A stretch of 60,086 nucleotides of DNA from Fibrobacter succinogenes. GTDB lineage: Bacteria > Fibrobacterota > Fibrobacteria > Fibrobacterales > Fibrobacteraceae. The position numbers and the translations under genes were made by a program. Position 1 is the first letter of the stretch. Every line of letters begins with the position of its first letter. Location: NCBI GenBank assembly GCA_902762305.1, contig CACWNW010000027.1, positions 1 to 60,086 on the forward strand, written 5' to 3'. Of this stretch, positions 1 through 60,086 are shown one piece after another. The notes under the pieces were generated by a model. The model saw only the letters and a list, made by a program, of their open reading frames with translations, was not told where the DNA came from and searched no databases.

Positions 1-305
1 TTTTTTCCCGTCTGGAATCATCAAATTTCTAGTCAACATTATGGTCATTTTTAAATAGTTTTAGTGCTCTTTTGTTCACTACTTAATATACCTAATTTAG
101 TTAGGTTTGTCAATGGCCGTACAAAAAAAATTTTGACGGTCTTTACCCCCTGGTTCAACCTGTTAATTTTTTGTAAATTTTTGACGTCTGGGGATGAGCA
201 AAAAGCTCAAAACCAGGTCACAAAAAGTGGGCTTTTTAAGGCAAAAACAGGGTTTTAAATTGTGAGCTTTTTGTGAGACGTTAATCGAAAACCCAGTATC
301 TACGC
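1..305. other. AT-rich intergenic start of window, no credible gene
   Basis: No convincing coding region is visible. A 64-codon open frame at 64-258 has no ribosome binding site and a composition unlike the neighbouring genes. The notable content is a nested inverted repeat at 183-281, listed separately, lying just upstream of a CAU tRNA-like gene. The left edge is cut by the window, so an upstream gene could end nearby. Confidence 0.6.
183..281 (+). repeat. Nested inverted repeat upstream of the CAU tRNA
   Basis: GACGTCT at 183-189 can pair with AGACGT at 276-281. Inside it, CAAAAAGCTCA at 199-209 is the exact reverse complement of TGAGCTTTTTG at 263-273. A smaller hairpin, AAAAAG-TGGG-CTTTTT, lies inside the enclosed segment. 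Together these could fold into a branched RNA of about 100 nucleotides, or be paired protein-binding sites. No known RNA family is recognised. The arms are A/T rich, so some pairing may be fortuitous, but the coincidence of nested arms is suggestive. Confidence 0.4.
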
Positions 306-368
306 GGGACAGGGCAGAGCAGCGGACTCATAACCCGCGGGTTCCGGGTTCAAGTCCCGGAGGTCCCA
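306..368 (+). tRNA. tRNA with CAU anticodon (Met or Ile2), D arm truncated
   Basis: The 3' part is a good tRNA. The anticodon loop CTCATAA gives anticodon CAU, the T arm is CCGGG-TTCAAGT-CCCGG, and the acceptor 3' strand AGGTCCC is followed by discriminator A at 368. The 5' acceptor strand GGGAC (306-310) pairs with GTCCC, but only about six bases separate it from the AGAGCA that normally closes the D arm. Most of the D stem and loop is therefore missing, and the gene spans 63 nt rather than about 75. There is also an A-C mismatch at the base of the anticodon stem. CCA is not encoded. The T-loop flank resembles tRNA-Ile2 (lysidine type), but elongator Met is possible. It is either a decayed tRNA, a true minimal tRNA, or a sequence error. 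Confidence 0.55.
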
Positions 369-370
369 CG

Positions 371-408
371 AAAGGCTTGCAACTATAACGGTTGCAGGCC
401 TTTTTGTT
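371..408 (+). terminator. Rho-independent terminator after the CAU tRNA
   Basis: A 12-bp stem pairs AAGGCTTGCAAC (372-383) with GTTGCAGGCCTT (391-402), with one G-T wobble and a 7-nt loop, followed by a T tract. It sits three bases after the tRNA and would end its transcript. It may also act in the other direction on the CDF gene that converges from the right. Confidence 0.8.
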
Positions 409-468
409 TGTTCGTTGTTTGTTCGAATTTTGTTAAGTCGACTGCAAAGCAGGGGTGCCGGTCCGACC

Positions 469-1398
469 TCAGCGACTGATGGTCTTGATTTCTCCGCGCC
501 TTACGCGCTCCTCGCTGTACGGGTCGATGTGCACCAGCGCGTCGACGACGTTCTCGCCCGCGTCGATAAGCCGGCGTTCTACCTCTTCGGCGAGGTCGTG
601 TGCCGCAAGGAGCGACATCTCGGCGGGGACCACCACATGCAGGTCCACGTGCAGGTCCGACCCTACATAGCGCGAGCGGAACCCGTGGATGCTGATGACG
701 TTCGGGCTGGCAAGCGCAATCTCTTTCAACTTGCTGGCCACGTCCTCCGATGCGCCCGCGTCGGCCACCTGGTGGATTCCGGGCCATGCGATTTCGAAAC
801 CCGAATGCAGGATGAAGCAAGAGACGATGATGGCGCCGACGGAATCCGCGAACCAGAACTGCGGCATGGCTATCCCGAAGGCGACGGCGACCAGTACCGG
901 GATGGAACTGTAGGCGTCGCTCCTGTGGTGCCATGCGTTTGCCTCGAGCGCCTGGCTCCGGATCGCCTTGCCCTTGTTCCTCGTATAGCGGAACAGGACT
1001 TCCTTGATGATTATGGAAAGGGCGGCCATGACGGCTGCGATCCATTCGGGTTTCGACTGCACGCCGTCCTTGAGCGCGATGATGGCGTTGTAACCGAGCC
1101 CGAGGCCTACGGCGCATACGGCAAGCCCGATGCCCACCGTAATGAGCGTCTCGAAGCGCCTGTGCCCGTAGGGGTGTTCCGCATCCGGGGGCGAGTTCCA
1201 GAATTTGGACCCCACGATAATCGCGATGTCGGTAATGAAGTCCGATGCGCTGTGGATGGCGTCGGCCACGAGTGCCTGCGACCCGCCGAAATAGCCCGCA
1301 AAGAACTTGCCTACCGAGAGCGCGGCGTTCCAGCCGAGCCCTACCCAGGTCACGCGGCGGACATCGCCGCCATTGTCTTCCTTGCGTACGCGCGTCAT
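469..1398 (-). CDS. Cation diffusion facilitator (CDF) family metal transporter
   Basis: A 309-residue inner-membrane transporter expected to export divalent metals (Zn, Fe, Mn or similar) in exchange for protons. The family signature is clear: HSASDFITD near residue 47 supplies the helix-II metal site, followed by HPYGHRRFE at the cytoplasmic turn. Several hydrophobic helices follow, with a conserved HHRSD that would form the helix-V site, and a C-terminal cytoplasmic domain rich in His/Asp/Glu (HIDP, HVDLHVVV) as in FieF/MamM. Length fits the family. The start is supported by GAGGGGC six to seven bases upstream of ATG. It is divergent from the adaptor gene at 1506, across about 107 bp. Metal specificity cannot be read from the sequence. 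Confidence 0.92.
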   Translation of the reverse strand: MTRVRKEDNGGDVRRVTWVGLGWNAALSVGKFFAGYFGGSQALVADAIHSASDFITDIAIIVGSKFWNSPPDAEHPYGHRRFETLITVGIGLAVCAVGLGLGYNAIIALKDGVQSKPEWIAAVMAALSIIIKEVLFRYTRNKGKAIRSQALEANAWHHRSDAYSSIPVLVAVAFGIAMPQFWFADSVGAIIVSCFILHSGFEIAWPGIHQVADAGASEDVASKLKEIALASPNVISIHGFRSRYVGSDLHVDLHVVVPAEMSLLAAHDLAEEVERRLIDAGENVVDALVHIDPYSEERVRRGEIKTISR

Positions 1399-1505
1399 TG
1401 CCCCTCAAACTAGCAAAAAAGCCTATCCGGTGCAACCTTGCGGTAAAGCCGTGCATCTAATGTGTGTTGAAACGGTATGGTACTTTCTATTTTTAGGTCG
1501 CACTT

Positions 1506-2864
1506 ATGAATAAGTTTTTGAAGAAGTTTCTGAAATTGCTTGTCGTTCTCGCCGTTCTCGCAGGCATCGCCTACGGGGTTAAATTTTTCTTCTTTACCGA
1601 GAAGGCAAGTGACGCCGCGGGTTCGCTCGTGAGCGCGAAGGTCACGCAGACCACGATCTCCACTACGATTTCTGCGACGGGTACGCTCGAGCCGGTGGAC
1701 CAGGTGGAAGTGGGCACGCAGGTTTCGGGCGATATCGCGAAAATCTACGTCGACTTCAATTCCAAGGTCAAGAAGGGCCAGGTCATCGCCGAGCTCGACA
1801 AGTCGAAGCTGAAGGCGACGCTCACGCAGAGCGAGATCGCCTACCGCAGTGCCGTGAACGACTACAAGTACAAGGAATCCACCTATAACCGCGTGAAGAA
1901 ACTTTCCGAGAGCAACGCCGCAAGCGCGGTGGAACTCGAGACCGCCGAGTACAACATGAATTCGGCGAAGCTTTCCGTGGAACGCAGCAAGAACGAGGTG
2001 AACCAGGCTAGGCTCAACTTGAGCTACGCGACTATCAAGAGCCCCATCGATGGCGTGGTGCTGAAGCGCGCCGTGGAAGTGGGCCAGACCGTGGCCGCCT
2101 CCATGAGTACGCCTACGCTGTTCGTGATTGCAAAGGATTTGAGCCAGATGAAGGTGATGGCCGCCATTGACGAGGCCGACATCGGGCAGGTGAAGCAGGG
2201 GCAGCGCGTGACGTTTACTGTCGACGCCTTCCAGGAAGACAAGTTCAAGGGCTCCGTGCAGGAGGTCCGCCTGAATCCGACCACCACGAGCAACGTGGTG
2301 ACCTACACCGTGGTGATTACTGCCGAGAATCCGGACCAGAAACTCCTCCCCGGCATGACGGCGACCTGCACCATCGTGACGCAGGAAGTCGAAGATGCCA
2401 TCGCGATTCCCGTGAAGGCGCTCAAGTTCACGCCCGCCGAAGGGACCCCGATGGCGGACCCGAGGGACATGCCGCGCCCGCCGCGCCCCGAAGGTGGCGA
2501 TTTCGCGAAGGGAGATTTCCCGCCCCCGCCGCCCGACATGGGCGCAGGCGGCCCGCCCCCAGGCGGCCCTGGCGGATTCGGCCCGCCGGGTGGCGGCAAG
2601 GGAGGAAAGGCCGTATTCAAGAAGCGCACCGGCGCAAAGAAGCCCTCGGGCGATCATGTGTGGGTCAGCATCGACGGGAAGGCGGCCCCCCGCAGGGTCA
2701 AGACCGGCATCAGCGATGGCGTGAATATTCAAATCCTGAAGGGACTCTCCGTCGGCGATTCCGTGGTCGTGAGCCAGGAAACCATCAGCGCTGCGAAGAG
2801 CGAAAAGTCCTCGACGAGCAACCCCTTCATGCCCGGCCCCCCGGGGAAGAAAAAGAAGAAGTAA
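1506..2864 (+). CDS. MacA/HlyD-type periplasmic adaptor (membrane fusion protein)
   Basis: A 452-residue adaptor with an N-terminal membrane anchor (about residues 8-30). A biotinyl-lipoyl half follows (VEVGTQVSGDIAKIYV), then an alpha-helical hairpin, and the returning lipoyl half and beta-barrel (TIKSPIDGVVLKR, VTFTVDAFQEDKFKG). The family links an inner-membrane pump to a TolC-like channel. Residues about 315-375 are an unusual Pro/Gly-rich insertion (repeated PPP and GGP) ahead of a final beta domain containing DHVWVSIDGKA; this is longer than in typical MacA. The C-terminus is basic (KKKKK). No MacB-like ABC pump or TolC gene is adjacent, and a terminator follows directly. It therefore looks like an orphan adaptor whose partner lies elsewhere. 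Confidence 0.85.
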   Translation: MNKFLKKFLKLLVVLAVLAGIAYGVKFFFFTEKASDAAGSLVSAKVTQTTISTTISATGTLEPVDQVEVGTQVSGDIAKIYVDFNSKVKKGQVIAELDKSKLKATLTQSEIAYRSAVNDYKYKESTYNRVKKLSESNAASAVELETAEYNMNSAKLSVERSKNEVNQARLNLSYATIKSPIDGVVLKRAVEVGQTVAASMSTPTLFVIAKDLSQMKVMAAIDEADIGQVKQGQRVTFTVDAFQEDKFKGSVQEVRLNPTTTSNVVTYTVVITAENPDQKLLPGMTATCTIVTQEVEDAIAIPVKALKFTPAEGTPMADPRDMPRPPRPEGGDFAKGDFPPPPPDMGAGGPPPGGPGGFGPPGGGKGGKAVFKKRTGAKKPSGDHVWVSIDGKAAPRRVKTGISDGVNIQILKGLSVGDSVVVSQETISAAKSEKSSTSNPFMPGPPGKKKKK

Positions 2865-2901
2865 GGCGTCCGCCCAATCTCCATTACCCAAATACAAACA
2901 A

Positions 2902-2928
2902 GTCCGCCCGAAGGCGGACCCGTTTTGT
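2902..2928 (+). terminator. Rho-independent terminator
   Basis: A GTCCGCC-CGAA-GGCGGAC hairpin (2902-2919) is followed by CCGTTTTGTTC. It lies 38 bases after the adaptor gene and between two converging genes. Confidence 0.75.
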
Positions 2929-2950
2929 TCAGATTGGATTTTTTTGCGGT

Positions 2951-4900
2951 TTATCCCTTCTCGTACCTCACGTAGGCAAATCGCCTGCTGTCGGGCGCCC
3001 AGGAGTTTACGTTGATGGTTCCCTGGCCGCCGAATAGCTTGAGGAGGGTGCGGGGCTTGCTCCAGCCGGTTTCATCGCAGCCGGTCATGAGCCGGATTTC
3101 CACAGTCTTGTTGGGTACGTGTTCGCCGGGGCGAACGTCGCGCTCGTGGTAGGCGAGCATCACGACCTTCGTGCGGTCGGGGGAGATGTGCGGGAACCAG
3201 GTGTTCCAATGCGCATCGAACGTCATCTGCGTCTGTTCGGAACCGTCGGCCTTCATGCGCCAGGCCTGCATGCGGCCCGTGCGTACCGAGTTGAACCAGA
3301 TGTATTCGCCGTCGCAGTCGTATTCCGGGCCGTCGTTCAGCCCGAATGCAGTCGTGAGCTGCGCTTCGTTTCCGCCTGCGGCAGGAATCGTGTAGATGTC
3401 GTATTCACCGTCCCGTTCGGCGCAGTACGCGAGCGTCTTGCCGTCGGCGGTAATGCCGTGCAGGTAGCTCGGGGCGAGCGGCGTCACGAGTTCCGGCATG
3501 CGACCGTCGAAGAAAATCTTGTAGATGCGCGAAAGGCCGTCTTCCTTGGTGTGGTGGCTTACGTACAGGCCCTCGCCATCCGGGGAAAGCACGTGGTCGT
3601 TGTTGCAGTTGTTCACGAAGTGGCTCGGTACTTCGGTAATCGTGCCCGTGGCGATTTCAAATCTGTAGATGCGGCCTTCGCTGTTGTACGTGAGAAACTT
3701 CCCGTCGGCGCTCCAGTTGGGAGCCTCGATTACGCAGTCGAATTCCTTGAGCAGCTTCGATTCGCCGGTCTCGATGTCGAAAATTTCGAGGAAGGACTTG
3801 TCGCCGCTGCGGTCCCAGACTTCGCCCGGGCTGAGCTCGAACGGGTACGACACACCCCACTGTGCGCGGAGGCCATCCATCTGCGTCATTATCTGCATGG
3901 TCTTGCTGTGCGGCATCTCGGGGCATTCTTTGAGGCCTTTCTCGAGGGCGGCCTTGCAGCCCAGCACTTCGTATTCGTAGCAGTTCTCGATGCGGGACGG
4001 CTTCACGGATTCCACTAGGTTTCCGGCGACATCGAACAGCTGGATTTCTTCCATGTCGTTGAGGTTGTGCACGCGGATAAAGCCCGCGGTTCCGTAAATC
4101 ACGCCTTCGTTATGGAGCGGTGCCACCATGGACGTCTTGAGATGCGCAACTTGCCCGCCGGCATATGTGAGGTCAATCCAGTCCGTAGCATCGACACCCG
4201 TATGGAACTTGACGCACTTCGTCTTCGTCTGTATGATATGGTTCGCGACGCAGTCCTTACCGGCGACGCTTCCCGAAACAGCATCTTCGCGACCGACCCT
4301 GCAAATAGCATCGTCCGTCAAGAAGAGGTCCGCGAACGTGAGGCTGTAAATGCCTAAGTCGAGCAGGGCGCCGCCTGCGAGTTCTGGCTTGTGCAGGCGA
4401 CCGATATGCGAAAGCGGCATCGAGAAGTCTGCCTCAACGCTTTCGACCTTGCCGATTTTCGCGGCCAAAATCCAGTCCTTCACCATCTGCACCGCGGGCA
4501 AGAATCGGGTCCACATGGCCTCGCACAGGAATACTCCCTTCTCTTCGGCGAGTGCGGTCACTTCAGAGGCGAGCAATGCGTTTGCGGTAAAGGCCTTCTC
4601 TACGAGCAGGTTCTTGCCGTGTTCTAGACAAAGTAAAATATTGCTGTAGTGTTCGGAGTGCGGGGTTGCAATGTAAATCAGGTCCACATCCGTATCTTTA
4701 GCGAGTTCTTCGTAGCTGCCATAGGCACGGCCGAACCCGTATTCGCGGGCGAACTTTTCCGCCTTGTCGGGCGTACGCGATGCCACGGCGTAACATTCTA
4801 CGCCCATGCCGCGCTTTTCGAGAGTCTTGACCGCCGCGGCCATCTTGGTCGCGATGTGCCCGCATCCTAGAATTCCGAACCGGAGAACCTTGTTGTCCAT
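2951..4900 (-). CDS. Gfo/Idh/MocA oxidoreductase fused to a TolB-like beta-propeller
   Basis: A 649-residue two-domain protein. Residues 1 to about 355 are a Gfo/Idh/MocA NAD(P)-dependent sugar oxidoreductase. They carry the Rossmann motif GILGCGHIATKM and the region ATPHSEHYSNILLCLEHGKN. The loop LLVEKAF stands where most members have EKP. Residues about 356-649 contain repeated PD40/TolB-like blade motifs (APNWSADGKFLTYNS, LSPDGEGLYVS, ITADGKTLAYCAERDGEYD, SPDRTKVVMLAY, APDSRRFAYVRY). No signal peptide is visible, so the propeller is probably cytoplasmic. The ATG at 4900 is chosen over an upstream one because AAGAGGT lies just before it. It is divergent from scpA. The usual family is a single 330-380 residue domain, so the fusion is notable; the substrate is unknown. 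Confidence 0.85.
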   Translation of the reverse strand: MDNKVLRFGILGCGHIATKMAAAVKTLEKRGMGVECYAVASRTPDKAEKFAREYGFGRAYGSYEELAKDTDVDLIYIATPHSEHYSNILLCLEHGKNLLVEKAFTANALLASEVTALAEEKGVFLCEAMWTRFLPAVQMVKDWILAAKIGKVESVEADFSMPLSHIGRLHKPELAGGALLDLGIYSLTFADLFLTDDAICRVGREDAVSGSVAGKDCVANHIIQTKTKCVKFHTGVDATDWIDLTYAGGQVAHLKTSMVAPLHNEGVIYGTAGFIRVHNLNDMEEIQLFDVAGNLVESVKPSRIENCYEYEVLGCKAALEKGLKECPEMPHSKTMQIMTQMDGLRAQWGVSYPFELSPGEVWDRSGDKSFLEIFDIETGESKLLKEFDCVIEAPNWSADGKFLTYNSEGRIYRFEIATGTITEVPSHFVNNCNNDHVLSPDGEGLYVSHHTKEDGLSRIYKIFFDGRMPELVTPLAPSYLHGITADGKTLAYCAERDGEYDIYTIPAAGGNEAQLTTAFGLNDGPEYDCDGEYIWFNSVRTGRMQAWRMKADGSEQTQMTFDAHWNTWFPHISPDRTKVVMLAYHERDVRPGEHVPNKTVEIRLMTGCDETGWSKPRTLLKLFGGQGTINVNSWAPDSRRFAYVRYEKG

Positions 4901-5009
4901 TTTGTACCTCTTACACATCCAAAATACTCTTTTTATGGGCGAATCGGCGGCACCGGGCGTATATAAATGGACTCCAGTGTAAACAGTTTATTTCTACATT
5001 TCGGTTTGG

Positions 5010-6437
5010 ATGACTGATATCGAAGATCTGGAAGACTACGAGGTACGCATTGGTTCGTTCAACGGGCCGATGGACTTGCTCGTGTACCTGGTCCAGAAGA
5101 AGGAAATGTCCCTGGACCAGATTCCCATCGCGGAAATCGCGGACGACTTCCTCGCCTGGGTCAACAAGATCGGGGTGACCGACCTTTCGAAGGCGGGCGA
5201 CTTCCTCTATATGGCGAGCCGCCTGATGGCTCTCAAGGTGCAGGAACTGCTCCCGGCCGAAGAACGCGACCCCGAACTCGTCGAAGAATATAATGCCGAC
5301 CGCGAAAAGCTCATGCAGGAGATGCTGGAGTACCAGCGCTACAAGCAGGTCGCGGGCGGACTCCAGGACATGGAAGGCAAGAACTTCGGTACATATAGCC
5401 GTGGCCGCCTTGAAAAGACGCAGAGCGACGAGGATACGCTTGCCGATGCGAATATCTGGCAGCTTTTCCGTGCTTACCAGAAGAGCCTCAAGACAAAGAT
5501 TTCGGATACGGTCCACCATATCGAACTCGACTACGTGACCATCCAGGACCGCCAGCAGGCGATTAACAACTACCTCAGCGTGAACGGTCGCGCGCTGTTT
5601 GAGGACCTGCTCGACAACGACAGCCACCCCATCGTGGCGGCGGTGACCTTCATGGCTCTCCTGGAAATGATCAAGACCGACGATGTCGTGTTCCGCCAGA
5701 GCGAACTTTTCGGCCCCATCTGGATTTACCGCAAGAAGAACAATGCGGAGTATGCCGACGAGATGGCGCGCGAGACGGTGTTCTATTCGAAGGACCCCGA
5801 TGTGAAGCCGGGCCTTGTCGAGGAAATCCGCAATATGGCGCTGGCGCGCTCGCAGGCCGGTAGCGTGGGCGATATCGCGGCCGTGATGAAGGAAGCCGTG
5901 CTCTGGACTACGCGCGGCAGGGACGTGACCGAAGATGACCTGCAGGCCATGCTCGAGGGCCGCGAAGACCTGAGCGAAGTCCAGGAGAATCCGTTCGCCG
6001 AGATGATGCGCGAAGACGAAGCTGCCGAGGCGGCGATGTCGAACGTTGCGACTGCAGATGCTCCTGCTGAACCGGCGCCTGCTGAATCAGTGCCGGCCGA
6101 TACCGCCGCTGCACCAGCAGGAGAAACTCCTGCCGAAGCGGAGCTTGCCGAAACAATGCCCGCCGAAAATCCCGCTCCAGTTGAAGAGCCGGCGCCAGCC
6201 GAACCCGAGAATAGCTATGCCGCGCCTGCCGAAGAACCGGCCCCTGTTGAAGAACCCGCCGAAGAATCGGGTTCACTGCCCGAGCCGCCTGCAGAACCGC
6301 AGATGAGCGACGAGGAATTCGAAGAGTTCATGAAAAAGGCCCAGGCGTTCTACGACACCCAGGCTCAAGATGATTCGGGTTCTCCCGAAGACGATGACGA
6401 ATTCCCGTCCTTGGAAGTCCATTCCGGCGACGACTAG
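5010..6437 (+). CDS. scpA: Segregation and condensation protein A
   Basis: ScpA is the kleisin subunit of the SMC-ScpAB condensin that organises and segregates the chromosome. The N-terminal signature is clear: FNGPMDLLVYLVQKKEMS and IAEIADDFL, followed by the helical segment DFLYMASRLMALKVQELL, which binds the SMC neck. A middle region and a winged-helix-like region run to about residue 330. From about residue 335 to the end is a low-complexity Ala/Pro/Glu tail (repeats of PAEPA, APAE, EEPAP) ending in an acidic stretch, which is not part of standard ScpA (about 250 residues). scpB, often adjacent to scpA, is not in this window. No strong ribosome binding site precedes the ATG. Confidence 0.9.
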   Translation: MTDIEDLEDYEVRIGSFNGPMDLLVYLVQKKEMSLDQIPIAEIADDFLAWVNKIGVTDLSKAGDFLYMASRLMALKVQELLPAEERDPELVEEYNADREKLMQEMLEYQRYKQVAGGLQDMEGKNFGTYSRGRLEKTQSDEDTLADANIWQLFRAYQKSLKTKISDTVHHIELDYVTIQDRQQAINNYLSVNGRALFEDLLDNDSHPIVAAVTFMALLEMIKTDDVVFRQSELFGPIWIYRKKNNAEYADEMARETVFYSKDPDVKPGLVEEIRNMALARSQAGSVGDIAAVMKEAVLWTTRGRDVTEDDLQAMLEGREDLSEVQENPFAEMMREDEAAEAAMSNVATADAPAEPAPAESVPADTAAAPAGETPAEAELAETMPAENPAPVEEPAPAEPENSYAAPAEEPAPVEEPAEESGSLPEPPAEPQMSDEEFEEFMKKAQAFYDTQAQDDSGSPEDDDEFPSLEVHSGDD

Positions 6438-6454
6438 AGGTTGCGCGGAATTAA

Positions 6455-6739
6455 TTAATCCCAGTTGATGCTCGGCGGAGGATCCTTCAGGTCCTTGTTC
6501 TGTTTTGCTGCCTCGAATTTCTTTTCTAGGAGTTCCGCGCGGTTTTTCTGCGCTTCTTTCGCTGCTGCGAACTTCGCTTCCAGATCGGAGGAGCGGGACT
6601 TCTGTTCTTTCAGGAAGTCGTCGAACGACTTGACTTCCTTCTTGTATTCCTTGTGTGAAAGCACTTCGCCCGTATCGGCATCCACCACGATTTCGCCCTT
6701 GCACATGGGGCATTCGATGGTAAGCGTCTTTACCGCCAT
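6455..6739 (-). CDS. Small CxxC coiled-coil protein, function unknown
   Basis: A 94-residue protein beginning MAVKTLTIECPMCKGEIVVD, so it has a single CPMC knuckle like half of a zinc ribbon, then a charged Lys/Glu/Ala helix (about residues 30-80) likely to form a coiled coil. It starts eight bases after the metallopeptidase gene ends on the same strand, so the two are probably cotranscribed. Only one CxxC is present, so zinc binding would need a dimer or a partner. The family is not recognised. Confidence 0.75.
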   Translation of the reverse strand: MAVKTLTIECPMCKGEIVVDADTGEVLSHKEYKKEVKSFDDFLKEQKSRSSDLEAKFAAAKEAQKNRAELLEKKFEAAKQNKDLKDPPPSINWD

Positions 6740-6747
6740 AAAACCTC

Positions 6748-7461
6748 CTAGTCCCTTCGCCCGCCGATAAGGCCTGCGCGGTATGCCCAGTAGAGTAGCT
6801 GGAGAATGGAACTGATGGCGGCCGCCACGTAGGTGAGGCCCGCGGCAAACAGCACGCCCGAAACGGTATTGTATTCGCGGCCTTGTGCCACCACGTCCAT
6901 GCGGGCGAGCGCCTTCTTGGCACGCGAACTCGCGTCGAATTCAACGGGAACGGTCACGAGGGTGAAAATCGTAGTGAGGGCGAACAGGAGCACGCCGATG
7001 ATGGCGATGGGCTGGCCGAACGCCTTCCCGAGTCCCATGAGCATGATGCCGATAATCACGAGCCACGGCCCGAGCGTGCTGCCCACGTTTGCGGCGGGGA
7101 CAATGAAAGAACGTAGCCACATCGGGAAGTATCCCTGCGCGTGCTGGATGGCATGGCCCACTTCGTGCGCGGCGACACCCGCGGCGCTCGCGTTGCGCCC
7201 GTAGTACACTTCTTTCGAGAGGTTGAGCGTCTTGTTCAGCGGGTTGTAATGGTCCGAGAGGAATCCCTGGTGCATGAGCACCTTCACGTCGGTAATGCCC
7301 GCATCCATGAGGATTGCCTTTGCCACGTCGGCGCCGGTAAGGCCGCTCGAGATGTTCACCTTCTGGCCCGCATTGAAACGGGACTTGACGAGCAGCGATA
7401 CGCCACCCGAGAGGGCGAGTGTCACAATGAGAATCATCATGTAAAGTGGATCAAAGTACAT
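6748..7461 (-). CDS. YugP-type membrane zinc metallopeptidase
   Basis: A 237-residue membrane protease of the neutral zinc metallopeptidase family typified by Bacillus YugP. An N-terminal transmembrane helix (about residues 7-24) is followed by the cytoplasmic-side catalytic motif HEVGHAIQH (HExxH) near residue 105, and then by two or three further hydrophobic helices (FIVPAANVGSTLGPWLVIIGIML and the GVLLFALTTIFTLVTVPVEF region). The segment VEFDASSRAKKAL after the last helix is typical of the family. Substrate is unknown; a role in membrane protein quality control is inferred from the M48-like fold. It is the first gene of a pair with the CxxC protein. Confidence 0.88.
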   Translation of the reverse strand: MYFDPLYMMILIVTLALSGGVSLLVKSRFNAGQKVNISSGLTGADVAKAILMDAGITDVKVLMHQGFLSDHYNPLNKTLNLSKEVYYGRNASAAGVAAHEVGHAIQHAQGYFPMWLRSFIVPAANVGSTLGPWLVIIGIMLMGLGKAFGQPIAIIGVLLFALTTIFTLVTVPVEFDASSRAKKALARMDVVAQGREYNTVSGVLFAAGLTYVAAAISSILQLLYWAYRAGLIGGRRD

Positions 7462-7500
7462 TTGTATTTCCTCGATAAGATATTTTACATCATAAATGTA

Positions 7501-7537
7501 TAAAAACAGAGCCGGAAAGGAAAGCTTCCTATCCGGC
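7501..7537 (-). terminator. Rho-independent terminator of the export operon
   Basis: On the minus strand GCCGGA and TCCGGC (7511-7537) close a stem whose inner part AGGAA/TTCC also pairs, followed by a T-rich tract (7501-7509). It lies 30 bases after the last permease gene. Confidence 0.75.
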
Positions 7538-7566
7538 GTATTCGCATTCCATCATAAAATGGCGGG

Positions 7567-8748
7567 CTACATGTCGCCCATGTCTATCTTCGCCTTGTCG
7601 CGGATGCGTGTCAGCAACAGCCCTAGAACCGCATATACGACAGCTTGGACGGCCAGCAGGTAAAGTTTCGGAGCTACATCGTAGATATCGGCGCCCATCT
7701 GCTCAATCGAAAGCCAGGCGGGTACGGCAAAGGTGCTCGGGAGTATGTACGAAATCGACGTCATCCAGCGGGGCATCAGGTAGGCGGGCCAGCTGAAGTT
7801 CGCGAGGAACAGCACCGGGATGGAAAGGTATAGGAATAACTGCATACTCGATTCGCGACGCAAAAAGATCTGGGAGACGACCATGCCGAGATTGATGACC
7901 GATGCGAGGAATACTAAAGAGAACACCACCATGGGCAAGAGTTCGCCGCGGCGCGGGAAGTCGAAGATGTTGTAGACGACGCAGTGGTAGAACAGGATAA
8001 AAGAACAGTAATGAACGAAGTAGGCGAGGCTGCGGCCGAAATAGCGGTATGGAACAGTTTCATTTTCGACCGGACTGTCACGGAATTTTTTACGGAAGCG
8101 GCGGTGGGCTCTGGAACCTCCCAGCACGCAGATGCCGATGATGAGCGACTGCTGCAGGATTACGACAAGCACGCTGGGCACCACGTAGTTGGCGTAGCCG
8201 CCGGTACTGTTGAAGAGCGTCTGTATGCTGACGGGGAAGGGGTCGCGCATGGCAATCGCTTTTGCCGACGGGACCTTCTTTTCCAGGGCTATCTGCTTGA
8301 CCTTGTTTGTTGCGCCCAGTGTCAGCGCACAGGTAGAAAATGCGGTGCCGATTGCTCCATGGAACATCACGTAGGCGCCGTGCGTAAAGATGTTCACCGA
8401 AACCTGGTGCTTGCCGCGGATATTCTTCTCCATGTTTTCGGGGATGACCATGAATCCGTATATCTCGTCGCGGGCCATGGCTGCCTCGGCTTGCTGCATG
8501 TCGGGGTAGATGGACTTCACTTCGATTTGTTGCGCGGCAGATGCCATTCGAATCAAATCGCGGGACATGGCCGTATTGTCGAGGTCGACAACCGCCACGG
8601 GGACCTTGGTTACGGTCTGGTGAATGTAGGGAACCGGGTAGTAGAACGCGTAGATGATGCCTGCCACCACGAGCAGAAGCACCGCGGCGGGGTCCGTGTA
8701 AATGAGCTTCCATTCGGCGAAGGCCACTTTCAAGAGACGTTTTAGCAT
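7567..8748 (-). CDS. ABC-2 type transporter permease (second of pair)
   Basis: A 393-residue inner-membrane permease of the ABC-2/YbhR-YhhJ type. An N-terminal transmembrane helix (about residues 21-38) is followed by a long periplasmic domain of about 130 residues (VAVVDLDNTAMSRDL, YGFMVIPENMEKNI). Then come about five transmembrane helices in the C-terminal half (VVILQQSLIIGICVLGG, SLVFLASVINLGMVVSQIF, LYLSIPVLFLANFSWPAYLM). The family exports drugs or envelope components together with an adaptor, a TolC channel and an ATPase. Its start overlaps the preceding permease by 7 bases. It is the last gene of a four-gene operon and no ATPase gene follows before the terminator. Confidence 0.88.
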   Translation of the reverse strand: MLKRLLKVAFAEWKLIYTDPAAVLLLVVAGIIYAFYYPVPYIHQTVTKVPVAVVDLDNTAMSRDLIRMASAAQQIEVKSIYPDMQQAEAAMARDEIYGFMVIPENMEKNIRGKHQVSVNIFTHGAYVMFHGAIGTAFSTCALTLGATNKVKQIALEKKVPSAKAIAMRDPFPVSIQTLFNSTGGYANYVVPSVLVVILQQSLIIGICVLGGSRAHRRFRKKFRDSPVENETVPYRYFGRSLAYFVHYCSFILFYHCVVYNIFDFPRRGELLPMVVFSLVFLASVINLGMVVSQIFLRRESSMQLFLYLSIPVLFLANFSWPAYLMPRWMTSISYILPSTFAVPAWLSIEQMGADIYDVAPKLYLLAVQAVVYAVLGLLLTRIRDKAKIDMGDM

Positions 8749-9908
8749 GCCTGCGCCTCCAGTTTTGCGGCTTCTTCGCGCTTGGTTTCCAGGCGCACGT
8801 GCTGTTTCCAGCGCATCGACATGAGGAATGCGCCGAGTACGTTCCAGAATATCGCCATCCCGATAAGGATTTCCATGCTATGCCATGCAGGAACCATATC
8901 CACGTTGCCAAGCATCATTGTCGACTGGATCATGAGTACATGGGTCAGCGGCAAGACAAACGCAAAGCAGCGTACCGCGAAAGGCATCGCCATCACGGGG
9001 AAGGTCTGGCCGGCAAATGCGAAGGCGGGGCTTCCGATAATGCCTGCGGCACCGGTGGCCATTCTCATCAGGCCGAATACGCCCACAAAGACGATGCCCG
9101 CGCCGGAACATGCCGTTATCATGAACAGCTGGGCCGCAGCGGTCATCACGAACTCTTCGAACGAAAGCGGGGCGAGTATTCTATGGCAATAGGCATAGCA
9201 GCCGAGGGATTCGAGCCAGAGGATGATGTTCATCGGGAATACGCTTGCGAACCAGAGCGTGAGCCGCGAACCTTTCGCATAGCCGAGAATTTCTTTTACG
9301 CGGTGGTCGCGGAGCGGGAACGAAGTCACGTACACGCCCACAATCATCGCCGCCAGGTGGAAAATGGCGGTGACGAGCCCGAGAACGAGGAATCCCTGGT
9401 AATTGCCTTGCTGGTTTCCGACCGAGTGGATCTGCACCTTCACGGGGTCTTCCATCTGGGCTGTAAAAAGGTCGCTCCCTGCGGCCGCGAGCACGGAACG
9501 GATTTCCTTTGTCGCGAACATGTTGGTAAGGTAGTTCTGGCCGCTCGAGTAGATGGGAATCACGGGCGCTTCGAGGCGGAGCGTACGGCGTTCCAGGTCG
9601 TTCGGGAGTACGACGAATCCCTGGATTTCGCCCCGGATGACGGCATGCTCGCATTCGCCCATGTCGGAACACATCATCTTGATGTTCAGTACAGGGCTCG
9701 AACGCAATTTCGATTCAAGCTTGTCGGCAAGCTGGCTGTTGTCCTGTTTGACAATTCCGATGGGTACGTGCTGCACGATTTCGGAGGAGAACATCCCCAT
9801 CGTGAAAAGGGATACGCCGATAGGCAACACCACGAGAATCATCCACAGAACGATGTTGTGGCTGAAATAGATTTTCCGGATGGTGTTCAACAGGCCATTC
9901 AATATCAT
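8742..9908 (-). CDS. ABC-2 type transporter permease (first of pair)
   Basis: A 388-residue permease with the same plan as its downstream neighbour. It has an N-terminal helix (VLWMILVVLPIGVSLFTMGM), a periplasmic domain with VPIGIVKQDNSQLADKL and GFVVLPNDLERRTL, and a C-terminal helical bundle. It is about as long as the second permease, which fits a heterodimeric membrane component. It starts 12 bases after the adaptor gene. It is clearly distinct in sequence from the second permease, so the pair is an old duplication. The cargo is not evident. Confidence 0.87.
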   Translation of the reverse strand: MILNGLLNTIRKIYFSHNIVLWMILVVLPIGVSLFTMGMFSSEIVQHVPIGIVKQDNSQLADKLESKLRSSPVLNIKMMCSDMGECEHAVIRGEIQGFVVLPNDLERRTLRLEAPVIPIYSSGQNYLTNMFATKEIRSVLAAAGSDLFTAQMEDPVKVQIHSVGNQQGNYQGFLVLGLVTAIFHLAAMIVGVYVTSFPLRDHRVKEILGYAKGSRLTLWFASVFPMNIILWLESLGCYAYCHRILAPLSFEEFVMTAAAQLFMITACSGAGIVFVGVFGLMRMATGAAGIIGSPAFAFAGQTFPVMAMPFAVRCFAFVLPLTHVLMIQSTMMLGNVDMVPAWHSMEILIGMAIFWNVLGAFLMSMRWKQHVRLETKREEAAKLEAQAC

Positions 9909-9920
9909 GGCGCGACCGGG

Positions 9921-10919
9921 TTACTTGATGGAATCGGCGGACAGAAGGACGCTCATGCCGGGACGGAGGTTCTCGACCTTCTGCGTGGGGCGCAGGCGCA
10001 CTTCGAACGTCTTGAGGTCGAATCCGCCGCTCTCCTTGCTGCTGCGCCAGGTGGCGTAGTCGCCCACGGAGGCGATGTAGCTCACTTCCATTTCGACGTC
10101 CTTGTCGAGCGCCGGGATATGCATCATGAACTTCTTGCCCTTGGAAACGTTCTTGAGCATGTCTTCGCGCAGGTGGAATACCGCCCAGGAATCGTCCAGG
10201 TCGGTCACCGCGATGACGGGCATGCCGGAACCGACGACTTCGCCTTCTTCGGCGAGCTTCAGCGAGACTTCGCCGCTGATGGGGCTCCTGATCTTGGTTT
10301 CTTCGAGGTAGGCGTCCACTTCGGCGGTGGCGCCCTTCGCCTGCATCACGAGTGCGTTTGCGGCGGCCTTGTCTTCGCTGCGGGCGCCGGCAACGGCCTG
10401 GTTGTACTGCGCCATCGCTGCATCGGCGGCGGACTGGCTTGCCTTCATCTGGGTCTCGGCCTCATCACGCTTCTGGAGCGGGAGCACGCCTTCGTTAAAG
10501 AGCTTCTGCACGCGGTCGTAGGTATTCTTTGCGAGGGTTGCCGCATCCTGGGCGCGGTCCGCCATGGCCTTCAATGCAGTGATATCTTCGCTGCGGGCAC
10601 CGTTGCGGGCCTTGCTTGCCTGGGCGCGTGCTGCACCGAGGGCGCCTTGAGCTTGAATCTTCTTAGCTTCGATTTCCGGGCTGGAGATGATGGCAACGAT
10701 GGAATCCTTCACCACCATGTCGCCCTCGTGCACGAACAGGCGTTCGATGCGGCCGGGGACCTTCCCGGCCACGAGCACGCGCCGTGCTTCCATCTGGCCT
10801 TGCAAGAACTGCTCGCGGGGTGCCGTTGCGAACTTCTGCAACTGAATTACACCCAGAACGACGAGTGCAATCAGCCCTGCGACAATAATAATTTTACCGA
10901 GTGTCTTAAGCACGTTCAT
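9921..10919 (-). CDS. HlyD-family periplasmic adaptor of the export operon
   Basis: A 332-residue membrane fusion protein similar in plan to EmrA/YbhG. The N-terminal anchor helix (IIIVAGLIALVVLGVIQL) is followed by the first lipoyl half (AGKVPGRIERLFVHEGDMV). An Ala/Gln/Lys-rich coiled-coil hairpin (about residues 75-190) follows, then the second half (IRSPISGEVSLKLAEEGEVV) and a beta-barrel ending LRPGMSVLLSADSIK. It would bridge the permeases to the TolC protein. Its ATG overlaps the TolC stop codon by one base (TAATG), which suggests translational coupling. Confidence 0.9.
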   Translation of the reverse strand: MNVLKTLGKIIIVAGLIALVVLGVIQLQKFATAPREQFLQGQMEARRVLVAGKVPGRIERLFVHEGDMVVKDSIVAIISSPEIEAKKIQAQGALGAARAQASKARNGARSEDITALKAMADRAQDAATLAKNTYDRVQKLFNEGVLPLQKRDEAETQMKASQSAADAAMAQYNQAVAGARSEDKAAANALVMQAKGATAEVDAYLEETKIRSPISGEVSLKLAEEGEVVGSGMPVIAVTDLDDSWAVFHLREDMLKNVSKGKKFMMHIPALDKDVEMEVSYIASVGDYATWRSSKESGGFDLKTFEVRLRPTQKVENLRPGMSVLLSADSIK

Positions 10920-12721
10920 TACTTTGCCTCCGTTTTTTCAGCCGAAGTTTCTTCTTTCTTTGCGGAATCTGTGGTGCTTGCCGTATCCGCCGGGTTCGCC
11001 GGTTCCTGTGCCGGTGTTTCTGCCGCCTGCTGTTCTGCAGGTGCAGCTGTATTTCCGTTTGCCGTGCTGTCGGCAGGCGTTGCTGCGACAGGTTCTGCCG
11101 GTGTCGCGCTGTCTGCGGGTGCAGCGCTTTCGGCAGTTGCGTTTGCCTGTATGGGTTTCGCCTTGCCGATGAGGGTTCCGGCGGCTTCAATCTCGCCGGC
11201 CGCTTCCAACAGGCCGAGCCATGCCACGACGGCATCGTAATGTGCCTTCAGGTCGGCCACCTGCAGGCGCGAAAGCGAGAGTTCCGCGTCCACCACGTCG
11301 AGGCCGGTCGCAAGGCCCGCTTCGTATGCACGGGTCTGGCTGCGGAGCGCTTCGTCGGCGAGTTCTCGCGTCTTCACGAGGCTCGTAAGGCGGCTCTTCG
11401 CGTGTTCCATTTCGCGCCAGCGCTTTTCTACGAGCAGGTTGATATTGTCGAGGGTCTGTTCTTCCTTGCTGGCAAGGGAGCGTTCCATCGCTTTTGCGGA
11501 ACTCACCTTTGCGCGGGATTCTGCACCGCCTAAAATCGGGAGGTCCCACTGTGCCTTTGCACCTACGGCCCATTCGGGCTCGAGAATGGTCAAGTCCTTC
11601 GTATAGAGTTCGCGGTAGCCGAACAGCGCCACGGTCGGGAACCAGTCGGCACGTGCTGCGCGCACGGCATCGTGGCTGCGCTTGCGTTCTGTACGGAGCT
11701 GCCGGAGTCCCGGGTGTTTTTCGCGGGCCATCATCTTGAAATCTTCCATGCTGCGGTCGAGTTCGGGCGCCTCCACCGGGGTTGTCGCCGTAATGCTCGT
11801 GTCCGTGCGGAGCAGGCTTGCGAGCGCCATGCGGGCGAGGGACTGGTCGCGCAGGGCGTCTTCGAGGGCGTTCTGTGCTTCGGCGAGGGCCACTTCGGCG
11901 CGCAGGCGTTCCGCCTTGCTAATCTGGCCGCCTTCTTCGAGCTTCCTGGAACGTTCCAGGTGGCCTTCGAGGTTCTTCATGGTCGATTCGCGCAGTACCG
12001 TGAGCTCTTCGGCCAGGCGCAGCATGAAGTACTTGGTGGTGACATCCATCAGGATGGCGTTCTGCGCCATGTCGAATTCTGCCTTGCGGGCGTTCACGTT
12101 CTCTTTTGCGGCATCGTAGGCGGAATAGATCTTGAGGCCGGTGAAAATCGGCCACACGACGGTCACGCGTGCGTTGAAGAACACGTCGTCCTGCACCTTC
12201 ATGCCGAAATCGGTCTCGTCAATCTTTTGGGAGGCGGCTGCGCTGTAGTTGTCGGCTGCCTGCTGGACGAGGGCGTTGGCTTCGGGGCTACTCAAGACTC
12301 CGCTCCTGATTTCGCTGGCCTTCTGGTCGACCATGGCCTTCGCGGTCGCTTTGTCAAGCCCTGCGGCCATAGCTTGCTCCACGGCAGCGTTATATGCCTT
12401 GGAATAGGCCATGTCATAGGCCGAAAGATACGCTTTGGAATAAGCTGCGGCGCCTGCCATTTCGCTCATCGGTTCCTGTAGGCGGCTCAAGTCGATGGTA
12501 ATGGGTTCGTTGATTTTCGTCACGCCTGCGGAAAGGGAAACCTTGGGTAAAAAACGGGAACGGGCTTCGACCCGGCCGCTTTCCGCCATCTCTACCTTGG
12601 CTTTTTCCGCCTTTATCTGTGAGTTGTTGGCTTTCGCCATTTCGATGGCTTCCTGCAAAGAGAGCGGGGAGGCCACGGCTAAAGCGCCTAAAGAAACGAT
12701 GTAAAACAAGCACTTTTTCAT
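10919..12721 (-). CDS. TolC-like outer-membrane efflux protein
   Basis: About 600 residues from the chosen ATG at 12721, which begins a signal peptide (MKKCLFYIVSLGALAVASPL). Two outer-membrane efflux repeats follow: LSLQEAIEMAKANNSQIKAE, and later AELSLSRLQVADLKAHYDAVVAWLGL split by the usual long helices. The family forms a trimeric channel across the outer membrane and periplasm. The last 75 residues or so are a low-complexity Ala/Pro/Thr/Glu tail, which is not usual for TolC. Upstream in-frame starts exist, but they would put non-signal residues first, and no strong ribosome binding site distinguishes them. It is the first gene of the four-gene export operon. Confidence 0.88.
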   Translation of the reverse strand: MKKCLFYIVSLGALAVASPLSLQEAIEMAKANNSQIKAEKAKVEMAESGRVEARSRFLPKVSLSAGVTKINEPITIDLSRLQEPMSEMAGAAAYSKAYLSAYDMAYSKAYNAAVEQAMAAGLDKATAKAMVDQKASEIRSGVLSSPEANALVQQAADNYSAAASQKIDETDFGMKVQDDVFFNARVTVVWPIFTGLKIYSAYDAAKENVNARKAEFDMAQNAILMDVTTKYFMLRLAEELTVLRESTMKNLEGHLERSRKLEEGGQISKAERLRAEVALAEAQNALEDALRDQSLARMALASLLRTDTSITATTPVEAPELDRSMEDFKMMAREKHPGLRQLRTERKRSHDAVRAARADWFPTVALFGYRELYTKDLTILEPEWAVGAKAQWDLPILGGAESRAKVSSAKAMERSLASKEEQTLDNINLLVEKRWREMEHAKSRLTSLVKTRELADEALRSQTRAYEAGLATGLDVVDAELSLSRLQVADLKAHYDAVVAWLGLLEAAGEIEAAGTLIGKAKPIQANATAESAAPADSATPAEPVAATPADSTANGNTAAPAEQQAAETPAQEPANPADTASTTDSAKKEETSAEKTEAK

Positions 12722-12824
12722 AGCAATGAAAAAATACATTTTTTGTAAAGTCCAGGCAACTCCATTCATCCTGTTGTTTGTGCAAATTATCTGCTAGTCT
12801 GTATACAGGCAGATGCATGTGTTA

Positions 12825-12843
12825 GCGAATTGGCGCTATTCGC
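12825..12843. promoter_or_regulatory. Inverted repeat upstream of the TolC export operon
   Basis: GCGAAT (12825-12830) and ATTCGC (12838-12843) are exact inverted arms separated by 7 bases, about 105 bases before the TolC gene start. Size and spacing fit a dimeric repressor site for an efflux operon, but no regulator gene is adjacent and the site occurs once only. Confidence 0.3.
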
Positions 12844-12868
12844 GACTATTTGGATTGGAGGTGTATAC

Positions 12869-12903
12869 AAAAAAGGCCCCGCTTGTGCGGGGGGGCCTTT
12901 TGA
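12869..12903 (-). terminator. Strong bidirectional-looking terminator
   Basis: AAAAGGCCCCGC and GCGGGG..GGCCTTTT form a GC-rich stem with a TTGT loop and A/T tracts on both sides. It ends the lamin-tail operon on the minus strand. Confidence 0.8.
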
Positions 12904-12926
12904 TAATATAGAATGATTTTTCCGGA

Positions 12927-14588
12927 TTAGAGCTTGCCCGGAGTCGGAAGATCGACTTTCCATGCCCCGGCTTCGTAGCCCATGGTGGAGGTGTCTACGC
13001 GGTGCAGGCTGTAACCGAAGCCGTCAGCCTCGGCGAGGCCGTCCCAGTTGTCGGAATAGAGCGTCGCATCGTGCCAGACGTAGAAGTACTTGGTTACGCC
13101 ATCGGTGTCGGTTTCCTTGGTGAAGGGTTCCTTCACCGCAATCGTTTCGCCGCGGTTCGAAAGCTTGCCCTTGTAGGTCATGATTTGTACATCGGCGGAA
13201 ATCGAGTAGGTGCTGCGGACGAAATCGGCGTTCCAGGTGGTAATGCCGAACGTCTGCATATCCACATCTTCGAGCGTTTCGGGAATCAGGAGCAGCAGGC
13301 CCTTCGGGGGGATGCTCATGCTCGGGAATTCCATGTTGATACCTTCGACCTTCCAGCCCTTCTGTACGGAGGCGCTGTAGAGGGTGACGGCGGCGTCCGA
13401 ACCGTTCACGATTTCCATGAATTCGAACGGAACCGTGGTATTGGAGCTTGCCGGATGGTAGTTGATTTCGTTGATATAGAGGGAGCCGACCTTGAGTGCG
13501 GAATTCTTTGCACCGGGGGTTGGCGTAGCAAGCGGGCCTTGGGCTGTAGAACCGTCGGAGAGGTCGACTACGCCGCTCGAGGTGTTGGCTGCCGGAACCC
13601 AGATACTCGATTCGTCGCCTTCCTGCGGGCCGCGCAGGTAGAATTCACCGCCATCGGGAGCGACAATCAGTTCTTCGTCAAACGCCGTGTTGGCTTCGAG
13701 AACGAGGTAGCCCTTTGCAGGTACAATGCCCGACTTGATGTTGAGCGTCTGGTTGCGGCGCTTGACTTCGAGAGTCCAGCCCGTAATATCGACGGCCTGG
13801 TCGCCTGCGTTGTAGACTTCAATCCAGGATTCTTCACCGGCCTTGTACGGCATGATTTCGTTGATGCGCACGTTCGTCGGGGCGACCCACTGGTCTCCGC
13901 CTACGCCCGGGGTGCCGCCATCGGCCTTGCTTGCCGCCCAGGAATTGGGCTGGGCAGCATTGCCGCCCAAGTACACGAGAGAACGGCCATTGCCGTCGGC
14001 AAGGCTCGGCCAAGGAGGTTCGTTACCGAAAGCGCAGCTGACGTCGCCTTCGCCCTGGACCTTCACGTTGACCACATCGCCTTCGTTGAAGAGCTTCACG
14101 TTCTGGGCGTCATTCCACGGTCCGAAAAGCCTGCCTGCAAATGTCGGGTAGGCGGCCTTGAATGCGGTGGGGTCGTTCGTGACCACCACGTATTCGCCCT
14201 TCTTGAGGGGTTCTGCCGGGAACGTGTAATCGACGGCGCCGCTCAGATGAAGGAAGAAATTCTGCATGTTGTCCATGTCCATGCCGCCCGCAATGTAGAT
14301 TTCAATCCATTCGAGCTTGGAATCCTTGGCATGGTACATGATCTCGGAACAGGCCATCTGCGGCTGGGCATTATCTGCGATGGAGGAGCTAGACTTCACC
14401 ACGGAACCACTGCTTCCGGGATCGACAGCGCTGCTGCCAGGAATGCCATCACTGCTTCCGGGGGTTCCCGCGCTGTTCGGCACAGAGGAGGAACTTTCCG
14501 GATCTGGGGAAGAAGGACTGTCGCATGCGGAGAATGCTCCGAGCATCGAGACCAAGGTTCCTGTCAAAAGCCACTTTTTCATGTTCAT
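12927..14588 (-). CDS. Lipoprotein with lamin-tail-like (LTD) domains
   Basis: A 553-residue surface or periplasmic lipoprotein. The start (MNMKKWLL) is set by AAAGGA about eight bases upstream; a longer frame to 14717 would overlap the VTC gene. The signal ends in the lipobox GAFSAC, followed by a Ser/Pro/Gly linker (about residues 25-70). Three immunoglobulin-like lamin-tail repeats follow. They are recognisable from ACSEIMYHAKDSKLEWIEIY, RINEIMPYKAGEESWIEVYN with DITGWTLE, and YINEINYHPASSNT with FEFMEIVN. LTD domains in bacterial surface proteins are thought to bind polymers or proteins and often accompany CotH-kinase and VTC genes. It closes the DUF4956 operon, 43 bases after the VTC gene. 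No CotH kinase domain is present. Confidence 0.85.
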   Translation of the reverse strand: MNMKKWLLTGTLVSMLGAFSACDSPSSPDPESSSSVPNSAGTPGSSDGIPGSSAVDPGSSGSVVKSSSSIADNAQPQMACSEIMYHAKDSKLEWIEIYIAGGMDMDNMQNFFLHLSGAVDYTFPAEPLKKGEYVVVTNDPTAFKAAYPTFAGRLFGPWNDAQNVKLFNEGDVVNVKVQGEGDVSCAFGNEPPWPSLADGNGRSLVYLGGNAAQPNSWAASKADGGTPGVGGDQWVAPTNVRINEIMPYKAGEESWIEVYNAGDQAVDITGWTLEVKRRNQTLNIKSGIVPAKGYLVLEANTAFDEELIVAPDGGEFYLRGPQEGDESSIWVPAANTSSGVVDLSDGSTAQGPLATPTPGAKNSALKVGSLYINEINYHPASSNTTVPFEFMEIVNGSDAAVTLYSASVQKGWKVEGINMEFPSMSIPPKGLLLLIPETLEDVDMQTFGITTWNADFVRSTYSISADVQIMTYKGKLSNRGETIAVKEPFTKETDTDGVTKYFYVWHDATLYSDNWDGLAEADGFGYSLHRVDTSTMGYEAGAWKVDLPTPGKL

Positions 14589-14631
14589 AAGGGCCATCCT
14601 TTTTGAGGTTTTACGCTCTGTAATAAAAATC

Positions 14632-15450
14632 CTAGAAGTTTCCGGCCAGTTTTGTCCAGTAGGGGGACTTGAATCGGCGCGGATTCTCGTAAACTCGTTT
14701 CCATTCGGCTGCCGCATTACCGAATTTAGAAAATGCGGAGTGCTTGAGGTTCAAAAATCTGATGAGGTCGAACATCCAGTAAGGAACTTGTGAGCAGGGA
14801 CACTTCAATTCGAGCACAGCGTCCATTCCCGGCTGGAAAAACCTCGGAAGACCGGTCGAATGCATGTAGTGCGGGTCGACCGTATAGTCGAAGCCGTTCT
14901 CCTCGCGGAAGCGCATGCCCGTGTCGATAGTGACGCGGGAGTATTCTTCGCGCAGCCCGAACCAGGCGCGACGCTTGTACTGCGTCAAAAGGCGCGGGTG
15001 GGCGTTGTGGAGTTCCGTCTTGTACAAGAAATCCTTCAGGTACATGCGGTCCTTTTCGCCCTTGCAGGGCCATTCTTCGGGTTTCATGTGCCAGACTTCG
15101 CCCGGATTGATTCCCTTGATGGTCGCACGGCTCTTGTAGCAGATGCTACGGATTTTGCGCTTGACTTCAAAATGGAATGTGCCGTCCTGTGCCGGATGCT
15201 CACCGTAGGTACGGATGCGCATGTTGAAACGGTCCAGGAGCTGCTTCTTTTTCCAGCCGAGGAATGTCCACTTCGGGGAATCTAGGTACAGGTTCGTAAT
15301 CCAGTAGAATCCGCCCGGAGTAATCTTGGAATAGTAGTCTTCTTCGCAGTACGGGGCAAGGAAAGCACCTATCCGGTCCGCCCATTCGACGGGGATGTGG
15401 TACTTGAGCTCGAAACGTTCGAGGAGGCTAAAACCGCGGGCTTCTGCCAT
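14632..15450 (-). CDS. VTC-domain protein (polyphosphate-polymerase-like)
   Basis: A 272-residue single-domain protein matching the VTC tunnel domain. In yeast Vtc4 this domain makes polyphosphate from ATP. Hallmarks are present in order: FELKYHI near residue 14 (the first ExK strand), NLYLDSP, RIRTYG, HFEVKRKI (the central basic strand), TQYKRRAWFG, VTIDTGMRF and AVLELKCP, with the last Glu and Lys. No signal peptide or transmembrane helix is seen, so it should be cytoplasmic. It starts one base after the TolC-like gene ends. Bacterial VTC proteins are commonly found beside DUF4956 membrane proteins, as here. Whether it makes polyphosphate or another polymer is not known. Confidence 0.85.
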   Translation of the reverse strand: MAEARGFSLLERFELKYHIPVEWADRIGAFLAPYCEEDYYSKITPGGFYWITNLYLDSPKWTFLGWKKKQLLDRFNMRIRTYGEHPAQDGTFHFEVKRKIRSICYKSRATIKGINPGEVWHMKPEEWPCKGEKDRMYLKDFLYKTELHNAHPRLLTQYKRRAWFGLREEYSRVTIDTGMRFREENGFDYTVDPHYMHSTGLPRFFQPGMDAVLELKCPCSQVPYWMFDLIRFLNLKHSAFSKFGNAAAEWKRVYENPRRFKSPYWTKLAGNF

Positions 15451-15451
15451 A

Positions 15452-16831
15452 CTACTTCAGAGCCTCGCGCAAGTGGTTCCCGCTGTTTTCGCGGGCAAGG
15501 ATTCCCGCGTAGTTGAGCAGTTCAAGATAGCGGGCAAAGATATCGTATTCGAGCTTGACCGCCTTCATGTCGCTTTCGAGCGCACTTTCCTTGGCACGCA
15601 GGAGCAGCAGCGGGTCGGAACCGGCATTGCGGGCGAACTGTTCCATGAACCCGCTCGCGCCCACCTGTTCCACGAATTCCTTCTGCACCTTCCACTGGCC
15701 AATCAGCGCGAGCACTTCTTCGGTGAGGCGCGCCACCTTCTGGTTAATGTCACGCACGTCGGCGAGATAGTCGCTCTCGGCATCGAGCTTTGCCACCTGG
15801 AGCTTGAGGTCGGAATCCTTACCGCTGTCAAAGAACGGCAGGCGGAACGCGAGATTCACGAAGAACTTGTCGGCCGTCTTGCGGGTGTCCTTGTCTGGGA
15901 CGAGAAAATCCGCTGTTTCGGCACAATTTACAGCGGTCGCGCAACCCGTTTTTGTTTTAAAATCTTCTACATAATCGCGATACTGCCCTGTACCAAACAC
16001 ATCAGATGCGTCCAAAGTCTTGTACTTTTCCATGCGGGATTCAATCTGCAGGGAGTAACCGATGCCGATATGCGAGATGTAGTCGCGGCCCTTGCTCACG
16101 TCCTGCTTGGCCTGCGCCACTTCGCTGTCGCGCTTGCCGCGGGCCATCGCCACCAGCGGGAAGTTCTCGTTCACTTCTACGCCGTTCGAGAGGATCTGGG
16201 CAAGTTCATCCATCGTCGGGAGGAACGAGGAATCCAGATTCACTTCGTCGAAGTCGGGCACCCAGATTTTCATCTTGAGTTCCGCATCGCGGAGTGCAGT
16301 GCTGTCCGAAAGCAGATCAGCCTTGATGGACGCGCTTTTCTCGAGCGTGCTCATCAGGTCTTCGGCATTGAACGTCGCCGAACCGGACTTGAGGTGCAGA
16401 ACCTCGATGCGGTCGGTGTTCACCTGCAACAGCTGCTTGTTGATTTCGTTGATTTTTTTGCGCATCACGTAGCGCACGCCACGTTCGTAGCGGTCGTAGA
16501 GCAACAGCGAACGTTCTACGCCAAAGCGGGCCTTTTCGTAGTCTCTTACGGCATCGGCACGTTCCTTGTCGGCAGCACTTTCGCCGAATGTCTTTGGGCT
16601 CATGCGGAGTTCAAAATCGTGTTTGGCAAAACTGAAACCGTCCAACTGGTAACGTAGTTCCAGCTTGTCCCAGAGTTTCGTGCTCCTGCCGGAAGCAGTT
16701 GCCTCGGAACGCTTCTGTGCCGCCTCGTAACGGGGGTCGCTTTGCGCAGACTGTATGAGCCTGTCCCAAGTGAGAGGGCCAGCGAATACTGCTGCCGAAA
16801 GCAATGCGGGGAGTGCAAAAATGCGCTTCAT
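15452..16831 (-). CDS. TolC-like outer-membrane protein of the DUF4956-VTC operon
   Basis: A 459-residue protein with a signal peptide (MKRIFALPALLSAAVFAGPL) and a long helical body rich in Glu/Lys/Ala. Segments typical of efflux-channel proteins are LTWDRLIQSAQSDPRYEAAQ at the mature N-terminus and the paired helical repeats NQKVARLTEEVLALIGQWKV and LLRAKESALESDMKAVKLEY. The beta-strand part NLAFRLPFFDSGKDSDLK resembles the second half of TolC proteins. Similarity to standard TolC is weaker than for the 10919 gene. Its start overlaps the adaptor stop by one base at 16831, so the two are coupled. It should provide the outer-membrane exit of the system. Confidence 0.75.
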   Translation of the reverse strand: MKRIFALPALLSAAVFAGPLTWDRLIQSAQSDPRYEAAQKRSEATASGRSTKLWDKLELRYQLDGFSFAKHDFELRMSPKTFGESAADKERADAVRDYEKARFGVERSLLLYDRYERGVRYVMRKKINEINKQLLQVNTDRIEVLHLKSGSATFNAEDLMSTLEKSASIKADLLSDSTALRDAELKMKIWVPDFDEVNLDSSFLPTMDELAQILSNGVEVNENFPLVAMARGKRDSEVAQAKQDVSKGRDYISHIGIGYSLQIESRMEKYKTLDASDVFGTGQYRDYVEDFKTKTGCATAVNCAETADFLVPDKDTRKTADKFFVNLAFRLPFFDSGKDSDLKLQVAKLDAESDYLADVRDINQKVARLTEEVLALIGQWKVQKEFVEQVGASGFMEQFARNAGSDPLLLLRAKESALESDMKAVKLEYDIFARYLELLNYAGILARENSGNHLREALK

Positions 16832-17931
16832 TATTTTTTACCGTCTTTCTTGAGGTGTAAAACGCTTGTCTCGGTGATGGTCACCATCTCGCCCAGGAGG
16901 AACGGGTTGTCTTCGGGAATCTTGATGGTCACTTCACGGCCGTAGACGGGCAGTTCGGGCATCTTCCACATACGGGTCGGGAAGGGGACGATACGGCTGG
17001 AGAGGCCGACAACTTCGCCAACCACGGCCTTTCCCGTACCGGCGAGCGTGGTCACCTTCACGGCTTCACCCACGTTCATGTTTTGGTAAATCTGTTCGTT
17101 GATGTAACCGCGCACCAAGGTCGGGCGCTTGTGGGTGAGCGTAACGATCGGGGCGAAACTCGAAACCTTTTCACCGTCGCGGACGTTCACGTCACCGACG
17201 ACCCAGTTTTCCTTGGCAATCTGGATGAGTTCTTCCTGCTGCTTCTTGAGTTCTTCGAGTTCCTTCTTCAGGTTCTCGGCTTCGCTCTTGCCGGTGGTTT
17301 TTTGGAGCCTGCCGCTGCCGCGGAGGAGCGCAATCTGTTCGTTCGCGCTCTTGGTTGCAAGCGCAAGTTCGTTCTTGAGGCTCTTGATGCGCAAGGCCAT
17401 CGCGTCGTTGCCGTCACCGCCGGACTTGGAGTTCGAGAGGCTCTTGAGCTTGGCGGAAATGGCCTTGTTGCTGTTGTATTCCGTTTCCAGGTTGCGAATT
17501 TCGGCGGAGAGGGCCAGGCGGCGGGTCTCGAGGTTCGCCTTGACTTCGGCCACCTTCTGGTCGATTTCGGCGGAACTCAGGTTGCTGCGGCCTTCGAGGG
17601 CGTCAAGTTCGCGGGTAACTTCGGAGATGCGGAGCGTAAGGTCGGGGCGGTTGATTTCGACAATCGTGTCGCCCACCTGGATTTCCTGGCCGGGAACCAC
17701 GTGCACCTTCACGATTTCGGTCGCGGAAGGCACGCTGATGATGGTTTCGCTCGCTTCGGCGATACCGCGGAACATGGCTGCCTTGCCCTGGTAGACGAGG
17801 CCGAGTACGATAGCGATGATAACGCACAGGGCCCATGCGATGGAAAGCTTGTGGCTGTAGACATATGCCACGCCGGCGTTATTCTTGTGGGTGTTCCAGA
17901 AATTATCGAGCAAATCTTCAAGCTTGTTCAT
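16831..17931 (-). CDS. HlyD-like adaptor of the DUF4956-VTC operon
   Basis: A 366-residue membrane fusion protein. A short cytoplasmic N-terminus is followed by one transmembrane helix (about residues 29-48, SIAWALCVIIAIVLGLVY). The first lipoyl half (VPSATEIVKVHVVPGQEIQV) comes next, then a long coiled coil (about residues 85-225). The second half (NWVVGDVNVRDGEKVSSFAP) and a beta-barrel domain ending in a basic tail complete it. Its position between a polytopic DUF4956 protein and a TolC-like protein suggests a trans-envelope conduit. It starts nine bases after DUF4956. Confidence 0.82.
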   Translation of the reverse strand: MNKLEDLLDNFWNTHKNNAGVAYVYSHKLSIAWALCVIIAIVLGLVYQGKAAMFRGIAEASETIISVPSATEIVKVHVVPGQEIQVGDTIVEINRPDLTLRISEVTRELDALEGRSNLSSAEIDQKVAEVKANLETRRLALSAEIRNLETEYNSNKAISAKLKSLSNSKSGGDGNDAMALRIKSLKNELALATKSANEQIALLRGSGRLQKTTGKSEAENLKKELEELKKQQEELIQIAKENWVVGDVNVRDGEKVSSFAPIVTLTHKRPTLVRGYINEQIYQNMNVGEAVKVTTLAGTGKAVVGEVVGLSSRIVPFPTRMWKMPELPVYGREVTIKIPEDNPFLLGEMVTITETSVLHLKKDGKK

Positions 17932-17940
17932 TTCGGCCTC

Positions 17941-18624
17941 CTACATTTCCGTCGTGGCGTCCTGCATCATGAACTGCACGTCCGAGATGCCTTCCAGCTT
18001 GGACAGTTCGTTCAGGATTTCGGCGGCGGGTTTTGTTGCACGGAGGCGCACCTGGTAGGCCACGTCGAGGCGGGCACCGCCATCGACTTCGCGCATGGTA
18101 ATGAGGATGAATGTCTTGAGGCTCGTCTTCATGATATGTTCGACCTGTTCGCGGACCGGGCCTTCGTTCGGGAGGGCGAAGCGGAGCATGCCGTCAAAGA
18201 AATGCTTGGTGCCGAGACCCGTGCGGGAAAGGAGGAATGCTACACAGCAGAAAGCGACCGTACCACCGGCGGCAGCGCCCCAGGCGTACACACCGCATCC
18301 GATACCCGCACCTAGCGATGCGAATATGAACATGATATCTCGCGGGTCCTTGAAACTCGTACGGAAGCGGACGACCGAGAGGGCGCCCATCATACCGAGG
18401 CCACGGCCGACGTTGTCACCGATGGCCTGCATAATCATCGCAGCCGCAACCGAGCTCAAGACGATGCCCTGGACGAAGTTACGGGAATACGAAAGGCCGA
18501 GGAACGTTTTTTCGTATGTCCACCCGATCATGGAAGAGAGGATAAAGGCCAATGTAAGCGTATAGATCAGCGTGATGATCGTTGCATTGGTCGTACTAGA
18601 TTGGACCGCAAGAAGGTCTAGCAT
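17941..18624 (-). CDS. DUF4956 polytopic membrane protein
   Basis: A 227-residue protein with about four transmembrane segments in its first 150 residues (IITLIYTLTLAFILSSMIGW, FVQGIVLSSVAAAMIMQAIG, IMFIFASLGAGIGCGVYAWG, GTVAFCCVAFLLSR) and a cytoplasmic alpha/beta domain at the C-terminus. The diagnostic DUF4956 core is GALSVVRFRTSFKDPRD between helices. Function of the family is unknown, but it is repeatedly found with VTC-domain proteins. GGAGATACT precedes the ATG and marks it as the first gene of the operon. It has no pump ATPase signature. It is the likely inner-membrane component paired with the adaptor. Confidence 0.88.
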   Translation of the reverse strand: MLDLLAVQSSTTNATIITLIYTLTLAFILSSMIGWTYEKTFLGLSYSRNFVQGIVLSSVAAAMIMQAIGDNVGRGLGMMGALSVVRFRTSFKDPRDIMFIFASLGAGIGCGVYAWGAAAGGTVAFCCVAFLLSRTGLGTKHFFDGMLRFALPNEGPVREQVEHIMKTSLKTFILITMREVDGGARLDVAYQVRLRATKPAAEILNELSKLEGISDVQFMMQDATTEM

Positions 18625-18876
18625 AGTATCTCCATATTTATATCGTTTTTGCTTTTTGTTCCCATAATCTACTTAAAAAAGCCGAAATTTAGAGCCTTTT
18701 TCTGTAAAATTGGGTCAACAAAAACATGTTAATTTCCTTAAAAAAGGAGTTAAGTGGTATTTACACCCGAAAAATAGATAAAAGTGCTTCTAAACTCACG
18801 TAAAGAAGAGTTTATAAAGCGATTTCCGTTGTAAATCGATACACCAAAAAGAGCCTTTATTTTTAATTTTTTTTAC
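18625..18876. promoter_or_regulatory. Divergent AT-rich promoter region
   Basis: About 250 bp separate the DUF4956 operon start from the vsr gene. It is AT rich and contains one short inverted repeat, CGATTT (18820-18825) with AAATCG (18833-18838). No open frame is credible. Promoters for both directions are expected here but no confident -35/-10 pair could be assigned. Confidence 0.4.
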
Positions 18877-19317
18877 ATGAAACGGAATGGAAAGAAGCGT
18901 ACTCCCATGACCCGTTCGCAGATGATGCGGGCGGTCCGTTCGGAAGATACCGTACCGGAGTTACGGGTGCGCAGGGAACTGTTCCGTGCCGGATTCCGTT
19001 ACCGCCTGCACCGCCGTGACCTGCCCGGTTCTCCGGACCTTTTCATCTTGAAATACGGGGTGGTGGTGTTCGTGAACGGGTGCTTTTGGCACCAGCATGG
19101 CTGCAAGTTCACGAGCCGGCCCAAGAGCAATCCTAGTTTCTGGAATGACAAGTTTACAAACAACGTTGTACGAGATGTGAAGACGGGCTGGAAGCTGTCC
19201 TTGCTCGGGTTCCGCACGGCGACTGTCTGGGAATGTTCCATCAAGAACGACTTCGAACGTACCATGGAACTCCTGGAGGCCTTTATCCTGGGCGACGAGG
19301 AAACCATCGAAATTTGA
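18877..19317 (+). CDS. vsr: Very short patch repair (Vsr)-type endonuclease
   Basis: A 146-residue nuclease of the Vsr/PD-(D/E)XK group. Vsr nicks next to T-G mismatches that arise when 5-methylcytosine deaminates, starting very-short-patch repair. Matching segments in order are MMRAVRSEDTVPELRVRREL, FRYRLHRRDLPGSPDLFI with the catalytic Asp, VVVFVNGCFWHQHGC, NPSFWNDKFTNNVVRD, and VWECSI near the end. Length fits the family. The start is uncertain; an ATG ten codons later at 18907 is possible. No cytosine methyltransferase gene is adjacent in this window, which is unusual because vsr normally accompanies dcm-type genes. Confidence 0.88.
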   Translation: MKRNGKKRTPMTRSQMMRAVRSEDTVPELRVRRELFRAGFRYRLHRRDLPGSPDLFILKYGVVVFVNGCFWHQHGCKFTSRPKSNPSFWNDKFTNNVVRDVKTGWKLSLLGFRTATVWECSIKNDFERTMELLEAFILGDEETIEI

Positions 19318-19364
19318 TACCGGACAGAAAAAACGTATATTTGATGCCGGAATAAGGAGAAAAC

Positions 19365-20075
19365 ATGAACTTTTCCAGAGTATTTGCCGCTACGGTGCTT
19401 GCAGTATCGTTCGCTTTCGCGCAGCCGGATGCCCCTGTCGTGGAACAGGCGGGCATGCAGGCCCCCCAAAAGACGAGTATCAATAGCAAGATGGGCTTCG
19501 GTATCCACGGGCAGTTCGAAATCGTGAGCCTTTACGGCCTTGCCCAGGACTGGAACCTGGGGGATGACGAAGAAGCTCCTGCAGGTATCGGTTTCACTGG
19601 GGGCTTCCGCGGACGCATTCCCATGATGCCGGTTGTGCATTTTGCACCCGAACTCAACTTCCATTATGCGCAGCTTACCCAGAAGGACGAAGCCGCCGAG
19701 CGCAGCTTTACGCAGATGGACCTCGAAGTCCCCTTGATGCTGAGGGCTATCTTGAAGGACCTGTTCTACGTGACAGCCGGTGCACAGCTCGGGTTTAACC
19801 TCTACTCGAAGGCTACGGTGGATTTCGGTAGTGACGACAATGGCGGGTACCTAAACCCGATTGACATCGAATACGAAGAAGACATCGATAAGGCGTCGTT
19901 CGGGTTTGGCTTGGTGCTTGGTTGCGGATTCGTCTTCTTCGACAGGATATCCGTCGATGCCCGTTTTGTTCTGGGACTTACGGAAACTTATCCGGATGGC
20001 AAGAGCGATTACGTCTCGATGGACGGCGGAAAGCAAAAATCGTTCCAGTTCGGTGTCGGTTTCTGGATTATGTAA
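19365..20075 (+). CDS. Outer-membrane beta-barrel protein
   Basis: A 236-residue secreted protein with a signal peptide cleaved after AFAQP (about residue 20) and a strong ribosome binding site (AAGGAGA) before its ATG. The mature part alternates hydrophobic and polar residues as in small beta-barrels. Segments such as GFGIHGQFEIVSLYGL, HFAPELNFHYAQL, LEVPLMLRAIL, DLFYVTAGAQLGFNLYSK and a final strand QFGVGFWIM resemble the PorT/OmpW-like barrel group. Function is unknown; porin or scaffold roles are guesses. It is 47 bases after vsr, probably as a separate unit. Confidence 0.75.
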   Translation: MNFSRVFAATVLAVSFAFAQPDAPVVEQAGMQAPQKTSINSKMGFGIHGQFEIVSLYGLAQDWNLGDDEEAPAGIGFTGGFRGRIPMMPVVHFAPELNFHYAQLTQKDEAAERSFTQMDLEVPLMLRAILKDLFYVTAGAQLGFNLYSKATVDFGSDDNGGYLNPIDIEYEEDIDKASFGFGLVLGCGFVFFDRISVDARFVLGLTETYPDGKSDYVSMDGGKQKSFQFGVGFWIM

Positions 20076-20103
20076 TAGCGGCTGCCGGTTTTCCTTTATT
20101 TTG

Positions 20104-20159
20104 GACAACATTGTCTAGAAAAAGACAACGTTGTTTATAAAAAAATGTATTCTTGTAAT
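20104..20159 (+). promoter_or_regulatory. Candidate operator pair and promoter for the FISUMP lipoprotein
   Basis: GACAACATTGTC (20104-20115) and GACAACGTTGTT (20124-20135) are two near-identical palindromes whose starts are 20 bp apart, about two helical turns. TTGTTT at 20131-20136 and TGTAAT at 20154-20159 are 17 bp apart and could be -35 and -10 elements, so the second palindrome would overlap the -35 region. Further palindromes follow: TTGCA-GA-TGCAA at 20166-20177 and a small CATGTT/AACATG hairpin. A dimeric repressor or cooperative pair is inferred; the regulator is not known. Confidence 0.45.
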
Positions 20160-20214
20160 AATGTGTTGCAGATGCAATACATGTTAAAAACATGAACATT
20201 ATAAAGGAGAAATA

Positions 20215-21459
20215 ATGAAAACAAGTACTCTTGGATGGGGACTGGCTTCCGTTGGAATTCTTTCGTCTATTGCAGGCTTGTGAGCTTGTGGCGATACGAC
20301 CAATATTACAGAATCCTCCAACATCGGCTCCGTGGCATCTATCAAGAAACTTCCTGAATGCAACGAAGACAACTCAGGCGAGATGAAGTATGTGGCAGAT
20401 TCTGCCGAGGTCTATTTCTGCATGGACGATGAGTGGAAGCCGATGGTTCCTCAGGCAAAAGATGGGGGAAAGGGCGATAAAGGTGATAAGGGAGACAAAG
20501 GCGATAAAGGAGATAAAGGCGACAAGGGAGATAAGGGGGACACGGGTGAATCCTGCACCGTCAAATCGATTGACGGCGGCTACAAGCTGGAATGCGCCGG
20601 TGATTCTTCTGCAGTTGTGCTGAACGGCAAGAATGGAAAGAACTGCACGTTCGAAGAGGATGGGGAAGGTTCCGTAATTGTAAAATGCGGTGACGACGAG
20701 GCGAAGTTCCCCCTGCATGTTTGCGGTGACAAGCCTTATAATCCCCAGAAGAGTTTCTGCTATGAATCGAAACTCTATAGCTGTAATGGTGAACCCTACG
20801 ATCCGACAAAACGCCTATGCGATGCCCGCGATGGCAGTCTGTACAGGATTACGGCTATTGGAGGCCAGACATGGATGTCGGAAAATCTCAATTATTCCGA
20901 CAGCGTGGCAACGCCTAGCCTGCAGAAGCGCTCGTGGTGCTATGGCAATGAAGAAAAGAAATGCGATAAATATGGTCGCCTGTATACTTGGCTTGCTGCA
21001 ATTGATTCCATGAAACTCTACGATGAAAAAGGCGTCCTTTGCACGAGCTTTGCAACTTCCTGTACGCTTCCGGATACCGTACAGGGTATTTGCCCTGATG
21101 GTTGGCACCTGCCGAAAGAGGAAGAGTGGAATGTGCTGTTTAAGTTTGTTGGCGGACAACAGCAGGCTGGCGTGCAGCTCAGGGCGAAGACGGGCTGCTA
21201 TGATTATGGTGGAGGGACTGGAATCGTCGGGCTGGACGCTTATGGCTTTTCCGCTATGCTCGGAGGTTACAGAAACGCTAGCTATGAAGAATTTAGCGCG
21301 GAAGGCTACTGGGCTAGATTCTGGAGTGCAACAGAAGAGAAGGAGCAGGACATCAAGGATCGCGCGTTCAGCTTGATTATCCCCTGTGATTTCGAGGCGA
21401 CTGGCACTGGACCTTATGAAAAGAAATCGGGCTTTTATGTTCGCTGCATAAAGGATTAA
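20215..21459 (+). pseudogene. FISUMP-domain lipoprotein with collagen-like tract, internal TGA
   Basis: The ATG at 20215 has a strong ribosome binding site (AAAGGAG) and starts a lipoprotein signal, MKTSTLGWGLASVGILSSIA. The frame then reads GL-TGA-AC-GD: a TGA at 20281-20283 takes the -2 position of the lipobox. Downstream the same frame is open for about 390 codons. It contains a KGDKGD collagen-like tract (20467-20544), Cys-rich spacer segments and a C-terminal FISUMP domain (YRITAIGGQTWMSENLNYSD, GICPDGWHLPKEEEW, GFYVRCIKD). The paralogue at 28234 has LAAC at the matching place. One base change (for example TCA or GGA to TGA) explains the stop. It may be a new pseudogene or an error; a start at 20332 would give a protein without an export signal. 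Confidence 0.75.
20467..20544 (+). repeat. Collagen-like Gly-X-Y coding repeat (KGD)
   Basis: About nine GDK/KGD triplets in a row are encoded by a 9-bp-periodic sequence of the type GGxGAyAAr. The codons vary (GGC/GGA/GGT/GGG), so the tract is conserved at protein level. It encodes a probable stalk between the lipid anchor and the FISUMP domain. Confidence 0.7.
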
Positions 21460-21513
21460 TAGAAGGAACGACTGTTACTTATTACTCGTTCTTTAAGGAT
21501 TTGATGATTATAA

Positions 21514-21545
21514 AAAGGGTCGGCATTGTTGCCGGCCCTTTTCTA
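21514..21545 (+). terminator. Rho-independent terminator, probably bidirectional
   Basis: AAAAGGGTCGGC and GCCGGCCCTTTTC form a stem with a short loop (ATTGTT), with A/T tracts on both sides. It lies between the FISUMP gene and the converging lipoprotein gene. Confidence 0.8.
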
Positions 21546-21563
21546 TATACATAACTAAACAGG

Positions 21564-22838
21564 TTACTGAATACCGCAGGTTGCTTCGGCAGAAAGTACG
21601 AAGTCAACCATGTCGTCATCGCAATTAGATACCGGAAGGCCTACGGTCACATTGTAAGAACCAGTACTCTTTTGTCCACCAACTGTCATGGTCAGTGCGC
21701 CCTGCAATTCCTGCGTCCACTGTGTTTCGCAGAATACAATGCACTTGTCGCCACCAACAGAAACGTTCAAGTGGACCTGGGTTCTACCCGCAGGAATCTT
21801 GATCTTTCCTGCAGCCTGTGCAGCCTTAATTTCATAATCCGGAATACGGGAGTCGATTGCCTTTGCTGCATCGCAAGTCACGGACACCTTGGTGTTGTCG
21901 TTATTCGCGACCAAGACGGAAACGCCGGAAACGACATCGCCCTTCTTGGTGACCGGAGCTGTTGCTGTAAGGCCGGATGCATCGGCTGTTGCGCCCGTCC
22001 ATGCGTATGAAAGTGTAAAGTTGGCACCCGTCTTGCAGCCTGAGATAGTCCATGTGGCAGATTCACCGGCCGCGACATCGGGCATAAGATTCGTTCCCTT
22101 GCACGCGCAACCCGTAATCGGGGAACCGTTCACGTTGACGGGAGAACAGGTGACGGTTTCGGCGCCTTTGGAAGAGACCACTCTCACGGTGGCGGTCTTA
22201 GTGCCGGAGGTTGCGTACGTTACAACAGGAGACTTCGCATTCGATGTTCCCGGTGTACCATCCACGAAGTTCCAATCGTATTTGAGCCCCATCATTTCGC
22301 CAGGCTCCAGAATGTTGCTGTTGGCGGCGAATTTCCATGTGACCTGCGCATTGAGTTCTGCCGTTGCAGCCGCGGGGGCGCAAGTGCCGAGACCGTTTGC
22401 AGGCGGCGTGTCAATCGACGAGGAAGACTGCAAAGGCGGAGGAGCTACAGAAGAACTGCTCTCTGCAGGGCCAATCGGACCCCTGGAGGAAAAGTTGTAC
22501 GGAATAGAGGAACTGAGTCCCCTGGAAGACGATTGTGGCACGGCTTCGGAAGATTCCGGCATCTCGCTGGACGACATCTCGAGCAACTTGCCCTGGGCTC
22601 TTACCATTTCGTCTGCACACACGGAGTCTTGGGCACACTTTTTCTTTATGGTGTCTATGCTGGCGGGAAAGGCAAAATCATAGGAGTTTCCCTGTTCGTA
22701 GGCTAGATCGATAAGTGCTTGGACACCACCTGCAGGGTAACTGTCGTCATCGAATGATTGGACGGGACCGCCACCGCAGGCCCAAAAACTGGCAACAACG
22801 CCAACAGAAGAAAGACCTATCAAAAGTTTCTTGTTCAT
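21564..22838 (-). CDS. Ser-rich lipoprotein with a PKD-like domain
   Basis: A 424-residue lipoprotein. The signal MNKKLLIGLSSVGVVASFWAC ends in a lipobox and the anchor Cys is followed by Gly residues. A helical segment with paired Cys (KKCAQDSVCADEM) precedes a Ser/Pro linker (about residues 90-150). The next region (about 155-240) resembles a PKD/immunoglobulin fold: MGLKYDWNFVDGTPGTSNAK, VTYATSGTKTATVRVVSSKG. Cys-rich beta domains follow to the end. A role at the cell surface in carbohydrate or cell adhesion is only inferred. AGAGG precedes the ATG region. It appears to be a single-gene unit. Confidence 0.78.
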   Translation of the reverse strand: MNKKLLIGLSSVGVVASFWACGGGPVQSFDDDSYPAGGVQALIDLAYEQGNSYDFAFPASIDTIKKKCAQDSVCADEMVRAQGKLLEMSSSEMPESSEAVPQSSSRGLSSSIPYNFSSRGPIGPAESSSSVAPPPLQSSSSIDTPPANGLGTCAPAAATAELNAQVTWKFAANSNILEPGEMMGLKYDWNFVDGTPGTSNAKSPVVTYATSGTKTATVRVVSSKGAETVTCSPVNVNGSPITGCACKGTNLMPDVAAGESATWTISGCKTGANFTLSYAWTGATADASGLTATAPVTKKGDVVSGVSVLVANNDNTKVSVTCDAAKAIDSRIPDYEIKAAQAAGKIKIPAGRTQVHLNVSVGGDKCIVFCETQWTQELQGALTMTVGGQKSTGSYNVTVGLPVSNCDDDMVDFVLSAEATCGIQ

Positions 22839-22918
22839 ACAAAACCTCTTTTGAGGAAATTTACATTAATCTTTGTCAAAAAGAGCAAAAGAAACAATTT
22901 TTCGTGAAAGAAAACACA

Positions 22919-22956
22919 GAAAAAAACGCTTTTTCGCCCCGAAAAAGCAGTTTCGG
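22919..22956 (-). terminator. Possible terminator of the coaBC-mla operon
   Basis: On the minus strand CCGAAA/TTTCGG (22939-22956) with a six-base loop is followed, after about 11 bases, by a run of seven T. The gap between stem and T tract makes it weak. Confidence 0.35.
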
Positions 22957-22961
22957 CACCC

Positions 22962-23750
22962 TTATTGCTCCTCTTCGACAGAAATTTTGCGCTGCCCGGT
23001 GATGAACTGGTGCACGTAGGGGTTGCTGGTGTTCTTGATTTCGTCCACGGTGCCAACCTCGATGATACGTCCGTTGTAGAGCATCGCGATGCGGTCGGCC
23101 ACCTTGAAGGCGCTCACCATGTCGTGCGTCACGACGACGGAGGTCACCCCGAGCTTGCTCTGCATGTCGAGGATGAGGTCGTTGATGACGTCGCTCGTGA
23201 TAGGATCGAGGCCGGTTGTCGGTTCGTCGTAAAGGAGGATTTCGGGGTTCAACGCGATGGCTCGGGCGAGGGCCACGCGCTTGCGCATACCGCCCGAAAG
23301 TTCGGAGGGCATCTTGGTGCGGAACTCGGGGACGAGGTTTATCATCTGGAGTTTCTCGGTCACTACGTCCTGAATTTGCTTTTCGGAGAGTTCCGGATGG
23401 TGCTCGCGCAGGGCGAACGCGATGTTCTCGCCGGTGTTCATGGAGTCGAAAAGCGCACCCATCTGGAAGAGCATGCCCATCTTGCGGCGGATGGTATGCG
23501 TGTCGAAGAACTTCGGGGTACTGATGGTCACGCCATCGACAGATACCTCGCCTCCGTCGGGTTGCAGGAGGCCGATCATGTGCTTCAGGATCACGGACTT
23601 GCCGCCGCCGGACTTGCCGATGATGACCATGGTCTCGCCACGGCGGATATCCAGGTTCACGTCTTCGAGCACGGTCTGCGGGCCGAAGGACTTCTTGAGT
23701 CCCTTCAGGCGGATGGCGATATCATTCGGGTCTATCTTTACGTTCGGCAT
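22962..23750 (-). CDS. mlaF: MlaF-like ABC transporter ATP-binding protein
   Basis: A 262-residue ATPase that would power MlaE for lipid traffic between the membranes. Walker A is GKSGGGKS near residue 42, the Q-loop region is MGMLFQMGALFDSM (typical of Mla/Ttg2A ATPases), the signature is LSGGMRKRVALARA, and Walker B is ILLYDEPTTGLD. The switch His lies in VVVTHDM. It starts 17 bases after mlaE and ends the operon. The MCE substrate-binding gene mlaD is not in the window. Confidence 0.93.
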   Translation of the reverse strand: MPNVKIDPNDIAIRLKGLKKSFGPQTVLEDVNLDIRRGETMVIIGKSGGGKSVILKHMIGLLQPDGGEVSVDGVTISTPKFFDTHTIRRKMGMLFQMGALFDSMNTGENIAFALREHHPELSEKQIQDVVTEKLQMINLVPEFRTKMPSELSGGMRKRVALARAIALNPEILLYDEPTTGLDPITSDVINDLILDMQSKLGVTSVVVTHDMVSAFKVADRIAMLYNGRIIEVGTVDEIKNTSNPYVHQFITGQRKISVEEEQ

Positions 23751-23767
23751 AGTGGCACCTGCATAAA

Positions 23768-24550
23768 CTAGAAGAACATGATGGCATCAAGAATAAAGTC
23801 GGAAATCAGAATCATGAGGCAGCTCGAGACCACCACGTTCATTGTCGCAAGCCCCACGCCGCGGGCACCGGGCTTGGCGTTTATCCCGTGGTAGTAACCC
23901 AGCACGAAAATCAGTACGCCGAACACGAGCGACTTGATCATGCCCGACCAGAGGTCCATGGAATTGAACAGGTACTGCATGCCTGTCGTGTAGGTGTACG
24001 TGGTGATGTCGAGGCCGAGCACACACACAATCCAGCCGCCGATAAGCGCGAGGCAGTTGGATATGGCGGTGAGGCACGGGATCATCGTCATGAATGCGAC
24101 AAAGCGCGGGAGCGCGAGGTAGCGGTACGGGTCGAGGCCGAGAACCGTGTAGGCGGAAAGTTCTTCCTTCTCCTTCATGCTCCCGAGTTCTGCAGCGACA
24201 GCGCTGCCCACGCGGCCCGAAAGCACGATGGCCGTAAGCAGGGGTCCAAGTTCGATGAGCACCATCTTGCAGGCTGCCGTACCGACGAACTTGTCGGCCA
24301 CCAGGTTCTGGAATTCGAATTCTGCGCAAACGGTCGCCACCATGCCCGTGAATATGGAGGTCACGAACAGGAGCGGCAGGCTGGATACGCCGATGGATAT
24401 CATCTGCTTCACGATGAGGTCCGGATTCTTGAACACGTGCGGAAGCTGTTTCAGCGTGAGAAACAGGATGCACAGGACTTCGCCAATGCTCGAAATCCCG
24501 TCGACAATGACGCGCCCGATCCATACCGCAGGTTGAAGCAGGATAGACAT
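23768..24550 (-). CDS. mlaE: MlaE-family lipid ABC transporter permease
   Basis: A 260-residue inner-membrane permease of the MlaE/YrbE family. Recognisable parts are GEVLCILFLTLKQLPHVFKN at the N-terminus, SLPLLFVTSIFTGMVATVCA, and the conserved loop ELGPLLTAIVLSGRVGSAVAAELGSM, followed by EELSAYTVLGLDPYRYLALP. Five or so transmembrane segments are evident. With MlaF it forms the core of a retrograde or anterograde phospholipid transporter. Its ATG overlaps the dnaB stop codon by one base, an odd but efficient coupling to a replication gene. Confidence 0.93.
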   Translation of the reverse strand: MSILLQPAVWIGRVIVDGISSIGEVLCILFLTLKQLPHVFKNPDLIVKQMISIGVSSLPLLFVTSIFTGMVATVCAEFEFQNLVADKFVGTAACKMVLIELGPLLTAIVLSGRVGSAVAAELGSMKEKEELSAYTVLGLDPYRYLALPRFVAFMTMIPCLTAISNCLALIGGWIVCVLGLDITTYTYTTGMQYLFNSMDLWSGMIKSLVFGVLIFVLGYYHGINAKPGARGVGLATMNVVVSSCLMILISDFILDAIMFF

Positions 24551-25974
24551 TACTGGTAATCTCCGAAGGAATAGCCGCCGGCCGCCGCGTCGTCGCCGTA
24601 GCTGTATTCAGAATCTTCGCCGCCGCCTTCGCCTTCTCCGTTCTCGGCGTCGTAGAACGTGGTGTATTCGGGAACGAACGCGAGGGGAATATCCCTCACG
24701 GAACCGTTACGGTGCTTGGCGACGATGAGTTCGGCCTTGAACTTGTCCTCGTCCTTGTGGGTGCGCACGTAGGGGCGTTCCACGAACCAGACCATGTCGG
24801 CGTCCTGTTCGATGGAGCCCGATTCGCGGAGGTCGGAAAGCTGCGGCCTGTCGCGGCCCTTTTCTTCGACCTTACGGCTGAGCTGTGCGAGCGCGATGAC
24901 GGGAATGTGTAAGTCCTTGGCGAGAATCTTGAGGCCGCGCGATATGGCGCCGATAGCGACGGCTCGGTTTTCTTCGCCGCCGGTCTTCATCAACTGGAGG
25001 TAGTCGATGATCAGCATGTCGAGCTTGTCCTTGCGCTTGAGGTCGCGGGCCTTGCTCATGAGTTCCATGATGCCGAGGTCGGCGTTGTCGTCCACGTAGA
25101 GCGGGGCCTGGTTGATGGGGGCGACCGTCGCGATGAGCTTGCGCATCTCTTCGGGAGAAAGCTTGTTGTTGCGGAGCTTGCTCTGGTCAATTTGAGCCCT
25201 GGAGCAGAGCAGACGCTGGGCGAGCTGCACGCCGTCCATTTCGAGGCTGAAGAAGGCGACGTTCCTGTGGTAGTTGATGGCTGCGTTTGCTGCAATCGTG
25301 AGAGCGAAAGATGTCTTGCCGACACCGGGACGCGCTGCAAGGATAATCAGGTCGGAATCCTGCAGGCCGTTGGTGAGCTCGTCGAGTTCCTTGATGCCCG
25401 TGGGCACGCCGGTGATGCCGTCCTTGCGGTTGTTCAGGCGGTCGAGAAGCGGGTTCACGAAGTTCTCGATGGGCCGGAGCGTGTTCTTCACCTGCTTTTC
25501 GGCGATGGCGAAAACGTCCTTTTCTGCCGCTTGCAGGACTTCGTCGGGGTTGTTGCCCGCATCCATCGCCTTCTTGATGGTATCCGAAGACATCTTGATG
25601 AGCTTGCGGAGCACGTACTTGTTGCGCAGGTGTTCCAGGTTCCATTCCACGTTCGCCGACGAGGCTACGCTTTCCATCATTTCGAAAATATATTCGCGTC
25701 CGCCTGCCTGGGCGAGTTTCCCCATCTTTTCGAGCTGGGCGGGGAGCGTTAACATGTCGATGGGTGTACCTTGGCTGTACAAATCTCTCATGGCGTGCCA
25801 GACCAGCTGGTGGCGTTCCATGTAGAAGAAATCGTCTTCTGTCACCATCTCGATGACGGGCGCGATTACATTGGGGTCGCGAAGGATTCCGCCGAGCAAA
25901 TAGCGTTCGGCATCGCAGTCCATCGGGACTTGGCGACCTTCGTAGTTACCACCTTCTTTTGCAAATTCGGACAT
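24550..25974 (-). CDS. dnaB: Replicative DNA helicase DnaB
   Basis: A 474-residue hexameric helicase that unwinds DNA at the replication fork. The N-terminal domain (PMDCDAERYLLGGILRDP) binds primase. The RecA-like motor has Walker A ARPGVGKTSFALTIA near residue 212, FFSLEMDGVQLAQRLL, LIIDYLQLM (Walker B) and LRESGSIEQDADMV with KHRNGSV arginine-finger region. The C-terminus adds about 30 residues rich in Gly, Glu and Tyr. It follows the UDG-like gene by 27 bases in the coaBC operon. Confidence is high; no intein is present at the usual sites. Confidence 0.96.
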   Translation of the reverse strand: MSEFAKEGGNYEGRQVPMDCDAERYLLGGILRDPNVIAPVIEMVTEDDFFYMERHQLVWHAMRDLYSQGTPIDMLTLPAQLEKMGKLAQAGGREYIFEMMESVASSANVEWNLEHLRNKYVLRKLIKMSSDTIKKAMDAGNNPDEVLQAAEKDVFAIAEKQVKNTLRPIENFVNPLLDRLNNRKDGITGVPTGIKELDELTNGLQDSDLIILAARPGVGKTSFALTIAANAAINYHRNVAFFSLEMDGVQLAQRLLCSRAQIDQSKLRNNKLSPEEMRKLIATVAPINQAPLYVDDNADLGIMELMSKARDLKRKDKLDMLIIDYLQLMKTGGEENRAVAIGAISRGLKILAKDLHIPVIALAQLSRKVEEKGRDRPQLSDLRESGSIEQDADMVWFVERPYVRTHKDEDKFKAELIVAKHRNGSVRDIPLAFVPEYTTFYDAENGEGEGGGEDSEYSYGDDAAAGGYSFGDYQ

Positions 25975-26001
25975 ATACTTGTGGAAATATAATTTTTAGT
26001 T

Positions 26002-26814
26002 TCAGCAAAAATACGAACTTTTCGGGAGATGGACCTTCCAGGTGAGCCATTTCAGTTGCTTGTCCTGCGACATTGCGACGGCGTCTACGAGCGAGCACGT
26101 CTTGGTGCCCGAAAATTCGAGGTCGGTTCCGGCGAGGTCGTTGAAGTTCTTGCCCTTTCCGAAGAGCTGGTGGAATAGGCCTTCGCCGAACGAGACCATG
26201 ATGCCGGGGTTTACGAAGGAGAGTTCCTTGGTGAGCATCTTGCGCAGGGCCGCCTCGAACAGGGGCGGGATGTTCCTTGCGGTGTGCCCCTTGTAGAAGT
26301 AGGTGACTCCGATGGAATCCGCGGTGATTTTCAGGTTGGAGAAAAGGCGGATGAGCATCTGGCCCGCTTCGGAAGAGAGGTAGCCGCCCTGGTCGGGAAG
26401 TGGGTTCGGCATCAGGAGCAAAAGTTTCGGGGACTCGGGGCCTTCGTAGCGCGCGAGGTTGCTTATGCCGGAATAGATGGCCTCGTTCTGGATGGCTTCG
26501 TAGAAGGCGTCCAGGGATTCTGCGGATTCGAATGCGGCTGCGGCCTTCTTTGCGGCAGGGCGCGCGGCGGGCATGGCCGCGACGGGGATGATGGGGGCTT
26601 CGGGCGCCTTTGCTGCGGTACTTGCCGCCGGCTGCATCGCAGGCGGCGGCTGGATTGTGGGGGCCGCGGGGGCGGGCTTGTGTACCGGCATGGCCGCCGG
26701 GCGCTGGGGCTTTGATAGCGTCCAAGGCTCGTCGAGGTACACGTCGGAAAGGCCCATGTCTATCTGGCCCTGCAAATAGTTCCGCAATTCGCTGAAATCA
26801 AATTCTTCAGGCAT
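26002..26814 (-). CDS. Divergent uracil-DNA-glycosylase-fold protein
   Basis: A 270-residue protein. Residues about 40-110 are a low-complexity Ala/Pro linker. The C-terminal part has the layout of the UDG superfamily: LLLLMPNPLPDQGGYLSSEA in the place of the GEAPG motif, MLIRLFSNLKI, VTYFYKGHTARN, a helix FEAALRKMLTKELSFVNPG, and GIMVSFGEGLFHQLFG matching the family-4 strand after that helix. The catalytic motif is altered and the iron-sulfur cysteines of family 4 are absent, so glycosylase activity is doubtful. It overlaps the end of coaBC by eight bases and precedes dnaB, which suggests a replication-linked job. Confidence 0.6.
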   Translation of the reverse strand: MPEEFDFSELRNYLQGQIDMGLSDVYLDEPWTLSKPQRPAAMPVHKPAPAAPTIQPPPAMQPAASTAAKAPEAPIIPVAAMPAARPAAKKAAAAFESAESLDAFYEAIQNEAIYSGISNLARYEGPESPKLLLLMPNPLPDQGGYLSSEAGQMLIRLFSNLKITADSIGVTYFYKGHTARNIPPLFEAALRKMLTKELSFVNPGIMVSFGEGLFHQLFGKGKNFNDLAGTDLEFSGTKTCSLVDAVAMSQDKQLKWLTWKVHLPKSSYFC

Positions 26815-28165
26815 CGGAGCCTCCTTGGCGCTCGTGTAGTTCGTTCAAGGCAAATTCAACAATCTCTGTGGCGAGATCGATTTTGCCGCCCATCTTCATC
26901 TCGCAGATTTCTGCATTCGGGCGGATTAGGGTGTAGCGGACGTCGTCATAGCCGAAACCGCTGCCGCTTGCGACGGGGGCGTTTAGCAGGAGCGCGTCTG
27001 CACCGCTCTTCGCGAGTTTCTCGGCGGCGTGTTCCTTGAAGTGGTCGGTCTCGAGCGCGAAACCCACGATGACCTGGTTTGCGGTGCGGTTGTTGCTTGC
27101 CTGGGATGCGCGGGCCGCGGTGCAGTCGCGCAGTATGTTCGGATTGGGCACGAGCTCGATGGTGAGCTGGCTCCTGCTGTCCTTGATTTTTTCGGCGGCT
27201 GCGGTTTTCGGACGGTAGTCCGCGACAGCCGCGCAGTGGACTATGACATCGGCAGAGGGCTGTCGGGCCATGACGGCGTCGTGCATCTCCCGGGCGCTCT
27301 GCACGCGGGTGACTGCGACACCGCTCGGGAACGCCGCCTCCATCGGGCCCGCGACGACTTCGACCTCGAAGCCGTTCGCGTAGAATACCGAGGCTAGCGC
27401 GACGGCGGTCTTGCCGCTGCTGCGGTTAGAAATGTAGCGGACCGGGTCAATCGCTTCTTCGGTGCGGCCCGCGGTGAGGAGCACCTTCTTGCCGTAGCCG
27501 GGGAGCGTTTTGTCTTGCGTGGGCGGGATGTCCACTGCGACGGGTACTGCCGGCGGTTCGGGGGCGTTGCGGGGGTGGCCCCCGCTAGATGGGGTAGCGA
27601 GCGACGCAGTGCGAGGTAGGGGCAGACTTGCCCCTTCCAAGTATTCCACGATCTCCGCGGGTTCCATCAGGCGGCCTTGCCCGACTTCGCCGCAGGCGAG
27701 TTCACCGGCCGGGGATTCGAGAACAGTCGTGTCTTCGAAGTTGCGGAGGATTTCGAGGTTGCGTTTGACGGCGGGGCTGTTGTACATCGCGACGTTCATT
27801 GCAGGCGCAATTACGCGCTGGCATGTGCAGCTCATGAAGCAGAGGCTCACCGGGTCGTCGGCGATACCGCAGGCGAATTTCCCGATAACGTTCGCGGTTG
27901 CGGGCACCACCAGGTAGAGGTCCGCCCACCGCGGGAAATCAATATGCTGGAAAGGCCGCGCCTCCATGGCACCGTTCTTCAGGTACACGGGGCACTTGCT
28001 GAGGCTTGCGAACGTTAACGGCGCCACGAATTCGGTGGCGGCATCGGTCATGCATACGCGTACCGTGGCTCCCTTCTTCTGCAACAGGCGCAACAGCTCG
28101 CAGCTCTTGTAGGCGGCGATTCCGCCCGAAACGCCAAGGAGAATCTTCTTTCCAGCTAGTTCCAT
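26807..28165 (-). CDS. coaBC: Bifunctional phosphopantothenoylcysteine decarboxylase / phosphopantothenate-cysteine ligase
   Basis: About 452 residues from the ATG at 28165, catalysing two steps of coenzyme A synthesis. The CoaC half (residues 1 to about 180) has LGVSGGIAAYKSCELLRLL, PATANVIGKFACGIADD, PAMNVAMYNSPAVKRN and the active Cys motif LACGEVGQGRL. A Pro/Ala-rich linker of about 45 residues leads to the CoaB half with LTAGRTEEAIDPVRYISNRS (CTP/cysteine ligase), VHCAAVADYRP and VGFALETD. An upstream TTG three codons earlier is possible. It is the first gene of an operon with a UDG-like gene, dnaB and mlaEF. Confidence 0.95.
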   Translation of the reverse strand: MELAGKKILLGVSGGIAAYKSCELLRLLQKKGATVRVCMTDAATEFVAPLTFASLSKCPVYLKNGAMEARPFQHIDFPRWADLYLVVPATANVIGKFACGIADDPVSLCFMSCTCQRVIAPAMNVAMYNSPAVKRNLEILRNFEDTTVLESPAGELACGEVGQGRLMEPAEIVEYLEGASLPLPRTASLATPSSGGHPRNAPEPPAVPVAVDIPPTQDKTLPGYGKKVLLTAGRTEEAIDPVRYISNRSSGKTAVALASVFYANGFEVEVVAGPMEAAFPSGVAVTRVQSAREMHDAVMARQPSADVIVHCAAVADYRPKTAAAEKIKDSRSQLTIELVPNPNILRDCTAARASQASNNRTANQVIVGFALETDHFKEHAAEKLAKSGADALLLNAPVASGSGFGYDDVRYTLIRPNAEICEMKMGGKIDLATEIVEFALNELHERQGGSDA

Positions 28166-28179
28166 ATAATGCAAGATAG

Positions 28180-28205
28180 AAAAAGGCCGGCATGGCCGGC
28201 CCTTT
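28180..28205 (-). terminator. Rho-independent terminator
   Basis: GGCCGGC-ATG-GCCGGCC forms a compact stem; on the minus strand it is followed by TTTTTCTAT. It ends the FISUMP gene at 28234 and lies just before the coaBC start. Confidence 0.8.
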
Positions 28206-28233
28206 CAGGGAAATATTTCTTGCAAGCTAGCGG

Positions 28234-29493
28234 CTAATTTCTAGCGCAACGAATCGGAAGCGCAATATCCTTCTTGTATTTTGTGAAGACGGCGTCTTTC
28301 CTTTCGCACGAGAACTGGACGCCGTAACCCTTGTCGGCCTCCTGGAACGGAGTCGATGCGGTCCAGTATTCTGCAATGCCACCGTAGTTCTGGACATGCT
28401 CGTAGCCGTAGTAATCCATGTATTCCATGTGGCCACCAAGATCTGCGGTAAAATCAAACGAGTTCAGGCCGCGAATGCCTCCATGGTCGTACCACTGTCC
28501 GTAGCATTCCATTCTTTCCCTGAGAACCCACGATGCATTTTCGAGGCCGCCAATAAGGATGAACAAGCCTTCCCATTCTTCGATTGTCGGCAGGTGCCAG
28601 CCTCTGGGGCAAATGCCTCTCAGCGTTTCGGGGAGATTGCAGTTGACCGAATCATGGCAGTTGATATCGCTGTTCTCGTAAGTGTAAATGGAATCGATGG
28701 CTGCCGCCCACTTGTAGTAGCGGCCACCGGTTTCACAGCTGTCCTTGCACCAGAAATTGTTCTGCAGGCTGGGGGTCTGGACGCTATCGATGTACCTGAG
28801 GTCTTCGGCCATCCACTTCTTGTTACCGATGGTAACATAGTAATACAGCGAACTGTCGCGCACATCGCAGAAGCTAGTCGAGGGATTAAAGGGAATGCCG
28901 CCGCAAAGAGGATATTCCTGTTCGTTCTGGAGGGAGACATCGAGTGTGTCTCCGCTGCATACGAATTTGACCCCATTCCTGGTTTTAGCAACGGTGCAAC
29001 CGCTGCCGTCATCGCCCTTTTCGCCCTTTTCACCCTTCAGCGAAGCGAGCCATTCTTCTTCTGTTCCTGTGAAACCGGCTGCAACAGCCTGTTCGTAGGC
29101 CGACTTGCCATCAGCACCGTCGTCGCCCTTGGCGCCGTCGTCACCCTTGGCGCCATCATCGCCCTTGGCGCCATCATCGCCCTTTGCTCCCTTGTCGCCC
29201 TTTTCACCGTCATCACCCTTGTCGCCCTTATCGCCCTTTTCTCCCTTTTCGCCGTCAAGGCCCTTCACTCTTGTCCATTCGCCTTCGTAGCAGTAGTAGA
29301 GCATTGCGGAATCCGCCACGAACACCATGTCGTCGGCGTTATCCTTGGTGCAGTCGCCAAGCTTCTTGAACGTGGCTACCGACTCTACGCCTTTTGTTTC
29401 CGTAATGTTGTCGCCGCAAGCGGCGAGACAAAACATGGAAGTGACGATTCCTGCTGCGAAAACTCCCCAGCATTGTTTGCTTTTCCCGATCAT
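28234..29493 (-). CDS. FISUMP-domain lipoprotein with collagen-like stalk
   Basis: A 419-residue lipoprotein with signal MIGKSKQCWGVFAAGIVTSM and lipobox CLAAC. A short domain with a Cys pair (LGDCTKDNADDMVFVADSAM) precedes a Gly-X-Y tract of about 45 residues (KGDKGDDGEKGDKGAKGDDG and on). A segment like a collagen-end motif (SAYEQAVAAGFTGTEEEWLA) interrupts a second short KGEKGDDG run. The C-terminal FISUMP domain has YYVTIGNKKWMAEDLRYIDS, GICPRGWHLPTIEEWEGLF and a final PIRCARN. FISUMP proteins are a large paralogous surface family in Fibrobacter of unknown function. It is the intact paralogue of the 20215 gene, with the same order of parts. Confidence 0.85.
   Translation of the reverse strand: MIGKSKQCWGVFAAGIVTSMFCLAACGDNITETKGVESVATFKKLGDCTKDNADDMVFVADSAMLYYCYEGEWTRVKGLDGEKGEKGDKGDKGDDGEKGDKGAKGDDGAKGDDGAKGDDGAKGDDGADGKSAYEQAVAAGFTGTEEEWLASLKGEKGEKGDDGSGCTVAKTRNGVKFVCSGDTLDVSLQNEQEYPLCGGIPFNPSTSFCDVRDSSLYYYVTIGNKKWMAEDLRYIDSVQTPSLQNNFWCKDSCETGGRYYKWAAAIDSIYTYENSDINCHDSVNCNLPETLRGICPRGWHLPTIEEWEGLFILIGGLENASWVLRERMECYGQWYDHGGIRGLNSFDFTADLGGHMEYMDYYGYEHVQNYGGIAEYWTASTPFQEADKGYGVQFSCERKDAVFTKYKKDIALPIRCARN
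29118..29253 (-). repeat. Collagen-like coding repeat with 18-bp near-perfect units
   Basis: On the minus strand the KGDDGA motif is encoded by 18-bp units repeated at least three times with almost no change (plus-strand form GGCGCCATCATCGCCCTT). Less regular KGD/KGE units flank them. Such exact repeats can gain or lose units by slippage, so stalk length may vary between strains. Confidence 0.75.
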
Positions 29494-29591
29494 CGATTTC
29501 TCCTTGTATTGTAGAAATAGGAACGCTAATTTGTTTCGGATGAATAAAATGTAATGAATAATTTATGTAAATAGCAGTAATTTGTCAATAA

Positions 29592-29630
29592 AAATTAAGA
29601 CAAAAAATCCCGCGGTTTTACCCACGGGAC
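29592..29630 (-). terminator. Rho-independent terminator of cmk-rpsA
   Basis: On the minus strand TCCCGTGG and CCGCGGGA pair through one wobble around a TAAAA loop, followed by TTTTTTG. The wobble pairs only on the minus strand, supporting that orientation. Confidence 0.8.
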
Positions 29631-29682
29631 TTTCAATGCTGCAAGTGATTGCCGCACTCCTTACGGAGTGCACAAAAGCAAC

Positions 29683-31468
29683 TTACTTGGCTTCTTCAGC
29701 GGCAGCTTCTTCGGCCGGCTTTTCAGCAGCCTTCTTCTTGGTAGCCTTCTTCTTCGGAGCGGTAGCTTCGCCAATCGTCGTGCCCGATTCACCCGGCTTG
29801 TGGGAATCCATCCAAGCCTTGAGTTCTGCGGATTCGCGGTTCTTGAAGTAGTCCACCACGGAGAGGTAGATCTTGCGGTTGTTCTGGTCGATCTCGGTCA
29901 CGACAGCCGGAACTTCGTCGCCAACCTTGAATGCATCGGCCGGAACCTTGATGTATTCAGCGGTGAGCTTGGAGACCGGGATGAAGCCTTCGATACCGTC
30001 GTTCAACGACGACACCGCGGTCGAGCATACGAACAATCTTGCCCTTCACTTCGGCATCAACCGGGTACGTGGTTTCGATAGAATCCCACGGGTCTTCGGT
30101 GAGGTGCTTCATGGAGAGGGAAATGCGGCGCTTTTCCTTATCGACAGCGAGCACGACGCATTCGACCTTGTCACCCTTCTTGACCATTTCGTTCGGGTGG
30201 GTGATCTTCTTGGTCCAGGACATGTCGGAGACGTGGATGAGGCCATCAACACCTTCCTTGATTTCGACGAATGCGCCGAAGGAAGCGATGTTGCGGATTT
30301 CGCCAACCACGCGGGCACCCGGGGGAAGTTCGGTTTCGATGGAATCCCACGGATCGCTTTCAAGCTGCTTCATGCCGAGAGAGATGCGTTCGGCATCTTC
30401 TTCAACCTTGAGCACAACGGCTTCCACTTCCTGACCCACGGAGAGGATCTTGGAGGGGTGCTTGCCGTGCTGGGTCCAGGACATTTCGGAAACGTGGATG
30501 AGGCCTTCGACGCCGCTATCCAGTTCGACGAATGCACCGTAATCGGTGATGGAAACGACCTTGCCCTTGACGATAGCGCCTTCGGGGTAGCGTTCGGCGA
30601 TGTCCTTCCACGGATGCGGCTTGAGCTGCTTCATGCCGAGAGAAATGCGTTCCTTCTTGTCGTTGAAGTCGAGCACCATGACTTCGACTTCCTGGCCGAG
30701 CTGGACCATTTCGGTCGGGTGGTTGATGCGCTTGTAGCTCATGTCGGTGATGTGGAGGAGGCCGTCTACGCCGCCGAGGTCAATGAACGCACCGAAGTCG
30801 GTGATGTTCTTGACGAGGCCCTTGCGAACCTGGCCCTTCTCGAGAGTTTCGAGAACGTCGCCACGCTGCTTGTTGCGTTCTTCTTCGAGAACGACGCGGC
30901 GAGACACGACGATGTTGCGGCGAGCCTTGTTGACCTTGATGACCTTGAGGTCGAATTCCTGACCGATGAGGGCGTTGATATCCGGGATCTGACGGAGGTC
31001 GATCTGGGAGCCCGGGAGGAAGGCGTCGATGCCGAACAGGTCGACAACCACACCACCCTTGATACGCTTGGTGAGCGTGCCGCGCACGACTTCGTTGTTT
31101 TCGAATGCCGCGTGGATGCGATCCCACACGCGCACGAAGTCGGCCTTCTGCTTCGAAAGGATGAGACGGCCGTCTTCATCTTCGAGCTTCTCGACAAACA
31201 CTTCGATTTCGGAACCGATTTCGAGGGAGTCAGTTTCCTTGAACTCGGCGCGGTCGATAACACCTTCGCTCTTGTAGTTCACGTCGATCAGGACTTCCTG
31301 GTCGTTGACCTGGCTGATCTTGCCCATGACGAGCTTGCCCTGTTCGAGGCAGCCCATGCCGGCATACACGTCGGCGTTCTGCTTGCGGAAGTCCGGGGAG
31401 CATTCACCCTGGGCGGCAAGGATTTCGGCGAGATCTTCAGCGGTTCCGAATTTGAGATTTTGAGACAT
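29683..31468 (-). CDS. rpsA: 30S ribosomal protein S1, frameshifted in the sixth S1 domain
   Basis: S1 binds mRNA on the 30S subunit and helps initiate translation. Starting at 31468, five S1 repeats are intact (for example GAFIDLGGVDGLLHITDMS, GAFVELDSGVEGLIHVSEMS, GAFVEIKEGVDGLIHVSDMS). The sixth begins KIVRMLDRGVVV and then shifts frame near 30001-30015. The original frame stops at 29957, giving 503 residues. The proper continuation, SLNDGIEGFIPVSKL and a Lys/Ala/Glu-rich tail, lies in another frame ending at 29683. By alignment with the other repeats the net loss is two bases modulo three, most simply a five-base deletion between short CGT repeats. rpsA is normally essential, so sequence error is likely; loss of only the last domain might be tolerated. 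It is cotranscribed with cmk. Confidence 0.9.
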
Positions 31469-31504
31469 ATTGTTTAGATTGGGTTGTGGAACAAAGGATT
31501 CAGG

Positions 31505-32173
31505 CTACGCCACTACACCTACGTAGTCGAGAATCTTTTGGACCTGTTGTTGGATTGAGATGTGTGTAGTGTCAATTTCGATTGCGTCGTCCGCCTTCTT
31601 CAGGGGAGCGTTTGCGCGGGAAGAATCCAGGCGGTCGCGTTCGACCAGGTTTTCGAGGACTTCTTCCAGGGAAACTTTTTCGCCTTTTTCAAGGAGTTCC
31701 TTGTAACGGCGTTCGGCGCGGACCTTCACGTCCGTCACCATGAAGAACTTGTACTTCGCGTCGGGAAACACGACCGTGCCGATGTCGCGGCCGTCCAGGA
31801 TGCAGCTCTGCCTCTTGCCGATTTCACGCTGCTGGGCAGTCATGGCGGCACGGACGGAGGGGAGGGCGCAGTAGATGCTCACGTTGCTCGAGACCTTCAT
31901 GCCGCGGATTTCGGATTCGCGGCTGACACCGTTGATGAGCACGTGGTTTTCGGAGTCGAACCCGAGGGTGAGGTTTGAGAGCAGCTCGTCCATCGCGGGA
32001 CCTTCTTCGGCAGGGAGGCCGTGATCGAGGGCGGCGAGCGTCACCGCGCGGTACATGGCGCCGGTATCCAAGTAGGTAATGCCGAGAGTCTTGGCCACAA
32101 TCTTGGCCGTGGTGCTCTTCCCGGTACCCGAACCGCCGTCGAGGGCGATGACAAAATTTTCAGAACTACTCAT
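31505..32173 (-). CDS. cmk: Cytidylate kinase
   Basis: A 222-residue kinase that phosphorylates CMP and dCMP with ATP. The P-loop is ALDGGSGTGKSTTAKIVA near residue 10; YLDTGAMYRAVTLAAL and ILDGRDIGTVVFPDAKYKFF are the CMP-binding and core motifs; VERDRLDSSRANAPLKKADD is the lid region. The ATG at 32173 is chosen because the family starts close to the P-loop; the frame extends seven codons upstream. cmk followed by rpsA (36-base gap) is a widely conserved gene pair. Confidence 0.95.
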   Translation of the reverse strand: MSSSENFVIALDGGSGTGKSTTAKIVAKTLGITYLDTGAMYRAVTLAALDHGLPAEEGPAMDELLSNLTLGFDSENHVLINGVSRESEIRGMKVSSNVSIYCALPSVRAAMTAQQREIGKRQSCILDGRDIGTVVFPDAKYKFFMVTDVKVRAERRYKELLEKGEKVSLEEVLENLVERDRLDSSRANAPLKKADDAIEIDTTHISIQQQVQKILDYVGVVA

Positions 32174-32200
32174 GAGTGGAGGCAAATATAGCAATATAAG

Positions 32201-32228
32201 TTACTAGTTACTAGTTACTAGTTACTAG
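32201..32228. repeat. Four tandem copies of TTACTAG
   Basis: The heptamer TTACTAG is repeated four times without change, 27 bases before the cmk start. It lies in the likely promoter region of the cmk-rpsA operon. Seven-base units can change number by slippage, which would alter promoter spacing. Confidence 0.8.
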
Positions 32229-32256
32229 AAAAGCACGTATAAACGTGCTAAGCACC

Positions 32257-32685
32257 TTAATATTCGAGGTCGCGGAGGTAAACCGTGGCAGTATTTTCGC
32301 GTGTATCCCAGAAAATCAGTTCCGAACCGTCCCTGTACAGCGTCAGTTCCCAGTCGTTATCGTAGAAATAGTAGTACCTGCCGTAGTCGTCGCTGCCCGA
32401 GGTGTATTCGCGGATGGTGTAGTAGCGGTTGTACCCCCCGTCCAGGTTGAGCGTCGCCAGTTCGTCGGAATCGATCCGGAGCGAGGCCGTGTAGGCGGGG
32501 CTTACCGGGTCGGCGAGGCTGCAGTCGTACAGCCCGAAGGAGTCGTATCGGCAGTCCTTAACATAGTAGTATCTGAACGAACGGTCGAAAATGGCTCCGT
32601 CCGCATGGGGGGAACCCGCGGTCCAGTCGCCGCCGCAGGCGGTCAGGAGCAGGACAAGGGCTAGATAGGGTAAGAGCTTTTTCAT
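32257..32685 (-). CDS. Small tyrosine-rich lipoprotein, function unknown
   Basis: A 142-residue lipoprotein with signal MKKLLPYLALVLLL and lipobox LTAC followed by GGD. The mature part is unusually rich in Tyr and Asp (FRYYYVKDCRYDSFGLYDC, YTSGSDDYGRYYYFYDND) and contains a Cys pair. No known domain is recognised. Just downstream a short hairpin AGCACG/CGTGCT (32233-32250) could end transcription. Confidence 0.7.
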   Translation of the reverse strand: MKKLLPYLALVLLLTACGGDWTAGSPHADGAIFDRSFRYYYVKDCRYDSFGLYDCSLADPVSPAYTASLRIDSDELATLNLDGGYNRYYTIREYTSGSDDYGRYYYFYDNDWELTLYRDGSELIFWDTRENTATVYLRDLEY

Positions 32686-32707
32686 AATATGTAAAACCCG
32701 CCTATAA

Positions 32708-32734
32708 AAAATCCCTCGACTGAGCCGAGGGATT
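32708..32734 (-). terminator. Rho-independent terminator
   Basis: AATCCCTCG and CGAGGGATT form a nine-base stem, followed on the minus strand by TTTTTTATAG. It ends the lipoprotein gene at 32754. Confidence 0.8.
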
Positions 32735-32753
32735 CTTGCGTAAAAGTCTTCGA

Positions 32754-33362
32754 TTAGTCGTTGGATTCGTAGTCGCCGTTGAAGATTTTCTCTTCGGCTT
32801 CTTCGATGTTCTCGTCGCGGAATTCCTCAGGAGCCTGGAGATCGCGCGTACTGCCGTACTTGCGCTTTTCTTCGTCCGTCAGCTTGTTGGACAGCACTTC
32901 GACCTGCTGTTCCTGGTTGGCCTCTTCCTCTTCTTCCTTCAGGATCTTCTGGCCTTCTTCAAGACGGCGCTTGATGTGTTCCTTTTCCATTTCTTCGAGG
33001 TTCGTGCCGACCTTGGCCTGTTCTTCGGACATCACGTAGCGTTCATTCGCTTCGTCCATGGCGTCCTTGATGCCGACGAGGCGTCCCTTGCCATCGACCT
33101 GGAGGCCTGCCTTACGCAGGGTGGAAAGCGGCAAACGGCGTGCTGCGAGTTGATACTCCTGTTTGAATTCGTAGCCATCACTGCTAATCTGGTTTGCTTC
33201 GTCGGGAGTGACGTATTCGAGAGCTTCCTGCCAGCGCGAACTCTGAACACAGGAAGTAAAGGCGACGAGTGCGTTGTCGAGCGCCTCGGGATCATCCGAG
33301 GTACCGGCACAGCCGACCAGTGTGAAAGCGAAGAATGCAAGACCCATTAAAAATTTTTTCAT
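32754..33362 (-). CDS. Coiled-coil lipoprotein, function unknown
   Basis: A 202-residue lipoprotein with signal MKKFLMGLAFFAFTL and lipobox LVGC, preceded by a good ribosome binding site (GGAGG). Residues about 28-110 look helical and include NALVAFTSCVQSSRWQEALE, similar in flavour to lipoproteins with a tetratricopeptide-like or DUF4878-like start. The rest is a strongly charged Glu/Lys coiled coil (EEMEKEHIKRRLEEGQKIL) ending in an acidic tail. The family is not recognised. Confidence 0.72.
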   Translation of the reverse strand: MKKFLMGLAFFAFTLVGCAGTSDDPEALDNALVAFTSCVQSSRWQEALEYVTPDEANQISSDGYEFKQEYQLAARRLPLSTLRKAGLQVDGKGRLVGIKDAMDEANERYVMSEEQAKVGTNLEEMEKEHIKRRLEEGQKILKEEEEEANQEQQVEVLSNKLTDEEKRKYGSTRDLQAPEEFRDENIEEAEEKIFNGDYESND

Positions 33363-33516
33363 AGGGAGAAACCTCCTTAAAAAATTATCCCATCCCTAAT
33401 ATATAACAATTTTTTAAAAAATTAACGGAAAAACGACATTTTTTTCTCATAAATCTGTGTCATTATTATGTTTAAGATGTCTTTGTTCTTTTGTTTTTTC
33501 TATTTTCTCGCCCACT

Positions 33517-34689
33517 ATGAGTGAAAACGCAGATATTTACCGTATAAGCACCCCCGATGGACGAGAAATTATTCTTATTGGCACTGCCCATATTTCAAAG
33601 GCGTCCAAGGAGCTTGTGCGTGAGACAATCGAGGCGGAGAACCCCGATACGGTGTGCGTCGAACTCGACGAGGGCCGTGCCAAGTCCATCCAGGATCCGG
33701 ACCGCTGGAAAAAGACCGACCTGAAGGAAGTCATCAGGAAAAAGCAGCTCGCGACGTTGATTGCGAACCTCGTGCTCGGGTCGTACCAGAAACGCATGGG
33801 GGACCAGACGGGCGTAAAACCCGGTTCCGAACTCAAGGAAGCGATAAACGTTTCTGACGAGAAGAGCATTCCGGTGGTGCTGGCGGACCGCGACATCAAG
33901 ATTACCCTCAAGCGTACATGGGCCTGCACGCCCTGGTACCGCAAGTTCAGCCTGCTGGGCGGGCTTTTCGGAAGTATTTTCGACAAGACGGAAATTAGCG
34001 AAGAAGAACTCGCTAAAATCAAGGAGCAGGATGCCCTCAACTCCATGATGCAGGAATTCGGAGAGAGTTTCCCTGAAGTGAAGCAGGTGCTCATCGACGA
34101 GCGCGACCAGTTCCTCGCGAGCAAGATTAAGAATGCGCCGGGCAAGAAGGTCGTGGCGGTCGTCGGTGCGGGGCATGTGAAGGGTATTGCTTCCATTATC
34201 CGGGAGAACAAGGAACTCCCGAGCGAGGAATCCATCTCGGTTATCCCGAAGGGGGCTCCCATCTGGAAGATTATCGGGTGGGCTATTCCGGCTGCGATTA
34301 TTGCAAGCATTATTTTTGTGGGGTACGAGGCCGGCGTCGAGAAGGCAGGGCAGTTGAGTCTGCAGTGGGCGATGCTCACCGGCGGCGGCGCGATGCTCGG
34401 TACGATTATTGCGGGTGGACATCCGGTCACAATCCTTGTGGCGCTGCTGGTCGCTCCGTTCACGGGGCTCACTCCGCTTATCGGGGTCGGGTTCTTTACG
34501 GCGCTTACGCAGGTGTACATGAGGCCCCCGCGCGTGTCCGAGATGGAGACGCTTTCTGACGATATCTGGCAGGTGAAGCGCTGGTGGAAGAACCGTGTGA
34601 CCCGCGTGATTCTTTGCTTCTTGTGCCCGGGAATTCCGGCGATTATCGGGAAAATTCTCGCGATATTCAAGATTTACCAAGCGATGTAA
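33517..34689 (+). CDS. TraB/PrgY-family membrane protein
   Basis: A 390-residue protein of the TraB family. The N-terminal enzyme-like domain has GREIILIGTAHISKASKELV and PDTVCVELDEGR, VVLADRDIKITLKR and VVAVVGAGHVKGI, the hallmarks of TraB/TIKI-like proteins (a putative metalloprotease fold). The C-terminal third has about four transmembrane helices (WAIPAAIIASIIFVGYEAG, GGAMLGTIIAGGHPVTILVA, LIGVGFFTALTQVYM). In Enterococcus PrgY limits pheromone signalling; in other bacteria the role is unknown. The ATG at 33517 is chosen because the family begins close to the GTAH strand. Confidence 0.88.
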   Translation: MSENADIYRISTPDGREIILIGTAHISKASKELVRETIEAENPDTVCVELDEGRAKSIQDPDRWKKTDLKEVIRKKQLATLIANLVLGSYQKRMGDQTGVKPGSELKEAINVSDEKSIPVVLADRDIKITLKRTWACTPWYRKFSLLGGLFGSIFDKTEISEEELAKIKEQDALNSMMQEFGESFPEVKQVLIDERDQFLASKIKNAPGKKVVAVVGAGHVKGIASIIRENKELPSEESISVIPKGAPIWKIIGWAIPAAIIASIIFVGYEAGVEKAGQLSLQWAMLTGGGAMLGTIIAGGHPVTILVALLVAPFTGLTPLIGVGFFTALTQVYMRPPRVSEMETLSDDIWQVKRWWKNRVTRVILCFLCPGIPAIIGKILAIFKIYQAM

Positions 34690-35002
34690 CGGCGAAAACG
34701 CTGTTTTGGGGAAGCCTCTCTCTGCGAGAGTTGCCCCTCTTCTCTTCGAGAGAGGGATGGGACAACAATATCACTACGTTCATTGTTGCCCTACGGGCCC
34801 CCTCCTCTCTCTGCGAGAGAGGGATAGGACAACAAACTCATTACATTCGTTTGTTGCCCTACGGGTTACGGCCCATGGCCGTAATCCTTGTCTGCGTCTG
34901 GTTCGCTTCGCTTACCCGCAGTCAATCGAACCCTCTCCGAGGGTTCGACCCATTGCCCTATTGAAACAAAAACGAGGCTTTGCAGCCTCGTTTTCGTTTC
35001 AA
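34690..35002. repeat. Intergenic repeat field between TraB gene and tRNA-Ser
   Basis: There is no gene in this stretch. Two related units (about 34741-34796 and 34810-34864) each contain GAGAGAGGGAT, a short linker, a hairpin and CCCTACGGG. The hairpins are CAACAAT/ATTGTTG (34763-34788) and CAACAAAC/GTTTGTTG (34830-34856); the arms differ between copies but still pair. Then come GGTTACGGCC/GGCCGTAATCC (34864-34887) and CGAACCCTC/GAGGGTTCG (34927-34947). The 11-mer GAGAGAGGGAT is also present in the tRNA-Ser 3' end at 35006-35016. Confidence 0.65.
34961..35002 (-). terminator. Terminator of tRNA-Ser
   Basis: AAAACGAGGCT and AGCCTCGTTTT pair around a TTGC loop, and TTGAAAC/GTTTCAA extends the stem further out. 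It directly follows tRNA-Ser on the minus strand. Confidence 0.85.
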
Positions 35003-35086
35003 GGAGAGAGAGGGATTCGAACCCTCGGACCTGTGACAGTCTCCGGATTTCGAGACCGGCCCAATCGACCACTCTGGCATCTCTCC
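35003..35086 (-). tRNA. tRNA-Ser (anticodon CGA)
   Basis: The acceptor arms GGAGAGA and TCTCTCC pair fully. The anticodon loop is CTCGAAA (anticodon CGA, reading UCG) in a CCGG/CCGG stem with a T-T mismatch at its lower end. A long variable arm as in class II tRNAs follows, and the T arm is GAGGG-TTCGAAT-CCCTC. CCA is not encoded, and the base after the acceptor is T where most serine tRNAs have G. Confidence 0.93.
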
Positions 35087-35335
35087 AAGGCTCGCATAAT
35101 GTAGTAAAGTTTTATTGTTTTGTCTAGACAGTCTCTGCCTTGTCCGCTTATTTCTTTTCCGCCACCCTTTGAAACAACTTGCCGTATTTCTACATTTGGC
35201 CGCAAATTCTAGGGCCAAAAGACTTCTGGTTTATAAGCGCGAGTGCGCTTCGGGGCTTTTCTGGGTTCGCTACAAGAACCTTTCGATAGTGCGGCATGGG
35301 CCGCAGATGAAGTTTACCGGCCCCGAAGGTGTATT
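35087..35335 (+). promoter_or_regulatory. Structured leader of the DEAD-box helicase gene
   Basis: About 250 bases without a gene precede the helicase ATG. Three small hairpins lie in the last 100 bases: GCGC-GAGT-GCGC (35237-35248), GGTTC-GCTACAA-GAACC (35264-35280) and GCGGC-ATGG-GCCGC (35291-35304). Long structured leaders are known for cold-shock helicase genes such as deaD/csdA, where they serve autoregulation. The promoter itself was not identified. Confidence 0.4.
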
Positions 35336-37750
35336 ATGAAGCAAGATACCGAAAGAAGTATCCCTGAAGAGAATATTGATCCGAAATCGAAGATTGCTCA
35401 AGAGGCGAATGCCTTCTTGGATGCTATTGCCGGTGGTGCCGACGAAGACGAGGCCGATGAAGCGGCGTTCCTGGCGCTGAACCCGAACGGGGTCGTTGTC
35501 GACGAAGACGGCGACGTGCTCAAGAAGGGGCCGGAGTCTGCTATCGAGGTTGGCACGAAGGTCGAGTTCGAGGAAAGTGACGTCGAACAGGAAAATGCTG
35601 ATGGGGAAATCGCCGAAGAAAACGACAAGGAATACGCCGAGTCCAAGAAGGATTGCGCAGAAAGTGTCGTAGAGGAGGTGCAGCCCGAGGAAACCCTAGA
35701 CCCTATCCCCGATCCTATCGCTCCGCTCCAGGGTGACAGCATGGATGCCGACGAAGGCGATGAATCGCTTGTGACTTTCGACGACCTGGGACTTATTCCC
35801 GAGGTGCTCGAGGCGGTGAAGAAGGCGGGCTACGAGACGCCGTCCCCGATTCAGGCGAAGGCGATTCCGGCCCTGCTGCAGGGAGCGAACCTGCTGGGAA
35901 CGGCTCAGACGGGTACAGGCAAGACGGCCGCGTTCTCGCTCCCGCTTCTTTCCAGGTTGCAGTTTAATGGTCACGAGACCTCGATGCTCGTCCTCACGCC
36001 GACGCGCGAACTGGCCATCCAGGTGGCCGAAGCTATCCAGCAGTACGCGGTGAAGATGCCGAAGGTCCATGTGGTGCCGGTTTACGGCGGGCAGGACATC
36101 GCTATCCAGATGCGTGCGCTCAAGCGCCAGGCGAACATCATTGTCGCGACTCCGGGTCGCCTTATCGACCACATCAAGCGCGGTTCCATCGTGCTTTCGG
36201 GCGTGAAGGCTATCGTGCTTGACGAAGCCGATGAAATGCTCGATATGGGTTTCATGGAAGACGTGGAAACCATCCTGAAGGAGATTCCGGCGGATGCCCA
36301 GCGAGCACTCTTCAGCGCGACCATGCCGGCCGACGTGAAGAAGATTATCGAGCAGCACTTGGGTGAATACGAGGAAGCCCGCATCGAAGGCAAGACGACG
36401 ACGGTGGAGAATATCCGCCAGCGCTTTTTGCTGGTGAAGAACGAGCACAAGGTCGAGGCGCTCGCCCGCGTGCTCGAAGGCGAAGATTTTGACGGCGTGC
36501 TGATATTTGTGCGCACCAAGCAGAATACCACCGAAGTTGCCGAGAAGTTGGAAAGCCGCGGGTTCAACGTGGCTCCGCTCAACGGCGACCTTGCGCAGTC
36601 CATGCGCGAACGCACCATCAACCGTCTCAAGATGGGTAAGCTTGATATCGTCGTTGCGACGGATGTTGCCGCCCGCGGTATCGACGTGGACCGCATCTCG
36701 CTGGTGGTGAACTACGATATTCCCTACGATACGGAATCGTATGTGCACCGCATTGGCCGTACGGGCCGTGCAGGCAGGAGCGGTAACGCCATCCTGTTCA
36801 TTACCCCGCGTGAACGCCGCCTGCTGAAGACTATCGAGAAGGCTACCCGCCAGCCCATCGAGGCCATGACGATGCCGACATCGGAACAGATTAGCGAGAA
36901 GCGTGTCGCGGCCTTCAAGAACAAGGTCAAGAGCGTCGTGAGCTACGGCGAACTCGACAAGTTCAAGGCTCTCGTCCATGCGATGGTTGAGGAAGGCTGC
37001 AATATGGAAAATGGCGTGGTGCTCGAAGACGGCTCCGTTCGCGAAATGACCGCCGAAGATGTCGCCGCCGCTGTCATCAAGATGTACCAGAAGAAGCAGC
37101 CGCTGTTCCCGGAACTCGCTCCGCTCGATACGCCGAAGGAACGCCGCGAAAAGAAACTCGGGGGCAGGGATTTCCTCGGGCGCGATTCCGAAAGGGCCGC
37201 CGGTGAATTCAGCGGCGAAGAAAAGAGCCGCCTGCGTAAGGAACGCAAGGAAGGCAACAACGGGGTCGAGGAAGGGTTCTTGCGCTACTACATGGGCGTC
37301 GGCCGCATGGACCGCGTTACCCCGAAGGACATCGTGGGCGCCATCGCTGGCGAAGGCAACATCAGCAGCAGCAACATCGGGCGCATCAAGTTGTTCGACA
37401 GGTTCAGTACCGTCGAACTGCCCGAGACGCTCCCGCAAGAAGTTTTGGACATCCTCTCCGGGATGACAATCCGCGGGAACGATTCCAAGTTCCGCCTGAT
37501 GACCGACGAACCGCCTACCGGCCCGCGTGAAAGTCGCGAAGGCCGCCGCGGGTTCCATCGCGATGGCGACCGTCGTGGACGCAAGTTCGAAGGCGACCGC
37601 CCGTTCGAAAACCGCAGGGCCCGCCGCGAAAAGATGTTCGGTGACCGCAAGTTCGGCAATCGCGAAGACCGCCCGTTCCGCAAGGAACACGACGAACGCG
37701 GTTTCGGCGACAAGCCTTTCCGCAAGACCCGCCGTTTCGGACGCGTGTAG
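35336..37750 (+). CDS. deaD: DEAD-box RNA helicase, DeaD/CsdA type
   Basis: An 804-residue ATP-dependent RNA helicase. The ATG at 35336 is preceded by GAAGG at good spacing. Residues 1 to about 140 are an acidic, low-complexity extension. The core has the Q motif and Walker A (PSPIQAKAIPALL, AQTGTGKTAAF), PTRELAIQ, TPGRLIDH, LDEADEML near residue 294, FSATMP, and HRIGRTGRAGR. Beyond it a DbpA-like RNA-binding domain (LRYYMGVGRMDRVTPKDIVG, ISSSNIGRIKLFDRFSTVEL) matches DeaD proteins. The end is a basic Arg/Gly/Phe-rich tail. It likely helps ribosome assembly and RNA unfolding in the cold. Confidence 0.94.
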   Translation: MKQDTERSIPEENIDPKSKIAQEANAFLDAIAGGADEDEADEAAFLALNPNGVVVDEDGDVLKKGPESAIEVGTKVEFEESDVEQENADGEIAEENDKEYAESKKDCAESVVEEVQPEETLDPIPDPIAPLQGDSMDADEGDESLVTFDDLGLIPEVLEAVKKAGYETPSPIQAKAIPALLQGANLLGTAQTGTGKTAAFSLPLLSRLQFNGHETSMLVLTPTRELAIQVAEAIQQYAVKMPKVHVVPVYGGQDIAIQMRALKRQANIIVATPGRLIDHIKRGSIVLSGVKAIVLDEADEMLDMGFMEDVETILKEIPADAQRALFSATMPADVKKIIEQHLGEYEEARIEGKTTTVENIRQRFLLVKNEHKVEALARVLEGEDFDGVLIFVRTKQNTTEVAEKLESRGFNVAPLNGDLAQSMRERTINRLKMGKLDIVVATDVAARGIDVDRISLVVNYDIPYDTESYVHRIGRTGRAGRSGNAILFITPRERRLLKTIEKATRQPIEAMTMPTSEQISEKRVAAFKNKVKSVVSYGELDKFKALVHAMVEEGCNMENGVVLEDGSVREMTAEDVAAAVIKMYQKKQPLFPELAPLDTPKERREKKLGGRDFLGRDSERAAGEFSGEEKSRLRKERKEGNNGVEEGFLRYYMGVGRMDRVTPKDIVGAIAGEGNISSSNIGRIKLFDRFSTVELPETLPQEVLDILSGMTIRGNDSKFRLMTDEPPTGPRESREGRRGFHRDGDRRGRKFEGDRPFENRRARREKMFGDRKFGNREDRPFRKEHDERGFGDKPFRKTRRFGRV

Positions 37751-37784
37751 TGCTCTTGAAAAAGTGTTATATTAGCCTCGCACA

Positions 37785-39056
37785 ATGAAGCAGATTGTAA
37801 AGAAGACAGTTCTCGATAACGGTATCGCCATTCTTTCGGACTATATGCCGCATGCCTATTCCGTGGCCATGGGCGTATGGATTCCGCGCGGGAGCCGTCA
37901 CGAGGCAAAAGACGAATTTGGACTGAGCCACTTTTACGAACACCTGGTGTTCAAGGGAACCGAAAACCGCACCGCGCTTGAGATTGCTCGTTCCGTCGAG
38001 GACAAGGGCGGGAACCTGGAAGCCTATACCACAAGGCAGGAGACCGGGTTCTACGCACAGATTGAACGCAGCCACCTTCCGCTCGCCGTCGACGTGATCG
38101 CGGACATGCTCATGCATCCGCGCATGGACAAGAAGGAGATGGAGAAGGAACGCCGCGTCATCATCGAGGAAATCCACTGCTACGACGACATTCCCGAAGA
38201 AATCGTGGGTGACGTGTTCAATGCGATTCACTTCAAGGGGTGCGGTATTGCGCATTCCATTACCGGGAACATCAAGCAGGTAAAGGCCCTCACGCACAAG
38301 CAGATGCTCAAGTACAGGGCGCAGGTCACGGATGAAATCCCACTGCTCGTTTGCGCTTCGGGCAAGGTGGACCACGAAGAACTCGTGCAACTTTGTGCGG
38401 AAAAATTTGCGCAGAAAAAGACTCGCGGCGTATTGCCCGCAGATGCTTATCGTGCGCATAACAGCGTGAAGGTCGTGCAGAAGCAGGACATCGCGCAGTC
38501 GAACCTCTTCTGGGGCCTGAGCTTTGACCGCAACTTGATGGACGAGCGCGGACGTTGCGCTCTTTCGCTGTTCAACGTGGCGATGGGTGCGGGCATGGCG
38601 AGCCGCCTGTTCCAGAAAATTCGCGAAGACAAGGGACTCGCTTATTCCGTATATTCCACTGCGGACATCTACTGCGATTGCACCGACTGGGGCGTGTCGC
38701 TTGCCACCGAACCGCACCAGCTCAAGACGGCGCTCGAACTTTCGCTGAACGAGACCCGCAACTTCTTGAAGCGCGGGTTTAACAAGGGCGAATTCGAACG
38801 CACCAAGACGAACATCCTGGGCGGCATGTACCTCGGCGCCGACAGCCCCGAGAAGCGCGTTGTCCGCATGGCGGAACAGACCTTGCATCTCGGTGAATTC
38901 CACACGATGGAACACTCCGAAAAAATCATCACCTCCATGACAGAGGACGAAGTCGTCGCGACTACGAACAAGCTGTTCAACGCCGCGAAGTTCTCCGCCG
39001 CAGTCATCGAGCCCGCCGGCCGCAAGAAGACCGAACTGGACGTAGACTTTTTCTAA
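37785..39056 (+). CDS. M16 family zinc peptidase (pitrilysin type), cytoplasmic
   Basis: A 423-residue peptidase of the processing-peptidase group. The inverted zinc motif HFYEH is at residue 49, and the downstream zinc Glu is in the ERRVIIEEIHCYDD region. The second half contains the inactive M16 repeat (FNVAMGAGMASRLFQKIRED and KGLAYSVYS). Length fits the single-chain bacterial form such as YmxG/PqqL-like proteins. There is no signal peptide. It starts 34 bases after the helicase gene, so they may share a transcript. The substrate is unknown. Confidence 0.92.
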   Translation: MKQIVKKTVLDNGIAILSDYMPHAYSVAMGVWIPRGSRHEAKDEFGLSHFYEHLVFKGTENRTALEIARSVEDKGGNLEAYTTRQETGFYAQIERSHLPLAVDVIADMLMHPRMDKKEMEKERRVIIEEIHCYDDIPEEIVGDVFNAIHFKGCGIAHSITGNIKQVKALTHKQMLKYRAQVTDEIPLLVCASGKVDHEELVQLCAEKFAQKKTRGVLPADAYRAHNSVKVVQKQDIAQSNLFWGLSFDRNLMDERGRCALSLFNVAMGAGMASRLFQKIREDKGLAYSVYSTADIYCDCTDWGVSLATEPHQLKTALELSLNETRNFLKRGFNKGEFERTKTNILGGMYLGADSPEKRVVRMAEQTLHLGEFHTMEHSEKIITSMTEDEVVATTNKLFNAAKFSAAVIEPAGRKKTELDVDFF

Positions 39057-39092
39057 GACGACTTGCACCCCGCGCATTTCTAAACAGACAAT

Positions 39093-39123
39093 AAAAAAGT
39101 CCCCCGCCGTTTTACCGGCAGGG
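39093..39123 (-). terminator. Terminator of the distal rplT-tail copy
   Basis: On the minus strand CCCTGCCGG and CGGCGGGG form a stem followed by ACTTTTTT. It is almost identical in sequence to the terminator at 39680. Confidence 0.75.
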
Positions 39124-39156
39124 TGCAATTTCTCGCGTTATCGCTAAGTCAGCTAA

Positions 39157-39213
39157 TTAGGCAGCCTTCACGACTTCGACGACCTTGGCGAATGCTTCCG
39201 GATCGGCGACGGC
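39157..39213 (-). repeat. Duplicate 3' end of rplT (distal copy)
   Basis: These 57 bases encode the last 18 residues of ribosomal protein L20 plus the stop codon. They differ from the real gene end (39741-39797) at two positions, both third-codon positions that keep the amino acid. The copy is preceded on the minus strand by a different sequence, so it is not translated as L20. Confidence 0.85.
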
Positions 39214-39439
39214 GGTATGAGACCGCATGCTCATCATCTAGGGCACCGAGACCTGCGGTAATTCGCATGCTCTCGCCTCCGCGGCTTGTTAATACAAGCC
39301 GTTTCAGCTCACGGACACGACCGTTCGGCTCTATATTGGGCAAGGCATCTCCGACATCGCCTCACTCTCGCCTACATCGCCAGCTTGCGCTTGGCGACTC
39401 CGGCTCACCATGGCCTTGCCGACCGTCGCGCATTCAAAC
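39214..39439 (-). mobile_element. Small repeated element, long form, between rplT tails
   Basis: The 64 bases at 39214-39277 are identical to those at 39558-39621, and the 36 bases at 39374-39409 are identical to 39622-39657. This copy carries an extra 96 bases (39278-39373) between the two blocks, with an eight-base hairpin CGGCTTGT/ACAAGCCG (39282-39301); the octamer CTCTCGCC flanks the insertion. On the minus strand a TCGCC..AGC-GCAA-GCT..GGCGA stem with a GNRA loop is shared by both copies. No transposase or integrase is encoded. Confidence 0.55.
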
Positions 39440-39470
39440 AAAAAACGCCCCACTCGCAAGGAGCAGGGCG
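39440..39470 (-). terminator. Terminator of the middle rplT-tail copy
   Basis: On the minus strand CGCCC and GGGCG close a longer hairpin with inner GCTC/GAGT pairing, followed by GTTTTTTG. The sequence differs from the two other rplT-tail terminators but the position is the same. Confidence 0.7.
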
Positions 39471-39500
39471 AATTTCTCGCGTAGTGCTAACAGCAGCTAA

Positions 39501-39557
39501 TTAAGCAGCCTTCACGACTTCGACGACCTTGGCGAAAGCTTCGGGATCGGCGACGGC
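39501..39557 (-). repeat. Duplicate 3' end of rplT (middle copy)
   Basis: A second 57-base copy of the L20 end. It differs from the real gene end at two third-codon positions, again without changing the encoded residues, and at different places from the distal copy. The shared segment ends at the same base as in the other copy. Confidence 0.85.
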
Positions 39558-39679
39558 GGTATGAGACCGCATGCTCATCATCTAGGGCACCGAGACCTGC
39601 GGTAATTCGCATGCTCTCGCCTACATCGCCAGCTTGCGCTTGGCGACTCCGGCTCACACATGGCCGCCGCCTTAAATGC
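39558..39679 (-). mobile_element. Small repeated element, short form, between rplT tails
   Basis: The element lacks the 96-base insertion of the other copy. On the minus strand it has ACCGCA paired with TGCGGT across 26 bases and a GNRA-loop hairpin (39626-39646). A short frame with MRITAGLGALDDEHAVSYR runs through it in both copies, but it then enters the rplT tail out of frame, so it is not convincing as a gene. It sits exactly between the rplT terminator and a duplicate rplT tail. Confidence 0.5.
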
Positions 39680-39709
39680 AAAAGTCCCCCGCCGTTTTAC
39701 CGGCAGGGG
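39680..39709 (-). terminator. Terminator of infC-rpmI-rplT
   Basis: On the minus strand CCCTGCCGG and CGGCGGGG pair, followed by a T tract. It lies about 30 bases after the rplT stop codon. Confidence 0.8.
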
Positions 39710-39740
39710 ACAATTTCTCGCGTTGTGCTAACAGCAGCTA

Positions 39741-40091
39741 TTAAGCAGCCTTCACGACTTCGACGACCTTGGCGAATGCTTCAGGATCGGCGACGGCCAT
39801 ATCAGCAAGAACCTTGCGGTTCATCTGGATACCGGCCTTGGAAAGCTTGTAAATGAACTGGCTGTAGCTGATGCCGTGTTCACGGACGGCGGCATTGAGG
39901 CGGACGATCCACAGGGAGCGGAACGTGCCCTTCTTGTCACGGCGGTGAGCATAGGCATACTGACCAGCATGGGCGACTGCGTCGATGGCAAGGCGAAGGT
40001 TCGACTTGCGACGGCCGTAGAAGCCCTTGGCGGCCTTGAGGATTTTTTTGCGGCGTTCGCGGGAAGGAACTCTGGTTTTAGCGCGTGGCAT
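39741..40091 (-). CDS. rplT: 50S ribosomal protein L20
   Basis: A 116-residue protein that binds 23S rRNA early in 50S assembly and in many bacteria represses its own operon. It matches L20 throughout ([80 protein letters not shown]). It starts 11 bases after rpmI. The last 18 codons are duplicated twice downstream. Confidence 0.97.
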
Positions 40092-40102
40092 TCTTACTCT
40101 CC

Positions 40103-40300
40103 TTATGCTACTACAAGCAGACGCTTGACGTGATAGGTATCGACCTTCTTGACGAGAGCGCCCTTACGCAGGTTACGCTTACGCTTGGTGGTCATCTTGG
40201 CTTGAATGTGGCGCATACCAGCGCGCTTGAACTTGACGTGGCCGGAACCCGTCACGCGGAAGCGCTTCTTAGCACCGCTGTGTGTTTTCATTTTAGGCAT
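40103..40300 (-). CDS. rpmI: 50S ribosomal protein L35
   Basis: A 65-residue basic protein with the L35 hallmarks [20 protein letters not shown] and [14 protein letters not shown]. It sits 21 bases after infC and 11 before rplT, the classical order infC-rpmI-rplT. Confidence 0.97.
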
Positions 40301-40321
40301 TTTTACCTCGTTAGGTTAATG

Positions 40322-40939
40322 TTAAGCCTCACCTGCTGCCTCTGGCTCGGTTGCGGGCTTCGGTGCCTGGTCCTGCTTTTTGGCAGAACCCGCACCACGT
40401 TTAGGACCGTAGATAGAAAGCATTGTGTTGCCTTCCACCCGCGAATCCATTTCCAAATCGCCGAATGGGGCCAAGTCTTCCTTGGCGCGTTCCATCAGGC
40501 GCTTGCCGTAGTCCATGTGCGCCATCTCGCGCCCACGGAACTGCATGATAAGCTTCACCTTCATACCGTCCTGCAAGAACTCGCCAGCCTGCTTGATCCT
40601 GTACTGGTAGTCGTTCTCCGCAGTCTTCGGGTGCATCTTGATTTCCTTCAGCTTCACCACGTGCTGCTTGGCCTTGGCTGCCTTCGCCTTCTTCACCTGC
40701 TCGAACTTGTACTTGCCGTAGTTGATGATGCGGCATACAGGCGGCTTGGCGTTCGGGGAGACTTCCACCAGGTCCAGTCCGGCGTCTTTTGCCATCTGAA
40801 GCGCCTTGCTCGTCTCGATGATAACGGCTTCTCCATTTTCCTTCACGAGTCTAATCGGGGAAATGTGGATGTCTTCGTTTGTACGGGTCCCATCGCTGGG
40901 ACGGTTGGGCATGCGGCGATCGCGCGGATTGGGGAACAA
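40322..40939 (-). CDS. infC: Translation initiation factor IF-3
   Basis: A 205-residue factor that prevents premature 70S formation and checks start codons. The N-domain has TNEDIHISPIRLVKENGEAV and LDLVEVSPNAKPPVCRIINYG; the C-domain has KLKEIKMHPKTAENDYQYRI and VKLIMQFRGREMAHMDYGKR. The end is a short Lys/Ala/Pro tail. The start is placed at TTG 40939 because AGAGG (40946-40950 on the plus strand as CCTCT) lies six bases before it, whereas the ATG at 40912 has no site. Use of a weak start is typical of infC, which represses its own synthesis through start-codon discrimination. An ATG start at 40912 would shorten it by nine residues. Confidence 0.93.
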   Translation of the reverse strand: MFPNPRDRRMPNRPSDGTRTNEDIHISPIRLVKENGEAVIIETSKALQMAKDAGLDLVEVSPNAKPPVCRIINYGKYKFEQVKKAKAAKAKQHVVKLKEIKMHPKTAENDYQYRIKQAGEFLQDGMKVKLIMQFRGREMAHMDYGKRLMERAKEDLAPFGDLEMDSRVEGNTMLSIYGPKRGAGSAKKQDQAPKPATEPEAAGEA

Positions 40940-40950
40940 GTATGACCTCT
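40937..40950 (-). promoter_or_regulatory. Ribosome binding site and TTG start of infC
   Basis: AGAGG and TTG are separated by six bases on the minus strand. This decides the infC start and suggests the self-regulation known for infC genes with rare start codons. Confidence 0.6.
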
Positions 40951-41057
40951 GTATGAATGTTAAACGTGAGGAAAATTTAGTAAGTTTTAAAAAATTTTCC
41001 AATAGTTTTCGGCGAACCCCTTTAAAAATGGACGTTTTTTAGTAAATTTGGACACAT

Positions 41058-41129
41058 GCGGCGGTAGCTCAATGGTAGAGCCTTAGCCTTCCAAGCTAAT
41101 GGTTGCCGGTTCGATCCCGGTCCGCCGCT
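41058..41129 (+). tRNA. tRNA-Gly (anticodon TCC)
   Basis: The acceptor GCGGCGG pairs with CCGCCGC, the D arm is AGCTCAATGGTAGAGC, and the anticodon loop CTTCCAA gives anticodon TCC (UCC, reading GGA/GGG). The T arm is GCCGG-TTCGATC-CCGGT. Discriminator T; no CCA is encoded. It is followed by CCCCGTTTGGC..GGCGGGG, a possible weak terminator at 41137-41163. Confidence 0.96.
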
Positions 41130-41312
41130 CTTGAATCCCCGTTTGGCATTTGTCAGGCGGGGTTCATTTTTTGCCGAAAAACGGGGTTTCAATTTCGAAA
41201 TAGTGGCCTATGGGCTCTTTTTGTCGCAAGTTAGTGCGTTTTGTCACCGACTCGGCATATATATATAATTGTTTACGTGTATTTTGATTGTGCAGAAATT
41301 AGATTTCGAGGT

Positions 41313-43460
41313 ATGAAGAATATCTACATGTTTGCTTATCCTGCGCTGCTGGCCTTGGGTTCCTCGGCTTTCGCGGCGAATACCTTTTTCTTTAACGAAG
41401 CTGGTTTCGATACGGGAGAACCCGTTACCATCGTTGTGCAGAGTACCGATGAATTGCAGGGCTCGAATTGGACTCTCTTTTCTGCTGCTGGCGGCCAGAA
41501 TTCGTCCGGGACTTCCGTTGCGAGTGGTACGTTCGGCAAGGGGGTAGACCCCGATAACTGGAGCAAGGGCGGCAAATACTATACGGCGAATCTTGGTTCT
41601 GCCCTCAGTGGCGGTAACTACTATCTCAGTGTAGCGCAGGGGAGCCCGTCCAATTCCGACCGCTTCTATGTCGGCGACAAGGCGCTTGCGCAGAAGACGC
41701 TATCCATGGTGCTCGACTATTTCTACGACGACCGTGCCGACAAGGCGCCTGTCGTGGACTGGGACAAGAGCATGTCGGTGTACAAATCCGACAAGAAACT
41801 GGATGTGCATGGTGGCTGGTACGACGCGAGCGGTGACGTGAGTAAGTACCTCTCTCACCTTTCTTATGCGAACTACCTGAACCCGCAGCAGATTCCGCTC
41901 ACGGTGTGGACGCTCGCCTTTACGGCGGAACGCATTCCGGCGCTGCTCGGTTCTACCTCCAGCAAGGCAAAAACTTCCGCAGAAGCTGCCTATGGTGCGG
42001 ACTTCCTGGTGCGCATGCTCGATGAACAGGGCTTCTTCTACATGACCGTGTTCGACAAGTGGGGCAACCCGCTGGACAAGCGCGAACTTTGCGCGTTTAC
42101 CGGTTCCGATGGTGTCAAGAGCACCGATTATCAGACGGCCTTCCGCGAAGGTGGCGGCATGGCGATTGCGGGCCTTGCACGCGTGTCGAAACTCGGCGTG
42201 AAGGGTGACTTTACGAGCGAACAGTACTTGGCCGCTGCAGAAAAGGGCTATGCACACCTTTCGCAGAAGCAGAGCATCGGCGGAAACTGCGAGTACTGCG
42301 ATGACCACAAGGAAAACATCATTGACGACTATACAGCGCTCCTTGCGGCAACGGAACTCTATGTGGCGACGGATAAGGTGGATTACTTGAAAGATGCGCG
42401 CGCACGTGCGAAAAATCTTATTGGACGCCTGAGCGATGACGGGTACTTCTGGAGCGACGATGCGAAGAGTCGCCCGTTCTGGCATGCGAGCGATGCAGGC
42501 CTCCCGCTGATTGCACTTGTCCGCTATGCTGAAGTCGAAAGCAAGATTACGGTGTCGTCACCGAGTAATCTTATCGATTGGTACTGCGTGGATATGATTG
42601 GGGCTTCCTGCTACAATGTCAATGCGAAAGCGGCCTTGGATGCCATCGAGAAACATTGCAATTGGCTTGTCTCCATCACGAACAAGGTGGACAATCCGTT
42701 CGGCTATGCCCGCCAGACTTACAAGACGCAGGGTTCCATCAAGGACGGATTCTTCATTCCGCATGACAACGAGAGCAACTACTGGTGGCAGGGCGAAGAT
42801 GCCCGAATCGCAAGCCTTGCGGCGGCATCGGTTTATGCGGCAAGGGAACTTGGAACTCTCGACAGCAGCGTTAAAAAATATGCGACAGACCAGCTGGACT
42901 GGATCTTGGGCAAGAACCCGTATGCGACTTGCATGATGTATGGCATCGGCAAGAAGAACCCGGCGAAGTATGACGGACAGTCGGAATACGATGCTACACT
43001 CAAGGGCGGTATCGCGAACGGCATTACCGGCAAGAACAATGACGGCTCGGGAATCGCCTGGACCGATGACGGTGTCGCTGCTGTCGGCTTTGATGCGATG
43101 AAGGAATCGTGGCAGGTATGGCGCTGGGACGAACAGTGGCTTCCGCATACTACGTGGTTCCTGATGGCGCTCGCTACCCGCTACGACGAGAAGACGGAAT
43201 CGATTCAGCCTCCCATATCCATCAAACGTAGTGTTGCTGTTTCTACAGACTTTAAGGTGACAGTTGCTGGCCGAACACTGGCAGTAAACGTGCCTAATAC
43301 GAAGGCGGCAAAGGTGTTTGTTGTCGGGTTTGATGGCCGCAAGGTTGCCTCGGGTGCGCTGAACGCGGGCCATGCGCTCTTGGACCTCTCTTTGGTGAAG
43401 AGCGGAGCCTACCTGGTGAAGGTAGAGGGTTACGGCGCAAAGAAGATTGTTGTCCGCTAG
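41313..43460 (+). CDS. Secreted GH9-type glycoside hydrolase with C-terminal sorting domain
   Basis: A 715-residue secreted enzyme with signal peptide ending SSAFAAN (about residue 22). An immunoglobulin-like domain (residues about 23-130) precedes the (alpha/alpha)6 catalytic domain. That domain contains HGGWYDASGDVSKYLSHL near residue 166, the GH9 region that holds the catalytic Asp, and later DWILGKNPYATCMMYGIG near residue 530. GH9 enzymes cut beta-1,4-glucans. The last 75 residues or so (VTVAGRTLAVNVPNTKAAKV to KKIVVR) look like a type IX secretion sorting domain. The M6 protease gene follows after 25 bases. The classical GH9 His and acid Glu motifs are less clear here, so substrate is uncertain. 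Confidence 0.82.
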   Translation: MKNIYMFAYPALLALGSSAFAANTFFFNEAGFDTGEPVTIVVQSTDELQGSNWTLFSAAGGQNSSGTSVASGTFGKGVDPDNWSKGGKYYTANLGSALSGGNYYLSVAQGSPSNSDRFYVGDKALAQKTLSMVLDYFYDDRADKAPVVDWDKSMSVYKSDKKLDVHGGWYDASGDVSKYLSHLSYANYLNPQQIPLTVWTLAFTAERIPALLGSTSSKAKTSAEAAYGADFLVRMLDEQGFFYMTVFDKWGNPLDKRELCAFTGSDGVKSTDYQTAFREGGGMAIAGLARVSKLGVKGDFTSEQYLAAAEKGYAHLSQKQSIGGNCEYCDDHKENIIDDYTALLAATELYVATDKVDYLKDARARAKNLIGRLSDDGYFWSDDAKSRPFWHASDAGLPLIALVRYAEVESKITVSSPSNLIDWYCVDMIGASCYNVNAKAALDAIEKHCNWLVSITNKVDNPFGYARQTYKTQGSIKDGFFIPHDNESNYWWQGEDARIASLAAASVYAARELGTLDSSVKKYATDQLDWILGKNPYATCMMYGIGKKNPAKYDGQSEYDATLKGGIANGITGKNNDGSGIAWTDDGVAAVGFDAMKESWQVWRWDEQWLPHTTWFLMALATRYDEKTESIQPPISIKRSVAVSTDFKVTVAGRTLAVNVPNTKAAKVFVVGFDGRKVASGALNAGHALLDLSLVKSGAYLVKVEGYGAKKIVVR

Positions 43461-43485
43461 TGTGGACGAAAAAAGGGTGTGCTTG

Positions 43486-45558
43486 ATGGGTAAATTAATG
43501 GCTGGGGCGAAGACCCTGGGTTCATTGCTTTTCGCCGTTGCGGCTGCAACGGCAGCTCCGCTCGATCCTAACGAGCGTCATGTCGTCATAAACGACGGCG
43601 ATACATTAACATTGCAGCATCTGGGTGACGAGTTTTACAGCGTCGCGCGGACGGAGGATGGTTACCTGGTCGTCGGAGACGGCAAGGGCGTTCTCTATTA
43701 TGCCGACGAGAACGGTGAACCCTCGAAATTCAAGGCGCGCGATGTGCGCAAGCGCAGCAATGCGGAAAGATCTTTCTTGAATGGGCTTGGCCGCGAAAAG
43801 CCGTTCCGAGCCCATCGTAGCAGGGCGGCAAAACTCCTGGATGAATCCGTAGAGAAACGGCGCAAAGTACGTGCTTCTTGGGTGCCGACTTTGCGACCAC
43901 CGTCTCTTTTGGTGATGCCGACATCGCATCATTCTAGGGGTAATCTCCGCTTTCCGATAATTCTCGTGGCGGGAGAGGCGGACGGCAGGGCGAACTTCGA
44001 TTCCTCGGGCTTTTACGCGAGGCTGAACGAGGAGGGGTACTCCCAAGATGCTTACCTGGGGAGCGTCCGTGATTACTTTGCGGACCAGTCTTCCGGAGCG
44101 TTTACTCCGCAGTTCGATGTCTTCCTGGTGAGCGAGAGCGAAGCCTTCGAAAATTATATAGGCAGGGAGTTCGAACTGATGGCGCGTGCTGTCCGCTCCA
44201 TGCTCAAGAAGTACTCTTCGTTCGATGCGTCGCTCTACGATTCCGACAACGATGGAGAAGTCGATGCGTTCGGAGTGCTGTATGCGGGAGATAGGTATTT
44301 TTCTACAGAAAATCCGAGCTATCACCTGGGCGGTTTCCAGACGGAACTTGCAAATTACAAATCGACGGTCGAGACTGCTGACGGAAAATCGTTCAACATG
44401 TGCTTCATCATCGACCAGGGTGCTAGTCATATCGTGCAACTGATTCACGAGTTCAGCCATACAATGGGAATCATGGATCATTATTGTGTGCGTTCTAGTG
44501 GCTGCACGGTGAATTATGCCGACAGCGCTTACCAGGCTCCGGGTGCGCATGCGTGGGATGTGATGGCGACGGGCTTGTACAATGGAAATTACCGCAAACC
44601 GCCCAACTACAGTGCGTTTGAGAGAAATTTTATGGGCTGGCTTGACTACACGAATCTCGGGATCGATACCCTGGTGAAGGCTCTCCCACCGCTTGGTACA
44701 AATAACTTTGCATACCGCGTGAGTGTGAACGATAAGGAATGGTACGTGTTCGAGAACCGCCAGCTGGTCAAGTGGGATAGCGGCCTCCCGAATCATGGAA
44801 TGCTTGTGTGGCATATCGAGTATGATGGTGTGGCGTGGAGGATGGATGCGTTGAACGATATTCCGGGTCATCAACGTGTTGATATTGTCGAGGCGGGTAC
44901 TTTGCGGGTGAACTCGCAGTCGGGTGGCTACAGGATCTATGGTGGAGGTGCAACGATGGCGGACGACCCCTTCCCCGGAAGCCAGAACGTGACGAAGCTT
45001 TCGCCGGTGCTCGCGTGGGACAGTTCCGAGGTGCTTGCAGGGCTCTTCAATATCACCGAACCTGATACGAATGTGTGTTTTGTGCTAGACTCGAATGTCG
45101 CCATCAATGAGTGCGTGTTCGTAATGCCTTTGTCGAGCAGTTCGGAACCCGAGTCCAGCTCGAGTAGCGAGGAATCCTCTTCTAGCGTCACACCGCAGTC
45201 GAGCTCCTGCTCGACAAGTGAGCCCACTAGCAGTTCCATGCCGGAATCTTCGAGCAGTTCTGAACCGCAGACAAGTTCGTCTTCCGAACCTGGGTCCAGT
45301 TCCTCGACGACAATCGTGAATCATGTTTTGACGGGTGCGGAATTCCGCGTTGCGCTTGTCGGCCGGGTTCTAGATATTGTCGCGCCCGAAATGGGTGTGA
45401 AGGTTGTCCGCATTTTTGACTTGCAGGGCAATGTGCTTGCTTCGGTTTCGTTTGCCGGAACTTCGTATCGCCTTGACATCGGGGCTGTAGCCCGTGGTAC
45501 AACGCTTGTTGTGCGCTTGGAATCGGGCAATCGCGCGAAGAACTTCGTTGTCCGTTGA
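43486..45558 (+). CDS. Secreted M6 family metalloprotease
   Basis: A 690-residue protease like InhA of Bacillus. The ATG at 43486 has AAAGGG upstream and starts a signal peptide (LGSLLFAVAAATAAP). The zinc site HEFSHTMGIMDHY is near residue 320, in the HExxHxxGxxD form of the family, with FPIILVAGEADGRANFDSSG marking the start of the catalytic fold. From about residue 540 a Ser/Glu/Pro linker (more than 60 residues of SSSS, EPES and similar) leads to a final domain ending AKNFVVR that resembles a type IX sorting domain. It is cotranscribed with GH9, so it may process or clear proteins on fibre surfaces; that is inference. Confidence 0.87.
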   Translation: MGKLMAGAKTLGSLLFAVAAATAAPLDPNERHVVINDGDTLTLQHLGDEFYSVARTEDGYLVVGDGKGVLYYADENGEPSKFKARDVRKRSNAERSFLNGLGREKPFRAHRSRAAKLLDESVEKRRKVRASWVPTLRPPSLLVMPTSHHSRGNLRFPIILVAGEADGRANFDSSGFYARLNEEGYSQDAYLGSVRDYFADQSSGAFTPQFDVFLVSESEAFENYIGREFELMARAVRSMLKKYSSFDASLYDSDNDGEVDAFGVLYAGDRYFSTENPSYHLGGFQTELANYKSTVETADGKSFNMCFIIDQGASHIVQLIHEFSHTMGIMDHYCVRSSGCTVNYADSAYQAPGAHAWDVMATGLYNGNYRKPPNYSAFERNFMGWLDYTNLGIDTLVKALPPLGTNNFAYRVSVNDKEWYVFENRQLVKWDSGLPNHGMLVWHIEYDGVAWRMDALNDIPGHQRVDIVEAGTLRVNSQSGGYRIYGGGATMADDPFPGSQNVTKLSPVLAWDSSEVLAGLFNITEPDTNVCFVLDSNVAINECVFVMPLSSSSEPESSSSSEESSSSVTPQSSSCSTSEPTSSSMPESSSSSEPQTSSSSEPGSSSSTTIVNHVLTGAEFRVALVGRVLDIVAPEMGVKVVRIFDLQGNVLASVSFAGTSYRLDIGAVARGTTLVVRLESGNRAKNFVVR

Positions 45559-45601
45559 TTTGCGGGTGGGCTTTCGCTCGAAAAAAGTGTAAATTTAGAG
45601 C

Positions 45602-47101
45602 ATGAGCTTTTTACCGAAAAATTTTGGGAAGCTCGCCGCGATTGCCGTGGCGACGCTTTCTTTTTGTGCTGTTTCCCATGCCGAAGTGAAATTGAAAGTC
45701 CATAAGGAAGTCCTGCCGAACGGGCTTACCGTGTTGCTGCACCCGAACAAGCAGGCGCCCACCGTGAGCTGCCGCCTGTTTTATGTGACGGGTTCCGTGC
45801 ACGAGGTTCCGGGCAAGTCGGGCCTGGCGCATATTCTGGAACATGAACTCTTCAAGGGAACCAACAAGGTGGGCGTTACCGACAGCGTTGCCGATGCCGC
45901 TTTCATGGTCCGCGAAGACAGCCTGCAGGCGCTTATCCGTCCGGCGAAGCTTGCGGGCGATTCCGCAACCGTCAAGAAACTTACTGCCGAACACGATTCG
46001 CTTTTGAACGAGCAGCGCAAGTTGTTCGTGAAGGATGAACTCTGGGGGGCCTACCAGTCCGTGGGCGGTACCGGCCTCAACGCGTTCACGACCGACCTGA
46101 TGACGGCCTACATCGTGACGCTCCCGAAAGACAAAATCGAACTTTTCATGTGGCTCGAATCCGACCGCATGCAGAATGCGGTTTTGCGCGAGTTCTATTC
46201 CGAGCGCGACGTGGTGCGCGAAGAACGCCGCATGCGTTACGACGACAAGCCCACGGGCCGCTTCTTCGAGACGCTCAATTCCCTGATATACGAGGCTTTC
46301 CCGTACCGCGTTCCGACCATCGGGTGGCCGAGCGACATCATGAACTTGACCCGCGAGATGGCCGACGAACATTACCGCAAGTACTACAAGCCCCGCAATG
46401 CGATTCTCGTGTTGGCGGGCGACCTGGATACTGCCTCCACGATGGAAATGGTGAAGAAGTATTTCGGGAATATTCCGGCAGGGGAGGCGTTCCCCCCGCT
46501 TACAATCCGCGACCCTGAACAGGTAGGGGAAAAGCGCTTTACGCAAGTACGTGCGGATGCCCCGAACTTGTATGTCCTGGTGTTCAAGACGCCCGAGGTG
46601 GGCGACTCGAGCCTCTATGCGCTCGACATTGCCGAAGGTGTGCTGAACGGGCGTTCGGGAAGGCTGTACAAGCGCCTGGTGGAACAGGAAAAACTTGCCG
46701 TGAGCGTGAGTGCGGGCAACAGCCCCAACAAGTATGTCTCTGAATTCACGGTGCGCGTGAGCATGAGGCTCGATGCCGATGCCGAGAAGGTCGAAAAGAT
46801 TGTCTGGGAAGAACTCGAGAAGCTCAAGAACGAACCCGTGAGCGAACATGACTTCCAGAAGGTGAAGAACCATGCCTATGCAGGGCTGATGCGCAGCTTT
46901 ACCGACATGGAGAACGTGGCGACAATGCTTGCTTGGTACGAGATGTACGGCGATTACCACATATTCTTGAAGTGGGCCGATATGCTCGACAAGGTGACTG
47001 CTGACGATGTGCAGGCGGTCGCGAAGAAGACGTTTGTGCGCGAAAAGAGCGTGGTGGGATTCCTCTTGAAGGGCGACAAGCAGGCCTCCGCGAAAAAGTG
47101 A
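45602..47101 (+). CDS. Secreted M16 family zinc peptidase
   Basis: A 499-residue pitrilysin-type peptidase with a signal peptide ending SHAEV (about residue 27). The zinc motif HILEH is at residue 77, followed by a long insertion (about residues 90-150) before FTTDLMTAYIVTLPKDKIEL and the third ligand region ERDVVREERRMRYDD. The second, inactive M16 half contains NGRSGRLYKRLVEQEKLAVS. It is more like YmxG/PqqL peptidases with a periplasmic location. It is separate from the 37785 paralogue, which lacks a signal. Weak ribosome binding site. Confidence 0.9.
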   Translation: MSFLPKNFGKLAAIAVATLSFCAVSHAEVKLKVHKEVLPNGLTVLLHPNKQAPTVSCRLFYVTGSVHEVPGKSGLAHILEHELFKGTNKVGVTDSVADAAFMVREDSLQALIRPAKLAGDSATVKKLTAEHDSLLNEQRKLFVKDELWGAYQSVGGTGLNAFTTDLMTAYIVTLPKDKIELFMWLESDRMQNAVLREFYSERDVVREERRMRYDDKPTGRFFETLNSLIYEAFPYRVPTIGWPSDIMNLTREMADEHYRKYYKPRNAILVLAGDLDTASTMEMVKKYFGNIPAGEAFPPLTIRDPEQVGEKRFTQVRADAPNLYVLVFKTPEVGDSSLYALDIAEGVLNGRSGRLYKRLVEQEKLAVSVSAGNSPNKYVSEFTVRVSMRLDADAEKVEKIVWEELEKLKNEPVSEHDFQKVKNHAYAGLMRSFTDMENVATMLAWYEMYGDYHIFLKWADMLDKVTADDVQAVAKKTFVREKSVVGFLLKGDKQASAKK

Positions 47102-47129
47102 GTATATCTACCCAAAAGGCAGGTACGCA

Positions 47130-47327
47130 ATGTCTATTGGAATTCCCGAAATAATCCTCATCGTGGTGGTCGTCTTGCTCCTGTTCGGTGCCAAGCGTAT
47201 TCCGGAACTGGCCCGCTCCTTGGGCAAGGCCCAGAACGAATACAAGAAGGCGAAGGACGCCCTGAAGGAAGAAGCCAAGGACCTGCAGGAAACGGTCGAG
47301 AAGGCTGCCGAAAAAAGCGAACAGTAA
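47130..47327 (+). CDS. tatA: Sec-independent translocase protein TatA
   Basis: A 65-residue TatA/E protein: N-terminal membrane helix IGIPEIILIVVVVLLLFGAK with the conserved FGAKRIPELARSLGKA hinge and amphipathic helix, then a charged tail. It builds the pore for folded proteins. tatC follows 51 bases downstream, but tatC is broken in this sequence. Confidence 0.95.
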   Translation: MSIGIPEIILIVVVVLLLFGAKRIPELARSLGKAQNEYKKAKDALKEEAKDLQETVEKAAEKSEQ

Positions 47328-47378
47328 GTGGTGGCTAAGACCAAGTCATCCTGGCCTGTAATTTAACCACTAACCGCT

Positions 47379-48112
47379 ATGACAAGCAAACAGGATCAAG
47401 AGGCTACGCTGGTTTCGCACTTGGATGCGTTGCGTCGGGCGCTCATCCGCTCGCTTGTGGCGCTTGCCATTGGCTTTGTGCCCATGTTCCTTGCGTCGCT
47501 GTACGTGCTGGATTTTTTTGCAGACAAATTGCATTGCAGGGCGCCATAGCGCTCCATTATTTTTCACCGATGGAAGTGTTCCTGTTGCAGGTGAAGATTT
47601 CGGCCCTGCTTGACTGCGTGCTGTTTTCCCCATATATCGCTTGGAATGCGTGGCAGTTCGTTCTGCCTGCGCTTTACGAAAAAGAAAAACGTTTTATCCG
47701 TTCTATTGCGGCACTCACGAGCCTGTTGTTTATTGCGGGTGTGGCTTTCTGCCTGGTGGTGTGCTTCCCGCTGGTGGTGCAGTTCGGCATGAGCTTTGCG
47801 GGCGATTCTCTGATGCCCGTGTTCGGGATTTCGAACATCGTGTCGCTTGCACTTTGGCTCTCGCTTGCCTTTGGTTGCATGTTCCAGTTCCCGCTGGTGA
47901 CATATGCGCTTATACGTGCGGGCATCGTGAGTTACGAGACCGTTTGCGACAAACGCCCTTACGTGGTGGTTGCGATTCTGTTGGTGGCGGCATTGCTTAC
48001 GCCGCCCGATGTGGTGAGCCAGGTTATACTCGGTGTACCGACGTACCTGCTGTTCGAGGCGGGGCTGCTGGCGGCCCGCCGTTACAGGGGCCGCACCCGC
48101 AAGGAAGATTAA
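47379..48112 (+). pseudogene. tatC: Twin-arginine translocase subunit TatC, frameshifted
   Basis: The first 50 codons from 47379 read as a TatC N-terminus (LVSHLDALRRALIRSLVALA and a first membrane helix) and stop at TAG 47547. The continuation lies in another frame from about 47528: ALQGAIALHYFSPMEVFLLQ, then the conserved periplasmic and membrane parts (PALYEKEKRFIRSIAALTSL, FCLVVCFPLVVQFG, FGCMFQFPLVTYALIR, CDKRPYVVVAILLVAALLTP, VVSQVILGVPTYLLFEAGLL). Restoring one A in the AAA run near 47525 joins both parts as DFFADKIALQGAIA, so a single-base deletion is the cause. TatC reads twin-arginine signals; a real loss would disable the Tat pathway, so a sequence error is likely. Confidence 0.9.
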
Positions 48113-48115
48113 CCG

Positions 48116-49912
48116 CTATTCCTTGATGCAGCGTACGGGGAAGTACTCGCCGTAGTCGTTCTTTTCTATACGCGCATTGGTGTTCAGCAAGAGCAGTAGT
48201 CCCGAGTCCAGCCAGAAAAGTCCGTAACCGCTCATGGTCGTGGATGTGCCATAGGAATCGATGCCGTACATTTTCAATATGGAGAGCCCGAAATCGTCGG
48301 AGGCCTTGCGGACGCCCGAAAGCTGGGAGAACAGCTTTGGCATGTAGTTGTTGGCGTCGGTGTATGCCATGTCGACTAAATGGGACACGTCGCTTTGTGT
48401 GGGCAGGCGCCATCCGGTGGGACACGCGTATTTGGCGGCGTTGCGCTTGTAGAAGCGCCCGTAGTCGCACTGGATGTACGGGGCGCACTTGGCACCGTCT
48501 TTTACGTGGGAGTCCGTTTCGCTGTAGTAGTCGATGTTCTGGGCCATCCACACCTGGTTCTTGTAGGTGGTGGTCTTGTACTGCTTCCCGTCTCTCGGGT
48601 CCGTCATGGTTCCGTAGCTTAGGTCCGGGTTGAAAAAGTATTCCTGCGGCAGCGTGTCGAGCTTGTTTGTCTCGGACGAGTACCATTTGCCCTTGTGACA
48701 CACGTAGAATGCTCCCGGAACGGAATCGCTGGGAATGCGCGTGTTGTTGACGGTGCAGGCGTGGTTGTGCGTTTCGTAGTAGAGGCGGGTCGGTGGCGCC
48801 CATGTGCCGTTCTGGCAAAGGAGCCTGTTGCCGTCGCTAAGGCAAGGGGGGATATCCGGTTTGCACATGTACGTTATGATGATGTCTTGATGAGCGTCGT
48901 CGCAGGCGGGAACTTCGCCGCAGTAATAGAATGTTTGGCGCTTGACGATTGCCCCGGTGGGGTAAGGCGCTCCGAGCGATATGGGATGACCGTGCAAGAA
49001 CGAGGCATATATTGACGGGAGGTTCGTGAAGGATACGCACCTCATGGCCTTATCGATGGGTTTGTCTTGCGCCAGCGCCTTGATGAAGTCGCTCCTGTAG
49101 GTATAGCCTAGAGTGTCCCTGGGTACAAGTTCTATGAGCGCGGTTCCGATGTATGCCGCATTGTAGCTGTCTTCCGGGATTTCGGAGGGGTCGGTGATAA
49201 ATGTGGAATAGAGTTTTTCGGTCGCTTTTTCTTTGGCCACTTCCGGGCTGTCGCCGCGGTTCACGAGAGTGTCGACCAGCGCCGAGATGAGCTGGTCTAC
49301 GACGCAAACGGGATCTTCAAAGCCGACTAGGGTGCGGTTCCAATAGTCGTCCGTGACCATGATGCAGCCTTGCATTTGCGAGGGATCGAGCGTGAACTCG
49401 GTGCCGAACGTATTGTAGGTGCCGCTGCCACCGAAGCCGCCGCTAGCGCCACTACCGCCGCTGCTTGCGCTTGTAACACTGCTGGAGCTGTTTGTACTCG
49501 CATTTGTGCCGCTAGATGTGGTGGATGTGGCGCTTGTGGAACCTGCGCTGTTCCCGCCATTTGATGTCGTGCTATTGCCGTTGCCCGAGGAGTTGCCGGA
49601 CGCACCTTCAGACGCATCTCCGGTCGCATCGCTTGAAGTGTTGCCGGATGAGTTGCCCGTGGACATTTCATCGGACGAGCCGTTTGATTTAGAGTCGCCG
49701 GATTTTGTTTTATCAGACTTTGTATCGCCGGAATCGGTCGAAACGCCTGGCGAGTTCTCCGAGGTTTCGCTGCTTAGGTTGAGTTCAGAAGTTTCCTTTT
49801 GTTCAGGGGAGACGGAATCGTCGTCGCAGCCCGACAATACAGCCATCGAGATGGAAAGCCAGAAAACAGAAGTTGCAAATACCAAACATCCCTTTTGCAG
49901 GTACTTGCCCAT
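48116..49912 (-). CDS. FISUMP-domain lipoprotein with long Ser/Gly/Thr linker
   Basis: A 598-residue lipoprotein with a perfect ribosome binding site (AAGGAGG) and lipobox VLSGC. Residues about 30-165 are Ser/Gly/Thr/Asn/Asp-rich linker. Residues about 165-430 hold a Cys-rich domain of unknown type (GCIMVTDDYWNRTLVGFEDP, RCVSFTNLPSIYASFLHG, CLSDGNRLLCQNGTWAPP). The C-terminal FISUMP domain has YKTTTYKNQVWMAQNIDYYS, ACPTGWRLPTQSDVSHLVDM and YFPVRCIKE. It shares only the FISUMP domain with the other two paralogues and has no collagen-like tract. It converges on tatC with 3 bases between stops. Confidence 0.85.
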   Translation of the reverse strand: MGKYLQKGCLVFATSVFWLSISMAVLSGCDDDSVSPEQKETSELNLSSETSENSPGVSTDSGDTKSDKTKSGDSKSNGSSDEMSTGNSSGNTSSDATGDASEGASGNSSGNGNSTTSNGGNSAGSTSATSTTSSGTNASTNSSSSVTSASSGGSGASGGFGGSGTYNTFGTEFTLDPSQMQGCIMVTDDYWNRTLVGFEDPVCVVDQLISALVDTLVNRGDSPEVAKEKATEKLYSTFITDPSEIPEDSYNAAYIGTALIELVPRDTLGYTYRSDFIKALAQDKPIDKAMRCVSFTNLPSIYASFLHGHPISLGAPYPTGAIVKRQTFYYCGEVPACDDAHQDIIITYMCKPDIPPCLSDGNRLLCQNGTWAPPTRLYYETHNHACTVNNTRIPSDSVPGAFYVCHKGKWYSSETNKLDTLPQEYFFNPDLSYGTMTDPRDGKQYKTTTYKNQVWMAQNIDYYSETDSHVKDGAKCAPYIQCDYGRFYKRNAAKYACPTGWRLPTQSDVSHLVDMAYTDANNYMPKLFSQLSGVRKASDDFGLSILKMYGIDSYGTSTTMSGYGLFWLDSGLLLLLNTNARIEKNDYGEYFPVRCIKE

Positions 49913-50012
49913 ATTTCCTCCTTTCGATATAAAATAATTATTCGGCGCCAGGAAGGAACATGTGTGTTTAATTTTTTACAAACGTGGCCCGAGATCGCGG
50001 CTTTTTGGGGTG

Positions 50013-51074
50013 CTATTCGTTGGCGAGCACTCGAATGTAGTCGACGAGCATCTCGTTCGGGAATTGCGCGTCATCAATCTCGAATCCGGGCCAGTTCCCG
50101 CCCACGGCGACATTCAGGATAAAGAAGAACGGCTTGTGGAACGAATCCGTACCGCCGGCGTTGTTCTCGATGGAAATCTCGTGGTACTTGAAATCGTCTA
50201 CATACATCGCGATGAGTTTCTTATTCCAAGTGAATTTGTATGTATGGAAATCCGTGATGTCGATAGCTTTTTTGGCTCCGTGGAAGTCGCCTGTGTTGTT
50301 GCCGTAGCTGGCGTGCTCGCCGTTATAGGCCCAGTGGTTGGTCCCGTAGACAATGCTCTCGTCGTTGATGGATTCGATGATGTCGATTTCACCGCAGGCG
50401 GGCCAGGAAACTTGGTCGATGTTTTCGCCGAGCATCCAGAACGCGGGCCATATTCCCTTGCCTGTAGGTAGAGCGATGCGGGCTTCGACCGTGCCGTAGG
50501 TGAAACTGAACTTGCCTTTGGTAATCATGCGGGCGGAGGTGTAGCCCGAGCCTTTGTAGCTTTCCTTGTTCGCTTTGATGTGGAGGATGCCGCCCTGCAC
50601 GTAGGCGTTCTCGCTGCGTCCTGTGTAGTACTGCTTCTCGTTGTTTCCCCAGCCGCTTGCGCCTGTGCCGATTTCGAATGTCCATTTGGTGGTGTCGAGG
50701 GTATCGAACTCGTCGTTCCACAAGTAGGGCGAAGAACTGCTGCTGGATACACTTGTCTCGCTGCTGCTCGATTGCGGTGTGACGATGGTGTGTTCGTCAT
50801 TGCGAGAGCTCGAAGAACTCTTGGCAATCTCGCTGCTGCTCGACATCGGCACGTCAATGCTGGATTCTGGTACAGCAATGCTTGACGATTCGGGTTCGGT
50901 GGCGGATGAAGATGTTGCATCGTCGGAGGATTGAACAGTGAAGTCGATGCTGGAGGAAGATGCTGCGGACGAATCTTCTGCCGGTCCGGAACTGCTCGGA
51001 TTATCGGAGCACGCGAAAAAAACTGCACTTGCAGCCGAGAGGGTTATAAGGGACGCTGCGATTTTGTCGAACAC
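50013..51074 (-). CDS. GH16 beta-glucanase lipoprotein (licheninase/laminarinase type)
   Basis: A 353-residue lipoprotein with lipobox VFFAC, a Ser-rich linker (residues about 25-118) and one GH16 catalytic domain. Catalytic residues are in GEIDIIES near residue 228 (nucleophile, Asp and acid/base Glu), with SARMITKGKFSFTYGTVEAR, GIWPAFWMLG and FHKPFFFILNVAVGGNWPG as family landmarks. GH16 enzymes of this form cut mixed-linkage or beta-1,3-glucans. The start is a GTG at 51074; an alternative start is not obvious. It is divergent from the GH11 gene across about 125 bases, so a shared control region is likely. Confidence 0.9.
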   Translation of the reverse strand: MFDKIAASLITLSAASAVFFACSDNPSSSGPAEDSSAASSSSIDFTVQSSDDATSSSATEPESSSIAVPESSIDVPMSSSSEIAKSSSSSRNDEHTIVTPQSSSSETSVSSSSSSPYLWNDEFDTLDTTKWTFEIGTGASGWGNNEKQYYTGRSENAYVQGGILHIKANKESYKGSGYTSARMITKGKFSFTYGTVEARIALPTGKGIWPAFWMLGENIDQVSWPACGEIDIIESINDESIVYGTNHWAYNGEHASYGNNTGDFHGAKKAIDITDFHTYKFTWNKKLIAMYVDDFKYHEISIENNAGGTDSFHKPFFFILNVAVGGNWPGFEIDDAQFPNEMLVDYIRVLANE

Positions 51075-51199
51075 TCTTTAAATATAGCCTATAATTCTGG
51101 TTCAGGGCGTGGAATACTCCAACTTGGAATAATAGGTGCGATGTATGCACTCTGTAAAATAAAGTTTTTGTACTAAATCTCCTTATAAAGGGAGCTTAT

Positions 51200-52240
51200 A
51201 TGAAAAATATTCTCAAATATGGCTTAGTTGCCGCTTGTGCCCTGACTGCAAATGCTTTTGCTTAGGATTTCTGTCAAACTGCCGCCCATAGCGGTTCCAA
51301 GGTGGATATCTCCTCGAATAAGGTAGGGGCGTTCACCAATGGTATTGGCTATGAACTCTGGAATGAGGATGGCAATGGTGGTTCCGCGACGTTCTACGAC
51401 GACGGTTCCTTCAGCTGCAAGATGACCGGCGCCAAGGACTACCTGTGCCGCGCGGGCCTTTCTTTCAATAGCGATAAGACTCATGAAGAACTTGGCCACA
51501 TGAAGGCAGACTTCAAGTTGATTAAGGGTAATCTTTCCGGAATCGATTACTCGTACATCGGCATTTACGGCTGGACCCGTGAACCCCTGGTGGAATGGTA
51601 CATCGTAGATAACTCCGGTAGCCAGTATATGCCTGGCTCGTGGGTTGCCCAGGGTGCTTCTGCAAAGAATCACGGTGATTTCGAAATCGATGGTGCCACG
51701 TATACGGTTTACGAAGGCGACCGCACCTCCTATTCTATCGATGGCGACAACAAGTACTTCAAGCAGTATTTCAGCGTACGTAAGACTAAGCGCGATTGCG
51801 GTACCATCGACATTACCGCCCACTTCAAGAAGTGGGAAGAACTCGGCATGAGAATGGGTAAGATGCACGAGGCCAAGATTCTTGGCGAAGCCGGAAGCAA
51901 TTCGGGTTCGAATGCCCGTGGCGAGTACGACTTCCCGTATGCCAAGGTCTATATCGAAGGTGCGTCCAGCTCTTCTGTGGCCGAATCCAGTTCTTCTGTG
52001 GCTCCGCCCAGTTCGGCGGTTGTTCCCGGATCCAGCTCGTCGGTTATGGCTATCCAGGGTGTTCGCTCTATGGCAATCGGCAGCAAGACGTCGCTCGTGT
52101 TTGACGCTCAGGGCAAGTTCCTCGCTTCCTTTGAAACGGAAAACGATGCGTCCTTGACCACGGCGATCAAGGCCAGGTTCCATTCCGGTGCCTTCCTGGT
52201 GAAGCAGGGCGGAACCGTCCGTAGCATCACGGTGAAGTAA
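51200..52240 (+). pseudogene. GH11 endo-beta-1,4-xylanase with C-terminal sorting domain, internal TAG
   Basis: The ATG at 51200 follows GGGAG and starts signal MKNILKYGLVAACALTANAF. Straight after AFA comes TAG (51263-51265), then the same frame is open: DFCQTAAHSGSKVDISSNKV. The GH11 fold is clear: nucleophile Glu in PLVEWYIVD (residue 132), acid/base Glu in ILGEAGSNSGS (residue 230), and YSYIGIYGWTRE. A Ser linker and a sorting-like domain ending RSITVK close it. The expected residue at the stop is Gln (AFA-QDFC, as remembered for a Fibrobacter xylanase, XynC), so CAG to TAG by one transition explains it. Either a new pseudogene or a sequence error. The upstream region to 51075 is shared with GH16. 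Confidence 0.85.
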
Positions 52241-52267
52241 TCCGGTTTGTTGCTACGCCAAAGAATT

Positions 52268-52295
52268 AGCCTCTCCTTCGGGAGAGGCTTTTTGC
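52268..52295 (+). terminator. Rho-independent terminator after the xylanase gene
   Basis: AGCCTCTCC-TTCG-GGAGAGGCT is a nine-base stem with a C(UUCG)G loop followed by TTTTTG. It lies 27 bases after the xylanase stop codon. Confidence 0.9.
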
Positions 52296-52320
52296 GTTAC
52301 ACGTAGGCTTGCATGTATGC

Positions 52321-52827
52321 TTAGTCTTGCGGGGCTTCGGGCGGGACTCTCGCAATCACGCCCACGGTGGCGCGTGTCGCCTTTACGAGGTCGGCGGGAG
52401 CCACCTTCAACTGCAGGCCGCGTTCGCCCGCACTTACGTAGATGAACGGGTATTGCATCGCTGTCTCGTGAATGAAAATCGGGAAGTTCTTCTTGAGCCC
52501 GAGCGGGCTGCAACCGCCACGGATGTAGCCGGTAAGGGGTGTCAGGTCTTTGAGCGGGACGGTATCGATTTTCTTGTTGCCGCTCACTTTGGCGGCCCCT
52601 TTCAAATCCACTTCGAGGTTTCCGGGTACGACGCATACGAGGTAACCGATCTTGTCGCCGTGAACGAGGATGGTCTTGAAAACTTGGTTGATGTCTTCGC
52701 CGAGGCTGTCGGCTACGTGCTGTGCGCCGAGGTCGTTCTCGTCGACCTTGTAGGGGATGAGTTCGTAACTGATTTTCTGGCGGTCCAGAATCCGCGCGGC
52801 ATTTGTCTTTTTAATTTCCATCTGCAT
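52321..52827 (-). CDS. ybaK: YbaK/EbsC-type Cys-tRNA(Pro) deacylase
   Basis: A 168-residue trans-editing factor that removes cysteine mis-attached to tRNA-Pro. The domain matches from KTNAARILDRQKISYELIPY through DINQVFKTILVHGD, YLVCVVPGNLEVDLKGAAKV (with the catalytic Lys region), to LTGYIRGGCSPLGLKKNFPI and a final domain with AGERGLQLKVAPADLVKA. Of three in-frame ATGs the one at 52827 has GGGG six bases upstream. It is a single gene on the minus strand, ending close to the xylanase terminator. Confidence 0.92.
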   Translation of the reverse strand: MQMEIKKTNAARILDRQKISYELIPYKVDENDLGAQHVADSLGEDINQVFKTILVHGDKIGYLVCVVPGNLEVDLKGAAKVSGNKKIDTVPLKDLTPLTGYIRGGCSPLGLKKNFPIFIHETAMQYPFIYVSAGERGLQLKVAPADLVKATRATVGVIARVPPEAPQD

Positions 52828-52927
52828 TGTCATCCCCGGCTCGGACCAGGGATCTCCATTCATCTCTATAAAATATAAATCTTTGCGGTATGGCGTGCAA
52901 CGGGTCCAAATTGCTATATTGCGCGGT

Positions 52928-53647
52928 ATGGATACGCTCGTCTACACGGCAGATATTTCGGCATTGAACGCCCCGGAGGTTTTCGAAAGATTGCTCGCGG
53001 GTGTTCCCGCGTACCGCCGCGAGAAGGCGATGCGTTTCAGGTTCCAGAGCGGGCGCATGCAGTCGCTTGGCGTCGGCCTGTTGCTGCGCCTTGCCTGCCG
53101 CAATCTTGGAATGGAAGGTGCCGACGAGAATGTTGTGCTCGGTGAAAACGGGAAGCCCGAATTCCGCGATTTTCCGGATGTCCATTTCAACCTTTCGCAT
53201 TCGAAGGAGCGCGTCATGTGCGTGGTTTCGCCTTGCGAAGCGGGCTGCGATGTGGAGCGTGTCAAGGAAGGCCGCTCCCGGCTTGCGGAACGCTTTTTCA
53301 AGGAACCCGAAAACCGCTGGATCCGTTCGTTCCCGGAGGGTGAGGCTCAGGATATCGCATTTTGCAGGCTCTGGACGCTGAAGGAATGCTACATGAAGGT
53401 CACGGGCCGCGGCATGTCGCTTTCGCCCGACAAGTTCACGCTGGTTATGGCTCCGGATGGCATCAAGCTGGAGCACGAAGGCCTGCGGCCGGAGTACAAG
53501 TTTTTTGAACTGCCAGGCGATTGGTTGCCTGGTGGGGATTGCTACCGCTATGCGTTTTGCCTGAAGGATATGCCCGTAGACCATTGCGCGATTTTCCATG
53601 AAATAAACCTCGAGGATTTCTCGCAGTTTAACGAGGCAGTGCGATGA
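52928..53647 (+). CDS. 4'-phosphopantetheinyl transferase superfamily protein
   Basis: A 239-residue Sfp-type enzyme that attaches the phosphopantetheine arm of CoA to carrier proteins. The Mg-binding motif GCDVERV is near residue 106 and the WTLKECYMKVTGRG motif, with the catalytic Lys and Glu, near residue 149; upstream is NLSHSKERVMCVV. Longer than AcpS (about 120 residues), as typical of the Sfp class. It overlaps the following oxidoreductase by four bases (ATGA). No polyketide or peptide synthase gene is in the window, so the carrier-protein partner is unknown. Confidence 0.92.
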   Translation: MDTLVYTADISALNAPEVFERLLAGVPAYRREKAMRFRFQSGRMQSLGVGLLLRLACRNLGMEGADENVVLGENGKPEFRDFPDVHFNLSHSKERVMCVVSPCEAGCDVERVKEGRSRLAERFFKEPENRWIRSFPEGEAQDIAFCRLWTLKECYMKVTGRGMSLSPDKFTLVMAPDGIKLEHEGLRPEYKFFELPGDWLPGGDCYRYAFCLKDMPVDHCAIFHEINLEDFSQFNEAVR

Positions 53648-54528
53648 AACCCTATAAGGCAATCCTTGTCGGGAATGGGACCATGGGCAAGCGCCACCGC
53701 ATGCGTTTCGAGGCGTGCGGCGTGCAGTTTGCTGCCGTTGTGGATAACCTTGACGAATTTAACGGGATTTCAGATAAACTAAATTCTGGCACCGCGGGTG
53801 GACTGCCCGTGGATTTTGTCGTAATCGCATCGCCTGCGGTGACGCATTATGCCTACGCGAAGTTCTTTGTGGAACGGAGAATCCCCGTATTTGTGGAAAA
53901 GCCGCTCGCCACTACGGCGGGCGAGGCCCAGGAACTTGTCGACTTGGCTGTAGAAAACGGCACGCTCCTTTTTGTCGCGCAGTCGGAATGCTACAACCCG
54001 CTGTACCTGAATTTCCGCAAGCATTTTATGTCGGAACTTTCGCAGGGGAGGAATTCGGTTCAACTGGAGTTCCGACGTGAACACCGGTATTCGCCGCGTT
54101 GTCGCGATGTTGATGTTCGTCTTGATTTGCTGGTACACGATCTTAGTCTGTTCTTCACTTTGTTCAAGTATGAAGATGTCGAAGTTTCCGGAAGCGCTTT
54201 GGGCAATGCCGATGCATCTCGGATGCGCTTGGAGGTCGTGCGAGGCCCCTACAAAGGTGTTGCCGCCGAATTCTATGTGAATCGCGATAGTGATGTTGAC
54301 GTGCGCACGATTTCCGTCAGTTATGGTCGGCAGGGAGATTTTCCGGGCTCTAGCTACACAGTGAGTCTCGCGCGTTACGACAATAATGGCGAGATTGCGC
54401 ACATTCCCGATTCGCTCGATAACGAGCACCGCTTTTTCTTGAAGCTCCTCGCGGGTGCCTGCGGGGAGTGGGGGCGTCGTGCCGCCCAGAGTGCTGCCGA
54501 CTGCGTGAAGTTCGCAACACATCAATAA
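53644..54528 (+). CDS. Gfo/Idh/MocA family oxidoreductase
   Basis: A 294-residue NAD(P)-dependent oxidoreductase. The Rossmann motif is LVGNGTMGKRHRMRFEACGV, followed by VVIASPAVTHYAYAKFFVER and the EKP motif in VFVEKPLATT. A second domain with VRLDLLVHDLSLFFTL carries the conserved His/Asp of the family. Unlike the fused protein at 2951 it has the standard length and no propeller. It is coupled to the phosphopantetheinyl transferase by a four-base overlap; the joint function is unknown. Confidence 0.9.
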   Translation: MKPYKAILVGNGTMGKRHRMRFEACGVQFAAVVDNLDEFNGISDKLNSGTAGGLPVDFVVIASPAVTHYAYAKFFVERRIPVFVEKPLATTAGEAQELVDLAVENGTLLFVAQSECYNPLYLNFRKHFMSELSQGRNSVQLEFRREHRYSPRCRDVDVRLDLLVHDLSLFFTLFKYEDVEVSGSALGNADASRMRLEVVRGPYKGVAAEFYVNRDSDVDVRTISVSYGRQGDFPGSSYTVSLARYDNNGEIAHIPDSLDNEHRFFLKLLAGACGEWGRRAAQSAADCVKFATHQ

Positions 54529-54737
54529 ACAAAAAAAAACAGCAATTTCTCGCGGGGCGTTCTAAAAATGGGACGCCCCAAACTGAATTCTACTGACCGA
54601 CCCCCCCTAATTAGGATAGGATAACCTGAAAGAGAACTTTTTGAGAACACTTTTTTGTTACGAATTGATTAATTGGGATATGTTTGACTTTTTTTAAAAT
54701 AGATTTATGCCGTTGGGAAAAAAATAGGAGGGGACGC
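54529..54737. promoter_or_regulatory. Intergenic leader of the large GH9 gene
   Basis: Contents: an A-run (54533-54541), a stem GGGGCGT/ACGCCCC (54554-54579) without a T tract on the plus strand, and AT-rich sequence. TTGACT at 54683-54688 is 17 bases from TATGCC at 54706-54711, a possible weak promoter. AGGAGGGG lies just before the GH9 ATG. Confidence 0.4.
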
Positions 54738-57700
54738 ATGTCCATAAAGAATGGTTTTATTGCCATTTTACTCACTGCTATGGCGGCTTTGGCTGAAGGT
54801 CAGGAACAGCCGACGCCATATGACTTAATTCGGCCGGTATGGCCGCTTTCGTGGGACAGTACCGTATTCACTAACCATTTTGTTGCTGGCCCTAAGCGTA
54901 AATCCCTGCCGGACATAAACACTCCGGCGGCGTATGCACCCAACGAGATTATCCCTGATTCGCTGAACCAGGCGTTCATCGATGCCATGCTGGTGGATAT
55001 TTCGCCCATACGCGTCAACCAGGCCGGTTATCGCCCGCAAGATGTCAACAAGCCGGTCTATTACGTCGGTTCGGCAACGAATTTCCAGGTGGTCAATGCG
55101 GCTGGCGATGTCGTGGGGCAGGGGACTTTTTCCGAGACGATCGCCAGCAGCGTTTCGTCTTCGCTGACTATCAGGGCTTCGAATAACGCCCAAACAACGA
55201 CTGGTGGCGATACCCGCTATACGGCTTCTGGTACGGGCCCTGCGGGGGCCCTCAAGAAGGGCCAACTCCCCGATGGTTTGCCTGAAAACGAACGCCTCCG
55301 TATCAAGGTGGGCGACGAGTATTCGTCTACGTTTATCATCAGCGACCGGGTGTATTCCATGCTGCGCGATGCGGTACTCAAGTTCTATGGCGTGAACCGC
55401 AGTGGCAATTCCGAATCGTGGCTCCATAAGCCGAGCCACCTGAAAGACGGTGCGCTTGCCAATGTGGATATGACGGGCGGCTGGTACGATTGTGGTGACC
55501 ACCTTAAGGAAGGCCAGACGATTGCCTATAGTTTTGTCCAGCTTGCGCTCATGGATGCTGTCTATGCGGAACGTGATCAGGACAACTATGCTTTTAACCA
55601 GAGCGAAACGCAGAATACCGACGGGGTGCCGGATATTCTCAGGGAAGCGAGGTTTGGTGCTGAATATGTGTTGAAGGCATACGATGCTGCGAACGGCGTG
55701 ATTTCTGCGATGCCGGTCTCTGTTGGTGATTATGGCAAGGATCATTTATGGTGGGGCCCTCCCCAGGCTCAGGACGGAACTATCGATGCTAGGGGCGGGC
55801 CTACGAGCAGAATGCTGAGAAGTGATGATCATCCCGATGATAGTGGAGAACTCTTGAGTTCTGCCGGTGGCAACTTCGCCGCAGGCCTGGCCATATTGGC
55901 CAAGCGGTATTCTGATACGACATCTCTGATTACTCCGGATTCTGCATTTGCGCAGAAGTGCCTGAAGGTGGCGAAGGAACTTTATGAATACGGCAAGTCG
56001 AAGAAGAAAAGCGCATGTACGAAAGCTTATAATGGCTCGGGTAAATTCCACGATGAAATGGGCTTGGCCGCAATAGCCCTTTTCTATGCGACTGGCGAGA
56101 AGAAGTACTTGAACGATGCCGTGGAGGAATCGTCCCTGGCGGGCGGGCAGACGAAGAAGGACTTTGCCAATGCCGACAAGAAGGGCGCTGGGATGTTCAA
56201 TGGCGGATGGTTCGCTTTTCAGGAGGCTTCTTTCCTTAAAGGGAATGCTGCATCCGACTGGGCGAGCCTTTTCACGAGTGCTCTTTACGCCTTCTACAAG
56301 TTGATTCTGGAAACCCGCGAAAAGGCTGAATCCTATGGCCTTACGGACGAGCAGAGAATGATTTACGTCGAGGATGTCGCTTTTACCATGGCGGCAAATC
56401 TTGGCGGTGTCATGGCGGGTGGAACTGATTCCATCCTGCTTCCTCCGGGGCAAGCCAGTTGGGTCGGGGCCAAGGTGTCTTTTGATCCGGTGTGGGGATT
56501 GACAAACTCCGTGAATCCTAAGCAATGGTGGACAAAATACGAAGCTTCCAATATCTTTGAACTGTTGGCGTATTACGACGTAACGAAGGACCTGGAAAAT
56601 GTATCCATGCCCCAGACAGGGACGTTCCAGGACTGGAAATCGGAAGAAATCCTGAATCTCGCGGTTCAGCACATGAACTACTTCCTTGGCATGAACCCGT
56701 GGGATGTATCCCTTATTTATGGTGTGGGAGACAAGAACCATTCGCACCCGCATCACCGCGGTTCCAACCCAGAAGGGAAGAATGTCGCCGGATTACCGGA
56801 TACGTACAAGTACCGCCCGCCGGTGGGCGGCTTGGGCCCGGCGGTGTCGCCGTCGGGAATGGATGACTTGCCTGTCCATTTCGATGACTATCACCTGACG
56901 GAAAATACCTGTATCGATGCCGTTTCCAACTTTTTGCCGGCTACGGTCATTCTTTCTAAATCAGAAGACCTCAATCGCGCACCGTCGATGAAGGTGGAAA
57001 TCCGTCACGTGAGCATGGACTCGGCTATCGTTGTCGTGAAACTCGACCTGAACGGATATGCCTATATTGCGCTTGATACTGTGGACAACGTCGCTCAACC
57101 TACGATTATTCCTTCCGAGACACCGTCTAACAATCACCAGATTATCTTGCGCGATTTGTTGCCGGGAACCACCTACTATTTCTATGCGATGTCGACGAAC
57201 CCGAGAAGCGGAAATACCTCGAAAAAATGGCTGGTGGATAGCTTGCAGGTTCCGTTCAGTTTCACGACTCTCAATATGGTCGAGAATGCGGACATCCAGA
57301 ATGTTACGGTTTGCAACCTGAGTGCGGACAGTGCCGAAATCATGTGGTACACCCCGAACGGCGAATACGAATCTAAAGTGTACTGGGATACGGTTCCGCA
57401 TACGAATCCGAACGAATTTGCCCACAATACCGGAGCGGGCAATGCGGATGTTTCCGGCGTGCCGACCAAGTTCCATTACGTGAAAATCGGCGGGCTCAAG
57501 GAAAGGACCACCTACTATTACGCGGTAGAGAGCAACGGTGTCTATACGAATACCGATTCTTCTGGCACCAATATGTTGAAGTTTACGACGCCCGTGATGC
57601 AGTACGACTTTGCGGTTCGCATGTCCCAGTATGTGTGGGCTCCGATGCCTGCGCTGGAAATCAATGTCATCAATAACGAGGAACGTCCGTTTGACAGCCT

Positions 57701-60086
57701 GACTATTCGCCTCTATATGCGCGGTACTGATGAAATTTATTACGATGTCGGAATTAGGCGCGATATTTGCCAGGCCTACAGCGAGGCGGGCTTTAACTTG
57801 CCCTGCTCTCCGGAAACCCAGGCTGAATTAGACGGGCTTTTCCGTGTGACGTTCCCGAAGAAGATTGAGGACACCTATGACCCGACGGATGGTACGTGGC
57901 AATGGTATTTCCCGATTCCGCTTGGCTCGACTGTCATCAAGTCTTCAAGCCGCATGAGAATCGATGTGGTGTTCGACAGGCGCAGCGAATGGGAACCGCA
58001 TCTGGATTTGATGAACGATACGCCCAAGAAACGATTCTACTGTAACGACAACGGGACCTGGGAATCTCAGGCGGGCGACCATCTGCCGCAGAATCCGGGT
58101 GACTGGAGCTGGATGCCGCATAGCAAGGCCAACGGCGACTATGCCGATTTCGAAGGTATCCCGTGCCTGCCCAAGAATTTTGGCGACGATGACCTTGCTC
58201 CCATAAATCCCTACGTTTCTGTTTACCGCAAGGACGAATTCGTGTGGGGGTATAGCCCGTCTAGGAGCGAAATGGAAACGAAGCGCGCAAACTACAAGAT
58301 GGAAGTTTCTTTGGATGCTCCGTTCAATGTTTCCAACGGCAGTTACGTGGAAATCGACCAGCCGAGCAGCACCGTGTTCGTGAAGGGACACGCCCACATT
58401 ACCGAGGGCGTCGTGGTTGACAACGTGAGCTACATGGGTTACAACGGCATGGTTGTCGCGCAGTATAACATGGCGACTGACCTCTGGGATTTGAACATCC
58501 CGGTAAAGATGGGCATCGGAAGTAACAAGGTAGATATTACGGTATTCGCAGGTCCTGACCCGGAATGCGATGCGTGCACAGAGAACGGCGGCTGCGCGTT
58601 CGAAAACCGCTCCTACTATGTGCAGTTCACTAAGGGCGACGCTACCGCATCGGCGCTCACCATCAAGGACGAGGCCGGAAACCCGATTAAGAGCCCGGCT
58701 GACCCAGCGGGCACACGCTTCAACATATTCCTGACCGACAAGGACAAGGCGAAGTACACGCAGCCTATTGATGTGCTTGTGATAAACAACAGGAGAAACG
58801 ATACGCTTAAGGTCAGGATGGTCGCCGACCCGGCCGGTTCGGGTTCGTTCCGGAGTGAGCATGCGATTTCAGCAATCGAAGTTCCGAAGGAGCAGCGCAC
58901 CAACGGACAGATTTCGTTCTTCGCGGGCGACACCATCCAGGTCGTCTACATCGACCCTGAAGACGAAGAAGATGTATCGAAGCAGTCGTTCTACTCCGAG
59001 TCCACTTACCCTGCACCGAAGCGCGTGCTCGCGCAGGACAGCGATTGCGACAACGTGGCCGACAAGATTACGATTAGCTTCTCGAACGCATTCGACGAGA
59101 ACTACGCCTTCGATAGCGTTCGCGTGTATCTCGATGGCATGGTCGACACGGTGACACTCGCCGTCCCGCAACCGGTCTCGGGCCTGAGCGAAGTCACCAT
59201 CCCGCTTACGGGCGTAAACGTCCCCGAGACAGCATCTCCCAGCGGCATGGCCGGAGTATACCTCCAGACCAAGGGGCAGGTATCCCGCGAAAACGCGAGG
59301 ATTACCGATGGCATTGGCCCGCAGCTCCTGAGCGTGACCGTCCTCGAGAACCCTGCGCCGCGTTCCGCCGAAGATACGTTGATGATTGCGTTTACCGAAC
59401 CGGTCGAACTGCAGTCGCTGACAACGTGGCCTGTCGAGATTGCAGGTGTCACAGGGACAGTCAATGTCGTGGGCAAGGCGACTACGAATAACGGCGGCAA
59501 GAGCTGGCTGTATGTGGTGACGGGCAATACGGATGGTGCCAACATTCCTATTGGAGCCAATGTGTCCATTAAGTCCGGATTCAGTGTGGTGGACAACGGC
59601 ATGAATGCTGTCGACCCTGCTGCAGCGTGCAAACAGGTTAGTGTCGTTGAAACACCGAGGCCTGTTCCTGTGAAACTTGCTGAAATGCGTGACTTCGAAG
59701 GCGACGGCTATGCTGACGAAATCTATATGTTGTTCGAAAAACGCCTGCGTCCTAGGGACATGCTTGACAGTTTCGTTGTGGACTGGGGCATGAAGAACAT
59801 CACGAGGAGTTTTGTCACGAAGGCGGATACCAGTTCGGGGAAGATTGTCCCGAAGGATAACTTCTGGACAATCAAGGATTCCCTTTCTGCGCCTTACGAC
59901 AAGTGGATTGATTCTACCACGAAGGTGACCGTTGTCGATACGTTCAGTATTGTGACCATCACGTTGAATACCTCGAACGGCTTCCCATACGGCACGACCA
60001 GCGGTGCATACGACGGCTACGGCCACGTGACCCCGAGGCTCGGCCCCGAAGGCGGGTTCTTCGACAAGTTCTACTTCGTGGTCGAC
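54738..60086 (+). CDS. Very large secreted GH9 endoglucanase, 3' end outside the window
   Basis: An open frame of 1783 codons that runs off the window end. The ribosome binding site AGGAGGGG precedes the ATG. Signal peptide: FIAILLTAMAALAEG (about residues 8-22). Residues about 85-125 are a CelD_N-like immunoglobulin domain (PIRVNQAGYRPQDVNKPVYY). The catalytic domain starts near residue 200: GGWYDCGDHLKEGQTIAYSF near 249 (catalytic Asp), HSHPHHRG near 670 and YHLTENTCIDAVSNF near 720 (acid Glu). Fibronectin III-like repeats follow (LLPGTTYYFYAM, VKIGGLKERTTYYYAVES). The remaining 900 residues or so have beta-rich domains of unknown type, including PEDEEDVSK and acidic calcium-like segments (DSDCDNVADK, DFEGDGYADE). 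GH9 enzymes cut cellulose. The size and tail are unusual for GH9. Confidence 0.9.
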   Translation, partial: MSIKNGFIAILLTAMAALAEGQEQPTPYDLIRPVWPLSWDSTVFTNHFVAGPKRKSLPDINTPAAYAPNEIIPDSLNQAFIDAMLVDISPIRVNQAGYRPQDVNKPVYYVGSATNFQVVNAAGDVVGQGTFSETIASSVSSSLTIRASNNAQTTTGGDTRYTASGTGPAGALKKGQLPDGLPENERLRIKVGDEYSSTFIISDRVYSMLRDAVLKFYGVNRSGNSESWLHKPSHLKDGALANVDMTGGWYDCGDHLKEGQTIAYSFVQLALMDAVYAERDQDNYAFNQSETQNTDGVPDILREARFGAEYVLKAYDAANGVISAMPVSVGDYGKDHLWWGPPQAQDGTIDARGGPTSRMLRSDDHPDDSGELLSSAGGNFAAGLAILAKRYSDTTSLITPDSAFAQKCLKVAKELYEYGKSKKKSACTKAYNGSGKFHDEMGLAAIALFYATGEKKYLNDAVEESSLAGGQTKKDFANADKKGAGMFNGGWFAFQEASFLKGNAASDWASLFTSALYAFYKLILETREKAESYGLTDEQRMIYVEDVAFTMAANLGGVMAGGTDSILLPPGQASWVGAKVSFDPVWGLTNSVNPKQWWTKYEASNIFELLAYYDVTKDLENVSMPQTGTFQDWKSEEILNLAVQHMNYFLGMNPWDVSLIYGVGDKNHSHPHHRGSNPEGKNVAGLPDTYKYRPPVGGLGPAVSPSGMDDLPVHFDDYHLTENTCIDAVSNFLPATVILSKSEDLNRAPSMKVEIRHVSMDSAIVVVKLDLNGYAYIALDTVDNVAQPTIIPSETPSNNHQIILRDLLPGTTYYFYAMSTNPRSGNTSKKWLVDSLQVPFSFTTLNMVENADIQNVTVCNLSADSAEIMWYTPNGEYESKVYWDTVPHTNPNEFAHNTGAGNADVSGVPTKFHYVKIGGLKERTTYYYAVESNGVYTNTDSSGTNMLKFTTPVMQYDFAVRMSQYVWAPMPALEINVINNEERPFDSLTIRLYMRGTDEIYYDVGIRRDICQAYSEAGFNLPCSPETQAELDGLFRVTFPKKIEDTYDPTDGTWQWYFPIPLGSTVIKSSSRMRIDVVFDRRSEWEPHLDLMNDTPKKRFYCNDNGTWESQAGDHLPQNPGDWSWMPHSKANGDYADFEGIPCLPKNFGDDDLAPINPYVSVYRKDEFVWGYSPSRSEMETKRANYKMEVSLDAPFNVSNGSYVEIDQPSSTVFVKGHAHITEGVVVDNVSYMGYNGMVVAQYNMATDLWDLNIPVKMGIGSNKVDITVFAGPDPECDACTENGGCAFENRSYYVQFTKGDATASALTIKDEAGNPIKSPADPAGTRFNIFLTDKDKAKYTQPIDVLVINNRRNDTLKVRMVADPAGSGSFRSEHAISAIEVPKEQRTNGQISFFAGDTIQVVYIDPEDEEDVSKQSFYSESTYPAPKRVLAQDSDCDNVADKITISFSNAFDENYAFDSVRVYLDGMVDTVTLAVPQPVSGLSEVTIPLTGVNVPETASPSGMAGVYLQTKGQVSRENARITDGIGPQLLSVTVLENPAPRSAEDTLMIAFTEPVELQSLTTWPVEIAGVTGTVNVVGKATTNNGGKSWLYVVTGNTDGANIPIGANVSIKSGFSVVDNGMNAVDPAAACKQVSVVETPRPVPVKLAEMRDFEGDGYADEIYMLFEKRLRPRDMLDSFVVDWGMKNITRSFVTKADTSSGKIVPKDNFWTIKDSLSAPYDKWIDSTTKVTVVDTFSIVTITLNTSNGFPYGTTSGAYDGYGHVTPRLGPEGGFFDKFYFVVD

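Follow-up and report, generated by a model that had tools for sequence, protein, structure and literature searches.

The locus at positions 12,927 to 18,624 of the window (the whole 60,086-nucleotide stretch of Fibrobacter succinogenes DNA analyzed here) raises the question of what an adaptor and an outer-membrane channel carry across the envelope, and with which inner-membrane partner, when the genes beside them encode a DUF4956 protein, a VTC-domain protein, and a lipoprotein with lamin-tail domains (LTD).

Layout and conservation of the operon

The five genes fill this span on the minus strand with gaps of 9, -1, 1, and 43 bp, which confirmed the earlier description of them as one tightly packed operon. 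The LTD gene starts at the ATG at 14588, 43 bp past the VTC stop.

17941..18624, minus strand: inner-membrane DUF4956 protein, 227 aa, with MgtC-like helices and a C-terminal cytoplasmic ACT-fold domain (PF16316, 44 bits; AF2 pLDDT 84)
16831..17931, minus strand: HlyD-type periplasmic adaptor, 366 aa, of a distinct DUF4956-tied subfamily (PF13437, 39.4 bits)
15452..16831, minus strand: TolC-fold outer-membrane channel, 459 aa (OEP, 20.2 bits, cut-off 22; AF2 pLDDT 85; Foldseek)
14632..15450, minus strand: putative polyphosphate polymerase with a VTC domain, 272 aa (PF09359, 105 bits; Vtc4 profile match)
12927..14588, minus strand: predicted lipoprotein carrying three lamin-tail domains, 553 aa (PF00932, 100.3 bits, three stretches; lipobox FSAC)

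The Pfam cut-offs were 30.6 bits for DUF4956, 22.2 for HlyD_3, 23 for VTC, 34.3 for LTD, and 22 for TolC/OEP. The adaptor scored well above its cut-off (HlyD_3, 39.4 vs 22.2 bits). The channel protein fell just below the curated OEP value and is therefore called TolC-fold, a divergent relative; Foldseek assigned its predicted structure the TolC fold, with E. coli TolC matched at E 3.6e-11 and TM 0.64. Profile matches revealed no ABC ATPase, RND, or MFS pump among the five operon genes, and DUF4956, which the earlier note had proposed as a stand-in for the pump, proved to be the sole inner-membrane candidate for that position, in which it remains putative.

Gene order was examined in 44 Fibrobacterota loci of this type, using a gene caller that favors profile matches. 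The order DUF4956>HlyD>TolC>VTC>LTD was kept in 40 of them (one extra gene being inserted in 3 of the 40) while the flanking genes differed between loci, so the arrangement is not due to chance; scattering of the genes, which had been named as fatal to the original proposal, was not what these loci displayed. The trio DUF4956>HlyD>TolC was also found in about ten further diderm phyla in the locus survey, in which second-adaptor labels denote broad adaptor matches and not orthologues of the window's neighboring operon. In the Bacillota and archaeal loci surveyed, HlyD>TolC never accompanied DUF4956; there, DUF4956 and VTC adjoin each other without export partners.

When one Bacteroidota order was searched with the adaptor only, DUF4956 lay just upstream in 26 of the 27 loci examined and TolC just downstream in 27/27. 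The neighborhood survey that had been suggested as a check thus found adaptor and TolC conserved together with DUF4956 in Fibrobacterota, in other diderms, and in these Bacteroidota, and the kept gene order and the linkage of the three genes support a conserved trans-envelope unit. Adaptor profile A5 matched 106 Fibrobacterota genomes at E<=1e-50, the next best genome reaching 3.6e-25; judged by such profiles, the adaptor is a distinct subfamily found almost exclusively beside DUF4956. The HlyD-linked DUF4956 proteins likewise form one well supported clade.

The DUF4956 protein and its cytoplasmic loops

Structure searches with DUF4956 returned ACT-fold matches over residues 139-226 (Z ~10), among them the C-terminal domain of MgtC (2lqj); matches were confined to the ACT domain, and the lack of a match for the membrane half is not read as a new fold. 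As in the MgtC/SapB family, a helical membrane domain is followed by a C-terminal ACT-fold domain, and the profile similarity to that family is weak: Pfam MgtC was matched at E<=1 by 44 of 60 DUF4956 relatives (best 4e-5), the window protein not among them. Unlike MgtC/SapB proteins, the window DUF4956 lies under every MgtC cut-off (far under it for NCBIfam MgtC, at 19.7 bits), and its partners are export proteins and a polymerase. Two loops on its cytoplasmic side were of particular concern.

18484..18498, minus strand: DUF4956 residues 43-47 (GLSYS), motif in the cytoplasmic TM1-TM2 loop, proposed VTC docking site (motif counts; topology from the positive-inside rule)
18358..18369, minus strand: DUF4956 residues 86-89 (RFRT), basic cytoplasmic TM3-TM4 loop (conservation in 60 relatives)

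The motif G43-x-x-Y46-S47, scored as Y46-S47 and placed on the cytoplasmic side by the positive-inside rule, was present in 65/71 VTC-linked DUF4956 proteins and in 4/4 whose locus was truncated or unlinked and whose genome held VTC at another place, and in 0/6 other copies unlinked to VTC, 1/14 from VTC-less genomes (the exception being L160), and 0/26 of a second set with VTC absent at the locus, a contrast that comes down to about four evolutionary events. In the VTC-less clade, the conserved cytoplasmic sites of DUF4956 dropped to 0.41 and the membrane sites stood at 0.83; the corresponding values in distant VTC-bearing relatives were 0.73 and 0.72. Because the loop motif tracks VTC while the membrane residues stay conserved, these patterns point to VTC docking on the cytoplasmic loop of DUF4956. 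Four loci with no VTC near DUF4956 (L100, L131, L137, and L174) were considered as cases of VTC loss and rejected, as their genomes do carry VTC. In the second loop, F87, R88, and T89 were invariant and R86 nearly so among the 60 relatives, and this basic stretch could possibly serve as an entry for anions.

The VTC-domain protein and the lamin-tail lipoprotein

The window VTC matched Vtc4 structures with a profile E of 2e-16, and the equivalents of K200, R264, R266, K281, R361, R373, E426, S457, and K458 (native Vtc4 numbering) were conserved in 20 Fibrobacterota VTCs. The basic residues, whose loss would have spoken against the earlier note, are present, and the Vtc4-type active site appears intact by sequence; in Vtc4, synthesis requires R264/R266 (PMC8749416), to which R78/R80 of the window protein correspond. 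The 272-aa chain matched the VTC profile only, with no SPX or membrane domain, and we therefore speak of a VTC-domain enzyme and not of a VTC complex. Neither PPK1 nor PPK2 was detected in this Fibrobacter genome, and the open-access literature yielded no bacterial VTC with tested polymerase activity.

Like the eukaryotic VTC complex (Vtc1/3/4), the operon encodes a VTC catalytic domain whose active-site residues are conserved. In that complex the polymerase sits on a membrane pore and synthesis is coupled to translocation (PMC9911596), an arrangement that is only proposed for the Fibrobacter operon. The Fibrobacter protein differs in lacking SPX and in having an unrelated MgtC-like ACT protein as its membrane part, and the route would continue over a second membrane via HlyD and TolC.

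VTC had been taken as a fixed part of the system, which was not borne out: 11 of 16 Bacteroidota genomes with DUF4956-HlyD-TolC carried no VTC anywhere (Algoriphagus mannitolivorans and Cyclobacterium qasimii are examples in which none was found), and the notion that the trio cannot do without it was rejected. Since one Bacteroidota clade retains the trio without VTC, the core of the system is the conduit, to which the polymerase is added as a detachable module, and the conduit must have some further substrate or role.

A lipobox-like start was found by regular expression in 38/51 LTD proteins. Binding of the polymer by the LTD lipoprotein was not supported as originally written; LTD pairs with and fuses to CotH kinases, a link missed in the earlier note, as in a CotH-LTD fusion encoded as one protein between DUF4956 and HlyD. 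CotH adjoins DUF4956 in many loci, whether VTC is present or not, and is adjacent to VTC and DUF4956 in related Fibrobacterota loci (e.g. L049). It is absent from the window operon; the genome holds 13 CotH genes outside it.

Gram-positive Pel clusters carry a CotH-VTC-DUF4956 accessory module, and mutants of two of its genes alter Pel-dependent aggregation (PMC7112168, PMC12345266). The two systems share neighboring VTC and DUF4956 genes, a DUF4956 described for Pel as MgtC-like with an ACT domain, and, in related Fibrobacterota loci, the CotH partner; the window operon differs in having HlyD and TolC, and an LTD lipoprotein where CotH would be.

A proposed conduit and competing readings

Our best reading, on which we consider the balance to be even, is a tripartite conduit spanning the diderm envelope, with VTC docked on DUF4956 and polyphosphate export coupled to synthesis. 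DUF4956 in the inner membrane, the HlyD-type adaptor in the periplasm, and the TolC-fold channel in the outer membrane would form one conduit, which is well supported. VTC, on the cytoplasmic face of DUF4956, would add the ATP gamma-phosphate to a growing chain; the chain would pass from the VTC tunnel through the basic RFRT loop into an oligomeric DUF4956 pore, pushed by synthesis itself as in the yeast VTC complex, and HlyD and TolC would take it outward. At the surface, the LTD lipoprotein may work on or with the polymer, together with CotH kinases whose genes lie outside the operon. The conserved operon, the folds, the catalytic residues, the adaptor-DUF4956 linkage, and the VTC-tracking loop were established by computation; from these we infer the docking, the pore, the substrate, its direction, the energy source, and the LTD role. 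Of the earlier proposal as a whole, the trans-envelope unit, the VTC active-site residues, and the pump position of DUF4956 stood, and the obligatory VTC and the LTD binding as written did not. Counting against polyphosphate export is that the operon encodes no proton-coupled pump or ATPase, and against the best explanation that TolC was not seen nearby in many related VTC-DUF4956-HlyD loci. MgtC relatives are described as regulators, not channels, which speaks against DUF4956 as a conduit.

The trio could instead be a tripartite exporter of another substrate (a small anion, a nucleotide, or a metabolite) in which DUF4956 acts as a secondary transporter and VTC as an accessory on the cytoplasmic face that either regulates the exporter or processes a phosphorylated ligand. 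We regard this as rather unlikely: the VTC-less Bacteroidota trio favors it, ACT domains typically sense ligands, and the TTM/CYTH relatives of VTC include phosphatases and cyclases, but VTC keeps Vtc4-type polymerase residues, and the DUF4956-VTC pairs of Bacillota and archaea do without export partners. A device for surface phosphorylation, sending a phosphoryl donor (polyphosphate or a nucleotide) outside for CotH-type kinases acting on surface proteins or glycans, with LTD as the kinase targeting module, would fit the many CotH genes next to DUF4956, the fusion, the 13 CotH genes of this genome, and the Pel-linked modules; it is improbable nonetheless, as the window operon has no CotH, the donor is hypothetical, and both CotH and LTD are missing from the surroundings of many VTC-less trio loci.

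That DUF4956 is an MgtC-like regulator of phosphate homeostasis, sensing or modulating enzymes while VTC stores phosphate inside and HlyD/TolC belong to an unrelated export function sharing the operon, seems very improbable. Its similarity to MgtC, for which PMC12345266 cites reported effects on ATP synthase and on PhoR, is set against the adaptor subfamily found almost only beside DUF4956 and the clade of HlyD-linked DUF4956 proteins. Hardly plausible, finally, are ordinary neighbors, HlyD and TolC serving another pump such as that of the ABC-2 exporter operon directly downstream (12769-7567). Within the window's genus this operon adjoins the five-gene unit at most loci, but it brings a TolC and a HlyD of its own, and in most other families it does not lie near the five genes, which remain; it was accordingly rejected as the pump supplier, and this alternative is weakened.

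The operon shares with the known tripartite exporters (type I secretion systems and those built on RND, MFS, or ABC pumps) a HlyD-type adaptor and a TolC-fold channel encoded together with an inner-membrane protein; it differs from them in having DUF4956 as that inner-membrane partner and in lacking an ATPase and any match to RND or MFS. No relevant description of DUF4956 with HlyD/TolC, or of polyphosphate exporters, was found in the open-access literature, subscription papers lying outside the search. Somewhat short of an even chance, in our estimate, this is an undescribed trans-envelope class in which an MgtC-like DUF4956 takes the place of the ABC, RND, or MFS pump, a detachable VTC docks via the GxxYS loop, and polyphosphate synthesis drives its own export. 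If so, bacteria would have a dedicated route for placing a phosphate polymer outside the cell, DUF4956 would gain its first mechanistic role and its travelling together with VTC a reason, the HlyD-TolC family would acquire a new inner-membrane partner, and VTC binding would be decided by two loop residues, Y46 and S47. The VTC-less Bacteroidota trio allows the conduit to be examined separately from the polymerase.

The five-gene operon and its DUF4956 protein

The five genes picked out by the earlier note lie at the positions it gave, on the minus strand of the window, with intergenic gaps of 9, -1, 1, and 43 bp, in the following order:

18624-17941, minus: DUF4956 protein (above the Pfam cut-off)
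17931-16831, minus: HlyD-type adaptor (Pfam HlyD, above the cut-off)
16831-15452, minus: TolC-like protein (just below the Pfam OEP cut-off; TolC-matching model)
15450-14632, minus: VTC-domain protein (above the Pfam cut-off)
14588-12927, minus: lipoprotein with three lamin-tail (LTD) stretches above the Pfam cut-off

The predicted model of the TolC-like protein (pLDDT 85) matched TolC structures with E values down to 3.6e-11. In the DUF4956 model (pLDDT 84), a short helix at the N-terminus precedes five longer ones (16-135), and the C-terminal part forms a ferredoxin-like domain matching ACT folds, including the MgtC C-terminal domain; Pfam MgtC was matched weakly by 44 of 60 relatives. From the charges, the N-terminus is predicted to face outward, and loop 1, loop 3, and the ACT domain to face inward. 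An identical domain reading has already been published for Streptococcus SIR_1592 (PMC12345266).

Elsewhere in the window, a Vsr mismatch endonuclease gene (18877-19317, plus) is divergent from the operon, and a protein with a collagen-like repeat, GDKGDKGDK, is encoded at 20332-21459 (plus). A second export operon (7567-12769, minus) comprises TolC, HlyD, and two ABC-2 permeases; no ATPase gene directly adjoins it, the next gene encoding a zinc metallopeptidase.

Distribution of the gene order

Among 168 Fibrobacterota genomes, 136 contained VTC and 133 DUF4956. Sixty loci were fetched and the window was added to the counts, giving 44 window-type loci, in which the adaptor and channel genes separate DUF4956 from VTC. 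The order DUF4956-HlyD-TolC-VTC-LTD was kept in 40 of the 44 (three with one inserted gene), and the flanking genes varied. In a second locus type, VTC immediately precedes DUF4956, and a CotH kinase, weak Porin_O_P matches, or a Cthe_2159 carbohydrate-binding protein take the place of the adaptor and channel. The Porin_O_P (phosphate-selective porin) matches beside DUF4956 (loci L060, L064, L070, and L074) score close to the Pfam cut-off, with L060 alone exceeding it; these proteins may supply the outer-membrane component. In one Fibrobacterota family (L049, L051-L053; L056-L058), a Phytase-like propeller either forms part of the adaptor protein or is encoded just after it; the match exceeds the Pfam cut-off when the propeller has its own gene (32.9 vs 27.6) and is weak in the fused form. 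Related propellers adjoin DUF4956 in Gemmatimonadetes, Ignavibacteriae, and Poribacteria.

A DUF4956 scan of GTDB genomes yielded 80 loci, with a same-strand adaptor within 4.5 kb of DUF4956 in 53 of 77 counted. The DUF4956-HlyD-TolC order recurred in Delongbacteria, Spirochaetia, Ignavibacteriae, Gemmatimonadetes, Verrucomicrobiota, Acidobacteria, Bacteroidota, and Balneolota; a Desulfobacterium locus held the three genes in altered order. Bacillota and archaeal loci showed VTC-DUF4956, often with CotH or LTD and with no adaptor or channel gene at the locus. In the maximum-likelihood tree, DUF4956 sequences in and around the adaptor-TolC type formed one clade (48 rows, support 100/99), in which 16 Bacteroidota/Balneolota rows lacking VTC were nested (support 97/94). 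VTC was absent from the whole genome in 11 of these 16, and a trio without VTC must carry a cargo other than the VTC product or be supplied by another enzyme.

The adaptor-subfamily profile matched 106 Fibrobacterota genomes at E<=1e-50 (next best genome, 3.6e-25), and the adaptor adjoined DUF4956 in all 44 window-type loci (in L045, DUF4956 was missed by the gene caller and its position was taken from the genome-wide DUF4956 search). Used blind on a Bacteroidota order (249 genomes), the profile matched 29 genomes; in the 27 loci fetched, DUF4956 lay upstream in 26, four with an intervening gene, TolC lay immediately downstream in 27, and VTC was present in none. The adaptor and TolC are conserved partners of DUF4956, a pairing that the earlier note suggested looking for. 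In one genome (G020), a second adaptor copy (L226) forms adaptor-TolC-LTD with DUF4956 absent; a two-component system, consisting of a response regulator and a histidine-kinase-like gene, lies ahead of it.

The VTC enzyme and the DUF4956 loop

Aligned to yeast Vtc4, the Fibrobacterota VTCs conserve K200, R264, R266, K281, R361, R373, E426, S457, and K458, so the loss of basic residues that would have spoken against the earlier reading was not seen. Polyphosphate synthesis in yeast requires R264 and R266 (PMC8749416). Because neither PPK1 nor PPK2 was detected in the window's genome (95% complete) and PPK1 was seen in no more than three genomes across its genus, VTC is the sole candidate polyphosphate maker found there. 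Across Fibrobacterota, PPK1 is rare where the five-gene operon occurs and common where the VTC-DUF4956 type does; as the genera are related, this pattern is only suggestive.

The DUF4956 positions that the adaptor-linked clade conserves were then compared across groups. Relatives that are distant but carry VTC retained cytoplasmic (0.73) and membrane (0.72) sites equally; the VTC-less clade retained 0.83 of membrane and 0.41 of cytoplasmic sites, with the lowest value in the TM1-TM2 loop (0.25). Because rows inside one clade are not independent of each other, the P value computed for this contrast is not to be taken at face value. Within this loop, [YFW][SNT] at 46-47 occurred in 65/71 VTC-linked rows, 4/4 rows with VTC in the genome only (most of them beside contig ends or disrupted genes), 0/6 rows with only unlinked VTC, and 1/14 rows from VTC-less genomes; it was missing from all 26 rows of a second Bacteroidota set. 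The losses amount to about four separate events: the Bacteroidota clade, Poribacteria (L164, L170), G036 (L060, read from the alignment), and a VTC-unlinked paralogue (L050). The sole motif-bearing row among VTC-less genomes (L160) comes from an archaeal MAG in which DUF4956 lies at the edge of a contig, so the assembly may just lack its VTC. This pattern fits docking of VTC on DUF4956, and the loop motif makes docking testable.

Proposed route and a surface alternative

In the eukaryotic VTC complex, synthesis and translocation are coupled through the position of the catalytic domain above a basic channel in the membrane (PMC9911596). By analogy, VTC would rest on the cytoplasmic face of DUF4956 and make polyphosphate, which DUF4956 would pass to the HlyD adaptor and then the TolC outer-membrane channel, to the surface. 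The earlier interpretation, a cytoplasmic enzyme feeding an anionic polymer through DUF4956 and the adaptor, is in part supported and sharpened: docking and the envelope-spanning parts draw on comparative evidence, and the polymer's identity, the pore, the direction, and the energy source are inferred. The system would be a variant of the known tripartite envelope systems; no paper linking DUF4956 to HlyD and TolC was found among the open-access papers searched. The accessory module of Gram-positive Pel clusters shares VTC and DUF4956 with the window but carries CotH, and two mutants alter Pel-dependent aggregation (PMC7112168, PMC12345266).

A serious rival is a role in surface phosphorylation. 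CotH or LTD also adjoins many VTC-less trios, one protein there fuses CotH and LTD, and the window's genome has 13 CotH genes, with VTC and DUF4956 in single copy each.

A lipobox-like start was found in 38 of 51 LTD proteins by regular expression. The window's genome also holds a tandem array of four CotH kinase genes (G000:C1:198930-206111).
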